A DNA stretch of 64,000 bases, taken from positions 1-64,000 of the forward strand of contig NZ_ANBM01000005.1 of assembly GCF_002100115.1 (NCBI RefSeq), written 5' to 3'. Below the pieces are notes generated by a model, which worked only from the letters and a program-made list of their open reading frames with translations, did no database searches and had not been told where the DNA came from. This DNA is from Anaerovibrio sp. JC8. Lineage in GTDB: Bacteria; Bacillota; Negativicutes; Selenomonadales; Selenomonadaceae. Positions 1 to 64,000 of the stretch are shown one piece after another. Position 1 is the first letter of the stretch. Every line of letters starts with the position of its first letter. A program made the translations under genes and the position numbers.

Positions 1-21
1 TACCCGCTGGGACAATTTTTA

Positions 22-1482
22 TTATTTATTCTTTAAAAGAAAGAGTATTTCCGTTTTTTCACCAAATAGTACTTGATTACCAGAAGCATGAATAGAAAAA
101 TGCATTTCCTGCCTTCGCCTTTCCTTATATAAAACAGGTAATTTGAAATCACTTAATGGTACAACAAACACATCACTCTCTCCCGGTGAAAGGGTTTTAC
201 CGAAATAATCCCTTGATTCTCCCCCAACGCCATCACTGGTCCAAACGCTGAGATAGGGATCTTCCCAAGTTTTATTACTTTTATTTTCCACAGTAACCCG
301 TACTTTCCAACCAGCAGGATAGTTTTCTGACCAGTTTTTCCATAGATCAGGCGGAAAATCATATGTTGTTCCCCAATTATTTATTGGAATGTCAAAGTTA
401 TCTGTCCATTCACCCAATCGCTCACCATTCATATAATACTTGGCATAAACAGCATTCCCCGTTTTCTCTTCTACGTTCTGGTTTGTATTGGCTATAGGAG
501 CCTTGGTGGTATCATCCGTGATTTTATGCTCCGGTTGCTGGTTCTCGGCTTTGGTACCCTGCTGGGCCGCAGGTATTTTATCCTTTTTCTCATCCAGAAT
601 AGGTGCTTTAAGCTGCTCTTTCCCTTCTTGGATTATTTCCTCCACCGCCGGTGGAATGACCCTCTCCTGATGTACATGCTGTCGATACGTCCATAATCCA
701 CCCACGACAAGTAATACCGCAAGTATAGCACCAAAAAATTTAAGGACCTTATGCTGATTATGGTAAATCAAGGCATTTTTCAGGTCATTAACGGATTGGT
801 AGCGTTGTTTTACATCCACTGCCACGCATTTATTCAATATGGGTGCTAACCAACCATGATAATTCTCTCCCAGCATTTCCTGAAAGGTAATTCCCAAAGA
901 GTAGATATCACTGCGCTGGTCCGTCTGACCATATCCGTACTGCTCTGGCGGTGCATATCCCTTGGTGCCCAACAAACGGGTATCTTCCTTCTGTTCTTCC
1001 TTTACTGTACGGGCTGCATCAAAATCGATTAGACGCAAAAATTCCTGCCCACCAATATTTTGCACAATAATATTGGACGGCTTTATATCCCGATGAATAA
1101 TACCTTGCTTGTGAAGCAATGCAAGCCCATCACAGAGCTGTAACAACAGCTCCCGGGCAGTGTATTCTGTCAGATATTGTTTGTTTGCCAACAGCTCATC
1201 AAAGGAGTCTCCATTAATAAATTCTTCCACTACAACAGTGGATTGATCATCCTCAGCACAATAAATAATCTCTGGCCATATGGATTTTTCCATATTTTTT
1301 AAGGTTAAATATGGCAAATTGGCCAGCCTTATTTTCTTAATGACTACAAAATTCCCATAGCTATCTGCTGCCAGCCATACCTCGGCTTTATCTGTCCGGT
1401 GAAGCAGGCGCACCTTCTCATACTTACTGGAAATATATTCCTCCGCCAGCTGTACAGCATCCTTATTTTGTTCAGTACCCAT
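22..1482 (-). CDS. Membrane-anchored Ser/Thr protein kinase (PknB/Hanks type) with extracytoplasmic C-terminal domain
   Basis: A 486-residue eukaryotic-type kinase. Catalytic loop HRDIKPSN lies near residue 130, DFD near 153 and the activation segment GTKGYAPPEQ near 172. A single membrane segment follows at about 247-266 (FFGAILAVLLVVGG), then a Lys/Glu/Gln-rich linker and a C-terminal domain of about 140 residues that I do not recognise; by topology it would lie outside the cytoplasmic membrane and could be a ligand-binding part. The start is preceded by AAGGTG at 5-6 nt. The gene is divergent from a small HTH protein gene at 1564, a pairing that suggests a signalling module. Kinase assignment is firm; ligand and substrates are unknown. 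Confidence 0.9.
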   Translation of the reverse strand: MGTEQNKDAVQLAEEYISSKYEKVRLLHRTDKAEVWLAADSYGNFVVIKKIRLANLPYLTLKNMEKSIWPEIIYCAEDDQSTVVVEEFINGDSFDELLANKQYLTEYTARELLLQLCDGLALLHKQGIIHRDIKPSNIIVQNIGGQEFLRLIDFDAARTVKEEQKEDTRLLGTKGYAPPEQYGYGQTDQRSDIYSLGITFQEMLGENYHGWLAPILNKCVAVDVKQRYQSVNDLKNALIYHNQHKVLKFFGAILAVLLVVGGLWTYRQHVHQERVIPPAVEEIIQEGKEQLKAPILDEKKDKIPAAQQGTKAENQQPEHKITDDTTKAPIANTNQNVEEKTGNAVYAKYYMNGERLGEWTDNFDIPINNWGTTYDFPPDLWKNWSENYPAGWKVRVTVENKSNKTWEDPYLSVWTSDGVGGESRDYFGKTLSPGESDVFVVPLSDFKLPVLYKERRRQEMHFSIHASGNQVLFGEKTEILFLLKNK

Positions 1483-1563
1483 GCTTTCACCTTGCTTTCT
1501 ATGCTAAAATGTATTATCATACCGTCATGGTTATTATATAACATCCATTTGACTGGAGGAACT

Positions 1564-1992
1564 ATGAAAAATAAAAATACTGATTGGCTGGAGCATGAAC
1601 TTAGTGACGCTCGCAGTGTAGAAAGCTTTTTATCTGAAAATAAAACCGAACTAAAAAATCAAACCCTGTCAGAGCATTTGGAATGGCTGCTAACGGAAAA
1701 GGGCTTAAATAAGGCTGAGGTTATTGAGAAATCAGGCTTGGACAAGGTATATGCCTATCATATTTTCGCCGGGCGCAAGAAAAGCTCCCGCAACCGGATT
1801 TTATCCCTTGCCCTGGCCATGGAGCTTTCTCCCGATGAAACCCAGCATCTTTTATATTATGCGGGAGTGGAACAGCTATATGTCCGAAACAGCTGGGACA
1901 GCGTGATTTGGTATGCCTTGGAAAATAAAATGTCCGTAGTGGAGGTCAATCTTCTTCTGGATAAATTAGGCGAAGATAAGCTTTTACAATAG
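1564..1992 (+). CDS. Small helix-turn-helix protein next to Ser/Thr kinase
   Basis: A 142-residue protein starting at the ATG that follows GGAGGA (1555-1560); the longer open frame from 1399 lacks a site and overlaps the kinase gene. Residues about 35-90 (LSEHLEWLLTEKGLNKAEV, then YAYHIFAGRKKSSRNR) look like an XRE/lambda-repressor type helix-turn-helix with the recognition helix around HIFAGRKK. The C-terminal half is helical with no motif I can name. Genes of this kind are often seen beside Hanks-type kinases in Firmicutes, so it may be the kinase's substrate or regulator; that is inference from position only. Confidence 0.75.
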   Translation: MKNKNTDWLEHELSDARSVESFLSENKTELKNQTLSEHLEWLLTEKGLNKAEVIEKSGLDKVYAYHIFAGRKKSSRNRILSLALAMELSPDETQHLLYYAGVEQLYVRNSWDSVIWYALENKMSVVEVNLLLDKLGEDKLLQ

Positions 1993-2007
1993 TTAATAAG
2001 AAAAATT

Positions 2008-2029
2008 CCCCGCAGATTTTCCTGCGGGG
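2008..2029. terminator. Bidirectional rho-independent terminator
   Basis: An 8-bp perfect stem CCCCGCAG/CTGCGGGG with a 6-nt loop, A-rich before it and T-rich after it. It lies between the convergent HTH gene (ends 1992) and the helicase gene (ends 2058), so it can serve both strands. Confidence 0.85.
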
Positions 2030-2057
2030 ATAATTTTTTAATTATCTATTTTTTTAG

Positions 2058-4742
2058 TTAACGTACTTCCTCTATATTCTCCCGTGGTATGGAATTGATA
2101 AACCGGCTTGGAATAGTGTTTTTATTCCGCTCCAGGGCTGAGGTGAGGTACAGCTGCTTCTTGGCTCTGGTGATACCCACGTAGAAGAGGCGGGCCTCCT
2201 CATCAAAATAGTTGGCATCAATGGAGAATTTGCTTGGGAAAACGCCCTCCTGCAGGCCGGCGAAGAACACCTGGTCAAATTCCAGCCCCTTGGCCTGATG
2301 GACCGTAATAATAGGAATTTTCGGGTGGGAAGCCAGCATTAAATCAAACTCCGTATTGGAAAGGGATGTCAGATTCAAGAGATTCTTCACGCCATCCAGA
2401 CAGGACAGTGCCTTGTCGTCACGTTCCCGCATAAAACGATAGAGCTGTCTGAGATTCTCCACCTTGCTGTTGGACCGTCCTCCACTGCTATTTCTGGTAT
2501 CCTCCTGCTGATAGCGTGTCAAAATACCAGTTTCCCGAATAATCTTATTCATCAAATCCTGAGGCCGCATATCGTACATATCCCGCTTATACTCATTAAT
2601 CTTTTCCGCAAAGGGAGCAAAGACCTTGGAATATTTGGCAAAGAAACGGCGGCGTTCGTCAATGCCCTCAACGATATTGTTGTTCACCGCATAAATAAGG
2701 ATCTCTCCTGTGGCAGAAATATCATCAAAGGCGTCATGGGTAGATTTATGGCTGACCTTAACAAAATCACCAACAGTAGACAGCTTATGGTTTTCCAGCT
2801 TTGGATAAAAGCGGCGGAAAATATCCAATGTATCATAATGGGCCTGACATTGGAGCCCTTCCATCTTCAAGCGTTTAAGCTGGCTGGCCAAAATGGTCAA
2901 GTCATAGCCCACATTGTGTCCCACAATTACACTGTCCTTGGCAAAATCAAGAAAGGCCTGCAGGCCAGCCTTAGGGTCCACACCTTCCCTTTGCAGCTGC
3001 TCATCGGTAATATGGTGAGTATGCACCGACTGTCCCACAGACTTAGTGGCCTTCAAAAAGAGATTCATTTTATCCAGTACAGCACCAGTCTTATCAATTC
3101 TGATGGCGGCTATCTGGACAATTTCATCCTTGGAAGTATCAAGGCCCGTGGATTCCACATCAAATACCACTACATTGCCCTGCTCCAGCTCCCGCCGCAG
3201 CATTTCAAAGGGTTCATCGTATTTAATGGTAGACGGATGGACCATATCGCTGGGACGGATACCAAGAGCCAAAGCTTCCTCTGATTGGAGCTTGTCAATA
3301 GTTCTGGCACCAATACCCTTGGCATATTCCTTGGCAACCCGACAGATACTGGTGTCATCCCATTCGTTAATCAGCATATTAAATACCGCCAGCACGTCCT
3401 TGATTTCCTGCCGACGGAAGAAATGAAACTCATCCACCAGCATAAATTCCAGAGGAAAATCATCAAATACGCCTTTTTGCAGCATCTGATTTTGCATCCG
3501 GGTTTCCATAATTTTACTGAAGCAGTTGGACAGCTTTTTATTATATACATTTGATCGGGTTAAAATGCATACTCTGGACAAATTGTCCGGCTTCAGCTTC
3601 TGCAGGGTATTATAAATCCAGTCCGCCTCAATGTAGGAATCCCTAAAGGAAGCGTGAACAATCTTATCCCCCGGACTATCGCTCATGGCCAGGGCATCAT
3701 CAGGAAAAAAGTTACTGACCTTGTCCGGAAACCGCTTTTTCAGGTACTCATAGGAGCTGTCCAGCAGAATTCTGGTGGAGCGGTAATTTTTATTGAACAC
3801 AATGAGACGTGGCTGATAATCAGCAAAGAATTTGTCAAAGATCAGATCAGGCTGGGAGCCCCGCCACTCATAAATGGTCTGGAAGAAATCGCCGCACATG
3901 ATGATATTATTCTGGCCGAAAAGTGCTTCCAGCACACTGTATTCAAGGCGGCTGGTGTCCTGCACCTCATCAATGCACCAGAACCTATAGAAGCTGCTCC
4001 ACCGCTCCCTTACTTCAGGATTTTTCAATAAGTCAAAGGCAATATTGATTAAATCACAAAAATCCATGGCATGGGCCATTCTAAGGGCATTGTCATAGGC
4101 ATGCACCAGCTGACCGCCTTTGTTCTGGAACTCCATAATAAGGGCCGAGCAGGCCTTCCAGTTAACCCGGGCGGCATCAGAGAACCGCTGCCCCTTTTCC
4201 ACCAACAATTTATCTATAACCCGCTGATAATCCCCACTGGCATCATCGGTAAAATAGTCATATTCGCCGCGGTATTCTTTCACCAAACCGATTACCTTCT
4301 GTATGGCAGCGGCCCAGCCAGTCTGGGCGGCCATAGCAGTTAATTCAGGGGTATTGCGGATTATTTCCAGACAGTCATCCTCATCGTAGATAATGGAATC
4401 CGCCGCAATACCGATATCCTGCCGCTTTACCTCCTGACGGATTATCTCATAACAAAAGCCGTGGAAGGTTTTTATGGTGACATCATTGGCGGCCTCTCCC
4501 ACTACCTCCATAACCCGATTTTTCATTTCGCTGCAGGCCTTGTTGGTAAAGGTAAGGCAGGCTATTTCATGCCCCTCTGCCCTATTTTCTTCTATTATGT
4601 GAGCTATTCTATAGGCCAAGGTATTGGTTTTTCCCGTACCGGCCGAGGCTATCAGCAAAATATTGCTGTCCAGCTCATTAACCACCTCAAGCTGCTTTTC
4701 ATTCAGTTTTTCCCGTTGTTTTTCAGTTTCCTGTCCTGACAA
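2058..4742 (-). CDS. UvrD/PcrA-like superfamily 1 helicase with inserted DEDDh (DnaQ-like) exonuclease domain
   Basis: 894 residues from a TTG start at 4742, placed 8 nt after GGAGG; the upstream in-frame TTG at 4757 overlaps the Shine-Dalgarno and is rejected. Helicase motifs in order: Walker A ASAGTGKT (about 35), DEVQD (about 260), GDFFQTIYEWRGS (motif III), TVHQAKGLEFD (motif V, about 820) and YVGITRAKKQL (motif VI, about 860). Between motifs IV and V, at about 520-690, sits a complete DEDDh 3'-5' exonuclease: FDVESTGLD, HNVGYDLTIL and HDAFDDISAT supply the acidic residues and histidine. The protein probably unwinds and trims DNA in repair or replication restart. It stands alone between unrelated genes. 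Helicase and exonuclease calls are strong; the pathway is not determined. Confidence 0.9.
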   Translation of the reverse strand: MSGQETEKQREKLNEKQLEVVNELDSNILLIASAGTGKTNTLAYRIAHIIEENRAEGHEIACLTFTNKACSEMKNRVMEVVGEAANDVTIKTFHGFCYEIIRQEVKRQDIGIAADSIIYDEDDCLEIIRNTPELTAMAAQTGWAAAIQKVIGLVKEYRGEYDYFTDDASGDYQRVIDKLLVEKGQRFSDAARVNWKACSALIMEFQNKGGQLVHAYDNALRMAHAMDFCDLINIAFDLLKNPEVRERWSSFYRFWCIDEVQDTSRLEYSVLEALFGQNNIIMCGDFFQTIYEWRGSQPDLIFDKFFADYQPRLIVFNKNYRSTRILLDSSYEYLKKRFPDKVSNFFPDDALAMSDSPGDKIVHASFRDSYIEADWIYNTLQKLKPDNLSRVCILTRSNVYNKKLSNCFSKIMETRMQNQMLQKGVFDDFPLEFMLVDEFHFFRRQEIKDVLAVFNMLINEWDDTSICRVAKEYAKGIGARTIDKLQSEEALALGIRPSDMVHPSTIKYDEPFEMLRRELEQGNVVVFDVESTGLDTSKDEIVQIAAIRIDKTGAVLDKMNLFLKATKSVGQSVHTHHITDEQLQREGVDPKAGLQAFLDFAKDSVIVGHNVGYDLTILASQLKRLKMEGLQCQAHYDTLDIFRRFYPKLENHKLSTVGDFVKVSHKSTHDAFDDISATGEILIYAVNNNIVEGIDERRRFFAKYSKVFAPFAEKINEYKRDMYDMRPQDLMNKIIRETGILTRYQQEDTRNSSGGRSNSKVENLRQLYRFMRERDDKALSCLDGVKNLLNLTSLSNTEFDLMLASHPKIPIITVHQAKGLEFDQVFFAGLQEGVFPSKFSIDANYFDEEARLFYVGITRAKKQLYLTSALERNKNTIPSRFINSIPRENIEEVR

Positions 4743-4833
4743 AGCTGAAACCTCCAAAATTCAAATAAAATCCTTAATTAATATTTAAACATAAAAGCAA
4801 AAGAAAAACAAATGTATGTTTTAAATAAAAATA

Positions 4834-4865
4834 AAAGCGGCTGAAAACTGCTGTTTCAGTCGCTT
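4834..4865 (-). terminator. Terminator of the PepSY-like gene
   Basis: Read on the minus strand, a stem AAGCGACTGAAA pairs with TTCAGCCGCTT and is followed by TTTATTTTTATTT. It lies 20 nt beyond the stop of the gene ending at 4885. Confidence 0.75.
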
Positions 4866-4884
4866 AAAGGATTATGATATTAAA

Positions 4885-5736
4885 TTATCTGCTGCCAAAG
4901 GCCCGGCAATGAAGTACTGTACCGGTTACTGCATCAACATGAACCATGTAATCTACCTTATTAACACTGCATATTACATTATACACTGGGTGAAACTCCA
5001 TCTTTGGAGGAGTAGGCTGGGCATTGGCATCCTGATCCTGCTGAGGAGATGCCGGGAATTGAACCTGCTGAGGCTGAGCCTGCTCTGCTGCCTGATCGTT
5101 AGCTGGTGGCTGTGGAGCTCCTGGGAAATTTTGCATCATGCCCATTCCAGGCCCCATGCCAGGACCTCTGCCATAACCCATGCCGGGACCCCTTCCAGGA
5201 CCAAATTGCGGACCACCCTGCTGGCCATTCATAGCACCGCCCTGTCCGGCATAGTGATGGGGTCCACCGTGATGAGGACCACGATGGTAGCCATTAGGCC
5301 CTCTATAGCTATCATCATTATTGTCATTGTTGTCCTTGTCATGATCCCAATATGGACCATGGTCATTTATATCATGATGAGGGCCACAGCCTCTGCCATT
5401 ATTAGGACCCCAATGACCGCCGAAATGTCCGCCACGGGCCATAAAGTGACCACCAGGACCATCACAGAGCAGAATTTCTCTCCAGGAAACACTGGACTCA
5501 TCTACTCCCATAGCCGCAGCTGCTGCCGCCTTAACCTGCGATTCATCTACTACTTCCACGTTATTTGCAGCTAATCTCGATTCCACGATTTTGCTGTTGG
5601 CCTGGGCTATATTATGGAACCGGTTGATTTCCTGCTGATGACCATACCAGCCGAAACCTCCTACTGCCAGTACACACACTGCCAATGCTGCACCTGCCTT
5701 CTTCATGGTGCCTTTAGAAATAATCTTGCTATCCAT
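4885..5736 (-). CDS. Exported PepSY-like protein with long His/Gly/Pro/Met-rich insert
   Basis: 283 residues from the ATG at 5736, which follows AAGGAGG; the longer frame to 5814 has no site. The N-terminus has a signal-anchor (AGAALAVCVLAVGGFGWYG). A segment around residues 60-90 (ESQVKAAAAAAMGVDESSV) and the C-terminal strand pair VDYMVHVDAVTGTVL together resemble one PepSY domain, here split by about 150 residues of GPGHH, HHGGPHH and GMGPGMGMM repeats. Such His/Met-rich tracts can bind transition metals; that is inference. It is divergent from a two-component system whose sensor carries a similar His/Met/Gly-rich loop, so the three genes probably work together in envelope or metal sensing. 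Confidence 0.7.
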   Translation of the reverse strand: MDSKIISKGTMKKAGAALAVCVLAVGGFGWYGHQQEINRFHNIAQANSKIVESRLAANNVEVVDESQVKAAAAAAMGVDESSVSWREILLCDGPGGHFMARGGHFGGHWGPNNGRGCGPHHDINDHGPYWDHDKDNNDNNDDSYRGPNGYHRGPHHGGPHHYAGQGGAMNGQQGGPQFGPGRGPGMGYGRGPGMGPGMGMMQNFPGAPQPPANDQAAEQAQPQQVQFPASPQQDQDANAQPTPPKMEFHPVYNVICSVNKVDYMVHVDAVTGTVLHCRAFGSR

Positions 5737-5947
5737 AGTAAATTCCTCCTTAGAATTTTTCACGTTTTTGTTTTTCTGTATCCCCATCGGGTACACTTGA
5801 AGTATAAATCCCAAATCTAAACAAAATATAAACTGAACTTTAACATTTTCATAAATACGGATTTTTACTTGTTTAGATTTTTGTTAGAATTAAGGCGTAT
5901 ACTAGTATTGAAATAATATACTATTGAAATATAAAGAAGGTGTTTCC

Positions 5948-7558
5948 ATGCGATTACGTGATATTTCAGTGCGAAAGCGTTTACTTATAACCAATTTTAT
6001 GATGGTGTTTATCCCCTTTTGCGTACTGGTAATTATTGGCAGCAGCCTGATGCTGGGCATGCAGCTGATAAACGGCTCCAACCAGGAAAAGATAAACTCC
6101 ATGTGGCCTGAAAAAGGACCGGCTCCTTCCATACAGTTTGCCATAAGCTCCATAAAGGTAAAGCTGGAGCATGGTAGCGGACCAATGGCTGGTCAGGGTA
6201 TGGGTATGGGAAGGCACCACGGTCGTGGTATGCACAGGGGTATGAATCAGGGGAATCAAGGCAATCAGGAGAATCAGGAGAATCAGGGCGCCGGACCAAA
6301 TATGCCCTTTGACAGCAGCGTGGAAAATGATTTGCACGCCCTTGAACAGCTGGGAATCCAAAGTGTTTTGACAAAGGATGGCACTATAGTCTACGTATCC
6401 CCGGGGGCAGATCCTCAGGATATTGAACAAAAGGTATCCTCCCGCAGTCAGGGAAGCTCCGTTATGCTCTGGGATGATGATATATTTTTATTTAAGCATC
6501 AGTCATCTGATCAACGGATACAAATTTATTCCTACGGCAAGGCACCGATTATTACGCGGGATGCTCCCCCAGTGCCAAACCCACGCCTGTATTGGAGTGA
6601 CATTATTACCGTAATTATTATAGTGGCTATTATAACAATTATACTGCTGGGATTGTATTTTTCCAGATTGCTTTCAAGACAGATTTTGGAGCCTCTCACT
6701 GCTCTCAGAAAAGCCTCAGCGGAAATCCGCCAGGGCAATCTGGATACCCCTATTGATATCCAGACCCAGGACGAATTCGGCGATGCCTGCCGCGATTTTG
6801 AAGCCATGCGTCTGGAACTTAAGGCTGCCCGGGAACAGCAGGAAAAGTACGAGGAAAACCGCAAGGAGCTAATTGCCGGCATTTCCCACGACTTGTCCAC
6901 TCCATTGACCGCCATGAAGGGCTATGCCAGCGGTATTCTTGAGGGTATTGCCAAAACCCCGGAAAAACAGCGTCACTATGTGGAAATGATACTTCAAGGG
7001 GCCACCACCATGGAAAAGCTGGTGGATAGCCTGTTCCTCTTTTCCAAGCTGGATTTGGGCCGCATTCCTTTTAATCTCAATAATGTTCCCCTAAAGGATT
7101 ATTTTACCGATTTTTACAACGAGCAAAAGCCGCTTTTAAAGGAGAAAAATATAAATCTTTCCATGGATATAGACCTGCCTGAGGACAATCATGGGATGGT
7201 CTCCATTGACCGAAATCAGTTCCAGCGGGTGGTGGATAATCTTCTCAGCAATAGCCGCAAATATTGCCTTAATGAATCTGTAGATGTAAATATATCTTTA
7301 AGGCAGGATGGACAAAATCTCCGTATTGCCTTTACAGATAACGGTCCCGGAGTTGCTGCACAGGATCTGCCAAAGCTCTTTGACAGCTTCTACCGCACCG
7401 ACCATGCCCGCAGCAATGTAGCTAAGGGAAGTGGCCTGGGACTGGCCATTACCAAGAAAATCATTCTGGGAATGAAGGGCCAAATCTGGGCCGAAGAAAC
7501 CAGGGGCGGCGGATTAACAATAGTGATATTGCTCCCCCTTGCTGTGGCTGACGTGTAA
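5948..7558 (+). CDS. Two-component sensor histidine kinase
   Basis: 536 residues from ATG 5948, behind GAAGG with 7-nt spacing; the longer frame would need a TTG at 5924. Membrane segments lie at about 17-38 and 220-243 and bracket an extracytoplasmic sensor domain. That domain contains a low-complexity run of Gly, Met, His and Arg (GMGMGRHHGRGMHRGM) and NQGNQEN repeats. A HAMP-like region and coiled coil follow, then HisKA with the phospho-acceptor in AGISHDLSTPL, and HATPase_c boxes (NLLSNSRKY, DNGPGV, GSGLGLAI). It is 21 nt upstream of its response regulator and divergent from the PepSY-like gene. The signal is unknown; metal or envelope stress would suit the sensor composition. Confidence 0.9.
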   Translation: MRLRDISVRKRLLITNFMMVFIPFCVLVIIGSSLMLGMQLINGSNQEKINSMWPEKGPAPSIQFAISSIKVKLEHGSGPMAGQGMGMGRHHGRGMHRGMNQGNQGNQENQENQGAGPNMPFDSSVENDLHALEQLGIQSVLTKDGTIVYVSPGADPQDIEQKVSSRSQGSSVMLWDDDIFLFKHQSSDQRIQIYSYGKAPIITRDAPPVPNPRLYWSDIITVIIIVAIITIILLGLYFSRLLSRQILEPLTALRKASAEIRQGNLDTPIDIQTQDEFGDACRDFEAMRLELKAAREQQEKYEENRKELIAGISHDLSTPLTAMKGYASGILEGIAKTPEKQRHYVEMILQGATTMEKLVDSLFLFSKLDLGRIPFNLNNVPLKDYFTDFYNEQKPLLKEKNINLSMDIDLPEDNHGMVSIDRNQFQRVVDNLLSNSRKYCLNESVDVNISLRQDGQNLRIAFTDNGPGVAAQDLPKLFDSFYRTDHARSNVAKGSGLGLAITKKIILGMKGQIWAEETRGGGLTIVILLPLAVADV

Positions 7559-7579
7559 TTAAACCAAGGAGTGACTTAC

Positions 7580-8281
7580 ATGAAAAAGATTTTAATTATA
7601 GAAGATGACCCAAGTATCGCTGAACTGGAACGGGATTATCTGGAAGCCAGCGATTATCATGTAGATATCGAAGCAGATGGTGCGGCTGGTCTAAAGCGTG
7701 CCCTGGCCGAGGATTTCGATCTGCTGATTTTGGACGTGATGCTGCCGGGACAGGACGGCTTTCAGATTTGCCGGGAGCTCCGCAAGGAAAAGGAGCTGCC
7801 TATTCTGATGGTATCAGCCCGTCATGAGGATATAGATAAAATCCGTGCATTGGGGCTGGGGGCTGATGATTATGTAATAAAGCCCTTCAGCCCAAGCGAG
7901 CTGGTGGCCAGAGTCAAGGCTCATCTGGCCCGCTACCAGCGTCTGACCAAGCTGTCATCGGATACCGCACCAAAAATCCGTACCATTCAAAAGGGTGACC
8001 TGGAAATACAGCCTGATACCCACATGGTATATCACAAGGGCCAGGAAATCACCCTGACCAACAAGGAGTTTGAGCTGCTGCTGTTTCTGGCAGAAAACCC
8101 GGGCATTGTCTTTAGCAAGGACAAGCTCTTTGACCAGATATGGGGCCTTGACGCCATGGGCGACACCGCCACCGTCATGGTCCACATCAACCGCCTCCGT
8201 GAAAAAATCGAGCCCACCCCCTCTGCCCCTATCTATATTGAAACCATCTGGGGTGCCGGCTATAGATTTTGCAACAAATAA
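7580..8281 (+). CDS. OmpR/PhoB-family response regulator
   Basis: 233 residues from the ATG at 7580, which has AAGGAG 9 nt upstream; a GTG at 7571 overlaps that site. The receiver domain shows IIEDDPS (acidic pocket), the phospho-accepting Asp in LLILDVMLPG (about residue 53) and the Lys of VIKPFSP. The C-terminal winged helix (about 135-233) includes LTNKEFELLLFLAENPG and ends in IETIWGAGYRF, typical of the family. It is co-transcribed with the sensor kinase ending at 7558 and is followed by a strong terminator. Confidence 0.93.
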   Translation: MKKILIIEDDPSIAELERDYLEASDYHVDIEADGAAGLKRALAEDFDLLILDVMLPGQDGFQICRELRKEKELPILMVSARHEDIDKIRALGLGADDYVIKPFSPSELVARVKAHLARYQRLTKLSSDTAPKIRTIQKGDLEIQPDTHMVYHKGQEITLTNKEFELLLFLAENPGIVFSKDKLFDQIWGLDAMGDTATVMVHINRLREKIEPTPSAPIYIETIWGAGYRFCNK

Positions 8282-8296
8282 AATATCACGCATACA

Positions 8297-8332
8297 AAAA
8301 GGGTTGTATTCATTTACGAATACAACCCTTTT
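8297..8332 (+). terminator. Terminator of the two-component operon
   Basis: A 15-bp perfect stem (AAAAGGGTTGTATTC with its complement) around a 6-nt loop, ending in TTTT. Because both arms have A/T tails it may also act for the convergent AGCS gene ending at 8358. Confidence 0.85.
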
Positions 8333-8357
8333 AAAATCTAAATTATTATTTTACTAA

Positions 8358-9779
8358 TCAGTTTTCAGTCTGTACAACGTACTGTCTGTCTTCCTCTTCA
8401 TCATCTGAGTATTTTGCACCTTCAGTGTGACCTACTACAACACTGCTGAGAGCAAACAGGGCCAGGGAGTTTGGAATAACCATCAGATTATTGAACATGT
8501 CAGTCAGCTCCCATACCAGATTGTTGGAGAGGCAGGAGCCCATGAATACGAATACGATAGCCACGAGGGAGAATACCTTTACTGCGGACTTGCCCATGAG
8601 GTATTCCACATTAATCTTTGCAAAGAGGTTCCAGCTGAGGATAGTGGAAAATGCGAAGAACAACAGGCTGACAGCAATAAATGCACTACCAAGGCTGCTG
8701 CCAAAGAGGCTGCCGAAGGCCAGCTGAGCCATGTTGGTCTTGGATACACCCTCTGCTGCACCGCCGGCCAATACGCCGTCACCGGTATAAAGGGTGGTAA
8801 CAACTACCAGAGCGGTCATGGTAAGAACAACGAAGGTATCAATGAAAACACCGACCATGGCTACAACGCCCTGATCATGTGGCTTTTTAACATTTGCCAA
8901 TGCATGAGCATGTGGAGTGGAACCCATACCAGCCTCGTTGGAGAACAGGCCGCGCTTTACGCCCTGGCTGATAGCGGTCTTAATTGCCATACCCCAGCTA
9001 CCGCCGATGATTGCATCAGGATTGAAGGCATAGAAGAAAATAAGGGAAACTGCTTCAGGAACACGGTCATAATTTGCCAGAAGGATAACTGCACCACCGA
9101 TAAGATAGAAAACAGCCATAATAGGAACCAGCTTTTCAGTAATTCTGGCAATACGCTTGGTACCACCGAGGAATACGAAGCCGGCCAACAGAGCAATGAC
9201 AACACCAATACCCCATGCAGGAATACCAAAGGCAGCCTCACTGGTCTCACCAATGGAATTGGACTGAACCATGCAGCCCATGAAGCCAAGGGCAAGGGTA
9301 ATGGCTACAGCAAAGAAGCCTGCCAGGAACTTACCAAAGGCACCTGGGAAAGCTCTGCGGATGTAGTAAACCGGTCCACCAAGAACTGTGCCGTCTTCCT
9401 TAACAACACGGGTCTCCTGGGCCAGTACAGCCTCTGCATAGTTGGTTGCCATGCCAAAGAAGGCAATAATCCACATCCAGAAAATAGCACCAGGACCACC
9501 AGTGAGAATTGCACCAGAGGCACCAACTACGTTACCAGTACCAACCTGGGCAGCTACAGCAGTTGCCAATGCCTGGAAGGAGCTCATGCCACCCTTTCCA
9601 TCCTCACCATGAAGGGAGAAATTGCCAAAGAAACGTCTGAAGCCCTCACCAAGGCAGCGAACCTGAACGAAGCGGGTTCTGATAGTATAATACAGGCCCA
9701 AGCCAATTAAAAGAATACAGAGAATGTAATCTGATAAGTAGGTGTTGACCATTTGTACGAGTTCTAATAAGTAGTCCAT
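8358..9779 (-). CDS. Sodium:alanine/glycine symporter, AGCS family
   Basis: 473 residues from ATG 9779, 8 nt behind GGAGG; the frame extends to a TTG at 9794 that overlaps this site. About ten hydrophobic segments are visible. Family signatures: ATAVAAQVGTGNVVGASGAI, GGPGAIFWMW (about 90-115) and GLFSNEAGMGSTPHAHA (about 290-306). AGCS carriers import alanine or glycine with sodium. The glycine riboswitch in the 5' leader argues that glycine is the relevant substrate here. The gene is monocistronic, between a bidirectional terminator and its riboswitch leader. Confidence 0.93.
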   Translation of the reverse strand: MDYLLELVQMVNTYLSDYILCILLIGLGLYYTIRTRFVQVRCLGEGFRRFFGNFSLHGEDGKGGMSSFQALATAVAAQVGTGNVVGASGAILTGGPGAIFWMWIIAFFGMATNYAEAVLAQETRVVKEDGTVLGGPVYYIRRAFPGAFGKFLAGFFAVAITLALGFMGCMVQSNSIGETSEAAFGIPAWGIGVVIALLAGFVFLGGTKRIARITEKLVPIMAVFYLIGGAVILLANYDRVPEAVSLIFFYAFNPDAIIGGSWGMAIKTAISQGVKRGLFSNEAGMGSTPHAHALANVKKPHDQGVVAMVGVFIDTFVVLTMTALVVVTTLYTGDGVLAGGAAEGVSKTNMAQLAFGSLFGSSLGSAFIAVSLLFFAFSTILSWNLFAKINVEYLMGKSAVKVFSLVAIVFVFMGSCLSNNLVWELTDMFNNLMVIPNSLALFALSSVVVGHTEGAKYSDDEEEDRQYVVQTEN

Positions 9780-9798
9780 AATCATATCCTCCAAATAT

Positions 9799-9828
9799 AA
9801 AAAGAGTATCCTCCGAAGAAGATACTCT
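9799..9828 (-). terminator. Intrinsic terminator of the glycine riboswitch expression platform
   Basis: On the minus strand, AGAGTATC pairs with GATACTCT around TTCTTCGGAG-like loop sequence and is followed by TTTTTAT, just 20 nt before the symporter start. Its place between aptamer and start codon makes it the likely regulated terminator. Confidence 0.8.
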
Positions 9829-9889
9829 ACAAGACAAGCAAATAAATAAACAACACCATATAACTTCTAGAACATTACTGGCATGTCAC

Positions 9890-10030
9890 TCATTATCACT
9901 GTCTTTTTGCCTGAGAGATTCAGCTTACACATAAAATGTAAACCTTGCACCTTCGGCACCCAATTTAATGGGATTCTCCAGAGTACCCTCCATCACCAGT
10001 CTGCATGGCATTCTGATGACTTCTTCGGAT
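9890..10030 (-). ncRNA. Glycine riboswitch upstream of AGCS symporter
   Basis: Read on the minus strand, the leader contains the glycine aptamer landmarks CTCTGGAGA, then TGCCGAAGGTGCAA, then GAATCTCTCAGGCAAAAAGA (complement of about 9901-9985). Only one complete aptamer is apparent; the flanking sequence (about 9986-10030) could be the ghost aptamer half of a singlet riboswitch. A promoter lies upstream and a terminator hairpin (9799-9828) downstream, giving the full promoter-aptamer-terminator-gene order. Whether glycine turns the carrier on or off cannot be decided by eye. Confidence 0.88.
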
Positions 10031-10050
10031 TAATGTAGTTAACATGGTTT

Positions 10051-10079
10051 AATATACCATTCTTTTTTGTACTTGTCAA
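10051..10079 (-). promoter_or_regulatory. Sigma70-type promoter of the riboswitch/AGCS transcript
   Basis: Minus strand: TTGACA (10074-10079), 17-nt spacer, TATATT (10051-10056). Transcription would begin near 10044, just ahead of the glycine aptamer. Confidence 0.8.
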
Positions 10080-10129
10080 CAGTATACTTGTATTAAAAAT
10101 TTAATATTTTTATACACATATTTTCTTTT

Positions 10130-11482
10130 TTAACGTTTTATCTTAATAAATAAAAATACTGTCTGATTATCATCAGTATAATCATCAGCCCGTACCAGCT
10201 CTGCTACTACAGGAACAAACTCCCCGCTTACTATCCTGCGGTACGACACAGAATGATAGCAGTTCCCCTGCTTAAAATGTTCCTTTAGAAAATCTATGTT
10301 CAATGCATCCAAATATTTTTGCTGGTCCTTTGGATGAATGTACTCCGCAGTAGCATAGCGTTTTATTTCTACGGAAAAAGTATATCTTGTATCATTAAAT
10401 TGTTTAAATTCGTTCTCGTCAATATGTATAATCTGGTAGCTGTTGGTGCTTAAATTTAGCTTCAAGACCTTTTCATACATACAGCTGAGGGCGTTATGGG
10501 CACTCTGTCTGCCGGTGCGGTCCACACCCTTAAGGGCATAATACTGCTCCTTGTCCCGATACATCCGCTCATCGGCAATCTTGGCAATTTCATAAATATT
10601 CTTATCCCCACACTCGGTCATGGTAACGTATCCCATGGATATGGACAGACTTTCCACCAATTTGCCGTGCCAGCTTTCCACATAGCCGTTAAACTGCCCA
10701 ATAAGCCTTGGAAGATTGGCCGGGGATATGTAAATAACTGCCGCAAACTCATCGCCACCGAGTCTGTACACCCGTCCATACTGTGAAAAGCTCTTTCTGA
10801 GGCAATCCGCCACACCGGTAATAAGCTCATCACCGGCATCATGACCCAGTGTATCATTGACAATCTTCAGTCCATTTACATCCACCGAGAGAAAAACCAG
10901 ATTGTTATGCAGCTTGCCATTGTCGTATTCTATCATATTTTCATTGTACATTTTGCGGTTATACAGCTGAGTAAGGTCATCCACATAAGAGTTATATAGC
11001 AGCTGGGATTCCTTGTTTTTCTCATAGTTAATATCGCGAACTGCAAAAATAACCTTGGTAAGGACACCATTTTCATCCACTGTTCCCGGAAAAAGAATGG
11101 CCTCCAGCCAGCCAGTATTAATTCCTTCATATTGATAGGTAATGTACTTCTTATCCTGCAGACGGGCTCCCATGGTGCTGATTTCCGTAAATTCCAACAT
11201 ACCAGAAATATATTCCGGCTTTACCAGCATCCGGCTCATATCCTTGACGGAAATGCTTATATTGCCGGCGGAACCCATAATAGTATGGACATGGGCCTCA
11301 TCCACATATATTTCCTTGTACATTTCTGTCACCAGATCAAAGGAATATATGTAAATATAAAATTTGGACATGGAATCAACAACTGCCAGCTGTTCCCGTA
11401 GATTGGTCTCGCAGTCAAAAGACATTTCCATGTTATTATTCACTAAATTATCCATTAATCCATGTGAATTACTCATTTTCAT
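10130..11482 (-). CDS. GGDEF-domain protein with flanking PAS-like domains (probable diguanylate cyclase)
   Basis: 450 residues, no membrane segment. The central GGDEF domain spans about 175-330: the metal-binding aspartate in FLSVDVNGLKIVNDTLGH and the signature RLGGDEFAAV (about 242). An N-terminal region (about 30-160, ending in IFAVRDINYEKNKE) resembles a PAS domain leading by a helix into GGDEF, and the C-terminal 110 residues look like a second PAS-like fold. An allosteric RxxD site was not seen just before the motif. The protein probably makes cyclic di-GMP in response to a cytoplasmic signal. It is an isolated gene. MKMSN and MSN starts are 6 nt apart and cannot be separated with confidence. 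Confidence 0.88.
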   Translation of the reverse strand: MKMSNSHGLMDNLVNNNMEMSFDCETNLREQLAVVDSMSKFYIYIYSFDLVTEMYKEIYVDEAHVHTIMGSAGNISISVKDMSRMLVKPEYISGMLEFTEISTMGARLQDKKYITYQYEGINTGWLEAILFPGTVDENGVLTKVIFAVRDINYEKNKESQLLYNSYVDDLTQLYNRKMYNENMIEYDNGKLHNNLVFLSVDVNGLKIVNDTLGHDAGDELITGVADCLRKSFSQYGRVYRLGGDEFAAVIYISPANLPRLIGQFNGYVESWHGKLVESLSISMGYVTMTECGDKNIYEIAKIADERMYRDKEQYYALKGVDRTGRQSAHNALSCMYEKVLKLNLSTNSYQIIHIDENEFKQFNDTRYTFSVEIKRYATAEYIHPKDQQKYLDALNIDFLKEHFKQGNCYHSVSYRRIVSGEFVPVVAELVRADDYTDDNQTVFLFIKIKR

Positions 11483-11650
11483 TACCTGTTAAACACCCAA
11501 AAACATACTCATCATACGATATACATATTTCGCCTTTTACCCCTGTTTTTCCTGCCTAAAAAACAAAAAAAGGGCTTTTGTTCTAAAGTACTTTCAACAA
11601 TAATAGATTTTTTCACTCTCCTACGTTATAACTCGGCAAAATGCCTCTTT

Positions 11651-11736
11651 GCGACGCGAAGCTAGTCCGCTAGGGAAACGATAATTGGAATAATTTTCTC
11701 CTTTTAGGAGAAAAATTTGAACAATTGCGTTATAAT
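11651..11736 (+). repeat. Dispersed intergenic repeat, copy A
   Basis: An 86-nt element starting GCGACGCGAAG and ending AATTTGAACAATTGCGTTATAAT-like sequence (last 6 nt TATAAT at 11731-11736). It contains a hairpin TTTTCTCCT-TTT-AGGAGAAAA. A related element lies inverted at 27455-27547 and an end fragment at 19496-19520. Here it sits directly upstream of the antiporter gene, so its terminal TATAAT may serve as a -10 box. Confidence 0.7.
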
Positions 11737-11767
11737 ATTCAAGGACTTTTCTTTAGGAGGAAATAAA

Positions 11768-13081
11768 GTGGAAAATAAAAAGAGTTTCGGAGCCCTGCTT
11801 CCTATTGCAGTTTTTGTGCTCCTTTATCTGGGCCTGGGCATTACCCTGGAGTATGTATTGCAGGTTCCCATGGGCTTTTACAACGTATCAGTTGTGGTTG
11901 TATTTATGATTGCCCTGCTGGTGGCGTGCCTTCAGGCTAAAGGCATCAATATGAATGAAAAGCTTAAAATCATGGCCAACAGCATGGCTGATCCCAATAT
12001 TATCACCATGATTCTCATATTCCTGATGGCTGGCGTATTTGTAGGAGTACTGGGCCGCAGCAGTGCTGAAAGTGTGGCGTATTTCCTGCTTTCCCTCATT
12101 CCTGCTGACTATGCCATACCGGTGCTGTTTCTCATCAGTGCCTTTGTATCCTTGGCCATGGGTACCTCTGTGGGAACCATAACCCTCATCACCCCTATTG
12201 CCATTGCCATTGGTGGCTGCACCGGCTATCCAATGCCATTGTGCGTGGGTACTGTAATGGGAGGAGCCATGTTTGGCGACAACCTTTCCTTTATCTCTGA
12301 CACCACCATCGCGGCCTGCAACGGCCAGGGCTGTCAGATGCAGGATAAATTCAAGGCCAACTTTAAAATCGCCGTTCCTGCTGCAATCCTTACTGTGGGT
12401 GCTTTATATTTCCTGACTCTGGAGCAGCCTGCTGGAAACCTCAATATTCAGGATTATAACCTTATTCAGATAATTCCATATCTGCTGGTGCTTATTGGCG
12501 GCATAATGGGCTTTAATGTATTTGGTGTTTTGCTGGTTGGCATTATCAGCGGCTCCATCCTCATGCTGGGCATGGGAGAGGTTACTCCTTTGGACTATCT
12601 GGCCAATATCGGCAAGGGCACCGCAGGAATGTTTGAAACCTCCATGGTGGCCATTCTGGTATCCTGCATTGGCGGGCTTATTGCCTACAACGGCGGCTTT
12701 AATGCCCTGCTCTCCACCGTTCATAAGGTGTTCAGCACCAAGAAGGGCGGTATGCTGGGTATCGGCATGCTGGTTGGCTTCATGGATATCGCCACTGCCA
12801 ACAACACTGTGGCCATCGTTATGACCAACCCTATAGCCAAGCAGATTTCCGAGAGCTTTAAAATTTCCCCGAAGGAATCGGCATCACTGCTGGATACCTT
12901 CTCCTGCATTTTCCAGGGCATTCTGCCTTATGGAGCCCAAATGCTGGTGGCATTGTCCATTGCAGCCAGTCTGGGCTGGGAGCTGTCTGCTTTCCATGTT
13001 TTGCCATATCTTCTCTATCCATATCTGCTTTTGTTAAGCTCTATTCTCTTTGTTTTCCTGCCAAGTATCGAGGAAGACTGA
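11768..13081 (+). CDS. NhaC-family Na+/H+ antiporter
   Basis: 437 residues starting at GTG 11768, seven nt after AGGAGG (11755-11760); the longer frame from 11717 would run through the Shine-Dalgarno. Eleven or so hydrophobic segments are seen. Family-like sequences include MGTSVGTITLITPIAIAIGG (about 140-160), GGAMFGDNLSFISDTTIAA (about 175-195) and LDTFSCIFQGILPYGAQ (about 375). The NhaC group exchanges sodium for protons and includes malate/lactate antiporters, so the exact substrate is open. It is monocistronic with a long hairpin terminator after it. Confidence 0.85.
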   Translation: MENKKSFGALLPIAVFVLLYLGLGITLEYVLQVPMGFYNVSVVVVFMIALLVACLQAKGINMNEKLKIMANSMADPNIITMILIFLMAGVFVGVLGRSSAESVAYFLLSLIPADYAIPVLFLISAFVSLAMGTSVGTITLITPIAIAIGGCTGYPMPLCVGTVMGGAMFGDNLSFISDTTIAACNGQGCQMQDKFKANFKIAVPAAILTVGALYFLTLEQPAGNLNIQDYNLIQIIPYLLVLIGGIMGFNVFGVLLVGIISGSILMLGMGEVTPLDYLANIGKGTAGMFETSMVAILVSCIGGLIAYNGGFNALLSTVHKVFSTKKGGMLGIGMLVGFMDIATANNTVAIVMTNPIAKQISESFKISPKESASLLDTFSCIFQGILPYGAQMLVALSIAASLGWELSAFHVLPYLLYPYLLLLSSILFVFLPSIEED

Positions 13082-13114
13082 CCAAAAAGAATTAAAATAA
13101 AAGTATAAAAAAAT

Positions 13115-13154
13115 AACTCTGCTGTCACCAGTAGCTACTGGAAACAGCAGAGTT
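13115..13154. terminator. Terminator after the antiporter gene
   Basis: An 11-bp stem AACTCTGCTGT/ACAGCAGAGTT encloses a further inner palindrome CCAGTAGCTACTGG and is followed by TTTTAAT. It lies between convergent genes ending at 13081 and 13186. Confidence 0.85.
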
Positions 13155-13185
13155 TTTAATTTACTTTATTAAGAACAGGAGACTG

Positions 13186-15309
13186 TTACCATACGAGAAT
13201 CCGGTTCTCCGGTGCCAGATACATCTTATCCCCCGGCTTAATATCATAGGTTTCATTGAACTTATCGAACTGCTGGAGAATTACATTCACCCGGAGATAT
13301 GGCAGTGGATGTGGGTCCGTATTGACCGTCAGCTCCGCAAATTCCTTGGTGTAGACACTCTGCCACAGCTTGCCATACTGGTTGAAGAACATCTTGTAAT
13401 TAAAGTCCGGCTTGTTCTTGGCAATGGACAGCATACACTGCATACCACCAAGATCGGCAATGGTTTCACCCTTGTTGATTTCTCCATTGCAGTGCAGACC
13501 ATCATATATGGTAATGCTGTTAAGATAATCTATAACCTTTTGGGTTCTGGCCTTAAAGGCCTCTTTGTCCTCCGGGCTCCACCATTCATTTAAGTTACCG
13601 TTTTCGTCAAACTGGGAGCCGGTGGTATCAAAGCCGTGAGATATCTCATGGGCAATTATCATGCCGATGCCACCCAGCTTTTCCTCATAGGAATAACCAC
13701 TGTAGTAGAATACACCATTGAGAATACCCGCCGGAATATTGATGGAATTATCCGCAATATTGTACATGGCATTGACTACATAGCATGGGGTCCAGTCAAT
13801 TTCCACTTCCCCGTTCATCTTCTTCAGATACTCGCCAATCTCCCACTTCAAGAGGGCATTGCGCACATCAATGAGATTTTTGCACTTATTGAGCTTAATA
13901 TCCTTCCATTTCTTTGGCTTGTCCGGCATTACCGCCCGTACCTTAAGATTGTCCAGCTTTGTAATGGCCTTTTGACGGGCCTCAGGAGACAAGAAGGTTT
14001 CATTTTCCAGCATGGCCTTATAATATGAGGTCACATCAGCGATAATTCCCTCGATATCCTTCTTTTCTTCCTTGGAGCAATAGGCTTCAGCGTACAGATT
14101 GGACAACGGTCCTGGCAGGACATTTTTAACGTATTCCACACCAAGAACCCAGTCCGGCACACTGCCCCTGTACCCACGAACTGCCAGACTGTACTCCATG
14201 GCAATATCATTGGCGGCGGAGTTAAGCACCTCCATGTTTTCCAGCATGCGGTACACAATAAGGGTATCCTTCATGTCCTGAAGATGCTCCTCATTATAAT
14301 AGGCAGCCAAGGCCCTGATATAGGCGGGATTTGGTACATTGAAGCGCTCAGCCTGATCAAGACCGTATTTATTTAAGTAGGCCATAATTGGATAGCGGCC
14401 CGCCATTTCCCGAAGCTCATCCAAAGTAACCGGATTATTGGTCCGCTGGAGAAAATCTGCCTTGGAAGAATCCTCCCTGGTATACATACTGTCTGCCAAT
14501 GCATATTCCAGGCGGTACATGGCCTCAATTTTTTTCTTGGCCGTATCCTCATCGTACTTGGCCAGCATCATCATCTTTTTGGCAGCCACATCATTGGCTC
14601 CCTTGACCCGCTTGCCAAAGACTGTTAAATTGCTGTATTCTGCCGCATCCCCCAGTGTCAGCCCCATAGGAATTATATTCATGGCATAGTGCTTGGTATC
14701 ATTCAGGTCCGGCTGCAAATCCGGCTCGCAGAATGCACTGTTGGGCACCTCGTTGCCAATAATATAATTGTCCATATCCTCCAGGGTCTGAATGGCCTCT
14801 ATGGCATGAACATCATCCATCAATGGCTTGAGACCAATTTTATCACGCTTATTCCAGTCCTTAACCATTCTGTAGACCTTCTGGCAAATAGAGGCATCGT
14901 GGCTAAACTGAATAGGTGCTTCCAGCAGGTTGGCAATATTGTAATCCACCTTGCTGTTGACCTCGTTAAACACGTCATAGCTGGAGCTGATGCCGTATTC
15001 TCCCATTTGCTTTATCCAGTAATCATTGTTATAGGAATAAAAGTTGTCCTTGGCCGTAAAGCTGGGCACCTCATGCTTCTTATCAATGACACTGACATCC
15101 ATCCAAGGGTCGCCCCCTTCGGCAATGGGCTTATTGGCGCTGACATATTTTTCATTGGGATCAAAAGTCTTGCCGTCATCCTTTTCCAGAATAACCGTTG
15201 TCTGCTTGACATCATCTATCTTTGATGCCTCAGAGACATTGGGCAAAAATACAAATCCACAGGCCAGAACCAAAGCCAACAGCTTTGTCTTTAATTTCAT
15301 AAGGGCCAT
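13186..15309 (-). CDS. Secreted M13-family (neprilysin/PepO-like) zinc metallopeptidase
   Basis: 707 residues from ATG 15309, six nt behind AGGTG; the frame reaches 15324. A signal peptide is clear (LALVLACGFVFLPNVSEA). The zinc site is IAHEISHGFD near residue 550, with the third ligand in GETIADLGG near 612. Substrate-binding elements NAMYNIADNSINIPAGIL precede it, and the protein ends in VW as the family does. Length matches the family (about 650-750). It should cleave peptides in the periplasm or at the surface. The gene lies just upstream of nothing co-oriented within 30 nt except the end of the menaquinone cluster, whose last gene starts transcription from the right and ends at 15339, so read-through into it is possible. 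Confidence 0.92.
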   Translation of the reverse strand: MALMKLKTKLLALVLACGFVFLPNVSEASKIDDVKQTTVILEKDDGKTFDPNEKYVSANKPIAEGGDPWMDVSVIDKKHEVPSFTAKDNFYSYNNDYWIKQMGEYGISSSYDVFNEVNSKVDYNIANLLEAPIQFSHDASICQKVYRMVKDWNKRDKIGLKPLMDDVHAIEAIQTLEDMDNYIIGNEVPNSAFCEPDLQPDLNDTKHYAMNIIPMGLTLGDAAEYSNLTVFGKRVKGANDVAAKKMMMLAKYDEDTAKKKIEAMYRLEYALADSMYTREDSSKADFLQRTNNPVTLDELREMAGRYPIMAYLNKYGLDQAERFNVPNPAYIRALAAYYNEEHLQDMKDTLIVYRMLENMEVLNSAANDIAMEYSLAVRGYRGSVPDWVLGVEYVKNVLPGPLSNLYAEAYCSKEEKKDIEGIIADVTSYYKAMLENETFLSPEARQKAITKLDNLKVRAVMPDKPKKWKDIKLNKCKNLIDVRNALLKWEIGEYLKKMNGEVEIDWTPCYVVNAMYNIADNSINIPAGILNGVFYYSGYSYEEKLGGIGMIIAHEISHGFDTTGSQFDENGNLNEWWSPEDKEAFKARTQKVIDYLNSITIYDGLHCNGEINKGETIADLGGMQCMLSIAKNKPDFNYKMFFNQYGKLWQSVYTKEFAELTVNTDPHPLPYLRVNVILQQFDKFNETYDIKPGDKMYLAPENRILVW

Positions 15310-15338
15310 ATTATCACCTGCCATTTCGATTCAATTAA

Positions 15339-16187
15339 TCAACCCTTGGAGGATTCCTGATTGTAGACATCCTTTAGCAGGGTTTCCTTGCGAAGGTTCA
15401 GACACTCACAATGCCTGTCCTCTGCATCCACATTTCTGATGGTTTCCAAAATAATCTCACCAATCATCGGTGCATCGTCATAGAAAATATCAGTCATATC
15501 CTGATGGGACCACTTCTTTATGCCCTCACCGTAATTAACGGTAAAGTACAGGCCCGCATAGCAGGCCCCGATTTCACGGGCCAGATAAACCTCAGGACAC
15601 ATGCTCTGTCCCACAATATCCGCATGGCCGTTGAGCATAGCCACCTCGGCGGGGCTTTCAAAATGACGGCCATCTGTCACTGCATAGGTGCCTCTGGTAA
15701 AGATACGCCCCGTAAACCGCTTTTTGGTAGCATCAATAAGGGCCTGACGCAGCTCAGGACACAAGGCATCCCGCATTACCAGAAGGTAGCGGCCATCCAG
15801 CATTACATCCTTGCGCATGGACATATCCAGATAATCATCAGGCACCATAAAGTCCCGAATATCCAGCAGCTTATTGACGGTACCAACGCCACCCTCGGAA
15901 ATAATCCGCTTTACGCCGGCTTCACGGAAAACCCAGAACACCTGGCGGGAAGCGTCAGCTCTGGTAACACCACTGCGCCAGCCGTGCATTCTCACGGTCA
16001 AAACGTGCTTATTTCCCACAGTAAAGTGGCGAAAAGCAGGACTTTCCCCATAAGGGGTATCAAAATGAAGGTTCTCCGCCACAATCTTTACATCTTCGTC
16101 CTTAACATTGGCGGGAAAATCGCTGGACAGGGTCCCGGACCCGCCAACTACGGCATAATCAGCCTTGGGAATCATATTTTCAGCCAT
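15339..16187 (-). CDS. MTAP/purine nucleoside phosphorylase family enzyme in a futalosine-type cluster
   Basis: 282 residues of the methylthioadenosine phosphorylase family: VVGGSGTL (phosphate loop) at about 13, then MHGWRSGVTRADASRQ, SEGGVGTVN and GQSMCPEVYLAREIG (about 195). The family cleaves purine nucleosides with phosphate. Its Shine-Dalgarno GGAGG lies within the last codons of the MqnC-like gene, 3 nt upstream, so the two are translationally coupled. No MqnB-type hydrolase is visible in the cluster. I infer that this enzyme may remove the base from aminodeoxyfutalosine; ordinary methylthioadenosine salvage is the alternative. Confidence 0.8.
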   Translation of the reverse strand: MAENMIPKADYAVVGGSGTLSSDFPANVKDEDVKIVAENLHFDTPYGESPAFRHFTVGNKHVLTVRMHGWRSGVTRADASRQVFWVFREAGVKRIISEGGVGTVNKLLDIRDFMVPDDYLDMSMRKDVMLDGRYLLVMRDALCPELRQALIDATKKRFTGRIFTRGTYAVTDGRHFESPAEVAMLNGHADIVGQSMCPEVYLAREIGACYAGLYFTVNYGEGIKKWSHQDMTDIFYDDAPMIGEIILETIRNVDAEDRHCECLNLRKETLLKDVYNQESSKG

Positions 16188-16190
16188 ATA

Positions 16191-17213
16191 TCAGAACCTC
16201 CGTAAAATCTCGTACTTGGTATTGCGCTGGGCCGGCTTGCGGCCAGCTCCCCGTATCATATCCACCATCTTGTTTATGGACATATCATACGCCGTTCCGG
16301 CCGCTCTTACAACATTTTCCTCCAGCATAATGCTGCCCAGATCATCGGCACCAAAGCCCAGAGTCAGCTGGCCAATGCGTTCCCCCTGGGTCACCCAGGA
16401 GCCCTGAATATGCTTGATATTATCCATATAGAGGCGGCTCATGGCCAGATTTCGCATATAATCCCAGCCGGACACCTTCTCGCCCCCCATTTCCGTATTA
16501 TGAGGCTGGAAGGTCCAGGATATAAAGGCCCTAAAGCCCCCCGTCTTGTCCTGAAGCTGACGGATTCTCTCAAAATGCTCCACCCGCTGGGCCATGGTTT
16601 CACCTAAACCAATAACCATGGTTGCAGTGGATTCCATTCCTATGGAATGGGCACATTCCATAACATGGAGCCAGTCATCAGTCATAATTTTCTTTGGGCT
16701 CACCCGTTGACGAACCTCATCCACCAGTATTTCTGCCCCACCACCCGGAAGACTGTCCAGACCGGCAGCCTGCAGACGTTTAAGGCACTCCAAAATGGAA
16801 ATGCCCTCCTGATAGGCAAAGTGCTGGATTTCCGTGGCTGTAAAGGAATGGATGGTAATATCAAACCGGCTCTTAATGGCCCGCAGCATATCCTCGTAAT
16901 ATTTCAGGCCCAAATCAGGATACAGCCCACCCTGAATCATCAGCTGGGTACCACCCGCATCCACGGTCTCCTGCACCTTGGCCAGAATTTCCTCATTGGT
17001 CAGCAGATAAGCATCCTTATGGTCCTTGCGACGGAAAAAGGCACAAAAACGGCACTCATTTTTGCACACATTGGTATAATTAATATTTCGGTCCACAATA
17101 AAGGTGACGGTATCATCAAACCGCTTGCGGCGCTCTGCATCAGCCTGACGGCCCAATTCTATAGGGTCACCATGAGTCAGCAGCTCAATGGCTTCCTTGG
17201 CTTCCATTCGCAT
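16191..17213 (-). CDS. mqnC: Radical SAM enzyme, MqnC-like (cyclic dehypoxanthinyl futalosine synthase)
   Basis: 340 residues. Radical SAM cluster motif CKNECRFC sits near residue 53 inside NYTNVCKNECRFCAFFR, the pattern of the CofH/MqnC/MqnE group. Other group signatures are MIQGGLYPDLGLKYYED, SLPGGGAEILVDEVRQ and WTFQPHNTE. The Arg-Lys after CAFFR and the WTFQP segment favour MqnC over MqnE. MqnC closes the spiro ring of the futalosine route to menaquinone. The start ATG immediately follows the stop of the upstream gene, with GGAGG inside that gene. Second-last gene of a four-gene operon. Confidence 0.82.
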   Translation of the reverse strand: MRMEAKEAIELLTHGDPIELGRQADAERRKRFDDTVTFIVDRNINYTNVCKNECRFCAFFRRKDHKDAYLLTNEEILAKVQETVDAGGTQLMIQGGLYPDLGLKYYEDMLRAIKSRFDITIHSFTATEIQHFAYQEGISILECLKRLQAAGLDSLPGGGAEILVDEVRQRVSPKKIMTDDWLHVMECAHSIGMESTATMVIGLGETMAQRVEHFERIRQLQDKTGGFRAFISWTFQPHNTEMGGEKVSGWDYMRNLAMSRLYMDNIKHIQGSWVTQGERIGQLTLGFGADDLGSIMLEENVVRAAGTAYDMSINKMVDMIRGAGRKPAQRNTKYEILRRF

Positions 17214-18299
17214 TTACTCCGCCTCCTTTATTGGATTATAGAAGGTATCCCGTTCCACCGGAATCATCCCCGCCTCAGTAATGAGCTTTCTGAGGCGTTC
17301 TCTGGTGGTGCCGGTGCCGGTCTTGGCCCCGGCCTCGTGGATAATCTTTTCCTCGCCAATGGTACCGTCCAAATCATCTGCACCAAAGCCCAGGGCCAGC
17401 TGAGCCAACGGCGTGGTCAGCATAATCCAGAAGGCCTTCACATGGTCAATATTGTCCAAAATCAGCCGGGACAGAGCTATCATCTTCATATCCTCCCAGG
17501 AACCAACCCGCTTCAAATGGCTAAGCTGAGTGTTGGCCGGATGGAACGGAAAGGCAATAAAGGCCTGAAAACCGCCGGTTTCGTCCTGAATATCCCGCAA
17601 TGTAAAAAGATGTTGCAAACGCTCCTCAATGGTCTCAATATGACCATACATAATGGAGCAGTTAGTCCGAATTCCCAGCTCATGGGCAGCCTTGATGGTT
17701 TCAATCCACTGGGCAGTAGTTGCCTTTTTCGGACAGATTTCCTTGCGGACACGGTCATTGAGAATTTCTGCACCGCCTCCTGGCAAGGAGGACAAGCCCG
17801 CCTCCTGAAGAATCTGCAGAATCTCCTTCACAGGCTTACCGGTCATCTGGCTGAAATGCACCACCTCAACAGGGGTAAAGGCCTTGATATCCACATCCGG
17901 CAGTGCCGCTTTCACCTGACGTACCACATTTAGATAATACTCAAAATCCTTGGTAGGGTGCAAGGCACTGACAATATGAATTTCACCAAGATTTTTCACC
18001 TGCTTGGCATCCTCAAGAACCTTGGCAATATCCTCAGCTTCCATCACATAGCCCCGCTTGTCTCCTTCCTCGCACTGAAAGGCACACAAAGGACAGCCAG
18101 AGGTACAGATATTTGTCAGATTTATATGTCTGTTTACATTATAATATACGTTTTTTCCGCTTTTCTTTTCCTTCAGCCTTCTGGCGCAGGAGGCCAAAAA
18201 GAGCAGGTCATTGTCCTCATACAGGGCCAGGGCATCCTGAAGACTGAGACGTTCCCCGGCTTCAGCCTTGGCTCTGGCTATTCTTATTTCTTCAGTCAT
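17214..18299 (-). CDS. Radical SAM enzyme, MqnE-like (aminofutalosine synthase), paralogue 1
   Basis: 361 residues from ATG 18299, which has AAGGAG 10 nt upstream; an in-frame extension to 18326 is less likely. The radical SAM motif is CTSGCPLC (in NLTNICTSGCPLCAFQ, about residue 60). Matching group features are HIVSALHPTKDFEYY, LPGGGAEILNDRVRKEICP and FIAFPFHPANTQL. It is close in length and sequence to the next gene upstream (18332-19426), so the two arose by duplication. In the futalosine pathway MqnE joins a chorismate-derived enolpyruvyl compound to SAM-derived adenosyl. Pro-Leu in place of the usual basic-aromatic pair between the last cysteines is unusual and may mean a changed substrate. 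Confidence 0.8.
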   Translation of the reverse strand: MTEEIRIARAKAEAGERLSLQDALALYEDNDLLFLASCARRLKEKKSGKNVYYNVNRHINLTNICTSGCPLCAFQCEEGDKRGYVMEAEDIAKVLEDAKQVKNLGEIHIVSALHPTKDFEYYLNVVRQVKAALPDVDIKAFTPVEVVHFSQMTGKPVKEILQILQEAGLSSLPGGGAEILNDRVRKEICPKKATTAQWIETIKAAHELGIRTNCSIMYGHIETIEERLQHLFTLRDIQDETGGFQAFIAFPFHPANTQLSHLKRVGSWEDMKMIALSRLILDNIDHVKAFWIMLTTPLAQLALGFGADDLDGTIGEEKIIHEAGAKTGTGTTRERLRKLITEAGMIPVERDTFYNPIKEAE

Positions 18300-18331
18300 T
18301 ATGATAAATCTCCTTCGACACTGCACTGAAA

Positions 18332-19426
18332 TCAGTCAAAGCGGCGCAAAATATTGAAGTTGCAGTCACAGGCTGCCGGAATGCGGCCTGCATCCCTAAT
18401 AATCTTAATAATACGGTCCTCACTAAGAGCCGTTGGACTGGTGGCTCCCGCATCATGGAGAATAGTTTCCTTATGAATGGTACCATCTATGTCATTGGCA
18501 CCAAAGCCCAAAGCAATCTGGGCCACAGGCACCGTCAGCATAACCCAATATGCCTTTATATTTGTAATATTGTCCAGCATCAGACGGGAAATGGCCATGG
18601 TTCTGAGGTCATCCCACATGGTGGTCTGCTTGACGCTCTCTCCCAGCTCCGTATTCTTTGGCAGGAACGGGAAGCAGATAAAGGTCTGGAGCCCACCGGT
18701 TTCATCCTGCAAATTGCGGAGCTTAATTAAATGGTCCACCCGCTCCTCAATGGTCTCAATATGTCCATAAAGCATGCTGGCATTGGATTTGATACCCAGC
18801 CTGTGGGCAGTTTTGGCCACCTCAATCCACTCATCTGCCGTAGCCTTTTTCGGACAGAGCTCAGTTCTGACCCGATCAGATAAAATCTCCGCTCCGCCAC
18901 CGGCAATGGCCTGAAGGCCTGCAGCCTTTAATTTTTTAAGCACCTCTTCAATACTGAGGCCGGAAATCTTGGCAAAATGGGTTATTTCCACCCCTGTAAA
19001 GCCCTTCAGATACAGCTCCGGAAATTCGTCATGCAAGGCCTGCAGACGCTCCAGATAATCCTCAAAGCTCCAGTCAGGGTGCAGACCGCTTACCACATGA
19101 AGTCCTGCCAGATTAGGGTCCTTCTTGGCATCCCGTACCACATTCAGGGCCTGCTCCACACTAAAGGCATAGGCCCCCTGGCTGTCCTTATCCTTGCCAA
19201 AGGCACAGAATTTGCAGTGAGAGGTACAAATATTAGTCAAATTCACATGACAATTTACATTATAATATACAATATCGCCACACTTCTTTTTACGGACCAT
19301 ATCTGCCATATTGCCCAGCCATGCAATATCGTGGCAATTAAAAAGACGGATTCCGTCCTCTCTGGTCAGCCTCTCTCCCTTCAATATCTTTTGCTCAATA
19401 TCAGCATATTCATTGGATGCGTACAA
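18332..19426 (-). CDS. mqnE: Radical SAM enzyme, MqnE-like (aminofutalosine synthase), paralogue 2
   Basis: 364 residues beginning with a TTG at 19426; GAGGG lies about 9 nt before it and no ATG is better placed. Motif CTSHCKFC at about residue 64 fits canonical MqnE (NLTNICTSHCKFCAF). Further signatures: GLHPDWSFEDY, IAGGGAEILSDRVRTELCP and FICFPFLPKNTEL. It is the first gene of the operon and is 32 nt ahead of its paralogue. As its cysteine motif is closest to the usual form, I assign it as the more likely true aminofutalosine synthase. Later-step genes such as mqnA and mqnD are not in this window. Confidence 0.82.
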   Translation of the reverse strand: MYASNEYADIEQKILKGERLTREDGIRLFNCHDIAWLGNMADMVRKKKCGDIVYYNVNCHVNLTNICTSHCKFCAFGKDKDSQGAYAFSVEQALNVVRDAKKDPNLAGLHVVSGLHPDWSFEDYLERLQALHDEFPELYLKGFTGVEITHFAKISGLSIEEVLKKLKAAGLQAIAGGGAEILSDRVRTELCPKKATADEWIEVAKTAHRLGIKSNASMLYGHIETIEERVDHLIKLRNLQDETGGLQTFICFPFLPKNTELGESVKQTTMWDDLRTMAISRLMLDNITNIKAYWVMLTVPVAQIALGFGANDIDGTIHKETILHDAGATSPTALSEDRIIKIIRDAGRIPAACDCNFNILRRFD

Positions 19427-19495
19427 AATTATAATCCCTCGGTTTCTCTATATATTTATCATAAAATGTATGATGAATTTTAGCATACGGATTAT

Positions 19496-19520
19496 ATTAT
19501 AACGCAATTGTACAAATTTT
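19496..19520 (-). repeat. Dispersed intergenic repeat, end fragment (copy C)
   Basis: On the minus strand AAAATTTGTACAATTGCG followed by TTATAAT matches, with one difference in the first part, the right end of copies A (11651-11736) and B (27455-27547). It is oriented towards the menaquinone operon, about 70 nt before its first start codon. Confidence 0.55.
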
Positions 19521-19667
19521 CCCATAATATTTTTCTATAATTACAATAACTAAAATTTTCAATAATAATAAATGGATTTCATGATTTTTTTATGAAAAAT
19601 CCTCTCTATACGGACATTTTCATTTTTAATGTTTCCCAGAAGGACAACTTTGTATTATTCAGTCAGT

Positions 19668-19696
19668 TTGAAAATTATAAAAAGTTAAGCTATAAT
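19668..19696 (+). promoter_or_regulatory. Sigma70-type promoter of the DcuC-like gene
   Basis: TTGAAA (19668-19673), 17-nt spacer, TATAAT (19691-19696), about 44 nt before the start codon. The rest of the 19427-19740 gap is AT-rich with the repeat fragment above and nothing else I can name. Confidence 0.8.
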
Positions 19697-19740
19697 TAGC
19701 CCTGGATTATTAATTTACAGTGAGTTTAGGAGGTTGAAAA

Positions 19741-21015
19741 ATGTTTCTCGCTGGTATTATTATTGTTATTTTAACTTTTGCGCTTATCATTAAAAAGGTT
19801 GAAGCGCGCCTGGTACTCTTCCTGGCCGGTGTTATCATGTGCTTGATTGGTAACATGCCAGAGGATATTATGAAGGCTTTCATGAAGGCCATGACTAATA
19901 ACTCCCTTGTACCAACTATCTGTACCGTAATGGGTTTCTCTTATGTTATGAAGCTGACCGAATGCGACCAGCATCTGGTACATTCCATTTCCGGAGTATT
20001 GAAAAAGGGCCGTATCATTCTGGTTCCTCTTTCCTTCTTCCTGACCTGGTGGATCAGCTTGGCTATCCCTTCTGCAGCAGGTTGCTCTGCAGCTGTTGGT
20101 AGTATCCTGATTCCTACCCTGATTGCTGCTGGTGTTCACCCAGCTATGGCTGCTGCCACTGTATTGGCTGGCACCTGGGGTAGTGCTATCAGCCCTGGTA
20201 ATGCCCACAACCCATTTGTGGCTGACCTGGCTGGCACTGATATGATGACCGTTATCATCAACGAGACCCCTGCTTCCGTTATTGCATCCTTCGCCTGCGT
20301 TGCTGTAATGACTGCCTATGCCGTTATTATGAAGGAAGGCGCAAACGAAGAACGTAGCAAGGAGTATATGGCTTCTCTTGAAGATGGTGAAGCTCAGAAT
20401 ATTGGTTCCTTCAAGGTAAATCCTTTAAAGGCTATCGTACCATTGATTCCGCTTGTTCTTTTGATTCTCAGCTCCAAGCAGGTTGCTGTTCTGCCTGAGA
20501 TGAGCGTTGCTCTCTCCATGATTCTGGGTGTTGTTCTCGGTCTTTTGGTTACCTGGTCCAACGCACAGCAGGTTTGCAAGAACTTCTTCAAGGGCATGGG
20601 CGATGCCTATGGCGATGTAATCGGTCTTATCGTCTGCGCCAGCGTGTTCACCACTGGTATGGCTGCTGTTGGTCTGACCAACGCACTGACCGAGATTATG
20701 GAAGGCTCCCAGTCTGCAGCCGCTGCTGCCGGCACCTTTGGTCCTTTCTTTATTGCTGTTATCTCCGGTTCCGGCGATGCCGCTGCCTTTGCATTCAATG
20801 GTGCAGTTACTCCTAATGCAGAGCAGTTCGGCCTCAGCATTATGAACCTCGGTTCCCTGGCACAGATTGCCGGTGCAATGGGCCGTTCCATGTCCCCAGT
20901 GGCTGGTGCTGCCATTATCTGCGCTGGTCTGGCAAAGGTAAACCCTATGGAAGTATCCAAGCGTAACGCACTGCCTTGTCTGGCTGCTGCTATTGCACTG
21001 ATGCTTTTCTTATAA
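19741..21015 (+). CDS. DcuC-type C4-dicarboxylate transporter family protein
   Basis: 424 residues, almost entirely hydrophobic, with about twelve segments. Start ATG follows AGGAGG at 7 nt. Features of the DcuC group include IPSAAGCSAAVGSILIPTLI (about 105-125), AGTWGSAISPGNAHNPFVAD (about 138-158) and SGSGDAAAFAFNGAVTPNA (about 340-358). These carriers exchange fumarate, succinate or related anions in anaerobes. The next gene encodes a peptidase, with a hairpin between them, so substrate could also be an amino acid or peptide product; that is speculative. Confidence 0.8.
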   Translation: MFLAGIIIVILTFALIIKKVEARLVLFLAGVIMCLIGNMPEDIMKAFMKAMTNNSLVPTICTVMGFSYVMKLTECDQHLVHSISGVLKKGRIILVPLSFFLTWWISLAIPSAAGCSAAVGSILIPTLIAAGVHPAMAAATVLAGTWGSAISPGNAHNPFVADLAGTDMMTVIINETPASVIASFACVAVMTAYAVIMKEGANEERSKEYMASLEDGEAQNIGSFKVNPLKAIVPLIPLVLLILSSKQVAVLPEMSVALSMILGVVLGLLVTWSNAQQVCKNFFKGMGDAYGDVIGLIVCASVFTTGMAAVGLTNALTEIMEGSQSAAAAAGTFGPFFIAVISGSGDAAAFAFNGAVTPNAEQFGLSIMNLGSLAQIAGAMGRSMSPVAGAAIICAGLAKVNPMEVSKRNALPCLAAAIALMLFL

Positions 21016-21039
21016 TATAATCTAACTGGTTTAGCTTTC

Positions 21040-21069
21040 AACGAGGTAGGGCTTTCTCCTTACCTCGTT
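21040..21069 (+). terminator. Hairpin between DcuC-like and peptidase genes
   Basis: Stem AACGAGGTA/TACCTCGTT with T-rich sequence after it (CTATTTTATTTTAT). It may terminate most transcription or allow partial read-through into the peptidase gene, which starts 36 nt later. Confidence 0.65.
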
Positions 21070-21104
21070 CTATTTTATTTTATGTAAGGAAGAGGGTATA
21101 TCCT

Positions 21105-22223
21105 ATGATTAATGAACAACGTGTATTGGACGAGTTTCTGGAATTAGTACAGATTCGTTGTTCTACCCATGATGAACGTGAGGTTGCCGACCTGCTGACA
21201 AAGCGTCTGGAAGCACTGGGCGGCACCGTAAAGGAAGATAATGCCGGTGAAAAGCTGGGTGGCAATACCGGTAATCTGGTGGCTGATTTCCCTGGCACCA
21301 AGGACGCCCCTACTGTAATGCTCACTGCCCACATGGACTGCGTTGAGCCTTGTGAAGGCGTTAAGCCGGTTATTAAGGACGGAATCATCACCTCCGACGG
21401 CACCACTATCCTTGGTGGCGATGACAAGGCCGGTGTGGTTGCCATTCTGGAAACTCTCCGCCAGCTGAAGGAAAACAATATTCCTCACGGTCCTATTCAG
21501 GTTGTATTCACCGTAGCCGAGGAAAATGGCGTACATGGTTCCCAGAATCTGGACCAGAGCCTGCTCCACTCTGACTTCGGGTTCACTCTGGACACCCACA
21601 ACCATCCTGGCTGCATAACCTTTATGGCACCTGGCAAAAATCAGATAAAGATTCACATTGAGGGCAAGGCAAGTCACGCAGGTGTAGACCCAGATGCCGG
21701 TATCAATGCCATCTGTGCTGCCGGTCTTCTTATCAGTGATGCTCCACAGGGCCGCATTGATGAGGAAACCACCTGCAACCTTGGCAAAATCTCCGGCGGT
21801 TCCGCTACCAATGTTGTGGCAGAATTCTGTGACGTATTCTACGAAAGCCGCAGCCGTGATAAGGCAAAGCTGGACAAGATTACCAAGGATATCTGCGACC
21901 ACTTCGTAAATGGTGCTGAAAAGACCCGCTGCAAGATTACCGCTGAGGTAAGTCCTGACTACGGCCCATATTGCCACGAAAAGGACTCCCCGGCTATTCA
22001 GACAGCAGTAAAAGCAGCTGAAAAGCTTGGTCTGCCTGTAAATCTGGAGGAATCCGGCGGTGGCTCCGATGCCAACCACTTCAACACCTATGGTGTACCA
22101 ACCGCAGTTCTTGCTGTTGGCATGGAAAAAGCCCATACCAAGGAAGAGTACATCGAAATCAAGGATTTGTATGACTCTGCCCGCTGGGCCCTTGAAATTG
22201 TAAAAACTGTAGCTGAAAAGTAA
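21105..22223 (+). CDS. M20-family peptidase T-like metallopeptidase
   Basis: 372 residues, cytosolic. The di-zinc site is visible: TAHMDCVEP (His about 79), LGGDDKAG (bridging Asp about 113), AEENG (catalytic Glu and ligand, about 147), TLDTHNHPG (Asp about 170) and GGSDANHF (His near 327). The dimerisation lid contains GKASHAGVDPDAGINA. Length and order match PepT-like proteins of Firmicutes. It probably trims tripeptides or modified amino acids. It may be partly co-transcribed with the carrier gene upstream. Confidence 0.88.
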   Translation: MINEQRVLDEFLELVQIRCSTHDEREVADLLTKRLEALGGTVKEDNAGEKLGGNTGNLVADFPGTKDAPTVMLTAHMDCVEPCEGVKPVIKDGIITSDGTTILGGDDKAGVVAILETLRQLKENNIPHGPIQVVFTVAEENGVHGSQNLDQSLLHSDFGFTLDTHNHPGCITFMAPGKNQIKIHIEGKASHAGVDPDAGINAICAAGLLISDAPQGRIDEETTCNLGKISGGSATNVVAEFCDVFYESRSRDKAKLDKITKDICDHFVNGAEKTRCKITAEVSPDYGPYCHEKDSPAIQTAVKAAEKLGLPVNLEESGGGSDANHFNTYGVPTAVLAVGMEKAHTKEEYIEIKDLYDSARWALEIVKTVAEK

Positions 22224-22249
22224 AAAGGCCCCTACGGGGCATAAAAATT

Positions 22250-22273
22250 GAGGTTAGCCGATTGGTTAACCTC
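22250..22273. terminator. Bidirectional terminator (pilin 1 / peptidase)
   Basis: Stem GAGGTTAGCC/GGTTAACCTC with GATT loop; T-runs on both sides. Almost identical to the hairpin at 23083-23106 behind the second pilin gene, so it was copied with the gene. Confidence 0.82.
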
Positions 22274-22299
22274 TTTTATTTTGTAATTATATTTTAGAA

Positions 22300-22944
22300 T
22301 CATTTTTTCGTTGTAAGCCCAGCTTCTCTACCATTAGGAGAAGAATTTGGATTCACCACAATCTCAACATCCGTTAATACTCCATTAGTATATTTTAAAT
22401 TCTTTGCCTTTACACCAAGATACTTAGTTTGTGTGTTTCCTGCGTTATCCAAAGCATAATCAGAGAATAAATATCTTTGGGATGATCCTTCCTCCCGCGT
22501 TGAAAAACCGAAAATACTCAAGTCATGAGTTTCTCCGTCACCAGAACTACCCCTTGTGGTATAAAAACTATTAGTATCGTCTGTAAATTTAAATGTGCCT
22601 AACAAAATTTCATCATTTTTCGTAGTCCCAAGCATTGTCTGTATTTCAGATTTAGTCTTTCCAAGAAGATTATTTCTTATGCTATTCAAATAATCCTTAT
22701 CCGCAGCCAAACGCTCGCTGTTATCAATAGCTCTTAAGTCCGCTTCACTCATTGATGCCCATCTCTCCTGCTCCGTTTCAACCCCAAGGGCATGAGCTAC
22801 TCTTGCAAAGGTATTGGCAATGGCATTATCTAGGCCACTGCCCTGCACCGCTATGGCAATACCCAAAATAAATGCCAAAAGCAGAGCATACTCCACTATA
22901 CCCTGCCCCTTTTGTTTTCTTACATCACGCAAATTCATCAACAT
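22300..22944 (-). CDS. Flp/type IVb-like pilin with long C-terminal domain, copy 1
   Basis: 214 residues. A class III (prepilin) signal is evident: basic residues, then QKGQGIVEYALLLAFI; cleavage would fall between Gly and Gln, leaving Glu at +5. The hydrophobic helix (IVEYALLLAFILGIAIAVQG) is followed by DNAIANTFARVAHALGVE and about 150 polar residues with no motif known to me. Typical Flp pilins are 50-70 residues, so this is closer to a minor pilin or pseudopilin. The first 50 residues and the Shine-Dalgarno region are nearly the same as in copy 2 while the rest has diverged. No tad assembly genes are nearby. Confidence 0.78.
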   Translation of the reverse strand: MLMNLRDVRKQKGQGIVEYALLLAFILGIAIAVQGSGLDNAIANTFARVAHALGVETEQERWASMSEADLRAIDNSERLAADKDYLNSIRNNLLGKTKSEIQTMLGTTKNDEILLGTFKFTDDTNSFYTTRGSSGDGETHDLSIFGFSTREEGSSQRYLFSDYALDNAGNTQTKYLGVKAKNLKYTNGVLTDVEIVVNPNSSPNGREAGLTTKK

Positions 22945-23082
22945 AATGAATCACCTCTCTAAGTACATTATGTCTCTCATTTAATACATTCCTGTTACTG
23001 TTCTATCGTCACCTAGTACTTTATACTTAATTATAAATTAAAAAAAATTATTCATCAAACCAATTTTAGTTATATAAAAAAT

Positions 23083-23106
23083 TGAGGTTAGCCTATTGGC
23101 TAACCT
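23083..23106. terminator. Terminator of pilin copy 2
   Basis: Perfect 10-bp stem GAGGTTAGCC/GGCTAACCTC with a TATT loop, followed on the minus strand by AATTTTTTATA. Confidence 0.82.
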
Positions 23107-23129
23107 CTTTTGCTTTTTGTGAAATAACA

Positions 23130-23834
23130 TTATTGGTAACTATTTTTAGTAACCGTTACTTCAATATCATTTCCATCATGATTTGCACTTTGTGGATTTA
23201 CGATTAAATGAACACTCTCTACCTGATTATTGCTATCAAAAGTAAAACCCATTATTTTTATACCGTTACCGGTAGTCCTGCCATTATTATTAAAATCATC
23301 TTGAGCATGAGTAAGGGCAAAATCGGAATAGAGATAACGCCTTGTGTTATCGTAATCTGAACTCCCTGTTCCCCAAGCATAGAAATCTCCGGTTTTAGCA
23401 CTGGTTTCATTAGTATCATGGTTGGTGGATATTAAATTTCCTTGGTCATCCCTTTTCTCCGTCAAGTGTCCTACCAGTACACCCCATTGTGGAATCTTAT
23501 TGGAATTGATATTATACTTTGATTGTAGCTCAGATGAGGTCAAACCAATAAACTGCTTCCCAATATTGGCCAAAAAATCCCGGTCAGATGCCAACCTTGC
23601 CTCAGCAGATGCGGTGTCAGCCAAAAGATCATTGGCATTCATAGTACTCCACTTATCCTTATCTGTCTCAACCCCTAAGGCCTGAGCTACTCTGGAAAAT
23701 GTATTGGCTATGGCATTATCAATTCCACTGCCCTGCATGGCAATAGCAATAGCCAAAATAAAAGCCAAAAGCAGAGCATACTCCACTATACCCTGCCCCT
23801 TTTGTTTTCTTACATTACTTAATCTCCTCAACAT
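23130..23834 (-). CDS. Flp/type IVb-like pilin with long C-terminal domain, copy 2
   Basis: 234 residues starting MLRRLSNVRKQKGQGIVEYA; prepilin site as in copy 1. The region to about residue 60 (DNAIANTFSRVAQALGVETD) is highly similar to copy 1. Beyond that the proteins share only a framework: a RYLYSDFAL stretch and a final strand ending in IVNPQS/IVNPNS. The C-terminus contains Asp/Asn-rich loops (DFNNNGRT). The pattern suggests a conserved assembly stem and a variable exposed domain. Each copy has its own terminator, and the upstream sequences differ, so they may be transcribed separately. Confidence 0.78.
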   Translation of the reverse strand: MLRRLSNVRKQKGQGIVEYALLLAFILAIAIAMQGSGIDNAIANTFSRVAQALGVETDKDKWSTMNANDLLADTASAEARLASDRDFLANIGKQFIGLTSSELQSKYNINSNKIPQWGVLVGHLTEKRDDQGNLISTNHDTNETSAKTGDFYAWGTGSSDYDNTRRYLYSDFALTHAQDDFNNNGRTTGNGIKIMGFTFDSNNQVESVHLIVNPQSANHDGNDIEVTVTKNSYQ

Positions 23835-23941
23835 AATGAATCACCTCTCTATAAGCATTATGCCGTCAACACACAGATTTGTTACCATATTATCGATGTT
23901 ATCGAATTTTAACTTAATTATTACCTTTATTATAAGAAAAA

Positions 23942-23973
23942 AATAGGTGAAAATCCATGTTTTCACCTATTTT
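23942..23973. terminator. Terminator after the chemoreceptor gene
   Basis: Perfect 12-bp stem AATAGGTGAAAA with its complement, 6-nt loop, A/T tails on both sides; 28 nt beyond the stop of the chemoreceptor gene. Confidence 0.8.
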
Positions 23974-24000
23974 AATAATAATTTAATTATATACTGTTGT

Positions 24001-25509
24001 TTAAACCTTAAACTGTCTTACAGCCTCCTGCAACAGCTCTGCCTGAGCACTAAGCTCTACAGAAGCGGATGCGCTTTCCTCTGCTGTAGCGGAATTGGTC
24101 TGAACCACATTGGACACCTGTACCACGCCCTGATTAAGCATTTGCAGGGAAGAATTCTGTTTAACGGAGGCATCTGCAATCTCACTTACCAAAGAAGCGA
24201 CCTCGCCAACCCCGTCCTTGATGCTCTTAAGGGCATCAGAGGTTTCATTGGCCAGCTGGGTTCCCAGGTTAACCTTGCTAATGGATTCCTCAATAATATC
24301 CGTAGTTTCCTTGGCAGCCTTGGCACTTCTGGCAGCCAGATTTCTTACCTCCTCTGCCACCACGGCAAAGCCCTTACCGTGCTGACCGGCTCTGGCGGCC
24401 TCTACTGCGGCATTGAGAGCCAAAATATTGGTCTGGAAAGCAATTTCATCTATAACCTTAATTATCTTGGCAATATTATTGGAAGACTGATTAATATCCT
24501 CCATAGCCTTCAACATTTCATTCATGCGTCTGTTGCCCATATCAGCCTTGCCGTTGGCATCATTGGTGATTTCATTGGCATGCTCAGCCTTTTGGGCATT
24601 CTGTGCTGTCTGGTGGGTGATTTCCTGAATAGTGGCTGACAGCTCCTCCACAGAAGCGGCCTGGGTTGTTGCCCCCTGGGCCAGCATGTTGCCACTGTCA
24701 GAAATATTCTTGGAGCCTGCTGCCACCTGAGATGCAGAAACACCTATGCTCTTCATCAGCTCATGCATGGTATTCTTCATCTTGTTTGTATCTATGGCCA
24801 GCTGGGCCAGCTCATCGTTGCCAACAGCGGCAATATCCCTGGTAGTAAGATCACCGGCGGCAATTCTTTCCATTGTCTCAGTTACATCATATACCGCATT
24901 CATCTTGCGGTTAATGATATAGATGGAAATAGCACCAACTATCAGGAAAAGTACAATGGCAGCCATGGCCATCTTGAAAATAAACTCTCTTTCAAGGGCA
25001 ATAACAGGAGCGCTTGGAGCACCCACAAAGAGCATACCGATACGCTTGCCACTGCCGTCCACAATTGGCTGATAGCAGGTATAATATGGCACACCAATAA
25101 CATCGGCCTCCACATTGGCGGTTTCACCCTTGCCCATAACCCTGGCAACGATGTCCTCATTGGCCTTTGTACCAACTGCCCGCTGCCCATCCTTCATAAC
25201 ATTGGTGGATACACGGGTATCATTGTTAAAAATGGTTACTGCTTCCTCACCGGCAAGGTTGTCCAGCTCACTGGTAAGGCCCTCCATCAGGGTGCTGCCT
25301 TTGTACAGCTTACCTTCCTTAATATTCCATTCCCCTGGATACTTTACAGCAATAAGCTGCTCCACCCGCTCTGCCACACCGGAAACCTTGCTGATATAAG
25401 CATCATCAAAGCCCTTTGCTGAGTTAATATAAGCAAGAATACCCAGCAATACACATGCAACGAGCAAACACCCATCAACAAAAATTACTGCCTGCGTTTT
25501 TAGTTTCAT
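24001..25509 (-). CDS. Methyl-accepting chemotaxis protein with Cache-type sensor
   Basis: 502 residues from ATG 25509, six nt behind GAGGG; the longer frame to 25554 lacks a site. First membrane segment at about 5-25, periplasmic single-Cache-like domain at about 30-185 (contains FNNDTRVSTNV, GVPYYTCYQPI and IGMLFVGAP), second membrane segment at about 190-212. HAMP follows, then the signalling domain with hairpin tip AFQTNILALNAAVEAARAGQ and KGFAVVAEEVRNLA. The C-terminus ends in RQFKV without a CheR tether. It would steer motility toward or away from a small ligand, often an organic acid for this Cache type. Confidence 0.93.
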   Translation of the reverse strand: MKLKTQAVIFVDGCLLVACVLLGILAYINSAKGFDDAYISKVSGVAERVEQLIAVKYPGEWNIKEGKLYKGSTLMEGLTSELDNLAGEEAVTIFNNDTRVSTNVMKDGQRAVGTKANEDIVARVMGKGETANVEADVIGVPYYTCYQPIVDGSGKRIGMLFVGAPSAPVIALEREFIFKMAMAAIVLFLIVGAISIYIINRKMNAVYDVTETMERIAAGDLTTRDIAAVGNDELAQLAIDTNKMKNTMHELMKSIGVSASQVAAGSKNISDSGNMLAQGATTQAASVEELSATIQEITHQTAQNAQKAEHANEITNDANGKADMGNRRMNEMLKAMEDINQSSNNIAKIIKVIDEIAFQTNILALNAAVEAARAGQHGKGFAVVAEEVRNLAARSAKAAKETTDIIEESISKVNLGTQLANETSDALKSIKDGVGEVASLVSEIADASVKQNSSLQMLNQGVVQVSNVVQTNSATAEESASASVELSAQAELLQEAVRQFKV

Positions 25510-25706
25510 ACTCTTCCCTCTTTTCAGCGAATTGAGCTTTCTTTCACATTTCACACATGTAAAATTCGCTATCGGCTACAAAATATCCTTTATTGATATT
25601 AAATTTTTAATAAAAATACACTTTTAAATTGCAGAAATTTCCGATAATGATATTTTAAATGATATATATTCGCAATTTCCTCATAGGGGTGGTCAAGGGA
25701 ATCAAA

Positions 25707-25724
25707 AATTAGTATAATGTAGAT
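25707..25724. repeat. 18-bp direct repeat, copy 1 (contains TATAAT)
   Basis: AATTAGTATAATGTAGAT occurs here and again at 25929-25946. This copy holds a candidate -10 box (TATAAT, 25713-25718) about 70 nt before a small frameshifted reading frame. A -35 is poor (TGGTCA at 25690-25695). Confidence 0.6.
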
Positions 25725-25784
25725 ACAGACAAAATATTCAATATAGTCTGACTCTTTTTTCTAACCAAAAAAGGGGGTGCATAG

Positions 25785-25882
25785 GTGAAATTCAAAACTG
25801 ATGCTATTGGGTATGTGTTTTTGTGGTAGAAGGTGATGAGGAAGTAGACGACCTTCTGGGAGACGTGGAAGACGACCAGTAA
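25785..25882 (+). pseudogene. Small acidic protein gene, frame broken (or shifted) at a T-run
   Basis: A strong Shine-Dalgarno AGGGGGTG precedes GTG 25785. The frame reads MKFKTDAIGYVFLW and stops at TAG 25827-25829. In the -1 frame, joined at the T-run 25818-25822, translation would continue as VVEGDEEVDDLLGDVEDDQ to TAA 25880-25882. Adding one T would restore a protein of about 32 residues with an acidic tail. It could be a decayed gene, a phase-variable site, a programmed -1 shift at GTTTTTG, or a sequencing slip. The rest of the gap 25510-25990 holds only the 18-bp repeats and a terminator. Confidence 0.4.
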
Positions 25883-25928
25883 GTATCGTCGAAAGTAAGT
25901 ATTATGTTTTGCCGATTATTAACTGCCG

Positions 25929-25946
25929 AATTAGTATAATGTAGAT
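25929..25946. repeat. 18-bp direct repeat, copy 2 (contains TATAAT)
   Basis: Identical to 25707-25724. It lies just before the terminator hairpin at 25954-25988, so transcription starting here would stop at once; it may be a leftover of a duplication. Confidence 0.55.
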
Positions 25947-25953
25947 GAAATTA

Positions 25954-25988
25954 AAAAGCAGGATTCCTTTTACAGGAACCCTGCTTTT
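25954..25988. terminator. Terminator after rubredoxin gene
   Basis: Stem AAAAGCAGGATTCCT pairs with AGGAACCCTGCTTTT (one mismatch), with A/T tails on both strands; 13 nt beyond the rubredoxin stop. Confidence 0.8.
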
Positions 25989-26000
25989 CTTATGCCCCTA

Positions 26001-26159
26001 TCAAGCCTTTTCGAACATGTCCTTGGTTACACCGCAGATTGGGCAAACCCAGTCATCAGGAATATCCTCAAATGCTGTGCCTGGAGCGATACCGCCGTCC
26101 GGATCACCCACCTCAGGATCATAAATGTAACCACATGGTCCGCACTGATACTTATCCAT
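26001..26159 (-). CDS. Rubredoxin
   Basis: 52 residues from ATG 26159, behind AAGGAG at 8 nt; the frame extends upstream without a better start. The iron site is formed by CGPCG (Cys 6 and 9) and CPICG (Cys 39 and 42). Conserved aromatic and acidic residues ([20 protein letters not shown]) are present. It carries single electrons at low potential, typically in oxygen or peroxide detoxification in anaerobes. It is 32 nt downstream of the RelA/SpoT-domain gene and probably co-transcribed, though no functional link is obvious. Confidence 0.95.
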
Positions 26160-26191
26160 CTTAAACTCTCCTTCCATAAAAAACATCTTTA

Positions 26192-27313
26192 TTATGCATC
26201 GCCCCAAATACCTGAAATCCATTTGCTTTCATTTACGAGGCGCAGCTTACGGCTGATTTCAAAAAGCTCATCGGTATCATGCCTAACCTTTTTATCGTTG
26301 CCGCTGGCAGACAATCCATAAAAGCGCTTCACCTGCTCCCTGGTGTACTTGTTCTTTATGAGAATGGCCTGACACAAATTGTTAAACAGCAAATTGGTGG
26401 TAAAGTACTCCGTATGGGTCTCACGGGCGTAATATCGTGTGAGCTTCAGCATGATATCACTGTACTCAAGGAATGCACCATACAAATCACCAAGGGTCTT
26501 AATTTCAAACCAGAATAAATTCCGCAGATGATTGTAGGCCGGTGTAGGCAGATACTCCATCTGCAGGGCATTGCTGTACATCTCGATAAACTCGAAATAC
26601 TCGTCATTCTTGGAAAGGTACTCATTCAGGGTAACCTCATCCAGTGGCAGTATCTGATATTCCCCGTGGGCAATCTGCTCAATAATACCATGCTTGTAGT
26701 TCTTGATATTTTCACTAAGCTCCACAAACTGGTTATCCGCAATCTCCAGCAAGCCTGCAATACGGGAAAATTCACGGCGAATGGCACTAGGAACGCCAAA
26801 GGAGCTCTTGTAGCCCAGATCATGCTCTATCTCTGCCCAGGCATGCTGCAGCACCGTTCTGATCTGAATCTCGCAACGAATTTTGCAAAATTCTTCTTTA
26901 TAGCCATCCTCCGGCTTTAGAGAAATAATATTGTGAAGGGAAAGATAACCAAACTGGGTGGCGCTGAGGGCCTTCCGCTTATCTACAGAATTTTCCTCAT
27001 CCACCACAAAGGTTTCCCTTAGGGCATCGGAAATTTCATCCACAGTATCATTAAGATAACAGATAATGCGGGCTCCACAAAGATCCGTAATATCATAAAT
27101 GGACTGGTACTTGCCACTTTTACGGCGGAGCTTGTCTGCCAGACTGTCTACAGTCTTTACACGGTAGCACACTTCCATGGTGAAAAAATTATGCTTCTTT
27201 ATCATCTCCGTCAGCTTATTGTGGAGAATCTCACCTAATTCATTATAAGTTTCAATGTTTTTTGAGTAAGTCTGAAGTATCTCCTTTTCCTTACTCAGCA
27301 AATCACCGTACAT
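26192..27313 (-). CDS. RelA/SpoT-domain protein, probable (p)ppGpp synthetase
   Basis: 373 residues. The synthetase domain spans about 40-190: [29 protein letters not shown] and [18 protein letters not shown] (ATP/GTP binding and catalytic Glu). There is no HD hydrolase domain, TGS or ACT domain, so it is not a long RSH enzyme. The 180-residue C-terminal helical extension is longer than in small alarmone synthetases and is unassigned. Start has GGGGG 6 nt upstream. It probably makes alarmone under stress. Confidence 0.85.
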
Positions 27314-27407
27314 AATTATCCCCCAATATTTGCTATGTCATAATATCTTACAACATACCTGCCTGTGTACTATTTCTATATGAATTATAAAAATCCTGCT
27401 AAAAATG

Positions 27408-27436
27408 AAGGACACTTGCAAAATACAAGTGTCCTT
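27408..27436. terminator. Hairpin between CstA gene region and RelA/SpoT-domain gene
   Basis: Perfect 11-bp stem AAGGACACTTG/CAAGTGTCCTT. T-tract on the minus strand is modest (CATTTTTAG). It probably ends transcripts coming from the CstA gene or the repeat element. Confidence 0.65.
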
Positions 27437-27454
27437 ATGGATTATTATTTACAT

Positions 27455-27547
27455 ATTATAACGCCATTGTTCAAATTTTTCTTCTTTAGAAGAAAAATCT
27501 TCCAATTAGCGTTTCCCTAAAGGACTAACTCACTTCGTTCGTGTCGC
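27455..27547 (-). repeat. Dispersed intergenic repeat, copy B
   Basis: Inverted relative of copy A (11651-11736). On the minus strand it reads GCGACACGAA, then TAGTCC, TAGGGAAACG, TAATTGGAA, a hairpin and TTTGAACAATGGCGTTATAAT-like end. Its hairpin arms TTTTTCTTC/GAAGAAAAA differ from copy A at several positions yet stay paired. Confidence 0.7.
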
Positions 27548-27597
27548 AACGAGCTGGGAGATATGTTCGTCAGCTGTTGTAATCATCTTAAAGCTCG

Positions 27598-29295
27598 TTA
27601 TAAATCCGCAACAGGTTCTTCGTTATCTTTATCATCCTCAACTTGTCCCTTCAGCAGCTCCCTGCCGCAGTGCTTAACCACAAGCACAGCCAAGGTCATA
27701 AGAGCCAGGGCCAAGATCAGCTGAAGACCATCCACCATGAATACGAAGTTGCCGGTGCCCAGCTTGGTGTAAATACCCACAACACTGAGAACCAGTGCAC
27801 TCATGGTTACCAGGAACATGAAGGTCATAGGAACATAAAGCATCCATCCCTTGCGGCCGGTGGTACGAAGGAATACAGCCAAAGCAATAAGCACAAGGGC
27901 GGAAAGAAGCTGGTTGGCAGCGCCAAAGAGAGGCCAGATGTTCATGTAGCCGGCCAGGCAAAGGAGATACGCCAATACCAGAGTCACTGAGGTAGCAACG
28001 TAATTATTGCTGAAGAACTTGGCAACAGGCCCCTGCTCCTCACCGGCATCAGGAGCGAACAGCTCCTGGAGGGACATACGGCCGATACGGGCAACGGAAT
28101 CGATAGTGGTCATGGCCAATGCAGATACGCACATGGTCATGAAGCATACAGCCACATGCTGAGGCAGACCGAACATCATGAAGAAACCGCCTACAGCCCC
28201 GGCAAAGGTCTGGAAAGGAGTACCCTGTGGCAACACACCACCGGTAGCAGCGGAGCAAACAATTACCAGTGCCACTACACCCAGCAGGGATTCAATAAGC
28301 ATAGCACCATAGCCAACGCTGAGCATATCCTTTTCATTATTGATAGTCTTGGAGGAAGTACCGGAGGAAACAAGGCTATGGAAACCGGAAACGGCACCAC
28401 AGGCAATGGTGATAAACAGAATTGGGAACAGGCTCAGACCCTTAACCTCAAAGCCAACAAAGGCCGGCATGTTAATTGTAGGATTGGCAACCAAAACACC
28501 GATGATGGCACCTGCCAGCATACCAAGAAGCAGGAAGGAAGACAGATAGTCACGAGGCTGCATAAGAAGCCACATAGGAAGCACAGAAGCAATAAAGCAA
28601 TAGCCAAATACCACATAACGCCATACAGTGGCATCAAAATACATTGGGAAAGCAATACCGGTAGCCATCATGGCCAGGAACAGTACAAAGCCTACAGCCA
28701 GCTTAACTCCCTCTTTTGGCTGGAACTTGCGGATAAAGAAGCCAAAGCCCATGGCCACGAAAATGTACAGCATGGAAATGGAAGCGGCAGAAGCATTCGG
28801 AGCAGCCAGGCTGCCATCCTTGGCAAAGCCGTTGAAGGTATTGGCAACAATATCAGCAAAAGCGGCAATTACCAGCAGTGTAAAGAGCCAGCAGAACAGC
28901 AGGAACAGGCGGCGGCCAGTCTTGCCCACATACTGCTCAATGAGCATGCCCATGGACTTGCCCTGATTCTTTACGGAAGCGTAAAGAGCTGTAAAATCCT
29001 GAACTGCACCAAAGAACACACCACCTACCAGCAGCCAGAGAAGAGCCGGCAGCCAGCCGAACATGGCGGCAATAATCGGGCCGGTAATAGGACCTGCACC
29101 GGCAATGGAGGAAAACTGATTGGCAAATACAGTAAACTTGGAGGCTGGAGAATAATCCTTGCCATCCTCAAATTCATGTGCCGGGGTTTTGGCATTAACA
29201 TCAATTCCCCAGGTCTTTACCAGCCACCGGCCATAGACCAGATAAGCAGTGGCAAAGAACACCATCGCAAAACCAACGACCATTAATCCATTCAT
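27598..29295 (-). CDS. cstA: CstA-family (carbon starvation) peptide/pyruvate transporter
   Basis: 565 residues with about 16 membrane segments. CstA signatures: FANQFSSIAGAGPITGPIIA (about 58-78), FGAVQDFTALYASVKNQGKS (about 95-115) and FHSLVSSGTSSKTINNEKD (about 305-324). The family imports peptides or pyruvate. Start ATG lies 7 nt behind AAGGAA. A T-box leader of about 300 nt precedes it, so expression should rise when a particular tRNA is uncharged. That favours an amino-acid or peptide substrate here over pyruvate. It is monocistronic. Confidence 0.92.
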   Translation of the reverse strand: MNGLMVVGFAMVFFATAYLVYGRWLVKTWGIDVNAKTPAHEFEDGKDYSPASKFTVFANQFSSIAGAGPITGPIIAAMFGWLPALLWLLVGGVFFGAVQDFTALYASVKNQGKSMGMLIEQYVGKTGRRLFLLFCWLFTLLVIAAFADIVANTFNGFAKDGSLAAPNASAASISMLYIFVAMGFGFFIRKFQPKEGVKLAVGFVLFLAMMATGIAFPMYFDATVWRYVVFGYCFIASVLPMWLLMQPRDYLSSFLLLGMLAGAIIGVLVANPTINMPAFVGFEVKGLSLFPILFITIACGAVSGFHSLVSSGTSSKTINNEKDMLSVGYGAMLIESLLGVVALVIVCSAATGGVLPQGTPFQTFAGAVGGFFMMFGLPQHVAVCFMTMCVSALAMTTIDSVARIGRMSLQELFAPDAGEEQGPVAKFFSNNYVATSVTLVLAYLLCLAGYMNIWPLFGAANQLLSALVLIALAVFLRTTGRKGWMLYVPMTFMFLVTMSALVLSVVGIYTKLGTGNFVFMVDGLQLILALALMTLAVLVVKHCGRELLKGQVEDDKDNEEPVADL

Positions 29296-29436
29296 AACAA
29301 TTCCTTCTTTCCCTTAATCTTAAAAAAATATAAGTCCTCACAACACCAAACAAGCAAGATGAAAGCATACCGGCTTTCATCAGCCCTTACACGAAATCTA
29401 AAGTTCATCTTCATCTTTCAGATTTGATTCACTAAG

Positions 29437-29735
29437 ATTTCATAGTAAAAAATCCTCCGTCCTCAGTTTCTGAAGACGAAGGATTAACTCCGCGGTACCA
29501 CTTCTCTTACTGCCCATACAGGCAGTCACTTTATAACAGACCATCATCTGTCCTTTTTGATAACGGTGAAGACACCGGAGAAGCTTACTACAGCCTACAC
29601 TGGGTTCAGCCCTCTGCTGACAGGTGATAAAATACAGACCACTTTGCTCCACTCACACCATACTGAAGCTCGCTGAAAAGCGTTACATCTGCACTCGCGT
29701 CCTGAGTCCTTGCATTTGTGTTGTTTTGTTGTGAC
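29437..29735 (-). ncRNA. T-box riboswitch leader of the cstA gene
   Basis: Minus strand, in order: a structured 5' part (Stem I candidate with GGTGTGAGTGGAGC near 29650), the T-box sequence GTGGTACCGCGGAGTT (complement of about 29485-29500), and a terminator AATCCTTCGTC...GACGGAGGATT followed by TTTTTTACT (29445-29481). The T-box bulge TGGT would pair with a tRNA ending ACCA, so a discriminator base A. I could not fix the specifier codon by eye. About 150 nt separate the terminator from the start codon. Known T-boxes sense uncharged tRNA and antiterminate. Confidence 0.9.
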
Positions 29736-29737
29736 AT

Positions 29738-29766
29738 ATAGTAACACTATCCTCAGTATAGGTCAA
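29738..29766 (-). promoter_or_regulatory. Sigma70-type promoter of the T-box/cstA transcript
   Basis: Minus strand TTGACC (29761-29766), 17-nt spacer, TACTAT (29738-29743), starting transcription just before the T-box leader. Sequence 29767-29893 up to the next gene shows nothing else clear. Confidence 0.75.
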
Positions 29767-29893
29767 GAAAAATATCAATTTTTGTAATATATTTTTATAA
29801 AAAGGGTAAACTGTCAGACAATTGTATGCAAAATATCCTTATTTATAGGACACTATCCGATATAGTCCACCGTAAATGGACATTATTGTCATA

Positions 29894-30433
29894 TTATATG
29901 GACTCATCCTTCATGGCTTTAATAATGCGTTTCACTGGCAAAAAATGAAGTATAATACAGCAAATAATCAGATCCGGAACTATAGTTGCAGCATTGTATA
30001 CAGCTGAGTAAATTACAGGAGATGTCCCCTCAGGTGCATAGGCTCCAAAGAACACAACACCGGAAATAAAATGACACATAAACTTCAGAAAAAAGGCAAC
30101 TACCGTACCTAAAATTATTCGTTTTTTAAACAGGGCCATCACTGCCATGGCCATATAAGGAAACGGATAGTCAAACAGCACCTGAACAGGGTGATAAAAG
30201 TATGGATTCACCATCAGGTTGATAGTGCCGCAAATAAATCCAGCCAACAGGGTAACACGGCTGCCATAGCAGTAGGCCAGCAATATAAGGGGCACCATGG
30301 TTCCAATATTCACCTCTCCCCCCTGGGGCATTTTAAAAAAATGTATCTGACCAAGAACTGTGGTCATGGCAATAATCAGGGCTGTACGGGACAACAGCTG
30401 GGCTGAAAAATGATTGTCACGGGCTAAAAACAT
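29894..30433 (-). CDS. thiT: ThiT, substrate-binding membrane subunit of ECF thiamine transporter
   Basis: 179 residues with six hydrophobic segments. The ThiT pattern is recognisable: basic N-terminus, KMPQGGEVNIGTMVPLILLA (about 38-57) and VLFDYPFPYMAM (about 95), where the conserved Gly, Asn, Trp/Tyr and acidic residues line the thiamine pocket. ThiT binds thiamine and works with shared EcfA/EcfA'/EcfT components encoded elsewhere. No TPP riboswitch is visible in the 200-nt upstream gap. Confidence 0.85.
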   Translation of the reverse strand: MFLARDNHFSAQLLSRTALIIAMTTVLGQIHFFKMPQGGEVNIGTMVPLILLAYCYGSRVTLLAGFICGTINLMVNPYFYHPVQVLFDYPFPYMAMAVMALFKKRIILGTVVAFFLKFMCHFISGVVFFGAYAPEGTSPVIYSAVYNAATIVPDLIICCIILHFLPVKRIIKAMKDESI

Positions 30434-30562
30434 ATAAATTCTCCAAACATTAATTATTTAATAAAATCCCCTTCATTATACAATAAATACAATATGTGTA
30501 AAACTTATTATTAATTAACTTTTCATAGGACTATTTTACTTCAAATACTGGACTCTTTTCCC

Positions 30563-30591
30563 TTGCCTACATATTGCAATTTATATAGAAT
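30563..30591 (+). promoter_or_regulatory. Promoter of the 702-residue protein gene
   Basis: TTGCCT (30563-30568), 17-nt spacer, TAGAAT (30586-30591). Predicted start near 30598, so the palindrome at 30610-30621 is in the early transcribed region. Confidence 0.6.
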
Positions 30592-30609
30592 AGAATTGAT
30601 TAAAAATGT

Positions 30610-30621
30610 GTTTACGTAAAC
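30610..30621. promoter_or_regulatory. Perfect 12-bp palindrome GTTTACGTAAAC, possible operator
   Basis: Lies between the predicted promoter and the AGGAGG of the following gene. A regulator bound here would block transcription or the ribosome site. The regulator is unknown. Confidence 0.4.
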
Positions 30622-30634
30622 AGGAGGTAGCTTC

Positions 30635-32743
30635 GTGGAGAAGATAAAAATTGAAAAAGGACAAACCCTTCATCAGCGTGATGAAGCCGTTGAATTCCTG
30701 GATATCGTTCTTACAGGCGAAATAGCCATGACTGACGGCAGCAATACAGAGGTGAGTCTTACCAACGGTTCCATGATAGGTGCCACCTATCAGCCTGGTG
30801 AAGCCTTCACCTTTGATTATGTGGCAAAGGATACTACTATTATCCTACGCTTTGACTATGAGTCCGAGGATGATATTGTAACTGCTGTAACCAGCACTCC
30901 TGCCGTGGCACCAGCCATTGCAGCAGCCAACATGGAAGCAGTCAGCAATACCCTCAGTGCCCTGTCAGAAGCCACAGATGCAGCTGCTGACCTCTGCAAG
31001 GAACTGAAATACAATTACAATGAATATCAGTTTATGTGTGTACAGCTGGGGCAGGCACCTTCAAAGTATCCTCTGCTGGATGTTTTGGCTGCTCCTGAGC
31101 CATCTGCAGCTCTTTCCGGCTGGCAGGCAGATATGTGCAACGCCTACTGTGAAAACAAGGAGGCATTGGAAAGCAGCTTCTACCCTGTCAATGTAAATTT
31201 CTGCGTTGAAACGGTTATGCGTGCCGCTTCACTGGGACGCTACTTTAAGCAGGAGCTGCTGTCTGTTCTTGGCTTTATTGATACCACCAAATCCACCTCT
31301 GCGGACTTCACCACAGAATTCTACAATGTAAAATCCCGTGTTGGCGGTGGCAGCTCCGGTGCCTCTGGTACTGCTCCTGCTATCAAGAATGCCATTGACA
31401 TGATTCTGGCCTTCTCCGGCGTAGATCCTGATGTAGCTGATAACTTCCGCAAGGACGTTAAGACCTACACTGATATTGAAGATCGTCACTCCCACTCAGA
31501 CGAAATGCGTCGTCTCCGCAGAAGCCTGTGCGACGGCTTCTACAAGATTTATGAGGAAGCATTCTTCAAGAGCATGGAAACTGACCATCTTCCTGTAGAG
31601 GTTCAGATGTTCTTCTACTTTGGCTTTGTGGACGAGGTTATGGCCGGCGAAGCCAATACCGAGTTCCTCTACCGCACAGCAGTTGGCTGGGAGCAGGACC
31701 CTAAGGGACGCATTCTCTCCTTCTACGATTGGCTGGTAAAGATTTACAAGGGCGAGGCAATGCCTTCCAAGAACGAATTTGACAGTGACTGGCTGGATTA
31801 TCTCCGTGAAGAGGTCCGCAACAACAGAATGAGCCAGAAGGAAGCTGACAAGCTGAAGGAAGACGGCCGTGCCAAGGTTAACTACGAAATTCATAACATG
31901 TTCATGGGTGCAAACAAGACCACCCATGGCCATCTGGCATCCTTCGTGCCTATGTTTAATTCCCAGGACGTTATCCGTCCTCTGGACAAGTGCCTGCTGA
32001 CTCCATCCGCAGTACGGGAGTCCTTCCACAAGGTATTGGATATTGACTACAGCCTGTTCTATCGTCCTGCCCTTAAATCCTATCCTGAATTCAAGATTCA
32101 GCATTTCATGTACAACACCGAGGTTAAGCCTTATATTATCCTCATGCCGAATATTGGCACCCGTGGCCTTATGTGGCAGGAGGTTGAGGGACCACGCAAG
32201 GAAACTCCGGCCCACATGATGCTGTCCATTTTCCACACTGAGGACGTGGATGCTACCGTAGTAAAGATGTGTGCCTTCTTCCGTTGGGAAATGTGCCGCC
32301 GCATTATGGGTGTCCGCTACTCTGATATTTCTGAACCATCCCTTACCTCGGAGTACACCAATTATCTCCAGTTCTACCGCAAGAACGGCTATCTTTCCAG
32401 CGATGCCAAGGAAGCCATTAAGATGGCACTGCAAAAGGCCCGCAATGATTACAAGGTGGTATTCGTGGCTGACTATGAGAAGTATATTCTCAACGAGGCA
32501 CAGGGCATGTCCCGTCTCAATAAGGAAGCAAGGGAGATCCTCTTTAAATACTGCACCTTCTCTGCAAAATACCGCGGCCTCCGGGGCAGCACACCACAGT
32601 ATCAGCAGCTCTGTGAAGCCTTTAAAATACAGCAGGCCAACCGCCTCCACAACCTGGATTTGACTCTCCGCAAGATGAAGAGCATAAAGCCGGATGGAGT
32701 TGCGCCTGAGGTTCCTGCTGAAATCGAGTTTGCAAAGCTTTAA
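30635..32743 (+). CDS. Large uncharacterised protein with cyclic-nucleotide-binding-like N-terminal domain
   Basis: 702 residues from GTG 30635, seven nt after AGGAGG. Residues about 1-75 resemble a CRP-type beta-roll (LDIVLTGEIAMTDGSN, GSMIGATYQPGEAF) but the phosphate-binding Arg signature is not evident. The remaining 600 residues are soluble, helical and rich in aromatic and charged residues, with no transmembrane segment, no DNA-binding motif and no catalytic motif I can recognise. Codon usage is well adapted, which hints at good expression. Monocistronic with its own promoter, a palindrome in the leader and a strong terminator. Function unknown. Confidence 0.7.
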   Translation: MEKIKIEKGQTLHQRDEAVEFLDIVLTGEIAMTDGSNTEVSLTNGSMIGATYQPGEAFTFDYVAKDTTIILRFDYESEDDIVTAVTSTPAVAPAIAAANMEAVSNTLSALSEATDAAADLCKELKYNYNEYQFMCVQLGQAPSKYPLLDVLAAPEPSAALSGWQADMCNAYCENKEALESSFYPVNVNFCVETVMRAASLGRYFKQELLSVLGFIDTTKSTSADFTTEFYNVKSRVGGGSSGASGTAPAIKNAIDMILAFSGVDPDVADNFRKDVKTYTDIEDRHSHSDEMRRLRRSLCDGFYKIYEEAFFKSMETDHLPVEVQMFFYFGFVDEVMAGEANTEFLYRTAVGWEQDPKGRILSFYDWLVKIYKGEAMPSKNEFDSDWLDYLREEVRNNRMSQKEADKLKEDGRAKVNYEIHNMFMGANKTTHGHLASFVPMFNSQDVIRPLDKCLLTPSAVRESFHKVLDIDYSLFYRPALKSYPEFKIQHFMYNTEVKPYIILMPNIGTRGLMWQEVEGPRKETPAHMMLSIFHTEDVDATVVKMCAFFRWEMCRRIMGVRYSDISEPSLTSEYTNYLQFYRKNGYLSSDAKEAIKMALQKARNDYKVVFVADYEKYILNEAQGMSRLNKEAREILFKYCTFSAKYRGLRGSTPQYQQLCEAFKIQQANRLHNLDLTLRKMKSIKPDGVAPEVPAEIEFAKL

Positions 32744-32767
32744 TTTAATAGGCAGAATAAACACAAA

Positions 32768-32809
32768 AGCCCGCAGTTATTGACGTAAATATTCAATAAC
32801 TGTGGGCTT
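32768..32809. terminator. Bidirectional terminator after the 702-residue protein gene
   Basis: About 16-bp stem AGCCCGCAGTTATTGA with its complement, T-rich on the plus side (CTTTGTATT) and A-rich ahead. It also faces the convergent cdd gene ending at 32830. Confidence 0.8.
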
Positions 32810-32829
32810 CTTTGTATTATGAGGAATTT

Positions 32830-33261
32830 CTATTTCAAAAATTCAGGTCCAAAGCTCATGGGCAAGAGCTCCTCCAGAGTCATTTCCTTGTAATCCTCCG
32901 TGCTTTTGGCCATAATTACCCTTATATCCGCAGGATTGCCAAATTCCCTCATAACCTGGCGGCAGACACCGCAGGGAGCACAATAGTCCTTAATATCACC
33001 ATTTGGTCCCCCCACTATGGCCACAGCCACCAGCTTGGCGTTTTTATCCTGGGCAATGGCATGAAAAATGGCATTTCTCTCAGCACATATTCCCGCCGGA
33101 TAAGAGGCATTTTCCACATTTACCCCAGTATAAACCCTTCCGTCAGACATCAGCAACGCCGCTGACACATGGAAGCCCGAATAAGGTGCATAGGCTCCGG
33201 CTATATGATCCATGGCCGTCTGTATCAGCTTTTTTCTGTCAAAATCCACAGCTTTACTCAT
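32830..33261 (-). CDS. cdd: Cytidine deaminase
   Basis: 143 residues. The zinc and proton-shuttle site is VNVENASYPAGICAERNAI (Cys-Ala-Glu), with the second pair of ligands in CAPCGVCRQVM. Length fits the small tetrameric form. It deaminates cytidine and deoxycytidine to uridine forms in pyrimidine salvage. It is 40 nt upstream of nothing co-oriented on its 3' side and 40 nt downstream of the AmrS-like gene, so it may share that transcript. A degraded piece of a second copy lies at 39403-39490. Confidence 0.95.
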   Translation of the reverse strand: MSKAVDFDRKKLIQTAMDHIAGAYAPYSGFHVSAALLMSDGRVYTGVNVENASYPAGICAERNAIFHAIAQDKNAKLVAVAIVGGPNGDIKDYCAPCGVCRQVMREFGNPADIRVIMAKSTEDYKEMTLEELLPMSFGPEFLK

Positions 33262-33301
33262 TGCAACAATACCTCGTTTTCTTCATGAACAGTATTCCTG
33301 T

Positions 33302-34141
33302 TTAAACATTCCCCAAATAAACATAATCCAGATACTCCCGGCAGATATCCTGCAGCAGATGCAGTGTTTCCACAGGTGTTGCCCCGGTTTTTAACTTATA
33401 ACGGGGAAAATAACGTGATAAATGAAGGGGAATATCCTTCCCCAGCTCAGAAAGCCACTGGGCCTCCTCCCGCATCATGGACGGGTCATCATTAATTTCC
33501 GGAATAACAAGGGTGGTTACCTCCACGTGCACACCGGCATCAACTGCTGAGCGGATAGTTGCCTTTGCCGTGGCAAAATCTCCCCCCATCCACTTATAGC
33601 CATCTTCAGAAAATACTTTCAAATCGATATTCATGGCATCCACATACGGAAGCAGACTCTCCAAAGGCTCCTGCAATACCTGTCCGTTTGTGACCAGCAC
33701 CACCTTTTGTCCTGCTGATTTCAGCAAAGGAGCCACATCCATTATATACTCATAGCTCAGAAATGGCTCATTGTAGGTAAAGGCCACCCCGATGCTCCTG
33801 GCCTCCCTGGTGGCTTTATGCGCTATATCCACCAGCTTCTCCGGGGACACATAGCCCTGTGATACCTCTATACCATGCTGGGAAATATCATGATTTTGAC
33901 AGAAGGGACATTTCATGTTGCACCCGAATCCACCCAGTGACAAGATTGTGGAGCCGGCATAAAAATGATATAGTGGCTTCTTTTCAATGGGATCAACAGC
34001 CAAGGCGGTAACCTGCCCATAGGACAGGCTGACAATGGCTCCATCAACATTTTTTCTTGTGCCACAGAATCCGGTTTTCCCAGAACTCAAAACACATTTA
34101 TGGGGACACAGGCCACAAATCAATGAACTGTTCTCACTCAT
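33302..34141 (-). CDS. amrS: AmrS-like radical SAM enzyme (AmmeMemoRadiSam system)
   Basis: 279 residues. N-terminal cysteines in CGLCPHKCVL and GFCGTRKN, then LYHFYAGSTILSLGGFGCN and the radical SAM cluster CNMKCPFC (about residue 74). GVAFTYNEPFLSYEYI and TTLVIPEIND are also family-like. It belongs to the COG1180 group related to pyruvate formate-lyase activase. Its Memo and AMMECR1 partners are not in this window, so the AmrS name rests on sequence alone and a glycyl-radical activase role cannot be excluded. Confidence 0.82.
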   Translation of the reverse strand: MSENSSLICGLCPHKCVLSSGKTGFCGTRKNVDGAIVSLSYGQVTALAVDPIEKKPLYHFYAGSTILSLGGFGCNMKCPFCQNHDISQHGIEVSQGYVSPEKLVDIAHKATREARSIGVAFTYNEPFLSYEYIMDVAPLLKSAGQKVVLVTNGQVLQEPLESLLPYVDAMNIDLKVFSEDGYKWMGGDFATAKATIRSAVDAGVHVEVTTLVIPEINDDPSMMREEAQWLSELGKDIPLHLSRYFPRYKLKTGATPVETLHLLQDICREYLDYVYLGNV

Positions 34142-34160
34142 AGCGCATCTTCCTCGTAAA

Positions 34161-34193
34161 AAGCCGTAACCCTTACTACAAGGGCTACGGCTT
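34161..34193 (-). terminator. Terminator of the substrate-binding protein gene
   Basis: Stem AAGCCGTAACCCTT/AAGGGCTACGGCTT with T-rich flank; lies between the SBP gene stop (34215) and the AmrS gene start. Confidence 0.72.
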
Positions 34194-34214
34194 TATTTAT
34201 TATGTCAATTATGC

Positions 34215-35237
34215 TTACTTCAAATACTGGTCCACATTGGCAGCCTTTAAATATTCGCGGTTAACGAACTTGCTGATATCAAAATCATTTTTCAGCTTGC
34301 CAATACCTACCAGGAATTTAATAGTGTCATTTAATCCGGCTATATCCTTATCCTCAATATAAACCGTATAGCTATACTTTGAAATAACCGGTTTGAGCTG
34401 CTCCGGCTTAAGGGATAAGTATTTGGCAACCTTATTGAGGGTAGCATCATCCAGCTTTGACAGCTCCTGTACCCCACGGGCATAGTTTTTGATTATGATG
34501 GATACCACCTCAGGATGTGACTTTGCGTATTCGGCTCTCGCCACCATGCCATTTACGCCAAGCAGACCAACCTTGGTACCATCACTGATGATACGGCCAA
34601 TCCCCTTTTCCGCTATACGGGTTGCATTTGGCTCCCAAATAGCCACTGCATCCACTTCTCCTCTGGCCAATACAGCTTCTGCATCACCGGCCATGATATT
34701 AACCAGCTTGACATCATCAATAGTCAGGCCACCGGCCTTTAGGAACTTCTGGGTAAGGTTATGACCAGTGGAACCAATAACCGTGGCAATGGTCTTCCCC
34801 TTAAATTCCGCAGGAGAAGAAAGCTGATTCCGATTGCCCGCCACAATGGCGTAAGCTGACGGACCCTCACAGGTAATAGCTACCAGCTCATTATTCTGAC
34901 CACCGGCAATCCCAGATACAACGGGAACATCACCAATAACACCTATATCAGATTTTCCCGAAGCCAAGGAATCATTCATTGGTGGGCCGGACTCAAAATC
35001 CTGCCATTTTACAGTCAACCCCTGTGCCTTAAGGTCCTCCTCTATCCAGCCCTTTTCCTTGGCTACAAATAAAGGAACAAAGGCGGCAGATGGCTGAATG
35101 GCAATATTTACGGTTTTGGACGGATCAACTGCCGATTCAGAGCCACAGCCCGCAAAAAGACCGCCTGCAACAGCAACTGATGCGGCCAAAGCAACTGAAA
35201 CCAGCATATTTATTTTTTTCCTGATATCAAATAACAT
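34215..35237 (-). CDS. ABC transporter substrate-binding lipoprotein, SsuA/NrtA-like, orphan
   Basis: 340 residues. Lipoprotein signal with lipobox LFAGC (Cys about 31). The body follows the SsuA/NMT1 pattern: VNIAIQPSAAFVPLFVAKEKGWIEEDLKAQGL, LASGKSDIGVIGDVPVV, GKTIATVIGSTGHNLTQKFL and DAVAIWEPNATRIAEKG (given here in parts). These proteins bind sulfonates, nitrate, bicarbonate or pyrimidine precursors. No permease or ATPase gene is adjacent, so it may work with a transporter elsewhere. The gene has its own terminator. Confidence 0.85.
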   Translation of the reverse strand: MLFDIRKKINMLVSVALAASVAVAGGLFAGCGSESAVDPSKTVNIAIQPSAAFVPLFVAKEKGWIEEDLKAQGLTVKWQDFESGPPMNDSLASGKSDIGVIGDVPVVSGIAGGQNNELVAITCEGPSAYAIVAGNRNQLSSPAEFKGKTIATVIGSTGHNLTQKFLKAGGLTIDDVKLVNIMAGDAEAVLARGEVDAVAIWEPNATRIAEKGIGRIISDGTKVGLLGVNGMVARAEYAKSHPEVVSIIIKNYARGVQELSKLDDATLNKVAKYLSLKPEQLKPVISKYSYTVYIEDKDIAGLNDTIKFLVGIGKLKNDFDISKFVNREYLKAANVDQYLK

Positions 35238-35340
35238 CTTAAACCAGTCCCTTTGTATTGTTTAGTTAATAATTATAATACCCCATCTGCCCGGGTGACT
35301 GTCAAGACCTGATTATAGCAATGCAATAAGCGAATTATAA

Positions 35341-35384
35341 AAACGGCCCGGCAGAGTCTTTTGTCAAACTCCGACAGGCCGTTT
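35341..35384. terminator. Terminator of the secreted protein gene
   Basis: Outer stem AAACGGCC/GGCCGTTT and inner pairing AGAGT with ACTC. It sits 6 nt beyond the stop at 35390. Confidence 0.7.
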
Positions 35385-35389
35385 CCACA

Positions 35390-35998
35390 TTATTGCTTAT
35401 CTCTTATTATTGATGGCCAGTCCTTGCCAATGTCGGAATAACCAAACCATTTCTTTGAGGCATCCCAGGTGAACTGGTAGCGGGAAGATCTTGGATGTGG
35501 TATATATGCATTTTCAAAGGCCAGGACCAAATTTCCATTCTTCAAAACAACGATATATGGGAAGGTTCCTGGTTCATGAGCATAGTTCTGGCTGTCAATA
35601 TAGGTCACAATCTTCTGGGCATCCGGAGAATATCCATACATATATGCACGTTCAATAGACTGAACTACGTAATATAACTCGCTGTTGCTGGTATTCTTGA
35701 TTACACGGAATGTATATCCGTTAGTTACTTCAGGATAATATTGTTCAGATATTCTGGTGTCATTAAGCCATACAATAAGATGCATTCTCTTGTCACTGCC
35801 AGTTTGCCACAGCTTACGCATCTGGAACTTAAGCGTACCATACGGAGTACTGAATGTATCTGAAACCGCATCATTATCTCTCATATTTTCCGTAAAATTC
35901 TCTGCATCATATATCACCTGATAGGTTTCAGCAGCAAAACACACGGCTGTACAGGTCATCACCAACAGACTAAGTACAGCAACAAACAATTTTCTCAT
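35390..35998 (-). CDS. Secreted protein of unknown function
   Basis: 202 residues with a clear signal peptide (LFVAVLSLLVMTCTAVCFAA). The mature part is beta-rich with many aromatic residues (YGTLKFQMRKLW, MHLIVWLNDTRIS, FPYIVVLKNGNLVLAF). No catalytic motif or repeat is seen. It starts behind GGAGG at a good distance. It is divergent from the hybrid kinase gene at 36333 and could be controlled by it, but that is only positional. Confidence 0.7.
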   Translation of the reverse strand: MRKLFVAVLSLLVMTCTAVCFAAETYQVIYDAENFTENMRDNDAVSDTFSTPYGTLKFQMRKLWQTGSDKRMHLIVWLNDTRISEQYYPEVTNGYTFRVIKNTSNSELYYVVQSIERAYMYGYSPDAQKIVTYIDSQNYAHEPGTFPYIVVLKNGNLVLAFENAYIPHPRSSRYQFTWDASKKWFGYSDIGKDWPSIIRDKQ

Positions 35999-36332
35999 TT
36001 TTTTACCTCCCTAGTGCAATTATCAAATATCGGATACATAAAAAATTTCTTCAGGCACCATCCCCCCGCCAAAAATCATCCTTAAGCATCATATAATAGT
36101 ATTTTTTCAAAACGTAATGAAATATCAAAAAGATATACACTATATGGAGATATAATTCTACATATAATTCCACATTCCTGCTTTATTATTGTCTGTTTAC
36201 CTTCATCTACATGCATTTTTTCCCATTTTATAACATTATTTTTTGAGTTAGTAAAAGGATTTAACTACAGTAATAAAGAATATAACTTAACCAAAAGATA
36301 TTATTTGGCTAGTACTCTGGGAGGTGCCAAAA
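35999..36332. other. AT-rich gap between divergent genes
   Basis: 334 nt separating the secreted protein gene and the hybrid kinase gene. It must hold both promoters but I see no convincing -35/-10 pair, no hairpin terminator and no small reading frame with a ribosome site. Confidence 0.6.
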
Positions 36333-39300
36333 GTGCGTTGTATACATAGGGAAATATTAGAATACCTTAACATAAAAATGCTGTTTTGCCTTACATTTCT
36401 GCTGGCCTGTTTTGTCGCCGGGTCAAGGATTATGTCCGTATTGCCTGCAGAAGCTAATAATGAAAAGGTTATCCGGGTGGGATATTATGAAGAGACCGGT
36501 TTCCAGATGGGTTCCGGTGACAATGTCGTAAAAAGCGGCTATGCCTACGATTATTTGCAGCGCCTTAAATTATTAAACTCATGGAAATATGAATATGTAT
36601 ACGGTACCTATGGTGAGCTGTATGATAAGCTGCTGAAGGGAGAAATCGACTTTTTGGCAGGACTGGCCCATACTCCGGACCGTGAGGCGGTTATCAATTT
36701 TCCTGATGCACCTATGGGCTACATTCAGTATTTGTTCTTCAAGCGTTCTTCCGATGATTCTGTTACATCGGATCCCAACTCCTTTACCGGCAAAAAAATT
36801 GCAGCTCTTACCGGTGCCCAATATAATCTTGCCGTAAAATTTCTGAAAGACCACAATATTAATGCAGATATCATCCAATATACAGACATCAAGGAACGGG
36901 ACGATGCACTGAAAAAAGGCCTCGTAGATATAATGATTGCCGAGGGATATAATTCCTTTAAAAATATGGGAATTGAGAATTGTCTGGAGGCAGGCTACTC
37001 TGATTATTATTTAGCGGTCAATAAGGCCCGCCCTGATATTTTGGCGGAGGTTGATAAATCCCAGCACAGATTATACAGGGAAAGTCCTGATTTTATCGCT
37101 GACCTCACCAACAAGTGGTTTAAACGGACCTCCTTTACCACCACCCTGTCCAAGGTTGAGCAGAAATGGCTGGCGGAGCATGACAGCATTACCGTGGGCT
37201 ATTTAAATGACTATCTCCCGTACTGCACCACTGACAGCGACGGCAACGTGACGGGTGTTGTGAAGGATATTGTTCCTGAAATATTCAACTCTCTGGGCTT
37301 TTCCAAAATTAAAATATCCTACAAGGGCTATGACAACGTCACCGATCTCAATAAAGCCCTCCACGACCACGATGTGGATGTAATATTCCCGGTTGTATCC
37401 AATTACTGGATTTCTGAAGTACATGATATAGTGCCAAGTGTTCCGGCCGTAAGCTCCTACTTTAATGTTTTATACGCAGGGGAATATCCGAACCTGGCCA
37501 AATCCAAAATAGCCGTATCAGAGCGCAACGGCATAATGGATGATTACAGATCTGTATATTACCCAAATAGTGAATTCACATATTACAAAAATGCCTATGA
37601 CTGCCTTGACGCGGTTTTAAAGGGCGAAGCTGATGCAGTATTTGTCAGCGACCTTAGAACAGAATATCTACTGCGCAGCCGTGAACGCTATAAGGATTTG
37701 AATACAGCCCAGCTTTTGCACGAGGGAACCTTGGGCTTTGCCGGTTTGCGGTCAAATAATGAGGGAATGCAGGTGTTAAATCATGGCCTCAGCCTCATCG
37801 ACAAGGATTTTGCACTTTCCCATGCCTACAATTACATGCCAAAAAATGAGATTTCCGTTGCAGACTTTTTCCGCAAGCATATCTGGATTCCTATTGCCAT
37901 AGTGAGCCTGTTCTTCCTGACCGTTATCTTCTTTATGTCAAGAGAAAGCAAGAAGAAAAGCGCATATCTCCGCACCACTGAGGAACAGCGGCAAAAGCTG
38001 GCAGACCAGGTGGAGGAAATTTCTGTCCTCAACGAAGAGCTTACAGCCATGAACGAAGAGCTGCAGGCCCGTGAGGCCCTTCTTGAAGAGCTGTCAGAGG
38101 AAAAGGATTTCCAGCTGGCCAAAACCAAAATACTTAACAAACAGCTTCAGGACCAGCAGGCTGAGCTTCAGGAGGCCAGGGATGCAGCCAACAAGGCCAA
38201 CGATGCCAAGACCGCCTTCCTGTTCAATATGAGCCACGATATCCGCACCCCACTCAATGCCATTATCGGCTTTACTGAGCTGGAGGAAAGATCCTCAGAG
38301 AGCACCATCAAGAATAAGCAATATCGAAAGAAAATCAAGATGGCCAGCCACCAGCTGCTGGATATTCTGAACAATGTTCTGGAAATGTCCCGCATCGAAA
38401 GCAAAAAGCTGGTTATTGAAGAAGGCCTGACTGATGCTGTTGAACTGTTTGAGTCCTGCCTGGCAATTTTTGAAGGGGAAATGAAAAACAAGGACCAGCA
38501 TTTTACCAGCTCCTGTGACATCAAGCATAAATACCTTTATATTGACCGGACCCATGTGGCAGAAGTTATCATGAACATCTTCAGCAATTCCGTAAAATAT
38601 ACCCCTGAGGGTGGCGATATCTTTGCCGGTGTAAGGGAGCTGCCTGGCAAGAACGACGGTGAGTGTATTATGGAATTTACCGTTCGTGATAACGGTATAG
38701 GTATGTCCGAGGAATTTGTAAGCCAAATCTTTGAACAGTTCTCCCGTGCCCGCACCACCTCCCAAAGCGGTATTCAGGGTACCGGCCTGGGTATGGCCAT
38801 CGTAAAGAGCATGATAGACATAATGGGCGGTACTATTGAAGTCAAGAGTAAGCTGGGAGAAGGAACTGAAATGACCTTCAGGCTCCCGCATAGAATTGGC
38901 GAAGCACCTCAGGAGGCTGATGGCAGCAATGTTCATCCGGAGGTTCTGGATTTCAGCGGAAAACGGATTTTGATGGCCGAGGACAATGAGCTGAATGCAG
39001 AAATTGCCATGACCCTGCTGGAGGACAGCGGCTTTGCCGTAGAAAGGGCCAAGGACGGTCTGGAATGCATCGAAATGTTGAAAGAGCATGATGCCAACTA
39101 TTATGATATTATCCTTATGGATGTTCAGATGCCAAATCTCAATGGCTACGACACTACACAACAAATAAGGAAAATGGAAGATCCGGTCAAGGCCAATATC
39201 CCTATAGTAGCCATGACAGCCAACGCCTTCAAGGAAGACCAGCAGCGGGCATTGGATATTGGCATGAACGGTCATCTGGCCAAGCCAATTGACATCAGCA

Positions 39301-39350
39301 AGGTCTTCGGTACTCTAAAGGAAATTTTACTGGACAAAGACGAAAAATAG
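36333..39350 (+). CDS. BvgS-like hybrid sensor kinase with two periplasmic solute-binding domains and a receiver
   Basis: 1005 residues from GTG 36333, 8 nt after GGGAGG; the frame-opening GTG at 36324 overlaps that site. After a signal-anchor come two SBP_bac_3-type domains: about 45-265 (IRVGYYEETGFQMGSG, DFLAGLAHTPDR) and about 285-505 (ITVGYLNDYLPYC). Then a membrane segment (about 515-535), a coiled coil (about 545-625), HisKA with FNMSHDIRTPLNA, HATPase_c (NIFSNSVKYTPEGG, DNGIGM, GTGLGMAI), and a C-terminal receiver with LMAEDNE, IILMDVQMPN and AKPID. No HPt domain follows. It probably senses an amino acid or similar solute. Its last 118 coding nt plus terminator are duplicated at 41453-41612. 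Confidence 0.93.
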   Translation: MRCIHREILEYLNIKMLFCLTFLLACFVAGSRIMSVLPAEANNEKVIRVGYYEETGFQMGSGDNVVKSGYAYDYLQRLKLLNSWKYEYVYGTYGELYDKLLKGEIDFLAGLAHTPDREAVINFPDAPMGYIQYLFFKRSSDDSVTSDPNSFTGKKIAALTGAQYNLAVKFLKDHNINADIIQYTDIKERDDALKKGLVDIMIAEGYNSFKNMGIENCLEAGYSDYYLAVNKARPDILAEVDKSQHRLYRESPDFIADLTNKWFKRTSFTTTLSKVEQKWLAEHDSITVGYLNDYLPYCTTDSDGNVTGVVKDIVPEIFNSLGFSKIKISYKGYDNVTDLNKALHDHDVDVIFPVVSNYWISEVHDIVPSVPAVSSYFNVLYAGEYPNLAKSKIAVSERNGIMDDYRSVYYPNSEFTYYKNAYDCLDAVLKGEADAVFVSDLRTEYLLRSRERYKDLNTAQLLHEGTLGFAGLRSNNEGMQVLNHGLSLIDKDFALSHAYNYMPKNEISVADFFRKHIWIPIAIVSLFFLTVIFFMSRESKKKSAYLRTTEEQRQKLADQVEEISVLNEELTAMNEELQAREALLEELSEEKDFQLAKTKILNKQLQDQQAELQEARDAANKANDAKTAFLFNMSHDIRTPLNAIIGFTELEERSSESTIKNKQYRKKIKMASHQLLDILNNVLEMSRIESKKLVIEEGLTDAVELFESCLAIFEGEMKNKDQHFTSSCDIKHKYLYIDRTHVAEVIMNIFSNSVKYTPEGGDIFAGVRELPGKNDGECIMEFTVRDNGIGMSEEFVSQIFEQFSRARTTSQSGIQGTGLGMAIVKSMIDIMGGTIEVKSKLGEGTEMTFRLPHRIGEAPQEADGSNVHPEVLDFSGKRILMAEDNELNAEIAMTLLEDSGFAVERAKDGLECIEMLKEHDANYYDIILMDVQMPNLNGYDTTQQIRKMEDPVKANIPIVAMTANAFKEDQQRALDIGMNGHLAKPIDISKVFGTLKEILLDKDEK

Positions 39351-39390
39351 GCAGATACCACGAAAAAAGGCTCCGAAATCGGAGCCTTTT
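39233..39390 (+). repeat. 158-bp direct repeat, copy 1 (native 3' end of hybrid kinase gene plus terminator)
   Basis: Matches 41453-41612 at constant offset 2220 with two base changes (39260 and 39263) and a 2-nt longer terminator loop in copy 2. It brackets the MarR/acyltransferase segment. Confidence 0.9.
39365..39390 (+). terminator. Terminator of the hybrid kinase gene
   Basis: Stem AAAAGGCTCCGA/TCGGAGCCTTTT with a 2-nt nominal loop, 14 nt after the stop. Confidence 0.85.
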
Positions 39391-39402
39391 CATTATGTCT
39401 TT

Positions 39403-39490
39403 TTACTTTAAAAATTCAGGGCCGAAGCTCATGGGAAGAAGCTCCGCCAAGGTCATTTCCTTAAAATCTTCCGTGGATTTTCCTATAGCT
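39403..39490 (-). pseudogene. C-terminal remnant of a cytidine deaminase gene
   Basis: On the minus strand this encodes GKSTEDFKEMTLAELLPMSF followed by GPEFLK and a stop, matching the last 28 or so residues of the intact Cdd at 32830 (KSTEDYKEMTLEELLPMSF, GPEFLK) with a few substitutions. Nothing upstream continues the gene. It is a diverged paralogue, not a fresh copy, and is confined to the segment between the two 158-bp repeats. Confidence 0.85.
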
Positions 39491-39613
39491 CCCTTTGCTG
39501 ATTGTCCGATAATGAAAATCAAAGGGCTCATTTCATTTACTTGACATAATATATACTCCCCTCAACAATAATACATCTGCATAAAATTATACCGCGAAAC
39601 GACTTAATTCATA

Positions 39614-39629
39614 AACTAAAATTTTAGTT
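39614..39629. promoter_or_regulatory. Perfect 16-bp palindrome, probable MarR operator
   Basis: AACTAAAATTTTAGTT overlaps the start of the -35 box of the promoter ahead of the MarR gene. MarR-family regulators bind such palindromes and usually repress their own gene, so autoregulation is likely. Confidence 0.6.
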
Positions 39630-39656
39630 GCAAAAATATCGTTTGTCATCTAAAAT
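39628..39656 (+). promoter_or_regulatory. Promoter of the MarR gene
   Basis: TTGCAA (39628-39633), 17-nt spacer, TAAAAT (39651-39656), about 39 nt ahead of the start codon. Confidence 0.7.
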
Positions 39657-39694
39657 GATGCATATACAACAAAACTCGAAGGGCGGAAAATTGG

Positions 39695-40123
39695 ATGTTA
39701 TCTTTTAAAGACATTCCCTGCTATTATCTTAAGCTCCGTTGGGCTGAGATGCTCAGCAGAGATTTTTATAACAAAAGAATGAAGGATTGTGGCATCACCG
39801 GCAGGCAGTTCACTCTGCTTTTCATCATAAAATACAATGGTGGCAGCTCCCTAAGCGAATTGGGCGATATGATGAATTTGGACAGATCCACTATTAACCG
39901 CTCCATTCAGCCCTTACTGAAAAAAGGCTTGCTGGAGGATCGCAAAACGGATGGTCAACGCAACAGCAGTATCTGGCTTACGGAACATGGTGAAGATGTC
40001 TTTAACGAATCATCAAAATCCTGGAATAAGGCTCAGGAGGATTTTGCAAAGCTATTCACCAAAGAGGAGCTGGAAAAATTCGACTCAACTCTGGAATTAT
40101 TAAAGCGATTAGAGGATGATTAA
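39695..40123 (+). CDS. MarR-family transcriptional regulator
   Basis: 142 residues. Winged helix with recognition region SLSELGDMMNLDRSTINRSI (about 53-72) and wing LEDRKTDGQRNSSIWLTEHG (about 82-101). Helical ends give the dimer interface. No cysteine suggestive of redox sensing in the core. The ribosome site is weak (AAGGGCGG). It sits 72 nt upstream of the acyltransferase gene in the same orientation and probably controls it; the intergenic gap holds an inverted repeat (40132-40159). Confidence 0.9.
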   Translation: MLSFKDIPCYYLKLRWAEMLSRDFYNKRMKDCGITGRQFTLLFIIKYNGGSSLSELGDMMNLDRSTINRSIQPLLKKGLLEDRKTDGQRNSSIWLTEHGEDVFNESSKSWNKAQEDFAKLFTKEELEKFDSTLELLKRLEDD

Positions 40124-40131
40124 TTTTATAA

Positions 40132-40159
40132 GGTATTTGATGTATATGCACCAAATACC
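40132..40159. promoter_or_regulatory. Inverted repeat between MarR and acyltransferase genes
   Basis: GGTATTTG and CAAATACC separated by 12 nt, itself partly self-complementary. No T-run follows, so an operator or mRNA structure is more likely than a terminator. Confidence 0.45.
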
Positions 40160-40195
40160 ACAAATCAACACATTATTTAAAAAGGAGCTTTATAT

Positions 40196-41377
40196 ATGCA
40201 ACGTTTATTTTTTTTGGATAATCTAAAAGCCTTCGTGGTCAATTGGATGATTTTACTGCATATAGCTTTATGCTATATCGTTATGCCACTTCCCTGGTGG
40301 TATGTCCTTGATCCCCAGCCAAGCGTCGGCTTAAATTATTTTGTAATGGTTACCGACATGGTTATTATGCCAATAATGTTTTTTATATCAGGATATTTTG
40401 CCATCCGCTCACTGGCCAAGAAAACTGGCAAGGAGTTCTGGATGCCAAAGTGGACCCGTATAGGTATACCATGGCTCATCGGTATATTGATTATCGCTCC
40501 ACTTACCAGCATTATCATGCCATATAGCCGTGGTCTCTGCAATGACATTTGGACGGCTCTTACAAAATATTACTGGTATGATGCAGCTACTGGCGGTGCC
40601 GGCGAATTCTTTAATCAGGTTCCATTCTGGTATCTTGGAATGTTGCTGATGCTCTACGCTATTGCTTATTTCATTGTTAAAATTCGTCCATCGTATGCTC
40701 AGCAGAAAGCTCCTAGTTCTCCAAAAATTTGGTTATTCCTGGGACTTACCCTGTTTACATTCATAAACGGCATGGTCATTGATATGATTACCGGTGACGA
40801 ATATCTGTGGGTAAATTTTTTCTATATTCTTAAGGTTCAGGTTAGCCGTGTCTTATTGTATGTCCTCTACTTCTTCCTCGGTATTCACGCTTGGCGTCGC
40901 CACTGGTTTGAGGAAGGCTGCTATGTTCCTTCTGCCGCCAAGTGGACTCCATTGTTTATCATCTCCGCTGCCTTCATTGACTGGTCCTTCATTCACAGCC
41001 CAGCCATCGTAAGCAGTCCATTGGAATTTCTCTTTTATATTTCCATTAGTCATGCCATGTTGCTTACTTCCAGTGTCTTTGCCCTGTTAGGCATATTCTA
41101 CCGCTTCTGTAATTTCACCAACAATACTCTGGGAAATCTGGCGTCTACCTCATACACCATGTATTTCTGCCATACAATTTTCATCTTCTGGCCATCTCTG
41201 TATATGATGAATATGAATATTCATGCCTTCTATAAATTCATCATTGCCGTCATTATTACTTGGCCAATAACCTTTATCTGCGGCAAGCTGCTGCTTAATT
41301 CTTCATTGTTTGCCGGCAGCAAAAAGGCAAAGGTTACTTCTCCTGAAAACAATCCTATATTAGCATCATCCAAATAA
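40196..41377 (+). CDS. Acyltransferase 3 family integral membrane protein
   Basis: 393 residues with ten or so membrane segments. The N-terminus shows the family pattern: LDNLKAFVVNWMILLHIALC (the catalytic-type His), then FFISGYFAIRSL and the Arg-containing WTRIGIPWL. Acyl_transf_3 enzymes move acetyl or other acyl groups onto sugars, glycolipids or antibiotics across the inner membrane. Shine-Dalgarno AAAGGAG precedes the start. Adjacent MarR control suggests an inducible envelope modification or small-molecule resistance role; substrate unknown. Confidence 0.85.
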   Translation: MQRLFFLDNLKAFVVNWMILLHIALCYIVMPLPWWYVLDPQPSVGLNYFVMVTDMVIMPIMFFISGYFAIRSLAKKTGKEFWMPKWTRIGIPWLIGILIIAPLTSIIMPYSRGLCNDIWTALTKYYWYDAATGGAGEFFNQVPFWYLGMLLMLYAIAYFIVKIRPSYAQQKAPSSPKIWLFLGLTLFTFINGMVIDMITGDEYLWVNFFYILKVQVSRVLLYVLYFFLGIHAWRRHWFEEGCYVPSAAKWTPLFIISAAFIDWSFIHSPAIVSSPLEFLFYISISHAMLLTSSVFALLGIFYRFCNFTNNTLGNLASTSYTMYFCHTIFIFWPSLYMMNMNIHAFYKFIIAVIITWPITFICGKLLLNSSLFAGSKKAKVTSPENNPILASSK

Positions 41378-41452
41378 TTTTAATATTACTGCCAATTAGG
41401 GCAGCTTAAAAACAAAAGTCCTATAACTATTGCAATTACTCTTGCATACGTT

Positions 41453-41612
41453 GGAAGACCAGCAGCGGGCATTGGATATGGGTATGAACGGTCATCTGGC
41501 CAAGCCAATTGACATCAGCAAGGTCTTCGGTACTCTAAAGGAAATTTTACTGGACAAAGACGAAAAATAGGCAGATACCACGAAAAAAGGCTCCGAAATT
41601 TCGGAGCCTTTT
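41453..41612 (+). repeat. 158-bp direct repeat, copy 2 (orphan 3' end of hybrid kinase gene plus terminator)
   Basis: Carries the receiver-domain tail of the hybrid kinase (FGTLKEILLDKDEK and its stop) without the rest of the gene, then the same terminator with stem extended to AAAAGGCTCCGAAA/TTTCGGAGCCTTTT. It now terminates the acyltransferase transcript. Confidence 0.9.
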
Positions 41613-41651
41613 ACTTATGCTTCTCAATAAATTGCTCTAAATTTAATGAAA

Positions 41652-44600
41652 CTACCACATTCTTCGTAAGGTGACTGCCAGCATAACATCCTTGTCATGA
41701 GAGCCCTTTTGCAGCATGGCATCCCCCGCCAGAGTCCAGCCCGGAGCAAATTCGGTTTCACCACTCATAGACAAAATAAAGTGGGTTTTATCCAGCTGCC
41801 CCCGCATTTCATAGGTGGACAGATCATCGCCAATGTAGCCGTAGGTGAGCCTCGGATCTGCTCCGCAAAAGGCGTGCTTTACCCCCAGACGAAGTCCGTA
41901 GCTGCCATTATGCAGATACCGCTTGAATTCCACTCCAATGCCGCCTGCTCCATAGGTGTTGGTTTTATTGTTCACCCGCTGGCCGAATATACCTGCCCCC
42001 TGCTCACTGTAGCCATCCTGCCACAGCCATGACAGCTGAACATTGGCATAAGGGATTACATGCCAGGCCTTCATCTGATGGGCGTTTAAATCGTATGTAT
42101 ACTCACCACCCAGCTCCAAAATCCGGCTGCCATAATCCGCAGCTGCCTGAAGATTTAAGCCACCCAATTGACGGGTAAGATCATTGTCCAGCCAGCCATA
42201 ATCCAGATAGATATAGCCGGCGTGCGGCCCCTGGCTATAGCCGCCGTACAGCCCCAGTCTGGTATCTTTTAAATTGTTGTGGGCATAATCATCTGCAAAG
42301 GAAGTATTGCCATGGCTGATGAATGCCCCAGCCCGCCAGCTTGGTCCATAGGCACGATCCCATCCCATGGCCAGGGTGGTACCCTGATAATAGCTGCTGT
42401 TACTGCCCTCTCCCCAGTTTCGCATGACCTTAAACCAAAAATCATTGTCCACCGGCTGGTCCAGCTTCAAGGACAGAGAGGTATCACCGGCGGATAAGTC
42501 ACCGGCCAGCTCGGCCCTTGGCATGGTCACGTTTGTATTTCGCAGGGCAAAGGCTTCAGACAGCCGGGAGGAAATAATATGGCTGGCCATTACATTACTT
42601 TGAGCCAGAGCCATTGTGTAGGCTGCCGTATTGGCTCCCAAAGCTGATAAGGTCGTCTTGGCGGCAGCGACATCCATGGCAAACAATGGACGCATATCAT
42701 TACGCCGATTATCGCCGTTGGCCGTAAGGGCAGCACACATATTTGACATGGCCGCAAAGGACTGATTTACAGTGAAGTCGGTGGTGCCAAGATTATTTGC
42801 GGCGGCTGCGGATACCTTTAAGGTGGTTCCCCGTACTACACCGGATGTATTCAGCATGGCAGAACCGGGATAAGGATTATCCGGTGGGTTGGTGATTTTC
42901 CCTTCAATGGCTGAGGCCGTAAGCACATCCCATGTTTCGCCCGGCAGTATATTATTTGCTGATACCGTAGAGCCGGTTATATTTGCAGTTCCATCTACCG
43001 CAAATTTGCTGTTTCCCCGTGCTGTCCACTGGCTTATAAGCGTGCCCGAGGAAACCAGCCCATTCATTTTCAGCTCCCCGTTGCCGTTATTATCACCGGC
43101 CACAGCGGTATTGCGATTATATAATGTGCCGCCAATAACCCCTTTGCCGGCTATTATGCCATGGTCAATGCTGTAGGCATCACCGATGACGGAACCATTT
43201 ATTGCCAGAGTGCCCTCCTTGGCAATACTGGCCCCCTGATAGGTGTTGTTCCCTGTCAGGGTCAGCTGTCCGGCACCGGATTTGATAAGTCCTACCGGCA
43301 AATTGAGAAGACCACTATCCCTGGCCCACTTATTGTAAAAATCTATGTAAGAGCTTACGAAGGCAGTTCCGATTACTTTTTCACCGGAGCTATGGTGAGT
43401 CCGGTCCAGCCAGTTGGTTTTGTAATAATTATAGCGATTTTGCAAATCCTTCTCCGGGCTGTCGGCCGCAATAAGCCCTACCCGAATTTCCTTTATGTTG
43501 TTGGACCAGACCGTATTATACCCGGCCGTGTCAATATGATATAGGGCCTGCTTTGCAGAACTGCCGCCAATGGTATATTCACTACTCATATCCCTCTTGT
43601 CAAGCCGCCGGGCATTAAGGGCACCAGGCCCTTTTATTGCCTTGCCGGCATCAACAACCCCCTGGCCGATCAGGTCTTCCATAGGCGTATTGTAAAAATC
43701 ACAGATAGGAAGATTGTCAACAAACCACTGAGCCTCATCAGCGGTGAAATTATTACAAAGCCCTTCGTAACAATCCTGCTTCTGCTGAGCCAAGGACCGT
43801 TTCTTTCCATCGAAATAAAAGACATTCAATGCATCCGGCAGATGGAAATCACCCATGTAGGTCACGGCGTAACCCAGCCGGGAGGTGACATTTGAGTTGG
43901 CCGTAGACAGCAGCACATCCCCGATTTGCTTGGCGTTCATATAGGGAAAGACCTGCTGTATTAACACGGCAGTGCCAGAGGCAAATGGGGCGGCCATGGA
44001 TGTGCCGTTAGAGGTGACGTTCAATTCACCATCAAAGGCATAGTTTGAATTTGCCGAAGTGATTCCGGTACCAGGCGCCACAATTGTGGCATCTTCATTG
44101 AACGCGGCCCCGTTACTGTAATAAGGTACAATACAGTCCCCCTCAATCCCTCCATAGTTGGTCTGCTTCAGTAATTTTGTGTTCTCCAGCGCCGCAACGG
44201 AAACTGAATTGGTGGGTACACTTTTGCCAGCCATCCAGTGCGCCAGATTGGTAGTCACAGGAGTTGGCAATCCATAGTTGGTGTTGGCAAAGATAATCAG
44301 CTTGTCACTTTCCTTGGCGGAATTGATAAATTTGTATAAAATATCATCTTCAAAGATTTCCACATATGCCTTAACGGTATTTATATTGTTTAACTCGGAC
44401 AGGACCAGTGGGGAATATCCAACTCCCCAGGAACAGTTAATTACCTTTACATCCTTATTTTTCAGGAAAGGAACAATCCAGTCAGCGGCGCCTTTTCCCC
44501 CCTGCCAGCTGTAGTTACTATAAAATGGATAACCCATTAATTCCGCCTCGTAAGCAACCCCATGCATGCCCAGATTATTTTTGCTGGCCGCAGCGATACC

Positions 44601-44972
44601 AGCTGTATGGGTACCATGAGAACTAAAGTACCAATATCCCTCATCGTTCAAGGTGTATTTCCGGCCATCTTTGTCAGTATAAATCGGATAAAAATCATTA
44701 ACATTATAGCTGTTTTGTTTGTCATTGAACTCCGGTGAGGTGAAATTTATGGGCATATCACTTATACCGACGGTAAGTCCATTGCCTGTAAGTCCCTGGT
44801 CGTAAGCCTCAGCTGCATTGATAATATCCAGGCCGTTGCTGGCAAAATATTCCGGTGTTTCAAAGTCAGCCGGGGCGGCGGCAGCTGATTGGCCAAGGGA
44901 AATCCATGCCAGCACGGAAGCCACCAGCTTTATATTTCTATGTGCTTTTTTAGTTTTATATAATCCACACAT
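41652..44972 (-). CDS. Subtilisin-like serine protease autotransporter
   Basis: 1106 residues from ATG 44972, 8 nt behind AAGGAG; the longer frame to 45035 has no site. Signal peptide ends in GQSAAAAPA. The S8 passenger domain has the Asp in TVGISDMP, the His in SSHGTHTAGIAAA and the Ser in SNGTSMAAPFASG. An autotransporter-associated strand repeat follows (SGAGQLTLTGNNTYQG). The C-terminal 280 residues form the outer-membrane beta barrel and end in TLRRMW, with an aromatic last residue. This is a type V secreted surface protease and is direct evidence of an outer membrane. The gene is alone. Confidence 0.93.
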   Translation of the reverse strand: MCGLYKTKKAHRNIKLVASVLAWISLGQSAAAAPADFETPEYFASNGLDIINAAEAYDQGLTGNGLTVGISDMPINFTSPEFNDKQNSYNVNDFYPIYTDKDGRKYTLNDEGYWYFSSHGTHTAGIAAASKNNLGMHGVAYEAELMGYPFYSNYSWQGGKGAADWIVPFLKNKDVKVINCSWGVGYSPLVLSELNNINTVKAYVEIFEDDILYKFINSAKESDKLIIFANTNYGLPTPVTTNLAHWMAGKSVPTNSVSVAALENTKLLKQTNYGGIEGDCIVPYYSNGAAFNEDATIVAPGTGITSANSNYAFDGELNVTSNGTSMAAPFASGTAVLIQQVFPYMNAKQIGDVLLSTANSNVTSRLGYAVTYMGDFHLPDALNVFYFDGKKRSLAQQKQDCYEGLCNNFTADEAQWFVDNLPICDFYNTPMEDLIGQGVVDAGKAIKGPGALNARRLDKRDMSSEYTIGGSSAKQALYHIDTAGYNTVWSNNIKEIRVGLIAADSPEKDLQNRYNYYKTNWLDRTHHSSGEKVIGTAFVSSYIDFYNKWARDSGLLNLPVGLIKSGAGQLTLTGNNTYQGASIAKEGTLAINGSVIGDAYSIDHGIIAGKGVIGGTLYNRNTAVAGDNNGNGELKMNGLVSSGTLISQWTARGNSKFAVDGTANITGSTVSANNILPGETWDVLTASAIEGKITNPPDNPYPGSAMLNTSGVVRGTTLKVSAAAANNLGTTDFTVNQSFAAMSNMCAALTANGDNRRNDMRPLFAMDVAAAKTTLSALGANTAAYTMALAQSNVMASHIISSRLSEAFALRNTNVTMPRAELAGDLSAGDTSLSLKLDQPVDNDFWFKVMRNWGEGSNSSYYQGTTLAMGWDRAYGPSWRAGAFISHGNTSFADDYAHNNLKDTRLGLYGGYSQGPHAGYIYLDYGWLDNDLTRQLGGLNLQAAADYGSRILELGGEYTYDLNAHQMKAWHVIPYANVQLSWLWQDGYSEQGAGIFGQRVNNKTNTYGAGGIGVEFKRYLHNGSYGLRLGVKHAFCGADPRLTYGYIGDDLSTYEMRGQLDKTHFILSMSGETEFAPGWTLAGDAMLQKGSHDKDVMLAVTLRRMW

Positions 44973-45069
44973 AAAAAACACTCCTTCTGCCCAAAGACCT
45001 TCTTTTTCGATTATCCTTCGACAAATAAATGCCAACTCCTTTAATATGTCCCTAAAATGGCGAAAAAAA

Positions 45070-45099
45070 ACGGAGTTATTCCCGAAAAATGACTCCGTT
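45070..45099 (-). terminator. Terminator of the large-leader precursor gene
   Basis: Stem ACGGAGT/ACTCCGT with further A-T pairing, T-run on the minus strand. Lies 11 nt beyond the stop at 45110. Confidence 0.8.
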
Positions 45100-45109
45100 T
45101 TTTATTAAA

Positions 45110-45739
45110 TTATTTATTCATGGTAGCAGCATTAGTAACAGCATGAGCAAGATCCAGGGCTCCGCTGGCAACGGTAATACCACCTGCCACGGCACCTACT
45201 CCGGTACAGCACATCACTGTCCCAATAGCCACAGAAGCTACACCACTAACTGTGCTCACTATAAGCTTTGTACACTTTTTGGCTGATTCGCTTATCGGAA
45301 GCTTATCTACCACAAAGTTTACGCCCTTTCCAATAAAGGAAAAGATAGCACCCAATGGACCTCCGCCAGCAACCTGATCCAATTCTTCCTCTGTAAGCTG
45401 AACCTTTGCAGGCTTTTTCCCCATGAATATCTTCTCATGGAAGTCCTTCAGGAAAAGGTTGGCGTAAACCATACGGAATTCATCAAATTCTTCCCTTGTG
45501 TAGTTGCCTGGAACTGCTGACATTGCGGATGTAAAGGCCTTCTCATTATCATAGACACTCATTACTGCCTCGAACAAGCCCATGTCCTCACTTAGCCTTT
45601 CAGCCAATTTTTTAATGTCCCTGTTCTGAAAAACCTTTTCGGCACGCTCTTCAGGAATCTCCTGAATCATCTTCGCCAGCTTTTCGCCATCAATTGTATT
45701 CTTAATGATCTGAACTTTATTTTGATTCAATCCTGCCAT
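45110..45739 (-). CDS. Double-glycine-leader precursor with large leader and hydrophobic glycine-rich core
   Basis: 209 residues. Residues 1-125 form a charged, helical leader ending in LTEEELDQVAGGG, the hallmark cleavage region of Nif11/NHLP-type and class II bacteriocin leaders. The core of about 85 residues begins PLGAIFSFIGKGVNF and continues with a hydrophobic, Gly/Ala/Val-rich stretch (TVSGVASVAIGTVMCCTG, AVAGGITVASGALD) containing a CC pair. A C39 peptidase-transporter would normally cut and export it, but none is nearby. It could be a bacteriocin or a self-inserting membrane peptide. It has its own terminator. Confidence 0.72.
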   Translation of the reverse strand: MAGLNQNKVQIIKNTIDGEKLAKMIQEIPEERAEKVFQNRDIKKLAERLSEDMGLFEAVMSVYDNEKAFTSAMSAVPGNYTREEFDEFRMVYANLFLKDFHEKIFMGKKPAKVQLTEEELDQVAGGGPLGAIFSFIGKGVNFVVDKLPISESAKKCTKLIVSTVSGVASVAIGTVMCCTGVGAVAGGITVASGALDLAHAVTNAATMNK

Positions 45740-45944
45740 TTTAATCGCCTCCCAATTATCATCTTTGCCTATATATACGGATATTAATAAATTCTATTAC
45801 AAATAATTTGGAAGTAAAAATTTACCCGGCATTTGGACCATGGAAGGCGCCCATAATTATTGGTCTTTAGGCCAGTTATTTTTTCGAGGACAATATTATA
45901 TAATGTACACAGAGAGAGGATATATAAAAAAGGGGGGGCGTTCT

Positions 45945-46109
45945 TTGGTAAATTACGAAGAATATTATGCACTGGGTGAACAGATACATGACACCCTGAT
46001 TGAAATCCGCGGGCTTGAAAATGAAATGATCGAGCTGAATAAAATGCTGGACAGCATAAGTCATAAGCTTGGCGCTGTGGATTTATTCAACATGACAGTT
46101 AAACAATAA
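45945..46109 (+). CDS. Small coiled-coil protein, unknown function
   Basis: 54 residues starting at TTG 45945, eight nt after AGGGGG; an ATG at 45904 lies too far from any site. The sequence is helical with heptad-like hydrophobic spacing (IRGLENEMIELNKMLDSISH). A TATAAT at about 45898-45903 gives a possible -10. A very strong terminator follows at 46114. It lies divergent from the large-leader precursor gene; no link is proven. Confidence 0.6.
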   Translation: MVNYEEYYALGEQIHDTLIEIRGLENEMIELNKMLDSISHKLGAVDLFNMTVKQ

Positions 46110-46113
46110 CACA

Positions 46114-46146
46114 AATGACACTCTGCATGCAGAGTGTCATTTTTTA
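46114..46146 (+). terminator. Terminator of the small coiled-coil gene
   Basis: Perfect stem AATGACACTCTGC/GCAGAGTGTCATT, followed by TTTTTAT. Confidence 0.9.
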
Positions 46147-46272
46147 TGTTTCCAGTAATATAATAATTTTTATAATAATTTTCGGGAAAATCCCCACAAA
46201 AGAAGGTGAATTATGGCCATCTCACGAAATATGAAAAATCAAATCAATTTCAAATGAAAGAAGTGAAATTCT

Positions 46273-46986
46273 ATGCCAGTTAAACTCATTGCTGATTTGC
46301 ACACCCATACACTTGCCAGCGGTCATGCCTATGGCACCATACGGGAAAATGCCCAGGCTGCCTCTGAAAAGCAGCTTAAAATTCTTGGTACTACAGAGCA
46401 CGGTCCCGGCATACCGGGGACATGTGATCCCTTCTATTTCTGCAATCTAAAAGTGATTCCGAAGAAATTATTTGATGTTCATATGCTGTTTGGCTGTGAG
46501 GTAAATGTTCTCGTTGACGGAAAACTTGGATTGGAGCAAAGGTGGCTTAATAAGCTTGACTATGCCATAGTCGGTATACATGGATTATGCTACACCGATG
46601 CAGGAAAAGCACAAAACACCCGCAACCTAATAAATTGCATGAAGCATCCAAAGGTGAAAATAGTCTCTCACCCGGATGATGACCACACTCCCCTCAACTA
46701 CGAGGAGCTTGTTCCTGCAGCAAAGGAATACGGTGTGGCATTAGAGCTAAACAACAGCTCCCTCTTAAAAAAAGAAGTACGGTTAAATTGCTATGAAAAC
46801 TATACCACCATGCTGCAGCTTTGCGAAAAACACAATGTTCCCATAGTAATTGACTCTGATGCCCATGACCCTTCCGGTGTTGGGAATTTTGCCCTGGCAA
46901 CTAAATTTATTGAGGAAATAGGCTTCCCGGATTCCCTCATATTGAATGCGGATGAAAGACGGGTTATTGATTTTATCAATACTTAA
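46273..46986 (+). CDS. PHP-domain phosphatase, YcdX-like
   Basis: 237 residues. Metal-binding motifs of the PHP fold: ADLHTHTLASGHAYGT (about 6-21), TTEHGPG, FGCEVNV, VSHPDDD and IDSDAHDP (about 196). The trinuclear zinc pattern and length match YcdX-type phosphatases or histidinol-phosphatase relatives; no his genes are near. Start follows GAAAGAAGTG. It overlaps the 3' end of the convergent flavoprotein gene by 4 nt. Confidence 0.88.
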   Translation: MPVKLIADLHTHTLASGHAYGTIRENAQAASEKQLKILGTTEHGPGIPGTCDPFYFCNLKVIPKKLFDVHMLFGCEVNVLVDGKLGLEQRWLNKLDYAIVGIHGLCYTDAGKAQNTRNLINCMKHPKVKIVSHPDDDHTPLNYEELVPAAKEYGVALELNNSSLLKKEVRLNCYENYTTMLQLCEKHNVPIVIDSDAHDPSGVGNFALATKFIEEIGFPDSLILNADERRVIDFINT

Positions 46987-48200
46987 CCTTCCATATATTT
47001 CATCATGCCCGCTGCCGCCTTCTTGGCCTCGTGGATTGCGGCTACTACAGTATTTGAGCCATGCACCACATCTCCTGCGGAAAATACTCCCTCGCAGGTA
47101 GTCATGCAGTTTTCATCAATTACCAGCAGTCCCCTGTCGTTTCCTTCCAGGCCCTCAGTCGTGAGAATGAGCTTGTTTTTCGGAGCCTGGCTGACCGCAA
47201 TTATTACAGAGTCGGCCTCTACCTGCTCCAGCTCCTCCTCGTATCCAGTTACATTGTCATTTTCATCAAACTTTGCTACACGGAATACCGGACCACTCTG
47301 CGTAATTTTCTCAATTGCCCGGCCAAACACAAACTCTGCCCCATCCAGGCGGGTAAATTCCACCTCGTTTTCGCTGGCGGCAATCCGCTTGCTTCTGGCG
47401 TATAAGGTTACGTGCTCCGAGCCATGACGAAGTGCTGTTCTGGCCACATCCATGGCCACATTTCCCATGCCGATGATAGCCACATTGTTCCCCAGCTGAT
47501 ATACCGACGGATTTCCCAAATAAGAAATACCATAGTGAACATTCGCCAAGGTTTCTCCTTCAATTCCAAGCATCTTAGGGCGCCATACTCCGGTGCCCAC
47601 AAAAATGGAAGCATATCCATCACGCTTCAAATTCTCAATGGTAATTGATTCACCAATGGCAGTATTTGGACGGAAACGGATACCCATCTGCTGCATGACG
47701 TTCTTGTATCTTTCCAGAATTTGTTTGTTCAGGCGGAAATCCGGTATGCCGTACTGCAGCATACCACCGATTTTGTCATTATCGTAAAAAATCGTAACAT
47801 TATATCCATGCTTGGCAAGAATAATAGCCACAGTCATGCCGGAAGGCCCCGCACCAATAACAGCAACCTGCTTGCCGTTATTTTCTGCAACGCCTTTTTT
47901 CTTCAGTCTGTCCAGATAGGAATCGGAAATAAAGCGCTCTATCTCATAGAATATTATAGGGCTTCCCTTTTTGCCCAATACGCAATGGCCCGTACATTGT
48001 GCCTCATGATCACAAACTATAGAGCATACAAGGGACAGCGGATTATTTTCAAACAATGTTTCCCCGGCTTCCAGCAGGCGATTTTCCTTAAAAGCCTGGA
48101 CTACCTGAGGGATATTCGTATGTGCCGGACATCCCTCCATGCACATTGGTTTCTTACATTGCAAACATCTTTCTGCTTCTTTAACAATAAAGAGGCTCAT
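46983..48200 (-). CDS. GltD-like FAD/NAD(P) oxidoreductase with N-terminal Fe-S domain
   Basis: 405 residues from ATG 48200, 9 nt behind GGAGG. N-terminal cysteines CLQCKKPMCMEGCPAHTNIP and CDHEAQCTGHCVLG form the Fe-S part of glutamate synthase small-subunit family. FAD site VAVIGAGPSGMTVAI (about 115), GGMLQYGIPDFRL, the NAD(P) site VAIIGMGNVAMDVARTA and a final GVFSAGDVVHGSNTVVAAI are all present. It could be the small subunit of glutamate synthase or of NfnAB, or a stand-alone reductase. No large subunit is adjacent, so the role is open. Confidence 0.85.
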   Translation of the reverse strand: MSLFIVKEAERCLQCKKPMCMEGCPAHTNIPQVVQAFKENRLLEAGETLFENNPLSLVCSIVCDHEAQCTGHCVLGKKGSPIIFYEIERFISDSYLDRLKKKGVAENNGKQVAVIGAGPSGMTVAIILAKHGYNVTIFYDNDKIGGMLQYGIPDFRLNKQILERYKNVMQQMGIRFRPNTAIGESITIENLKRDGYASIFVGTGVWRPKMLGIEGETLANVHYGISYLGNPSVYQLGNNVAIIGMGNVAMDVARTALRHGSEHVTLYARSKRIAASENEVEFTRLDGAEFVFGRAIEKITQSGPVFRVAKFDENDNVTGYEEELEQVEADSVIIAVSQAPKNKLILTTEGLEGNDRGLLVIDENCMTTCEGVFSAGDVVHGSNTVVAAIHEAKKAAAGMMKYMEG

Positions 48201-48305
48201 ATTGTTCATCCTCCATTAAATTAAGTGAAAAAATATTTTTCTAAGCCTAAGCCATCTTAGTATACACTTTTTCGCAATCATAAACAATATGGAAGATTTT
48301 TATCA

Positions 48306-48779
48306 TTATCGACGAACGGACTTGTACATTGTGGAAACAAATTTCTTAAAATCATCCTGCCTTACTTCCTTGCCAGTGATGGAATAGCTGAATTTGCCGT
48401 CATTCCAGTAAACTGCACCAGACTTGGTATCGATGAAAGCAAAGTGCATTTCAATGCCCTCAACGGTTTCCTCATACCACTTGTCAGTATATACACCACT
48501 GATATCCGGTGAACCTGGATCCAAAGGAGCCGTCCTTAAATTAAATTTGCGGCCTTTGGAGTCGGTATAGCGCAAATCAATGATATTATCACTGATAACA
48601 TAGCACTCGTCCAGCCTGCACATCACCCCCGGCGGCATAGTCAAGGCACTAAATCCCGCCTGTTTCTCACAGCTGAGAATTGACGGACACATAACCATAG
48701 GGTTAGGCATGGCGTAGGATGTTGCACTCAACATCAAAATTGCTGCCATCACAGGAAAAATTTTCTTAATTATGTACAT
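48306..48779 (-). CDS. Secreted protein of unknown function
   Basis: 157 residues with a signal peptide (FPVMAAILMLSATSYA). The mature part has two cysteines close to the N-terminus (MCPSILSCEKQ) and another in MCRLDECY, so disulphides are possible. YTDKWYEETVEGIEMHFAF and DTKSGAVYWNDGKFSYSI suggest a beta-sheet fold. Start follows GGAGG. No family recognised. Confidence 0.7.
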   Translation of the reverse strand: MYIIKKIFPVMAAILMLSATSYAMPNPMVMCPSILSCEKQAGFSALTMPPGVMCRLDECYVISDNIIDLRYTDSKGRKFNLRTAPLDPGSPDISGVYTDKWYEETVEGIEMHFAFIDTKSGAVYWNDGKFSYSITGKEVRQDDFKKFVSTMYKSVRR

Positions 48780-48950
48780 ATTGGGTTCCTCCTCATAAAC
48801 AGATGAATTATATTTTAATTATACATTGAAAATTTATTTCACGCATATTTATTATTCAAAAATGGTGCCTCATTTCCTATTTACTTTAGAACCATTAAAT
48901 ATGATAATTATATTTATCAACTATTAAATTTATGAAAAGGATATGCTGCT

Positions 48951-49202
48951 ATGATTTCTTCAACTTTAAGTGAAACTCTCAATTATGCCCGGACAACAGA
49001 GACCAACACCTTTACGCCTAACGAAATAAAGGCTATCAGGCTCGAAAATAATCTGACACCAAATTTATTGGCAAAGGTTTTATGTGTAAGCAATAAAACA
49101 GTTGAAGCATGGGAAGCTGGTCAATACAGGCCAAACCTCTCATCCTGCAGACTTTTAAAGTTATTGTCCATGAAAGCAATATCTCTGGCTATCCTTAAAT
49201 AA
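48951..49202 (+). CDS. HTH-domain protein, NadS/HigA-like antitoxin type
   Basis: 83 residues with one XRE helix-turn-helix (FTPNEIKAIRLENNLTPNLL, then AKVLCVSNKTVEAWEAGQ). This pattern is typical of NadS/HigA antitoxins and of short phage-like regulators. No toxin gene is adjacent, so it may be an orphan. Start follows AAAGGA. A strong terminator follows directly. Confidence 0.8.
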   Translation: MISSTLSETLNYARTTETNTFTPNEIKAIRLENNLTPNLLAKVLCVSNKTVEAWEAGQYRPNLSSCRLLKLLSMKAISLAILK

Positions 49203-49207
49203 GCAAC

Positions 49208-49235
49208 AAAAGGAGCTGCTTTAGCAGCTCCTTTT
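49208..49235 (+). terminator. Terminator of the HTH gene
   Basis: Perfect stem AAAAGGAGCTGCT/AGCAGCTCCTTTT with TT loop. Confidence 0.88.
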
Positions 49236-49338
49236 TATTTTGCCCGTAAACAACCACCACTTCTGCAACCATATTCTTAATGGTTGGCACCCTGTTCTGT
49301 CAAAACTCATTTTTAATTTTTTAAAATTTAATATTACA

Positions 49339-49382
49339 AAGCCCTATTCAGTTGGCGTACATCTGCCTTCCGAATAGGGCTT
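49339..49382. terminator. Hairpin downstream of the GNAT operon
   Basis: AAGCCCTATTC and GAATAGGGCTT around a 22-nt loop. The T-tract is short, so this is a probable but not certain terminator for the minus-strand GNAT transcript. Confidence 0.55.
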
Positions 49383-49418
49383 AAAAATTGCTGATACTAT
49401 TTTTTTATTGAATTAATT

Positions 49419-49529
49419 TTACCGCTTAGGCTGGTATACAACCTTCTCCCCATTAACGAAGTCGTGAAGAACCTTCTCCCCTGCTTCCGTCTCGATATTT
49501 CCGTACACTGTAATGCCACGTTTTATCAT
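49419..49529 (-). CDS. 36-residue protein coupled to the GNAT gene
   Basis: Reads MIKRGITVYGNIETEAGEKV and continues to a QPKR C-terminus. It starts 6 nt after the GNAT stop, and the AGAAGG inside the GNAT end lies about 12 nt ahead of its ATG. Length and coupling make it a plausible small gene, but the site is weak and it may instead be a fragment of a lost gene. Confidence 0.4.
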   Translation of the reverse strand: MIKRGITVYGNIETEAGEKVLHDFVNGEKVVYQPKR

Positions 49530-49535
49530 CTTTGA

Positions 49536-50000
49536 CTATACCCTTCTTACATAACGAGGCCCTTCCTCGCCCATGATTCCATTAAGGACAAAACCACATT
49601 TTGCCAGGACATGCTGTGAAGCTATGTTATCCAGCTCTGTTTCAGCCTCTACACGCGATACTCCATCCTGCTTCATGGCCCAGTCAACAACAGCATTGAC
49701 TGCTTCCGTAGCATACCCCTGGCCCTGAAATTCAGCATCTATACCATATCCAATTTCCACTGAGCCATCTTCATTGAGACCTTTGAATGACAAATTTCCG
49801 ACCTGCACTCCATCATGGCGTGTCACCAGCCAAATTGCATACCATTCTCCCTGCCCAGGATGGTCAAGATAGCCATCCAGCATTTCATTGTAGGCCTTTT
49901 TGAGCTCCTCGCTGATCTGTACCTCAATAATCTGCTCCATTTCTGCCAGTGATGCTACATATATCCTTAAACGTTCTGTTTCTAATTCTATACGATTCAT
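49536..50000 (-). CDS. GNAT-family N-acetyltransferase, RimJ/RimL type
   Basis: 154 residues. The acetyl-CoA binding segment is VEIGYGIDAEFQGQGYATEA (Q/R-x-x-G-x-G/A), followed by VNAVVDWAMKQDGVSRVEAE and a C-terminal NIASQHVLAKCGF loop that is typical of the RimJ-like subgroup. Such enzymes acetylate N-termini of proteins or small amines; target unknown. It starts behind AGGTGGG. Confidence 0.88.
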   Translation of the reverse strand: MNRIELETERLRIYVASLAEMEQIIEVQISEELKKAYNEMLDGYLDHPGQGEWYAIWLVTRHDGVQVGNLSFKGLNEDGSVEIGYGIDAEFQGQGYATEAVNAVVDWAMKQDGVSRVEAETELDNIASQHVLAKCGFVLNGIMGEEGPRYVRRV

Positions 50001-50219
50001 CTACCCACCTGTTCCAACACGCCGCATATTAAACTCTATTTTTTATTATATCTCTAAGTAGTCTTTAATCAACGATTTATCTTGTGACTCAGAAGAATTT
50101 TTACTAAAAAACGCCCCGGCTCTGGTGAATAATCCAAAGCCGGGGTGCCTGGGTAGCATTGAAAATATTTACATAAAAAGAGTCTCAGCACAAGCCAAGA
50201 CCCTTTCATCAATCTTTTG

Positions 50220-51815
50220 TTACTTCAATAGTTCTGCCAAATCTTCCTCTGGTGTTGTTATTGGCGCGATACCATAGTTTTCTACCAAATAATTGAGAAT
50301 ATTAGGGGAAACAAAGGCCGGCAGTGATGGTCCAAGCTTAATATTCCTTATTCCCAAATGCAGCAGTGTAAGTAAAATACATACTGCCTTCTGCTCATAC
50401 CACGACAATACGAAGGATAATGGCAACTCGTTTACGCCACAGCCAAAGGCCTTGGATAATGCCACGGCCACCTGAATGGCTCCATAGGCATCGTTACACT
50501 GTCCCATATCCATTAAACGAGGCAAGCCACCTATTTCACCCAAATTAAGATCATTAAAACGATACTTGCCACAGGCCAAGGTCAACACAATGCTGTCCTT
50601 TGGTGTCATTTTAACAAATTCTGTATAGTAGTTTCTGCCCGGCTTGGCGCCATCGCAGCCCGCTACCAAGAAGAAATGCTTTAACGCACCGTTTTTAACT
50701 GCCTCTACCACTGTATCTGCATGGGAAAGGATTGCACTATGACCAAATCCAGTAGTCACTTCTCTACCACCATTAATACCGGTAAATTCAGTATCTTCTG
50801 CAAATCCTCCCAAAGATAATGCCTTTTCAATAACCGGGGTAAAGTCCTTGTTTTCGTCAATATGAACTGCCCCTGGGAAAGCAACTACCTCAGTAGTAAA
50901 TACTCTATCCTCATAGCTCTTTTTCGGTGGCATCAGGCAGTTGGTGGTATATAAAATAGGGGCTGGAAGATTATCAAATTCCTTCTGCTGATTTTGCCAT
51001 GCAGTACCAAAGTTCCCCTTTAAATGCGGGAATTTTTTCAATTTAGGATAAGCATGGGCTGGCAACATTTCTCCATGTGTGTAGATATTAATACCCTTTC
51101 CTTCAGTCTGTTCCAAAAGAAGCTGCAAGTCCTTCAAATCATGACCCGTAACTACAATGAACGGCCCCTTTTCCACACTAAGGGAAACAGTGGTTGGCTC
51201 TGGTGTACCATAGGTTTCCGTATTGGCCTTATCCAGCAGAGCCATACATTTAAGGTTAATTTCTCCCACCCTTAAAACTACTGGAAGCAGGGTGTCTACA
51301 TCTTCACCATAGCCAATCATAAACAGGGCTTCACAGAAGAATTTATTGATTTCCTCGTTGGTATACCCCAATACATTGGCATGATAGGCATAGGCTGCCA
51401 TCCCCCGAATACCAAATAAAATTAGGGACTTAAGAGAGCGAATATCCTCATTGGCAGTCCATAAATCATCCATATTGAATTCGTTGTTTTTCCCACACGG
51501 TGAAATGCAGGCAGCACAATCCGGAACCAATCTGTTCTGCTGCTCACGAACTCGGCCAATCATTTTTTTCAGAGCATCATTATCAAAGCTGACATTGGTA
51601 ATGGTAGTAAATAACCCTTCAATTATCACATTATAAATATCGGCATCAGCTTCCCCATGACTATCTACTGCTCTGGCCAAGCCAATCATTGCACCGGTCA
51701 ATTCATCCTGTAACTTGGCAGTATCAGATTTCTTGCCACATACGCCAGATTTTCCGGTACAGCCAACACAGCCAGCTGTCTGCTCACACTGAAAACAAAA
51801 CATTTCATTACTCAT
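50220..51815 (-). CDS. hcp: Hybrid-cluster protein (hydroxylamine reductase)
   Basis: 531 residues from ATG 51815; the frame extends to 51842 but AGGGGG lies 10 nt before the chosen start. N-terminal cluster ligands CFQCEQTAGCVGCTGKSGVC are of the anaerobe-type CX2CX7-8CX5C form. Hybrid-cluster ligands appear in TTNCLMPP, VAGCDGAKPGRNYY and LTLACGKYRFN, with the Glu in the last third. The enzyme reduces NO or hydroxylamine under nitrosative stress. No hcr reductase gene is adjacent. A near-perfect palindrome lies upstream at 51903-51922. Confidence 0.95.
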   Translation of the reverse strand: MSNEMFCFQCEQTAGCVGCTGKSGVCGKKSDTAKLQDELTGAMIGLARAVDSHGEADADIYNVIIEGLFTTITNVSFDNDALKKMIGRVREQQNRLVPDCAACISPCGKNNEFNMDDLWTANEDIRSLKSLILFGIRGMAAYAYHANVLGYTNEEINKFFCEALFMIGYGEDVDTLLPVVLRVGEINLKCMALLDKANTETYGTPEPTTVSLSVEKGPFIVVTGHDLKDLQLLLEQTEGKGINIYTHGEMLPAHAYPKLKKFPHLKGNFGTAWQNQQKEFDNLPAPILYTTNCLMPPKKSYEDRVFTTEVVAFPGAVHIDENKDFTPVIEKALSLGGFAEDTEFTGINGGREVTTGFGHSAILSHADTVVEAVKNGALKHFFLVAGCDGAKPGRNYYTEFVKMTPKDSIVLTLACGKYRFNDLNLGEIGGLPRLMDMGQCNDAYGAIQVAVALSKAFGCGVNELPLSFVLSWYEQKAVCILLTLLHLGIRNIKLGPSLPAFVSPNILNYLVENYGIAPITTPEEDLAELLK

Positions 51816-51902
51816 CGTACAATATCCCCCTTGCAAATACACACATTTAATAACACTTAATTCGATAAAATTATGTTTACAAGGATAAATATAATGCAGT
51901 TT

Positions 51903-51922
51903 TTATAACATGTATGTTGTAA
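51903..51922. promoter_or_regulatory. Imperfect palindrome upstream of hcp, possible operator
   Basis: TTATAACATGTATGTTGTAA pairs 8 of 9 positions per arm, 88 nt before the hcp start. A nitrosative-stress regulator of the CRP/FNR type would be a reasonable binder. Apart from this and the hairpin at 52047-52073, the gap 51816-52209 shows only a doubtful 25-codon reading frame. Confidence 0.35.
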
Positions 51923-52046
51923 TTCTAACAAAATTTAAAAATCCAACACAGCATAAGAATGTTGAAAAGCATGGCTCTCCAAAGGATCATCAACCTATTC
52001 CAGTACCCAAAAGATAATTACCACTTATAAAATAGACCTGACTCAA

Positions 52047-52073
52047 TAGATTAGAGCCAGGCCAATTTTTGTG
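52047..52073 (-). terminator. Terminator after the rhodanese gene region
   Basis: Minus strand GGCCTGGCTC pairs with GAGTCAGGTC around a short loop and is followed by TATTTTAT. Confidence 0.65.
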
Positions 52074-52209
52074 AAATGATTAGACTATAAATCACCAATG
52101 CTTCAGCATGTACTGTACCAGGCTGGCGGAATTTTTTGCCGCCAGATTTGTAAATTCCTCAAAACTCATAATACCAATTTACGCCCCCCAACCGCATTTA
52201 CCACGCAAT

Positions 52210-52611
52210 CTATTCAGTTACCACTTCGCCATGCCAGTCTTTTATTCCTCCAAACTCGATGATATTTTTGTAGCCCATGTCGGCAAGTTTCTGAGCGGAT
52301 TCTTTGCTACGTCGACCACTACGGCAATAGACGAAAATCTTCTGCTCCTTGTCGGGAAGAAGTGCTGGTGCCTCTTTGGTGATAACTTCATTAGGGATAC
52401 AAATGGCCTTGGGGATATGCCCCTCGGCGTATTCTTTTTGGGTTCGTACATCCAGAATAATATAGTTGGATTCCGTTTCCATCATCTGACGAGCCTGGTC
52501 AGAGGAAACCTGACGATAGGCAGCTTTCCCTGTCGAAGCAGAATTTGCTCCCCCACATCCGCAAAAGAATATCATAATTATCACCATCGCCAATAAAAAT
52601 ATTCTCTTCAT
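52210..52611 (-). CDS. Rhodanese-domain lipoprotein
   Basis: 133 residues from ATG 52611, eight nt behind GGAGG. N-terminal lipoprotein signal with lipobox IFFCGC. The rhodanese fold is clear: IILDVRTQKEYAEGHIPKAI and the active-site loop VYCRSGRRS with catalytic Cys near residue 95. It would transfer sulfane sulfur or bind thiols in the periplasm. It is not linked to other sulfur genes here. Confidence 0.9.
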   Translation of the reverse strand: MKRIFLLAMVIIMIFFCGCGGANSASTGKAAYRQVSSDQARQMMETESNYIILDVRTQKEYAEGHIPKAICIPNEVITKEAPALLPDKEQKIFVYCRSGRRSKESAQKLADMGYKNIIEFGGIKDWHGEVVTE

Positions 52612-52856
52612 CAAGAATTCCTCCCAGTCTGTAAATTTAAGACATCAGCCTCACTCGTGTGGTTAGCGATCTTCACTATAATTGTACCATTACTACATTC
52701 GTTTAGAAAACAGATAAAAATCACCCTCAAAAGCAGTCAGCAACCTATAATAGTAAAACTTAAAAGATCAACTTGTTATGACATAAGTTTTTCAGCAGTT
52801 TCACTATGCTGCGCATTTACAACGATATACAAATTATTCAAAATAAACCTCCCAAA

Positions 52857-52879
52857 ACAATAAAACAGGCCTCCAAAAT
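52857..52879. repeat. 23-bp direct repeat, copy 1 (arm of the Nif11 gene terminator)
   Basis: ACAATAAAACAGGCCTCCAA plus AAT; identical at 53471-53493. The pair brackets the Nif11-type gene. Confidence 0.75.
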
Positions 52880-52893
52880 TAATTGGAAGCCTG
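52866..52893 (-). terminator. Terminator of the Nif11-type precursor gene
   Basis: Minus strand CAGGCTTCCAA pairs with TTGGAGGCCTG and is followed by TTTTATTGTTTT. 20 nt after the stop at 52913. Confidence 0.85.
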
Positions 52894-52912
52894 CACTCTT
52901 AAGCTATCATTA

Positions 52913-53326
52913 TTATCCTGCTACTGGACCGTTGGAGCCGCCAACGATAATGCAGAAGGCTACTTTGCCGTCCTTTTTGGTCCTGCCGAAGCCTACGCCA
53001 ATATAGGCACAGGCATTGACACCGTTGCGGCTTTTAGTATTCTTAGGCACTCCGCCTGCCACCTGCTCCAGCTCATCCTCGGAAAGAGACATTTCATTCA
53101 GCTGGTCATGCTCATATTCCTTTAATTCCTCAAGGGTAAATGGCAGGCCAACTTCCTTGGCCAGCGGCAAAACAATTGCCTCTGCTGCTTTTTCACGGAC
53201 AGCCATATCATCAGCCGATGCATCATTTTCCTCAGCAAAAGCCTTGTCCAGTGCATTGAGCTTTTCAGCCAGAGCGGTGTCCTGGGCCAGCTTGTCATAA
53301 AACTTTGCTACATTTTCCTTTGCCAT
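52913..53326 (-). CDS. Nif11-type leader precursor peptide (RiPP/bacteriocin-like)
   Basis: 137 residues. The N-terminal 92 residues match the Nif11-like leader pattern (VAKFYDKLAQDTALAEKLNA, AKEVGLPFTLEELKEY) and end in SLSEDELEQVAGG. The core of 45 residues begins VPKNTKSRNGVNAC, is Gly-rich and has two cysteines 19 residues apart (ACAYIGVGFG and AFCIIVGG), which could form a disulphide or thioether. No modifying enzyme or C39 exporter is within reach. Good Shine-Dalgarno (GGAGG). The gene is bracketed by 23-bp direct repeats of its terminator arm. Confidence 0.82.
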   Translation of the reverse strand: MAKENVAKFYDKLAQDTALAEKLNALDKAFAEENDASADDMAVREKAAEAIVLPLAKEVGLPFTLEELKEYEHDQLNEMSLSEDELEQVAGGVPKNTKSRNGVNACAYIGVGFGRTKKDGKVAFCIIVGGSNGPVAG

Positions 53327-53470
53327 GATGTTTTCCTCCCTTATTTCATGTTAATGATATTATCTTCTTGTTCCTTATATCCCCATGATGGTCAAAGTGT
53401 TATATCGATTTAATTGATTTACTTCTAAGTGACATACCAAGTTTTTAGAGTGTTGGGGATTTTCTCCAGA

Positions 53471-53493
53471 ACAATAAAACAGGCCTCCAAAAT
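53471..53493. repeat. 23-bp direct repeat, copy 2 (orphan terminator arm)
   Basis: Identical to 52857-52879 but without the partner arm, so it cannot form the hairpin. It lies 145 nt before the Nif11-type start codon. Confidence 0.75.
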
Positions 53494-53584
53494 ATAATCT
53501 AATTTTTTGTAATAATATAGGCATTTAGTCGTATATATAGACAAGAAGAGATAATAAAACACAAACAGAAAGGAGTGCTTGAAA

Positions 53585-53788
53585 ATGAAAAAGATGGAAA
53601 TTACTTTAAAGGATATGCAGACCATAGCAGGCGGAACCGGACCTCTCAACTATCCATACGGTTCATGTGATCCTCCTATGAAGGAGACCGGACCTCTGGG
53701 AACTGGACCTCTGGGAACCGGACCTCTCAACTCTTGTGATCCTCCTATGAAGGAGACCGGGCCTCTGGGAACTGGACCTCTAAACTAA
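53585..53788 (+). CDS. Short double-glycine-leader peptide with repetitive TGPL/CDPPMKE core
   Basis: 67 residues from ATG 53585, nine nt after AGGAG (a TTG at 53579 is too close). The leader is MKKMEITLKDMQTIAGG, 17 residues with the class II double-glycine pattern. The 50-residue core is TGPLN-YPYGS-CDPPMKE-TGPLG-TGPLG-TGPLN-S-CDPPMKE-TGPLG-TGPLN. So TGPL(G/N) occurs six times and CDPPMKE twice, in a 23-residue unit repeated once with one TGPLG missing. The repeat also holds at DNA level with a 69-nt offset (53666 and 53735). It is proline/glycine-rich with a cysteine in each unit. No transporter or modifying enzyme is adjacent. I do not recognise the family; an exported or modified peptide is the best guess. 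Confidence 0.72.
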   Translation: MKKMEITLKDMQTIAGGTGPLNYPYGSCDPPMKETGPLGTGPLGTGPLNSCDPPMKETGPLGTGPLN

Positions 53789-53851
53789 GTTGCCCCTGGT
53801 AACAACTCGGCAATCCTTATATATGGCCCACTTTAAAAGTCGTGGATGCTT

Positions 53852-53930
53852 AAAAGCTGGTGCCACAATATTCCACTCATCCAAGAAGCCGCTCTAACAA
53901 GGCGGCTTCTTTTTTTCATTCAATTTATAA
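53852..53930 (+). repeat. 79-bp direct repeat, copy 1 (terminator region of the repeat-peptide gene)
   Basis: Same as 55262-55340 with one mismatch (T/C at 53872 versus 55282), offset 1410. It includes the full terminator hairpin. Confidence 0.9.
53885..53917 (+). terminator. Terminator of the repeat-peptide gene
   Basis: GAAGCCGC/GCGGCTTC with a 9-nt loop, followed by seven T. Confidence 0.88.
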
Positions 53931-53972
53931 ACGCCCAATGCACAATTACTTACACTATATTCCGGTTACATA

Positions 53973-54022
53973 GGGGCTGCAGCGACGCGAAGCTAGTCCC
54001 TTCGGGGCTGCAGCCCCTTTTA
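53973..54022. repeat. GC-rich hairpin sequence sharing a motif with dispersed repeat A
   Basis: GGGGCTGCAGC, then GACGCGAAGCTAGTCC (also found in copy A at 11653-11668), then the palindrome GGGGCTGCAGCCCC followed by TTTT. It is much more GC-rich than its surroundings. It may be a terminator or a small repetitive element; the rest of the 53789-54126 gap shows nothing more. Confidence 0.5.
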
Positions 54023-54126
54023 ATTTTGGGCATAATAATAGCCCTGATATATATTGATATCAAGGCTGAAATTGTTTAGTTGAATACCTCTCTATTGTAT
54101 TGAATAATGGATACCAAAGCTTTCAG

Positions 54127-55026
54127 CTACTTTAACAACACCTGTTCAATAATCTGTGCCGCAGCTTTGGCCATGGCATCACCGTTATGGCCAACTCCGG
54201 GAACTGTAACTAACTGCCAGTTAAATGTCGCTCCGATTCTGGCAGCTTCACTGGAACCCTGATAAAAGAAATGCTGCCCCCTTTCAAAACGAGTAAATCC
54301 CTGGGCATCGGCTTCCGGGGTCTGGCGGAGATTTTCATTCCTTTTTGTATCAGCATCACCCAAAAGAATTACCATAGGCTTGGCAAAGGCCATTGCCAAA
54401 TCTGACTCTGACATTGGAACACCACCCAATCCATAAGGAAATCTTACATTTGCATTTGGCATAGTGTACCAACCTGCATTAGCTGGCATAATAAGATCGG
54501 CCTCAGTTGCACCACCAAACAGGGCATAACGATGAACCATTTGGGCGCCGGCCGAATGACCAAAAACAGCCACTGAACTGTTCTCTGCTCCCATTCTTGC
54601 CTTCACATCACGAATAATCTTGTCGATTACTGGAAATACCCACTTATCCTTTGGCTGCAAATGCCCCTTGCCATTGGTTTTATCCATGATATTGCCCGTA
54701 TTGTAATACCGAGAACCCGGATATTTTTCCTCAGTAAATTCAGGGCAAACAATAAACAGGCCATCTTTTTCAGCCAGACTTTCCCAGCCAGCACGATAAT
54801 CATCAGCATTGCGGTTCATACCATGAAAAACAAATACAATAGGCCGTCCTGCTGTCCAGCTGGCTGCCCGATAACAATATATTGAAATAGGAGCATTGGT
54901 CGCCCCCGTGGATTCCTCCATATCATATACCGACTCACCCACAGGCATCTCCCGTGCTTCTGTCGCTAAAGAAGGTATTGCCAAGATAATTAACAGTGCA
55001 AAAAGAATTGAGATTGTTTTTTTCAT
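54127..55026 (-). CDS. Secreted alpha/beta-hydrolase esterase (LpqC/poly-hydroxybutyrate depolymerase-like)
   Basis: 299 residues from ATG 55026, nine nt behind GGAGG; a longer frame to 55089 lacks a site. Signal peptide TISILFALLIILAIPSLATEA. The hydrolase fold shows the oxyanion part FVFHGMNRNADDYR, the nucleophile elbow VFGHSAGAQMVHR (Ser about 165), an Asp in LLGDADTKRNE and the His in TVPGVGHNGDAMA. It probably cleaves ester bonds in plant or polymer material outside the cell. The gene lies between two copies of a 79-bp terminator repeat, suggesting it was inserted. Confidence 0.85.
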   Translation of the reverse strand: MKKTISILFALLIILAIPSLATEAREMPVGESVYDMEESTGATNAPISIYCYRAASWTAGRPIVFVFHGMNRNADDYRAGWESLAEKDGLFIVCPEFTEEKYPGSRYYNTGNIMDKTNGKGHLQPKDKWVFPVIDKIIRDVKARMGAENSSVAVFGHSAGAQMVHRYALFGGATEADLIMPANAGWYTMPNANVRFPYGLGGVPMSESDLAMAFAKPMVILLGDADTKRNENLRQTPEADAQGFTRFERGQHFFYQGSSEAARIGATFNWQLVTVPGVGHNGDAMAKAAAQIIEQVLLK

Positions 55027-55103
55027 TATTAGTAGCCTCCGTTTCTCATTTGTATCACTACCCGACTTTTCGACAATGGCCTTCTCCATTAGTGATTTAC
55101 TAA

Positions 55104-55132
55104 AAAATATATCAGCTGCGTAATCTTGTCAA
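55104..55132 (-). promoter_or_regulatory. Promoter of the esterase gene
   Basis: Minus strand TTGACA (55127-55132), 17-nt spacer, TATTTT (55104-55109), 78 nt before the start codon. Confidence 0.7.
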
Positions 55133-55261
55133 TAGAATTTGATACAAGGTAGTACCCACAAATATAGCTATTTACTATTTTTTCAAAATGATTTTCTTTG
55201 CCGCCACTTTCAACCAAGCATAGTGCCAAATAAAATGAAGAACGAGCCCACCAATCATGAC

Positions 55262-55340
55262 AAAAGCTGGTGCCACAATATCCCACTCATCCAAGAAGCC
55301 GCTCTAACAAGGCGGCTTCTTTTTTTCATTCAATTTATAA
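55262..55340 (+). repeat. 79-bp direct repeat, copy 2 (with terminator hairpin)
   Basis: Partner of 53852-53930. The terminator hairpin is at 55295-55327. No plus-strand gene precedes it, so it is an orphan copy. Confidence 0.9.
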
Positions 55341-55370
55341 GAGAGCAGCCATATTATGTCTACATAAAGT

Positions 55371-55411
55371 AAGGCTCCCTTACTACCGATAATGGCAGTG
55401 TGGGAGCCTTT
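55371..55411. terminator. Hairpin after the VOC-family gene
   Basis: AAGGCTCCC and GGGAGCCTT around a 22-nt loop; 19 nt beyond the stop at 55430. Confidence 0.65.
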
Positions 55412-55429
55412 GATATAGTTAACTTCCCT

Positions 55430-55777
55430 TTATTGATTTGGCATTTCAAATAGCTCCAATACCACTCCATCTGGCAACTGCACCCATTTTTCGGGCTTTC
55501 CCGGAATAGAATTCACCTTTTCATAAGCAAGCATTTTAGCCATGGTGTTCTTAAAATCCTGCACCCGTATCCCCAAATGATGAGCTTTACCTACCCCTGA
55601 ATTGTCATCAGAAGCAATCAGCTGAATGCCTCCATCCAACCAGACCTGCTGCAATACACCCTCATTCTCCCGCCGACGGGTTATGGTCATCCCCAATATT
55701 TCCTCAAAAAATTTAATATGCCATTCAATATCCGTCACTGTAATGGCCACGTGATCGATATACGCATGCTTATTCAC
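55430..55777 (-). CDS. VOC-superfamily (glyoxalase-like) protein
   Basis: 115 residues, one VOC module pair: IDHVAITVTDIEWHIKFFEE (metal-ligand His about 9), QQVWLDGGIQLIASD and HHLGIRV, then LPDGVVLELFEMP (terminal Glu ligand). Members are metal-dependent isomerases, dioxygenases or antibiotic-binding proteins. The substrate cannot be told from sequence. Start is weakly supplied with GAGG. Confidence 0.85.
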   Translation of the reverse strand: MNKHAYIDHVAITVTDIEWHIKFFEEILGMTITRRRENEGVLQQVWLDGGIQLIASDDNSGVGKAHHLGIRVQDFKNTMAKMLAYEKVNSIPGKPEKWVQLPDGVVLELFEMPNQ

Positions 55778-55849
55778 CAGGAATGCACCTCCTCACACCG
55801 ATATATATTATATATATTGGTCTATACTTTAAACTTACTCATTGCATAT

Positions 55850-56776
55850 TTAAATATATTTCTTTACTGCTTTCTTCATTTTTATCATAACATCAATAAG
55901 CCATTCAAATTGCCCAGCCCATTGTGTTTTGTCATCATAATTGACATTTTTCTTTATTAGAACGCGGCTGGCCTTTTTGTTAGGTAATTCAAGCCACTCT
56001 AGCTCCATTCCAATTTCTTGCTCAATTTGTTCTTTATTTTTAAACAGAGTATAGAATAATGACTTATCATCATTTATATAGATTTCTACATCCAATTCGT
56101 TTCTTTTCTGAATTTGTAACACAGCAAGATGGTACGCTGATGATCCAATGGTAAAGTCCATCCAATGGTCAGTAGATGGTTTTCTCCGATTAAAATTCTT
56201 TGAAAAATCAGCATTTTGAAAAACATAATCCTGAAAGGCTACCCAATATTCATATCTCCTTTGCTTAGTTGGATTAGAAGCATCGTTCTTTTTAATCTCT
56301 TTGGCCCAATCATTTGGCCTTTCTACTATATCAAACTTCACGGCCGGCTTAGAGTTACCAATACGATATAGTTTAATTTCGCACAGGAAAAAGCCTATTT
56401 CTTCATCCGTGTGACTATTCAACCATTCAACAGCTGCCTTGTGTTCTTCACGGGCTTTCTTCACCAACCAAATAATTATATTGGCAGACTTACCAGAAGC
56501 GTATGTTATCAACTTGCCCAAATGATCGTGATTTGTATCCTCCAGCTGGTTCTCAATGATAATTTTTCGGTCAGTCCCAGTTTCATTGGCAAATATATCA
56601 ACATTAAAATCACCAACCGAGGACTCTGTTTCATCTACAGTAATATCTATGCCTAAAGTGTCGGAAAGAAGGGAAATATTTTCATCCTGGGCCAACCATG
56701 GAGTAAAGTCATTTGCTTCATGTGGCCATACTGTACGCAAGTCTTTAATTTCTTCAAGTAAGCTTAATTCCGCCAT
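55850..56776 (-). CDS. DUF4268 protein with PD-(D/E)XK-like nuclease core
   Basis: 308 residues from ATG 56776, 9 nt behind GGGAGG. Residues about 45-105 show the nuclease pattern GDFNVDIFANE followed by KIIIENQLEDTNHDHLGKLI (D...E-x-Q). The C-terminal half (about 175-305) fits DUF4268: SSAYHLAVLQIQKRNELDVE and ELEWLELPNKKASRV. Proteins of this type are found near restriction and phage-defence genes, and here it begins a defence island. It may cut DNA of invaders; target unknown. Confidence 0.78.
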   Translation of the reverse strand: MAELSLLEEIKDLRTVWPHEANDFTPWLAQDENISLLSDTLGIDITVDETESSVGDFNVDIFANETGTDRKIIIENQLEDTNHDHLGKLITYASGKSANIIIWLVKKAREEHKAAVEWLNSHTDEEIGFFLCEIKLYRIGNSKPAVKFDIVERPNDWAKEIKKNDASNPTKQRRYEYWVAFQDYVFQNADFSKNFNRRKPSTDHWMDFTIGSSAYHLAVLQIQKRNELDVEIYINDDKSLFYTLFKNKEQIEQEIGMELEWLELPNKKASRVLIKKNVNYDDKTQWAGQFEWLIDVMIKMKKAVKKYI

Positions 56777-56951
56777 AAGGATATCCTCCCAATATAACAA
56801 CACTAATCAACTTTGTTTATTCGATATTAAAACAAAATATTCCTGCTCTATTTCCACTGGAGAAAACACTTCAAGGGTGACATTTTATGGTGAAAAAATT
56901 ATAATTTAGTAAATACAATTAAACTGTGTTCTTATATATGGAGGAAAATAT

Positions 56952-57563
56952 ATGGCTCCTCAAGCTAATGATCCTATTACACAAATGAACGAAATATTCA
57001 ACTCACCAGAAACTATAGATTTTTTTAAACAACTATATTCACTAAAAGCACAATGGTCAAATAACTTAGCCAATATTCAATCCGAACTATTGAAAAATAA
57101 GGATTTTATGAATTTATGTCAGCAAATAAATTCATTATCTATAGACTACTCATTATTTATAATCAATATTCATTCCCAAATAGCAAAAAGTCCTGAACTA
57201 AAGAGTTTGCAACAGGCCCTCATCAATGCACAACCTTTATTACAACAGATACGAGATATTGATATAGTATTATATAACCTACTAACTACACCACCCAAAC
57301 ATACGACACAAAAGGCTATTAGAAAGGTTAATTATAAAAAGTCACAAACTATTATGATTAAATCTAAAATAGTCGCCAAAAGGATAACTCATAATTGGTT
57401 AAATACGACACCAACCGAAATTGAATCCCTCCTATCTCCTTTTTATGCACTTATAGGCACAATGGACAACCCTACATTGGTACTCTTAATTATTATTTTA
57501 TTGAAGGTTGTCTATATCAGTGTAAAAAGTCCCCAGGATATTTCAGACACTCTACATACGTAA
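56952..57563 (+). CDS. Uncharacterised protein with C-terminal membrane segment, in defence island
   Basis: 203 residues, start 7 nt behind GGAGG. The DNA is clearly more AT-rich than the housekeeping genes. N-terminal 110 residues are helical with coiled-coil character (FFKQLYSLKAQWSNNLANIQ). A basic patch follows (KAIRKVNYKKSQ, IKSKIVAKRI), then one membrane segment NPTLVLLIIILLKVVYISV near the C-terminus. It lies divergent from the DUF4268 gene and convergent with the AbiH gene. A membrane-anchored effector of a defence system is possible but unproven. Confidence 0.6.
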   Translation: MAPQANDPITQMNEIFNSPETIDFFKQLYSLKAQWSNNLANIQSELLKNKDFMNLCQQINSLSIDYSLFIINIHSQIAKSPELKSLQQALINAQPLLQQIRDIDIVLYNLLTTPPKHTTQKAIRKVNYKKSQTIMIKSKIVAKRITHNWLNTTPTEIESLLSPFYALIGTMDNPTLVLLIIILLKVVYISVKSPQDISDTLHT

Positions 57564-57592
57564 CAAACATAATATATAAAATAACGTAGATA

Positions 57593-57635
57593 AAACAAAA
57601 AGCAGAGTCTTAAATTGGCTCCGCTTTTTGTTTTA
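57593..57635. terminator. Bidirectional terminator between unknown gene and AbiH
   Basis: AAAACAAAAAGCAGAG pairs with CTCCGCTTTTTGTTTT (one mismatch). A/T tails both ways. Confidence 0.85.
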
Positions 57636-57641
57636 CCTTAA

Positions 57642-57737
57642 TCACTTATTCGACTTCTTTAAATTACAATCCCGACAAAGCATCTGGCAATTTTCTTTAG
57701 ACAGGTGTTCCTTTATGTGAAATTTAATATTTAGCAT
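57642..57737 (-). pseudogene. HNH-endonuclease-like C-terminal remnant, in frame after AbiH stop
   Basis: Starting 6 nt after the AbiH stop codon TAG, and in the same frame, the sequence reads MLNIKFHIKEHLSKENCQML and then CRDCNLKKSNK before TGA. The CxxC...N-x-x-K ending is that of HNH nucleases (usual form LCRxCNxxKG). The first His and the rest of the domain are missing. No ribosome site precedes it. Either a fragment of a lost gene or a former tail of the upstream protein. Confidence 0.55.
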
Positions 57738-57743
57738 ATTTTG

Positions 57744-58961
57744 CTATACATCTATTCTATTATTTATCATGGCTCTATTTTCAAATTTCCATTTGTCAAC
57801 CAAATATTTATCTTTACCCAATATTTTGATTAAATTTTGTGTTTGTTGAATACAAGCATCGTAGTCATAATAATATATTACAATGCGATTATTATTTTTT
57901 ATAACTTCCCTTATAATATCGCCATCATTTACATCTAAGCTATGACCAAAAAAATACGCAGTATTGTCAATTGGCGAACTATCGTCGTAAAATCTAGTAT
58001 ACTTTCTAGCTGTATTTTTTACTTCACGCTGCATATATTTTTTAAAATACGCGCATCTTGTGTCTTTGCTAGCATTGAAATCAGGTAATGTTTCTTCACA
58101 CCCTAACACCAAATTGCTTATATATTCTCCATGGATTTCACCTGCTTTCCCATGAACAAATTCTATTTTCCCATTGTAGTTTATATTGTCTTCCCTATTC
58201 ATAAGTTTCCTATATTTCATTCTAAATATATCAGTATAGTTAAAGATAATTACTCTATCAAAAACAAGTGCTTTACCCTTTTCATCTACAAAATCTTCTA
58301 CTTCTATGTGATTATCCATTAGCTCTATAAACTTAATATACTCATCCATAAAGTTTATAAACACATCTAGTTCTTTTCTTAGATACTTTATGAATTTATC
58401 CATGTTAAAAAAGTAGACATTACGCTGCCGAATGTAGGTGATTAATCCTTCCCCTTTTTCATCCATATATGTTTGTAAATCAATTCTGCTACCTATATTT
58501 CTTACATTCACTCCATCCTTTAAGGCCATCTCAATTGTTTCATCTTTTTCTATTTTTTCTATCACACGAGATATTTCTTTCTCAAAATCTACCCAGTTAT
58601 CACCGTTAATTCGAATACACTCTCTTACTAGCCTATCATCATTACGAAGAAGGGCTTTATAGTATTCATACCAGCAATTTCTTTTTCCTTCACTATAGTA
58701 TTCTTCCATATACTGTGGAACTATTGAATTAATATTACCTGCCTTAATATCTATTTCCTGAAGAGTATTTTGCATACACCTTGCTAATTTTTCCCAAAGC
58801 TCGCTATAATTTTTTTCTATTTCTTCTAAAGTAGTGTTTGCATTATTAGATTTCCTTTCAATAACAATTTCACATAATTGAAAGAAGTTCATAAAATCCT
58901 TGTATTGGGTAGGATACCCATGTGCTAAATCAAAACCATTACCAATAACCAGTGTATTCAC
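57744..58961 (-). CDS. AbiH-family abortive infection protein
   Basis: 405 residues from GTG 58961, 8 nt behind GGGGAGG; the frame to 59015 has no site. The N-terminus VNTLVIGNGFDLAHGYPTQY carries the GNGFD signature of AbiH. Conserved later parts include VIIFNYTDIF, EFVHGKAGEIHGE and YFFGHSLDVNDGDII. AbiH proteins block phage growth by an unresolved mechanism. The gene is AT-rich relative to the core genes, which supports horizontal transfer, and sits 84 nt from the hsdS gene. Confidence 0.9.
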   Translation of the reverse strand: MNTLVIGNGFDLAHGYPTQYKDFMNFFQLCEIVIERKSNNANTTLEEIEKNYSELWEKLARCMQNTLQEIDIKAGNINSIVPQYMEEYYSEGKRNCWYEYYKALLRNDDRLVRECIRINGDNWVDFEKEISRVIEKIEKDETIEMALKDGVNVRNIGSRIDLQTYMDEKGEGLITYIRQRNVYFFNMDKFIKYLRKELDVFINFMDEYIKFIELMDNHIEVEDFVDEKGKALVFDRVIIFNYTDIFRMKYRKLMNREDNINYNGKIEFVHGKAGEIHGEYISNLVLGCEETLPDFNASKDTRCAYFKKYMQREVKNTARKYTRFYDDSSPIDNTAYFFGHSLDVNDGDIIREVIKNNNRIVIYYYDYDACIQQTQNLIKILGKDKYLVDKWKFENRAMINNRIDV

Positions 58962-59045
58962 TAATATTACCTCCCCAAAAAAATTATTCGTTGTATGTAA
59001 AAAACCTGCTACCAAAAGTTAAACACTTATGAGCAGGTTTTTCCT

Positions 59046-60542
59046 TTAAGCCTCATTCAATGCAGCTAATTTATCACATAATGGCAACAGTTGCTCGATT
59101 CTGTCCACAATGCGCTTTTGTTCGGCCAATGGTGGGAGAGGGATAATTGTATTTGCAATGTCACGCAAAACCCAATTTTTATTGCCAACACCTCTGGTAT
59201 TTAATTTACATTGTTCTTGTACAATGGGTGATTCTAATAATTTGACAAAAAAATATGTATCAATATCAGACGTATACTTTAACAACGCAATGCTAACAAA
59301 AATACTAAACTCCTTATCTGATTCTATAGCAACTGGAATACCAGTAGTACCAACTTTGCTTAATAGAATATCTCCTTTTTGTGGGTAACAACGCTTCTTT
59401 AATTCTTCATGTTCATCTACAGATATGAACTTTGTGTTATTAAAATCTATTTTTCCAGAAGAAATATTTTTTACTGATAAAAATGGCACCCCACTTTCAG
59501 TATAATGTGGTGTACTATGTGTACCATCTGTTAATGATAGTAAAACTTCTCCCAATCTCACCCATTCCCAGCTCTCAGGCACATCGAATGGGATTTCATC
59601 CTCGCTGATAGGTGGCAATGGTTTGGTTTTCTTTATTTTCCCTTCCTTTATGAGCTGGGCCTTTTCTGCCTTGATGGTTTCCAGTAATTCCTGGGCAGTA
59701 CCATCCTCTGGGCGCTGCTCCACCAGTTTGCCCTCAATGGCATACTGGAGAATGCTCTTTTTCATATCCTCCGGGAATTTACCGTTTAATTCAGTGATTT
59801 TGGTATGGGCCCGGTCATATTCGTCCACCAGTGGCAGGAGTTTTTCTATCTTGGCCACAATGCGTTTTTGCTCAGGTAATGGTGGGAGTGGAATAAGAAA
59901 ATTCTTTGTTTTTTCTGCACTTAATCCTTCTCTTGATACCCCAACTTGGACAGACATTATCATCTGTTGTATGTAAGGCGAAATTAATACAGTATGAATA
60001 TAGTATCTACATAACTCGTTTATGTTACGAATAATCAGTATGTGCTGATTTATATTAGCAATATCAAAATCATCTGGCACTAATGCACATCTTCCGATAG
60101 AACCACCAGTTATATTGAGAAGGATATCCTTCGCTTGTACAATACTTCCTTGTTTACGATTATTAATTTCTTCACTAATATATGTAATTCCAGCCATTTT
60201 CAGACCATCATTATATATATTTTGTGAGCGCAAAAACTTAATGCCAGACTCAGAATATACAGATTTTCCACCCGTTGGTGTACTTCCAGCACCAATTTTA
60301 GAAGTAATATCCCCTAACCTCACCCATTCCCATCCTTCCGGCACATCGAAGGGTATTTCATCTTCGCTGATAGGTGGCAATGGTTTGGTTTTCTTTATTT
60401 TCCCTTCTTTTATGAGCTGGGCTTTTTCTACCTTTATGGCTTCCAGCAATTCCCGGGCAGTACCGTCCTCTGGGCGCTGTTCCACCAGCTTTCCTTCAAT
60501 AGCCCGCTGGAGTATGCTGTTTTTTAACTGTTGTGGTGTCAT
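59046..60542 (-). CDS. hsdS: Type I restriction-modification specificity subunit HsdS
   Basis: 498 residues with two target-recognition halves. A conserved block of about 70 residues occurs twice, near 12-82 and 268-338 (GKLVEQRPEDGTA, KKTKPLPPISEDEIPFDVPE, WEWVRLG). Each is followed by a variable domain and then by PLPPLPEQKRIV or PLPPLAEQKRIV with a coiled-coil helix. The two variable domains read the two halves of the DNA target. It overlaps hsdM by 4 nt (ATGA). DNA of the two conserved blocks is similar enough (59552-59765 and 60313-60530) for domain swapping. Confidence 0.95.
   Translation of the reverse strand: MTPQQLKNSILQRAIEGKLVEQRPEDGTARELLEAIKVEKAQLIKEGKIKKTKPLPPISEDEIPFDVPEGWEWVRLGDITSKIGAGSTPTGGKSVYSESGIKFLRSQNIYNDGLKMAGITYISEEINNRKQGSIVQAKDILLNITGGSIGRCALVPDDFDIANINQHILIIRNINELCRYYIHTVLISPYIQQMIMSVQVGVSREGLSAEKTKNFLIPLPPLPEQKRIVAKIEKLLPLVDEYDRAHTKITELNGKFPEDMKKSILQYAIEGKLVEQRPEDGTAQELLETIKAEKAQLIKEGKIKKTKPLPPISEDEIPFDVPESWEWVRLGEVLLSLTDGTHSTPHYTESGVPFLSVKNISSGKIDFNNTKFISVDEHEELKKRCYPQKGDILLSKVGTTGIPVAIESDKEFSIFVSIALLKYTSDIDTYFFVKLLESPIVQEQCKLNTRGVGNKNWVLRDIANTIIPLPPLAEQKRIVDRIEQLLPLCDKLAALNEA
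59552..59765. repeat. Internal hsdS repeat, copy 1
   Basis: About 214 bp closely similar to 60313-60530, encoding the central conserved block. Long runs are identical. Confidence 0.8.
60313..60530. repeat. Internal hsdS repeat, copy 2
   Basis: Encodes the N-terminal conserved block; partner of 59552-59765. Confidence 0.8.
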
Positions 60543-61996
60543 CCTTTTTCCTCCAGCATGGTTTCAATTGTAGCCAAAATATTGTCTATCTTCTTATTGA
60601 GGCTGGTTCTTTTTGCCTGATAGGACGCTATTAATTCATCCGGTGGCAGTATTTCTTCTTCCTCATGTGGGAAGCCGCACAAATCAAGGTTAAAGTCATT
60701 GTCAGCAATTTCGGCAGCTGTGAATTTCTTGGCCTTTGGCCATTCTTCCACAGTTATTTCCTGCCGGTTGTTCCACCATTCCTTCACCTTTTCGAAATGC
60801 TCCAGCTTCATTGGCTTGGTCTTGGAAAAGTGCTTGTACCCTTCCGGCATATCCATCCGATAAAACCAAACATCCTTGGTGGAGCCGGTATTATCAAAGA
60901 ACAGAATATTGGTGGTTATGCTGGTATAAGGGGCAAAAACACTGCTTGGCATACGGACAATGGTATGGAGATTGAATTCTCCCAGCAGCTTCTTCTTGAT
61001 GCTGGTCTTGGCATTATCATTGCCAAAGAGGAAGCCATCTGGCAGAATAACCGCCGCCCGGCCATTCTTCTTTAACCGATACATAATAACAGACATAAAT
61101 AAATCTGCGGTTTCACTGCTGGCCAGATCATCCGGGAAATAGCCCTTGATGGCAGCATTCTCATGGCCACCATAAGGCGGGTTCATCAAAATCTTGTCAA
61201 ACTTGTCCTTGTCGGTATAATCCAAGAGATTTTTGGCCAAGGAATTGTCGTGGACAATGTTTGGATTTTCCACATCATGGAGCAGCATATTGGTAATGCA
61301 GAGCATATATGGAAATTGCTTCTTTTCCACGGCATAAATGGAGTTGTTTATTTTCTCATTGTCCTCAGTGTTTTTCTCCTGGGCTTTCAACTGCTTCAGC
61401 CAGCTGGTGAGGAAGCCGCCGGTACCGCAGGCAAAATCCGCCATAGTTTCACCGATTTTTGGCTCTATCATTTCAGCCATAAATTCTGTCACTGCTCTTG
61501 GGGTATAGAATTCACCAGAGGAACCCGCAGACTGGAGTTCCTTCAGGATGGTTTCGTAAATATCCCCAAAGGCATGGGTTTCAGTAACATCGTCAAAATC
61601 TATTTCATTTACTACATCAATAATCTGACGAAGCTGAACGCCATCCTTCATATAGTTATTGGCATCCTCAAAGGTGGCCTGCACAATGGCCTTTCTTGCT
61701 TCGGTATCGCTGGATACATTGAGATTTTTCAGAGCCGGGAACAGCTCATTATTGATAAAGTTCAGCAATTTTTCTCCGGTCAGGCTCTTGTCATTGGCCC
61801 AGTTGTGCCAGCGGAATTGTTCCAGAATAATGGACTGATAGCTGTCATCATCAAATTCCCAGTTTCCTTCCTTGGCATCATATACCTTCAAAAACAAAAT
61901 CCATACCAACTGCTCAATGCGCTGGGCATCACCATTGATACCCGCATCCAGACGCATAATATCTCTTATTCGCTTCACAAAGCCAGCTATTGCCAT
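60539..61996 (-). CDS. hsdM: Type I restriction-modification methyltransferase subunit HsdM
   Basis: 485 residues. SAM-binding motif ADFACGTGGFLTSWLKQLK (about 195-213) after SGEFYTPRAVTEFMAE, and the catalytic N6-adenine motif ILMNPPYGG near 275. An N-terminal helical bundle (HsdM_N) starts MAIAGFVKRIRDIMRLDAG. With HsdS it makes the methylase and with HsdR the endonuclease. Start lies 2 nt after the hsdR stop; stop overlaps the hsdS start. Confidence 0.96.
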   Translation of the reverse strand: MAIAGFVKRIRDIMRLDAGINGDAQRIEQLVWILFLKVYDAKEGNWEFDDDSYQSIILEQFRWHNWANDKSLTGEKLLNFINNELFPALKNLNVSSDTEARKAIVQATFEDANNYMKDGVQLRQIIDVVNEIDFDDVTETHAFGDIYETILKELQSAGSSGEFYTPRAVTEFMAEMIEPKIGETMADFACGTGGFLTSWLKQLKAQEKNTEDNEKINNSIYAVEKKQFPYMLCITNMLLHDVENPNIVHDNSLAKNLLDYTDKDKFDKILMNPPYGGHENAAIKGYFPDDLASSETADLFMSVIMYRLKKNGRAAVILPDGFLFGNDNAKTSIKKKLLGEFNLHTIVRMPSSVFAPYTSITTNILFFDNTGSTKDVWFYRMDMPEGYKHFSKTKPMKLEHFEKVKEWWNNRQEITVEEWPKAKKFTAAEIADNDFNLDLCGFPHEEEEILPPDELIASYQAKRTSLNKKIDNILATIETMLEEKG

Positions 61997-61998
61997 TA

Positions 61999-64000
61999 TT
62001 AACCTACCTCATCCTCATATAAATCTTTTTTCAGCTCCTGGACAGCTGCCAGGTACTTGTCCTTACCGCCAAAGATTTCGGCTATCTTCTTCGGGGTGCC
62101 AAACTTGGCAAAATCCGACAGCTTCAATATGGCGGTTTTCTCTATTTCCTTTATTCCAAGGTCCATATATTTATCCAGCAGGGTTTCAAGGATTTCCTTG
62201 GCGGTACCGCTGAATTTGCTGAATATGTCCTTTTTCTTGATATTGTTGGCCCGTTCCTTGCGGGTCAATGGTTTCTTGCCATAGGCAATGTAGCAGATGA
62301 AATCAAAGTCATCCACATGGGCCATGTTCTGTTCCCGCTTCAGCTTGTCTATATCTATACCAAACTTGGCCAGATATTCAGCCATGATGGCCTTGCGTTC
62401 AGAACCCTTCCATGTCCTGATAAACGCCTCCAAGGAAGCATAGCCGTTTAAAATATTGGTCTTGGTATAGTCGATGATATTTTCCTGCCGAAGCAGCTTG
62501 CCCCCAGCATCATATACGGCCACAGTTTCATGGATAACGGCCACCTTGCAGCCATCTTCCTTCACATAGTAAACGGTGCGTGGGTCCTTCGGTGACTCCG
62601 GCTCCGGATTTGGGTCCTTTTCTCCGCCATTTTCAAGACCTTCTTTTTCCTTTTTTGCGCCTGTAAAGCCCTCATTAATCTCAATAGGCCCATCCCAATC
62701 CGGATCAGCAAAGAGACGGGTCACATTCCGGAAATCCATTACCATAAAACTCATTTTGCCTTCGTTTGGGCGCAGTCTGGTGCCACGGCCAATAATCTGC
62801 TTGAAGGTGGTCATGGAGTTAATCATTTTATCCAGTACAATGAGCTTGGTCATTTTGCAATCCGCCCCAGTGCTCAAAAGGTCTGAGGTGGTTGCTATTA
62901 CCGGGTATTCTGCAGATACGGATATAAAATAATCCAGCTTGCTCTTGCCGTAATCATCACTGCCGGTTATACGAACCACATAATCCGGATTTTTCTGCAT
63001 CATATCCGCATTGCAGTTTACTAAGGCCATGCGCATACGTTCAGCGTGTTCTTCGGTGGCACAGAATACTATGGTCTTCTGCATCCGCCCGGTTTTCTTC
63101 AAGTATTCCGTAATTGTTTCCGCCACCATTCTGGTGCGGTCTTCAAGGACAAGATTATAGTCATAATCCCCATTGTTATAGATGCGGTCCTCGATTTCAT
63201 TGCCGTAGTAATCCAGCTGACCAGCCCTTGGACGCCAACCATCAGATATATCCATGGTTATATTGATAACCTTGAATGGAGCCAGGAAACCGTCATTAAT
63301 ACCATCATTTAAGCTGTAGGTATAAAGGGGCTCCCCGAAATAATTTATATTTGATACATACTTGGTTTCTTTTGGAGTGGCGGTCATACCTATCTGGGTG
63401 GCACCCTTGAAATACTCCAAGACCTTCCGCCAGCGGCTTTCTTCCTTGGCAGAGCCACGATGGCACTCGTCCACAATAATCAGATCAAAGAAATCTGGGT
63501 CAAAGTAGTCCCGAAATCTTTCCTCGCCATTATTCCCCACCATCTGATGGTACAAAGCAAAATATACTTCATAGGAACCAATAGTTGTTTTATCATCCTT
63601 GGAAAAGTTTATCTTATGGATGGTTTTATCCAATGGGGCAAAATCCTGCAATATGGATTGGTCCACCAAAAGGTTGCGGTCAGCCAAATAGAGGATTTTC
63701 TTTTTTATGCCGGCTTTCAGCAAGCGGTACACTATCTGAAAGGCCGTAAAGGTCTTGCCGGTGCCGGTGGCCATAACAAGGAGTATTCTGTCCTGGCCAA
63801 GTGCAATGGCATCCAGTGTGCGATTGACAGCAATTCGCTGGTAATATCTTGGGGTGTTAGCTCCCATGCCGGAATAATATGGCTGCTCAATAAGAGTCAG
63901 TTCTTTCTCTGTAAGATTCTTTTCCTTTTTGAAGCGTTCAATAAGCTCCTGCTCACTTGGGAATTCATTAAGTGCCAAAGTCCGTTCCTTGCCCGTGAGA
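61999..64000 (-). CDS. hsdR: Type I restriction endonuclease subunit HsdR, partial (runs off right edge)
   Basis: About 667 codons are visible and the frame stays open past the in-frame TTG at 63978 to the window edge, so the N-terminal part of the protein, which usually carries the nuclease domain, lies outside. Helicase motifs: Walker A MATGTGKTFTA, VDECHRGS (DECH box), MTATPKETKYVSN, ATTSDLLSTGADCKMT and IIGRGTRLRPNEGK. The C-terminal region (FIRTWKGSERKAI onward) is the EcoEI-like R C-terminal domain. Translocates DNA and cleaves unmodified targets. First gene of the hsdRMS operon. Confidence 0.93.
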   Translation of the reverse strand, partial: LTGKERTLALNEFPSEQELIERFKKEKNLTEKELTLIEQPYYSGMGANTPRYYQRIAVNRTLDAIALGQDRILLVMATGTGKTFTAFQIVYRLLKAGIKKKILYLADRNLLVDQSILQDFAPLDKTIHKINFSKDDKTTIGSYEVYFALYHQMVGNNGEERFRDYFDPDFFDLIIVDECHRGSAKEESRWRKVLEYFKGATQIGMTATPKETKYVSNINYFGEPLYTYSLNDGINDGFLAPFKVINITMDISDGWRPRAGQLDYYGNEIEDRIYNNGDYDYNLVLEDRTRMVAETITEYLKKTGRMQKTIVFCATEEHAERMRMALVNCNADMMQKNPDYVVRITGSDDYGKSKLDYFISVSAEYPVIATTSDLLSTGADCKMTKLIVLDKMINSMTTFKQIIGRGTRLRPNEGKMSFMVMDFRNVTRLFADPDWDGPIEINEGFTGAKKEKEGLENGGEKDPNPEPESPKDPRTVYYVKEDGCKVAVIHETVAVYDAGGKLLRQENIIDYTKTNILNGYASLEAFIRTWKGSERKAIMAEYLAKFGIDIDKLKREQNMAHVDDFDFICYIAYGKKPLTRKERANNIKKKDIFSKFSGTAKEILETLLDKYMDLGIKEIEKTAILKLSDFAKFGTPKKIAEIFGGKDKYLAAVQELKKDLYEDEVG

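Follow-up and report, generated by a model that had tools for sequence, protein, structure and literature searches.

A repeat-motif double-glycine peptide family of Anaerovibrio and a putative sigma factor-controlled regulon linked to its export

Introduction

What becomes of a 67-residue peptide that combines a double-glycine leader with a core of repeated motifs, and what switches its gene on? The question is raised by a gene at positions 53585..53788 (+ strand; ATG at 53585, TAA stop codon) of the window, that is, the entire 64,000-nucleotide stretch of the Anaerovibrio sp. JC8 genome that was analysed. A first-pass annotation of this DNA described the product as a double-glycine peptide of no recognised family, proposed that the core is secreted and possibly modified, and suggested that its repeat number can change by slippage. 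Here, we report a comparative analysis of the gene, its relatives in other genomes, a promoter-like element that precedes them, and the exporter genes and sigma factor genes that are candidate partners of the peptide.

Results

A double-glycine peptide gene with an internally repeated core

The gene is preceded by a ribosome binding site, AGGAG (53571..53575, +), upstream of the ATG, and is followed, about 95 nt past the stop codon, by a terminator-like hairpin with a T tract (53883..53916, +), assigned by consensus match only. A segment, PLIQEAALTRRLLFFIQFI, is common to two frames at 53846-54079 and 55139-55372, so that the window contains two copies of the terminator-containing segment.

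The product consists of a 17-residue leader ending in AGG (MKKMEITLKDMQTIAGG; 53585..53635, +) and a 50-residue core (TGPLNYPYGSCDPPMKETGPLGTGPLGTGPLNSCDPPMKETGPLGTGPLN; 53636..53785, +), the latter characterized by repeat and module comparison. With I at -4, M at -7, D at -8 and I at -12, the leader follows the double-glycine pattern of hydrophobic residues at -4, -7 and -12 and an acidic residue at -8 (PMC3140520, PMC6363468). Set against the Gram-negative consensus M(R/K)ELX3E(I/L)X2(I/V)XG(G/A), as quoted in PMC3140520, it is a conservative variant, with I for L, D for E and M for I/L. This residue pattern supports the earlier assignment of the leader to the C39 Gly-Gly type.

Within the core, TGPL occurs six times, followed by G in three cases and by N in the other three, and SCDPPMKE occurs twice. 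Repeat finders reported two structures: a direct pair of 50 nt at 69-nt spacing (96% identity) and 2.7 tandem copies of a 15-nt unit. Direct-repeat finding delimits two 51-nt copies, the first (SCDPPMKETGPLGTGPL) at 53663..53713 (+) and the second, 69 nt 3' of it, at 53732..53782 (+); both encode the same 17-residue stretch, and the three sites at which they differ are all third codon positions and synonymous. The leader, the six TGPL modules, the two CDPPMKE blocks and the 69-nt offset at the DNA level, all pointed out in the first-pass annotation, were thus confirmed on the sequence. The core has a net charge of -2, a GRAVY of -0.61 and 22% proline.

Members and distribution of the peptide family

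No match above the Pfam or NCBIfam cut-offs was obtained for the window peptide, and neither this peptide nor any of nine members matched the TIGR03798 or TIGR03793 leader families at E 1. The claim that the peptide belongs to no recognised family is borne out; it is now a member of an unnamed family whose 14 leader-bearing genes are spread over 11 genomes (11 of the genes in Selenomonadaceae and three in Oscillospiraceae). These homologues, for which the first-pass annotation had proposed a search, keep the leader, the frame and the modules.

Single-protein and profile searches of 189 genomes of the Selenomonadaceae, with the frames read, identified eight carriers in two genera (Anaerovibrio, g1, and g21): three genes are present in G000, two in the uncultured Anaerovibrio RUG13065 (G015), and one each in Anaerovibrio sp. 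RM50 (G008), G016, G143, G145, G148 and G153. The two JC8 paralogues of the window gene lie at C5:80287 and C10:65710. A scan of named genomes added Ruminococcaceae bacterium YRB3002 (G189; Clostridia, Oscillospiraceae), and 115 genomes of the same family yielded two further genes, in G218 and G219. The distribution is patchy within Anaerovibrio, where the family was found in four of the 16 genomes of the genus. The named strains are presumably of rumen origin.

Leaderless or broken copies in G145 (C25 ~37.4 kb), G146 (C1 ~1.697 Mb), G159 (C8 ~52.7 kb), G150 (L052) and G152 (L060) were left out of the 14, as were a second G146 match (C1:2021119) taken from the profile-search table only and a leader-bearing 64-residue peptide of G159 with loose modules (L051). 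The second TGPL copy of G145 (L034 ~9346-9534) lacks the leader start and is apparently a decayed duplicate. The frames in L052 and L060 are short, end in GPVNETGPLNETGPLTxRR, and are perhaps remnants of the family.

Searches with the peptide found no match in the plasmid records and no relative in the viral contigs. Phage matches (23 records; collagen-like, tail or unannotated among the matches listed) were rejected as effects of composition. At E up to 1, 22 of the 189 Selenomonadaceae genomes match, the low-scoring ones mostly through chance frames, and five of the eight matching genomes among the 115 Oscillospiraceae do so through long or unrelated frames. A Clostridia-wide search with an Oscillospiraceae core revealed no further genus: four of 391 sampled genomes match, namely the query genome and three others that were rejected because the matches fall in frames of 231-965 residues, a judgement made by frame length only. 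The corresponding Negativicutes-wide search likewise added no genus, its four matches in 380 genomes being three carriers and the leaderless G159 copy; this search missed five known carriers (G016, G143, G145, G148 and G153), so that both class-wide searches are of low sensitivity and absence elsewhere is weak evidence.

Core modules and their variation

The cores reuse the same pieces, TGPL(G/N), AVGPV, ETGPL, YPY and SCDPP or SCDPA, in varying order and number, with one to nine TGPL copies and core lengths from 14 to 69 residues across the 14 cores. One 16-residue unit distinguishes the G145 gene from that of G153, and their cores show 11 synonymous differences against one non-synonymous. 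The picture is less clear for the seven remaining pairs, whose whole-gene pN/pS lies between 0.21 and 0.59, the alignment of the repeats being uncertain; the G143-G148 pair shows three differences only, and core pN/pS reaches 0.74 in the own3-G015b pair. Taken together, these comparisons support the view that selection acts on the core, which is homologous among the members of this unnamed family. The number of modules does vary among paralogues and species, as the first-pass annotation anticipated; slippage, the mechanism that it named, is a conjecture, the copy differences seen being those between genes.

The leaders of all three Oscillospiraceae peptides comprise 50 residues and are unlike that of the window peptide. 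By eye they look Nif11-like; TIGR03798 gave no match to the YRB3002 precursor at E 0.001.

A promoter-like box shared by the Selenomonadaceae genes

Box comparison placed an ECF-type promoter-like element, GTAAT-N16-CGTATATATAG, at 53509..53540 (+), upstream of the peptide gene. A box scan located an exact match at 45769..45800 (-), in front of a gene for a 209-residue Gly-Gly protein (45110..45739, -), which, by its leader frame and box, is the second gene in the window under the same element. That protein has a leader ending in VAGG and a hydrophobic C-terminal part, and a relative with the same box is present in G015 (L167).

The pattern GTAAT-N16-CGTATRTATAG, with at most one mismatch, stands before all ten testable Selenomonadaceae members; the second G015 gene, which starts at a contig end, is outside these ten. 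In the nine TGPL genes measured, the second block lies 51-58 nt before the start codon. When the downstream block by itself was used to gather sites, GTAAT was found exactly 16 nt upstream in 18 of 19 distinct sites, and the nineteenth (L004) was rejected as a chance match. The 18-base downstream block, with up to three mismatches, occurs twice in the window against 0.09 expected. Across the loci examined, part of which were chosen by the 16-nt pattern, a spacer of 16 occurs in 42 sites and spacers of 12-15 or 17-21 in none. When 23 chosen genomes were scanned at no more than one mismatch, 63 sites were detected in 14 of them, against eight for the reversed pattern; the JC8 genome contributes 11, against none. 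The box was found in none of six related Selenomonadaceae genomes that lack a C39 match and in none of the three Oscillospiraceae genomes. With two blocks at a fixed spacing, the element has the shape of an ECF sigma factor promoter, and we treat it as a putative one.

Of the 18 defining sites, 17 have a Gly-Gly frame that begins no more than 200 nt away, as have 23 of the 45 other sites. Such frames occur at 1113 of 20000 random places in the loci examined (5.6%; P 1.7e-17) and, on a stricter background, account for 42 of the 373 frames no longer than 320 residues (11%; P 5e-11) in 21 stretches that are themselves Gly-Gly-rich; because box sites in related genomes are not independent, both P values overstate the case. 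Among the non-defining sites, no recognisable Gly-Gly frame follows any of the four in the JC8 genome or 18 of the other 41, and what comes after the resulting 22 of 45 is a secreted-looking protein, a tiny frame or nothing that could be recognised. In L155, L163 and L169, the box stands before long proteins (542-667 residues, by eye) with signal-peptide-like starts, which are possibly secreted members of the regulon.

NHLM-type exporters and an adjacent sigma factor gene

The first-pass annotation suggested looking for C39 or ABC exporter genes elsewhere in the genome, and two C39 genes were found, each in a complete NHLM set of C39 ABC, second ABC and HlyD genes. The matches score 975.9 and 975.7 bits for TIGR03796 (cut-off 853.3), 719.8 and 761.5 bits for TIGR03797 (cut-off 709.4), and 232.4 and 224.5 bits for TIGR03794 (cut-off 156.2). 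The window gene, on contig C5, is far from both sets (C7 and C3), and the exporter is accordingly assigned by leader type and the Oscillospiraceae loci only. In all three of those loci, the precursor gene lies directly upstream of genes for a small membrane protein, a C39 ABC protein and a second ABC protein. In YRB3002, the one Oscillospiraceae locus that was profile-scanned, the C39 gene scores 909.3 bits against the TIGR03796 cut-off of 853.3, the second ABC gene, at 672 bits, falls just under the TIGR03797 cut-off of 709.4, and the small protein is a weak TIGR03794 match (25.9 against 156.2).

We examined nine Selenomonadaceae exporter loci with downstream genes (L166 repeats L090). A sigma factor gene directly follows the second ABC gene in seven of them: L086, which is in the JC8 genome, L090, L092, L093, L094, L161 and L162. 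The encoded proteins comprise 181-183 residues with sigma-70 regions 2 and 4, and it is on this two-region build that the ECF label rests. PF04542 and PF08281 are above cut-off in all six sigma proteins scanned, and PF07638 (Sigma70_ECF) in three of the six; the L161 and L162 copies are assigned by similarity only. The box recurs past the sigma gene in six of the seven loci, at 12-32 nt in five and at 513 nt in L086; in L092, a box lies inside the exporter locus, before a Gly-Gly gene. No sigma gene was found in the stretch of L091 examined. The other JC8 exporter locus, L085, has genes for a second sigma factor and a STAS-domain protein further downstream, past an outer-membrane-type gene. 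Judging from the shape of the box, its neighbourhood and its co-occurrence with these genes, the sigma factor encoded next to the exporter probably reads the box.

Two further products were noted at the exporter loci. A secreted-looking protein of the AGSQDFTLINGTGR type is encoded after the sigma gene and box in four Anaerovibrio genomes (L086 3937-4308, L090 4073-4444, L161 2054-2425 and L162 2085-2525), and its L086 copy has no Pfam match. A conserved small peptide of the type DFSxxSKVKDSLKAHLHExRxxKRELSWDELDNLAAAGG is encoded, divergent, beside the NHLM exporter in five genomes (L086 12679-12867, L090 12358-12552, L092 12473-12661, L093 6828-7013 and L094 12803-13015).

Genes next to the peptide gene

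The divergent neighbour of the window gene (52913..53326, -) encodes a Nif11-like Gly-Gly precursor, with TIGR03798 and PF07862 above cut-off, and is not under the TGPL box. A second Gly-Gly precursor gene lies within 1 kb in all six Anaerovibrio TGPL loci with enough sequence: Nif11-like in the window, L006 and L039, and of an RPRIRLHG type in L007, L037 and L038. The TGPL-type box was sought before the Nif11 genes, and the ten that were aligned have another common box instead; in L006 (12099-15856, -) and the window (52913-53326, -) it appears as a conserved upstream stretch, roughly GATAACACTTTTAT...CATGGATATAAAGGACAAGAG, which is perhaps read by the second sigma factor, that of L085. Two nearly identical, putatively glyoxalase-like genes occupy 55430-55777 of the window and 4885-5235 of L006, about 13 kb apart; their near-identity suggests a recent duplication.

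Discussion

The reading that we favour, at a probability of roughly 0.65, is that the window gene belongs to a sigma-switched regulon of Gly-Gly peptides and that its product is a repeat-motif peptide exported by an NHLM system. The sigma factor encoded next to the exporter would recognise the box and turn on Gly-Gly peptide genes scattered over the genome; cleavage after AGG would fall to the C39 domain of the NHLM exporter; and the exporter would release the core, probably unmodified. Outside the cell, the repeated motif could act as a multivalent ligand or as the source of several signal peptides, and this last step is the weakest of the scheme.

Several alternatives bear on the core. That it is a RiPP precursor, with Thr, Cys or Asp/Lys modified before export by an enzyme encoded elsewhere, would agree with the recurrence of Thr, Cys, Asp and Lys positions in the cores, with the frequent service of NHLM systems and Nif11 precursors to RiPPs (PMC2887384), and with a LanC-like protein of the carrier G189, encoded on a different contig from the precursor. 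Against it, among nine of the 11 carrier genomes (G143 and G148 were left out of this search), YcaO is found in none, the LanC-like protein in G189 alone, and SPASM enzymes in eight, with G219 the exception, so these enzymes do not track the peptide family; the gap between precursor and exporter genes holds no gene in the three Oscillospiraceae loci; and four of the 14 cores are free of Cys. Modification, raised as a possibility in the first-pass annotation, consequently gained no backing and strikes us as rather improbable; as far as the three enzyme classes searched can tell, the core most likely leaves the cell unmodified. The core might also be a bacteriocin of the class II type that is exported through the NHLM system and kills relatives, its producers carrying an immunity gene; this would account for the Gly-Gly leader with a bacteriocin-type exporter, for the patchy, weapon-like distribution, and for the weak matches to TIGR03949 (class IIb bacteriocin) in six of nine members, the best at E 0.003. 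Bacteriocins of this kind are expected to have a cationic or amphipathic core, which the window peptide lacks; all 14 cores have a net charge of -5 to +1, a GRAVY below 0.1 and 16-23% proline and, being hydrophilic, as a rule not cationic and proline-rich, would not be expected to form an amphipathic helix. By eye, no immunity-like neighbour recurs, though immunity genes can be unlinked. On composition the bacteriocin reading is unlikely; a core that is hydrophilic and repeats its motifs points less to a pore-former than to a ligand or signal.

The likeness between the two groups of cores, and the nature of the box, have to be weighed in the same way. Convergence of Gly-Pro-rich low-complexity sequence could make Selenomonadaceae and Oscillospiraceae cores look alike: such cores also match unrelated collagen-like phage proteins, at E down to 2e-6, as well as long chance frames, and in shuffles that leave TGPL-type blocks intact, six of the nine Selenomonadaceae cores are equalled or beaten in some pairs, by up to 15 of 400. 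However, the window, RM50 and G015b cores, compared with each of the three Oscillospiraceae cores, score above all 400 residue shuffles and all 400 block shuffles; TGPL[GN]YPY directly follows the Gly-Gly in all three Oscillospiraceae peptides and in the window and RM50 peptides; the longest stretches common to both groups include TGPLNSCDP and ETGPLGAVGPV; and NHLM-type exporters are encoded in the Oscillospiraceae loci and the JC8 genome alike. We hence consider convergence very unlikely. The box, for its part, might be an operator or RNA element, with the sigma factors acting elsewhere. The link between sigma factor and box is one of neighbourhood and co-occurrence, and exporter locus L091 shows neither sigma gene nor box. 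Against this explanation stand the fixed 16-nt spacer between two short blocks, with CGTA within the second, the position of the box 51-58 nt ahead of the start codon in the nine TGPL genes measured, and the sites past the sigma gene in six of the seven sigma-bearing loci, and it too appears unlikely to us.

Returning to the sigma-switched, NHLM-exported peptide, we tentatively suggest, at somewhat less than even odds, a wider picture. An ECF sigma factor encoded directly after NHLM exporter genes would control a scattered Gly-Gly regulon in Anaerovibrio and a sister genus, and one class of its cargo would be a combinatorial peptide with reusable motifs (TGPL, YPY, AVGPV and SCDPP). Carried by different leaders, these motifs would have passed between Negativicutes and Clostridia, and the motif rather than a fold would be what functions as a signal or ligand between species. 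Through the box, many orphan secreted peptides that escape grouping by protein similarity become accessible at the level of the promoter, so that a search for the box finds peptides. The analysis further connects an unnamed modular family with one definite type of exporter and with a candidate regulator. The same core vocabulary on two leaders in two classes makes the role of a secreted repeat peptide testable.

Comparison with known systems

NHLM exporters, Gly-Gly leaders and ECF sigma factors are all known kinds. As far as our literature searches reach, and among the matches listed, the apparent link of box, sigma factor and exporter is new, as is the modular core family; no description of a sigma-exporter-peptide regulon was found among those matches. 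Within the reach of the searches, it also seems new that what appears to be a single core vocabulary is joined to unlike leaders in two classes of bacteria.

The sigma-W and sigma-X ECF promoters of Bacillus subtilis have a short -35 block, a spacer of 16-17 and a -10 block with CGTA or CGAC. The layout of our box is similar; here the blocks are GTAAT and an extended CGTATRTATAG, and the putative regulon is one of exported peptides.

The closest resemblance at the level of the exporter is to the NHLM system (Haft et al. 2010, PMC2887384), which, in the part of the paper available, shares the TIGR03794/TIGR03796/TIGR03797 exporters, scattered paralogous Gly-Gly precursors and Nif11-like neighbours. 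The present case differs in the sigma gene after the exporter and the box common to the peptide genes, a sigma factor being unmentioned in that part. Unlike Nif11/NHLP precursors (TIGR03798/TIGR03793), the peptide of the window carries a short leader that matches neither of these families, and its core is built of shuffled TGPL, YPY and SCDPP modules; YcaO and LanC searches detected no TOMM or lanthionine enzyme in the JC8 genome.

Gram-negative double-glycine peptides with cognate C39 transporters (Dirix et al. 2004, as quoted in PMC3140520) have the same E-hydrophobic-x3-acidic-hydrophobic-x2-hydrophobic-x-G-G leader. Compared with them, the window peptide stands apart in its lack of a Pfam or NCBIfam match and in modules common to two classes on different leaders. 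Finally, SigX of Streptococcus mutans is reported to be an alternative sigma factor that controls bacteriocin genes (PMC4497675), and the system proposed here would resemble it in placing the synthesis of an exported peptide under a, here putative, sigma factor. The leader families differ, and the factor in Anaerovibrio is of the ECF type and is encoded beside the NHLM exporter itself.
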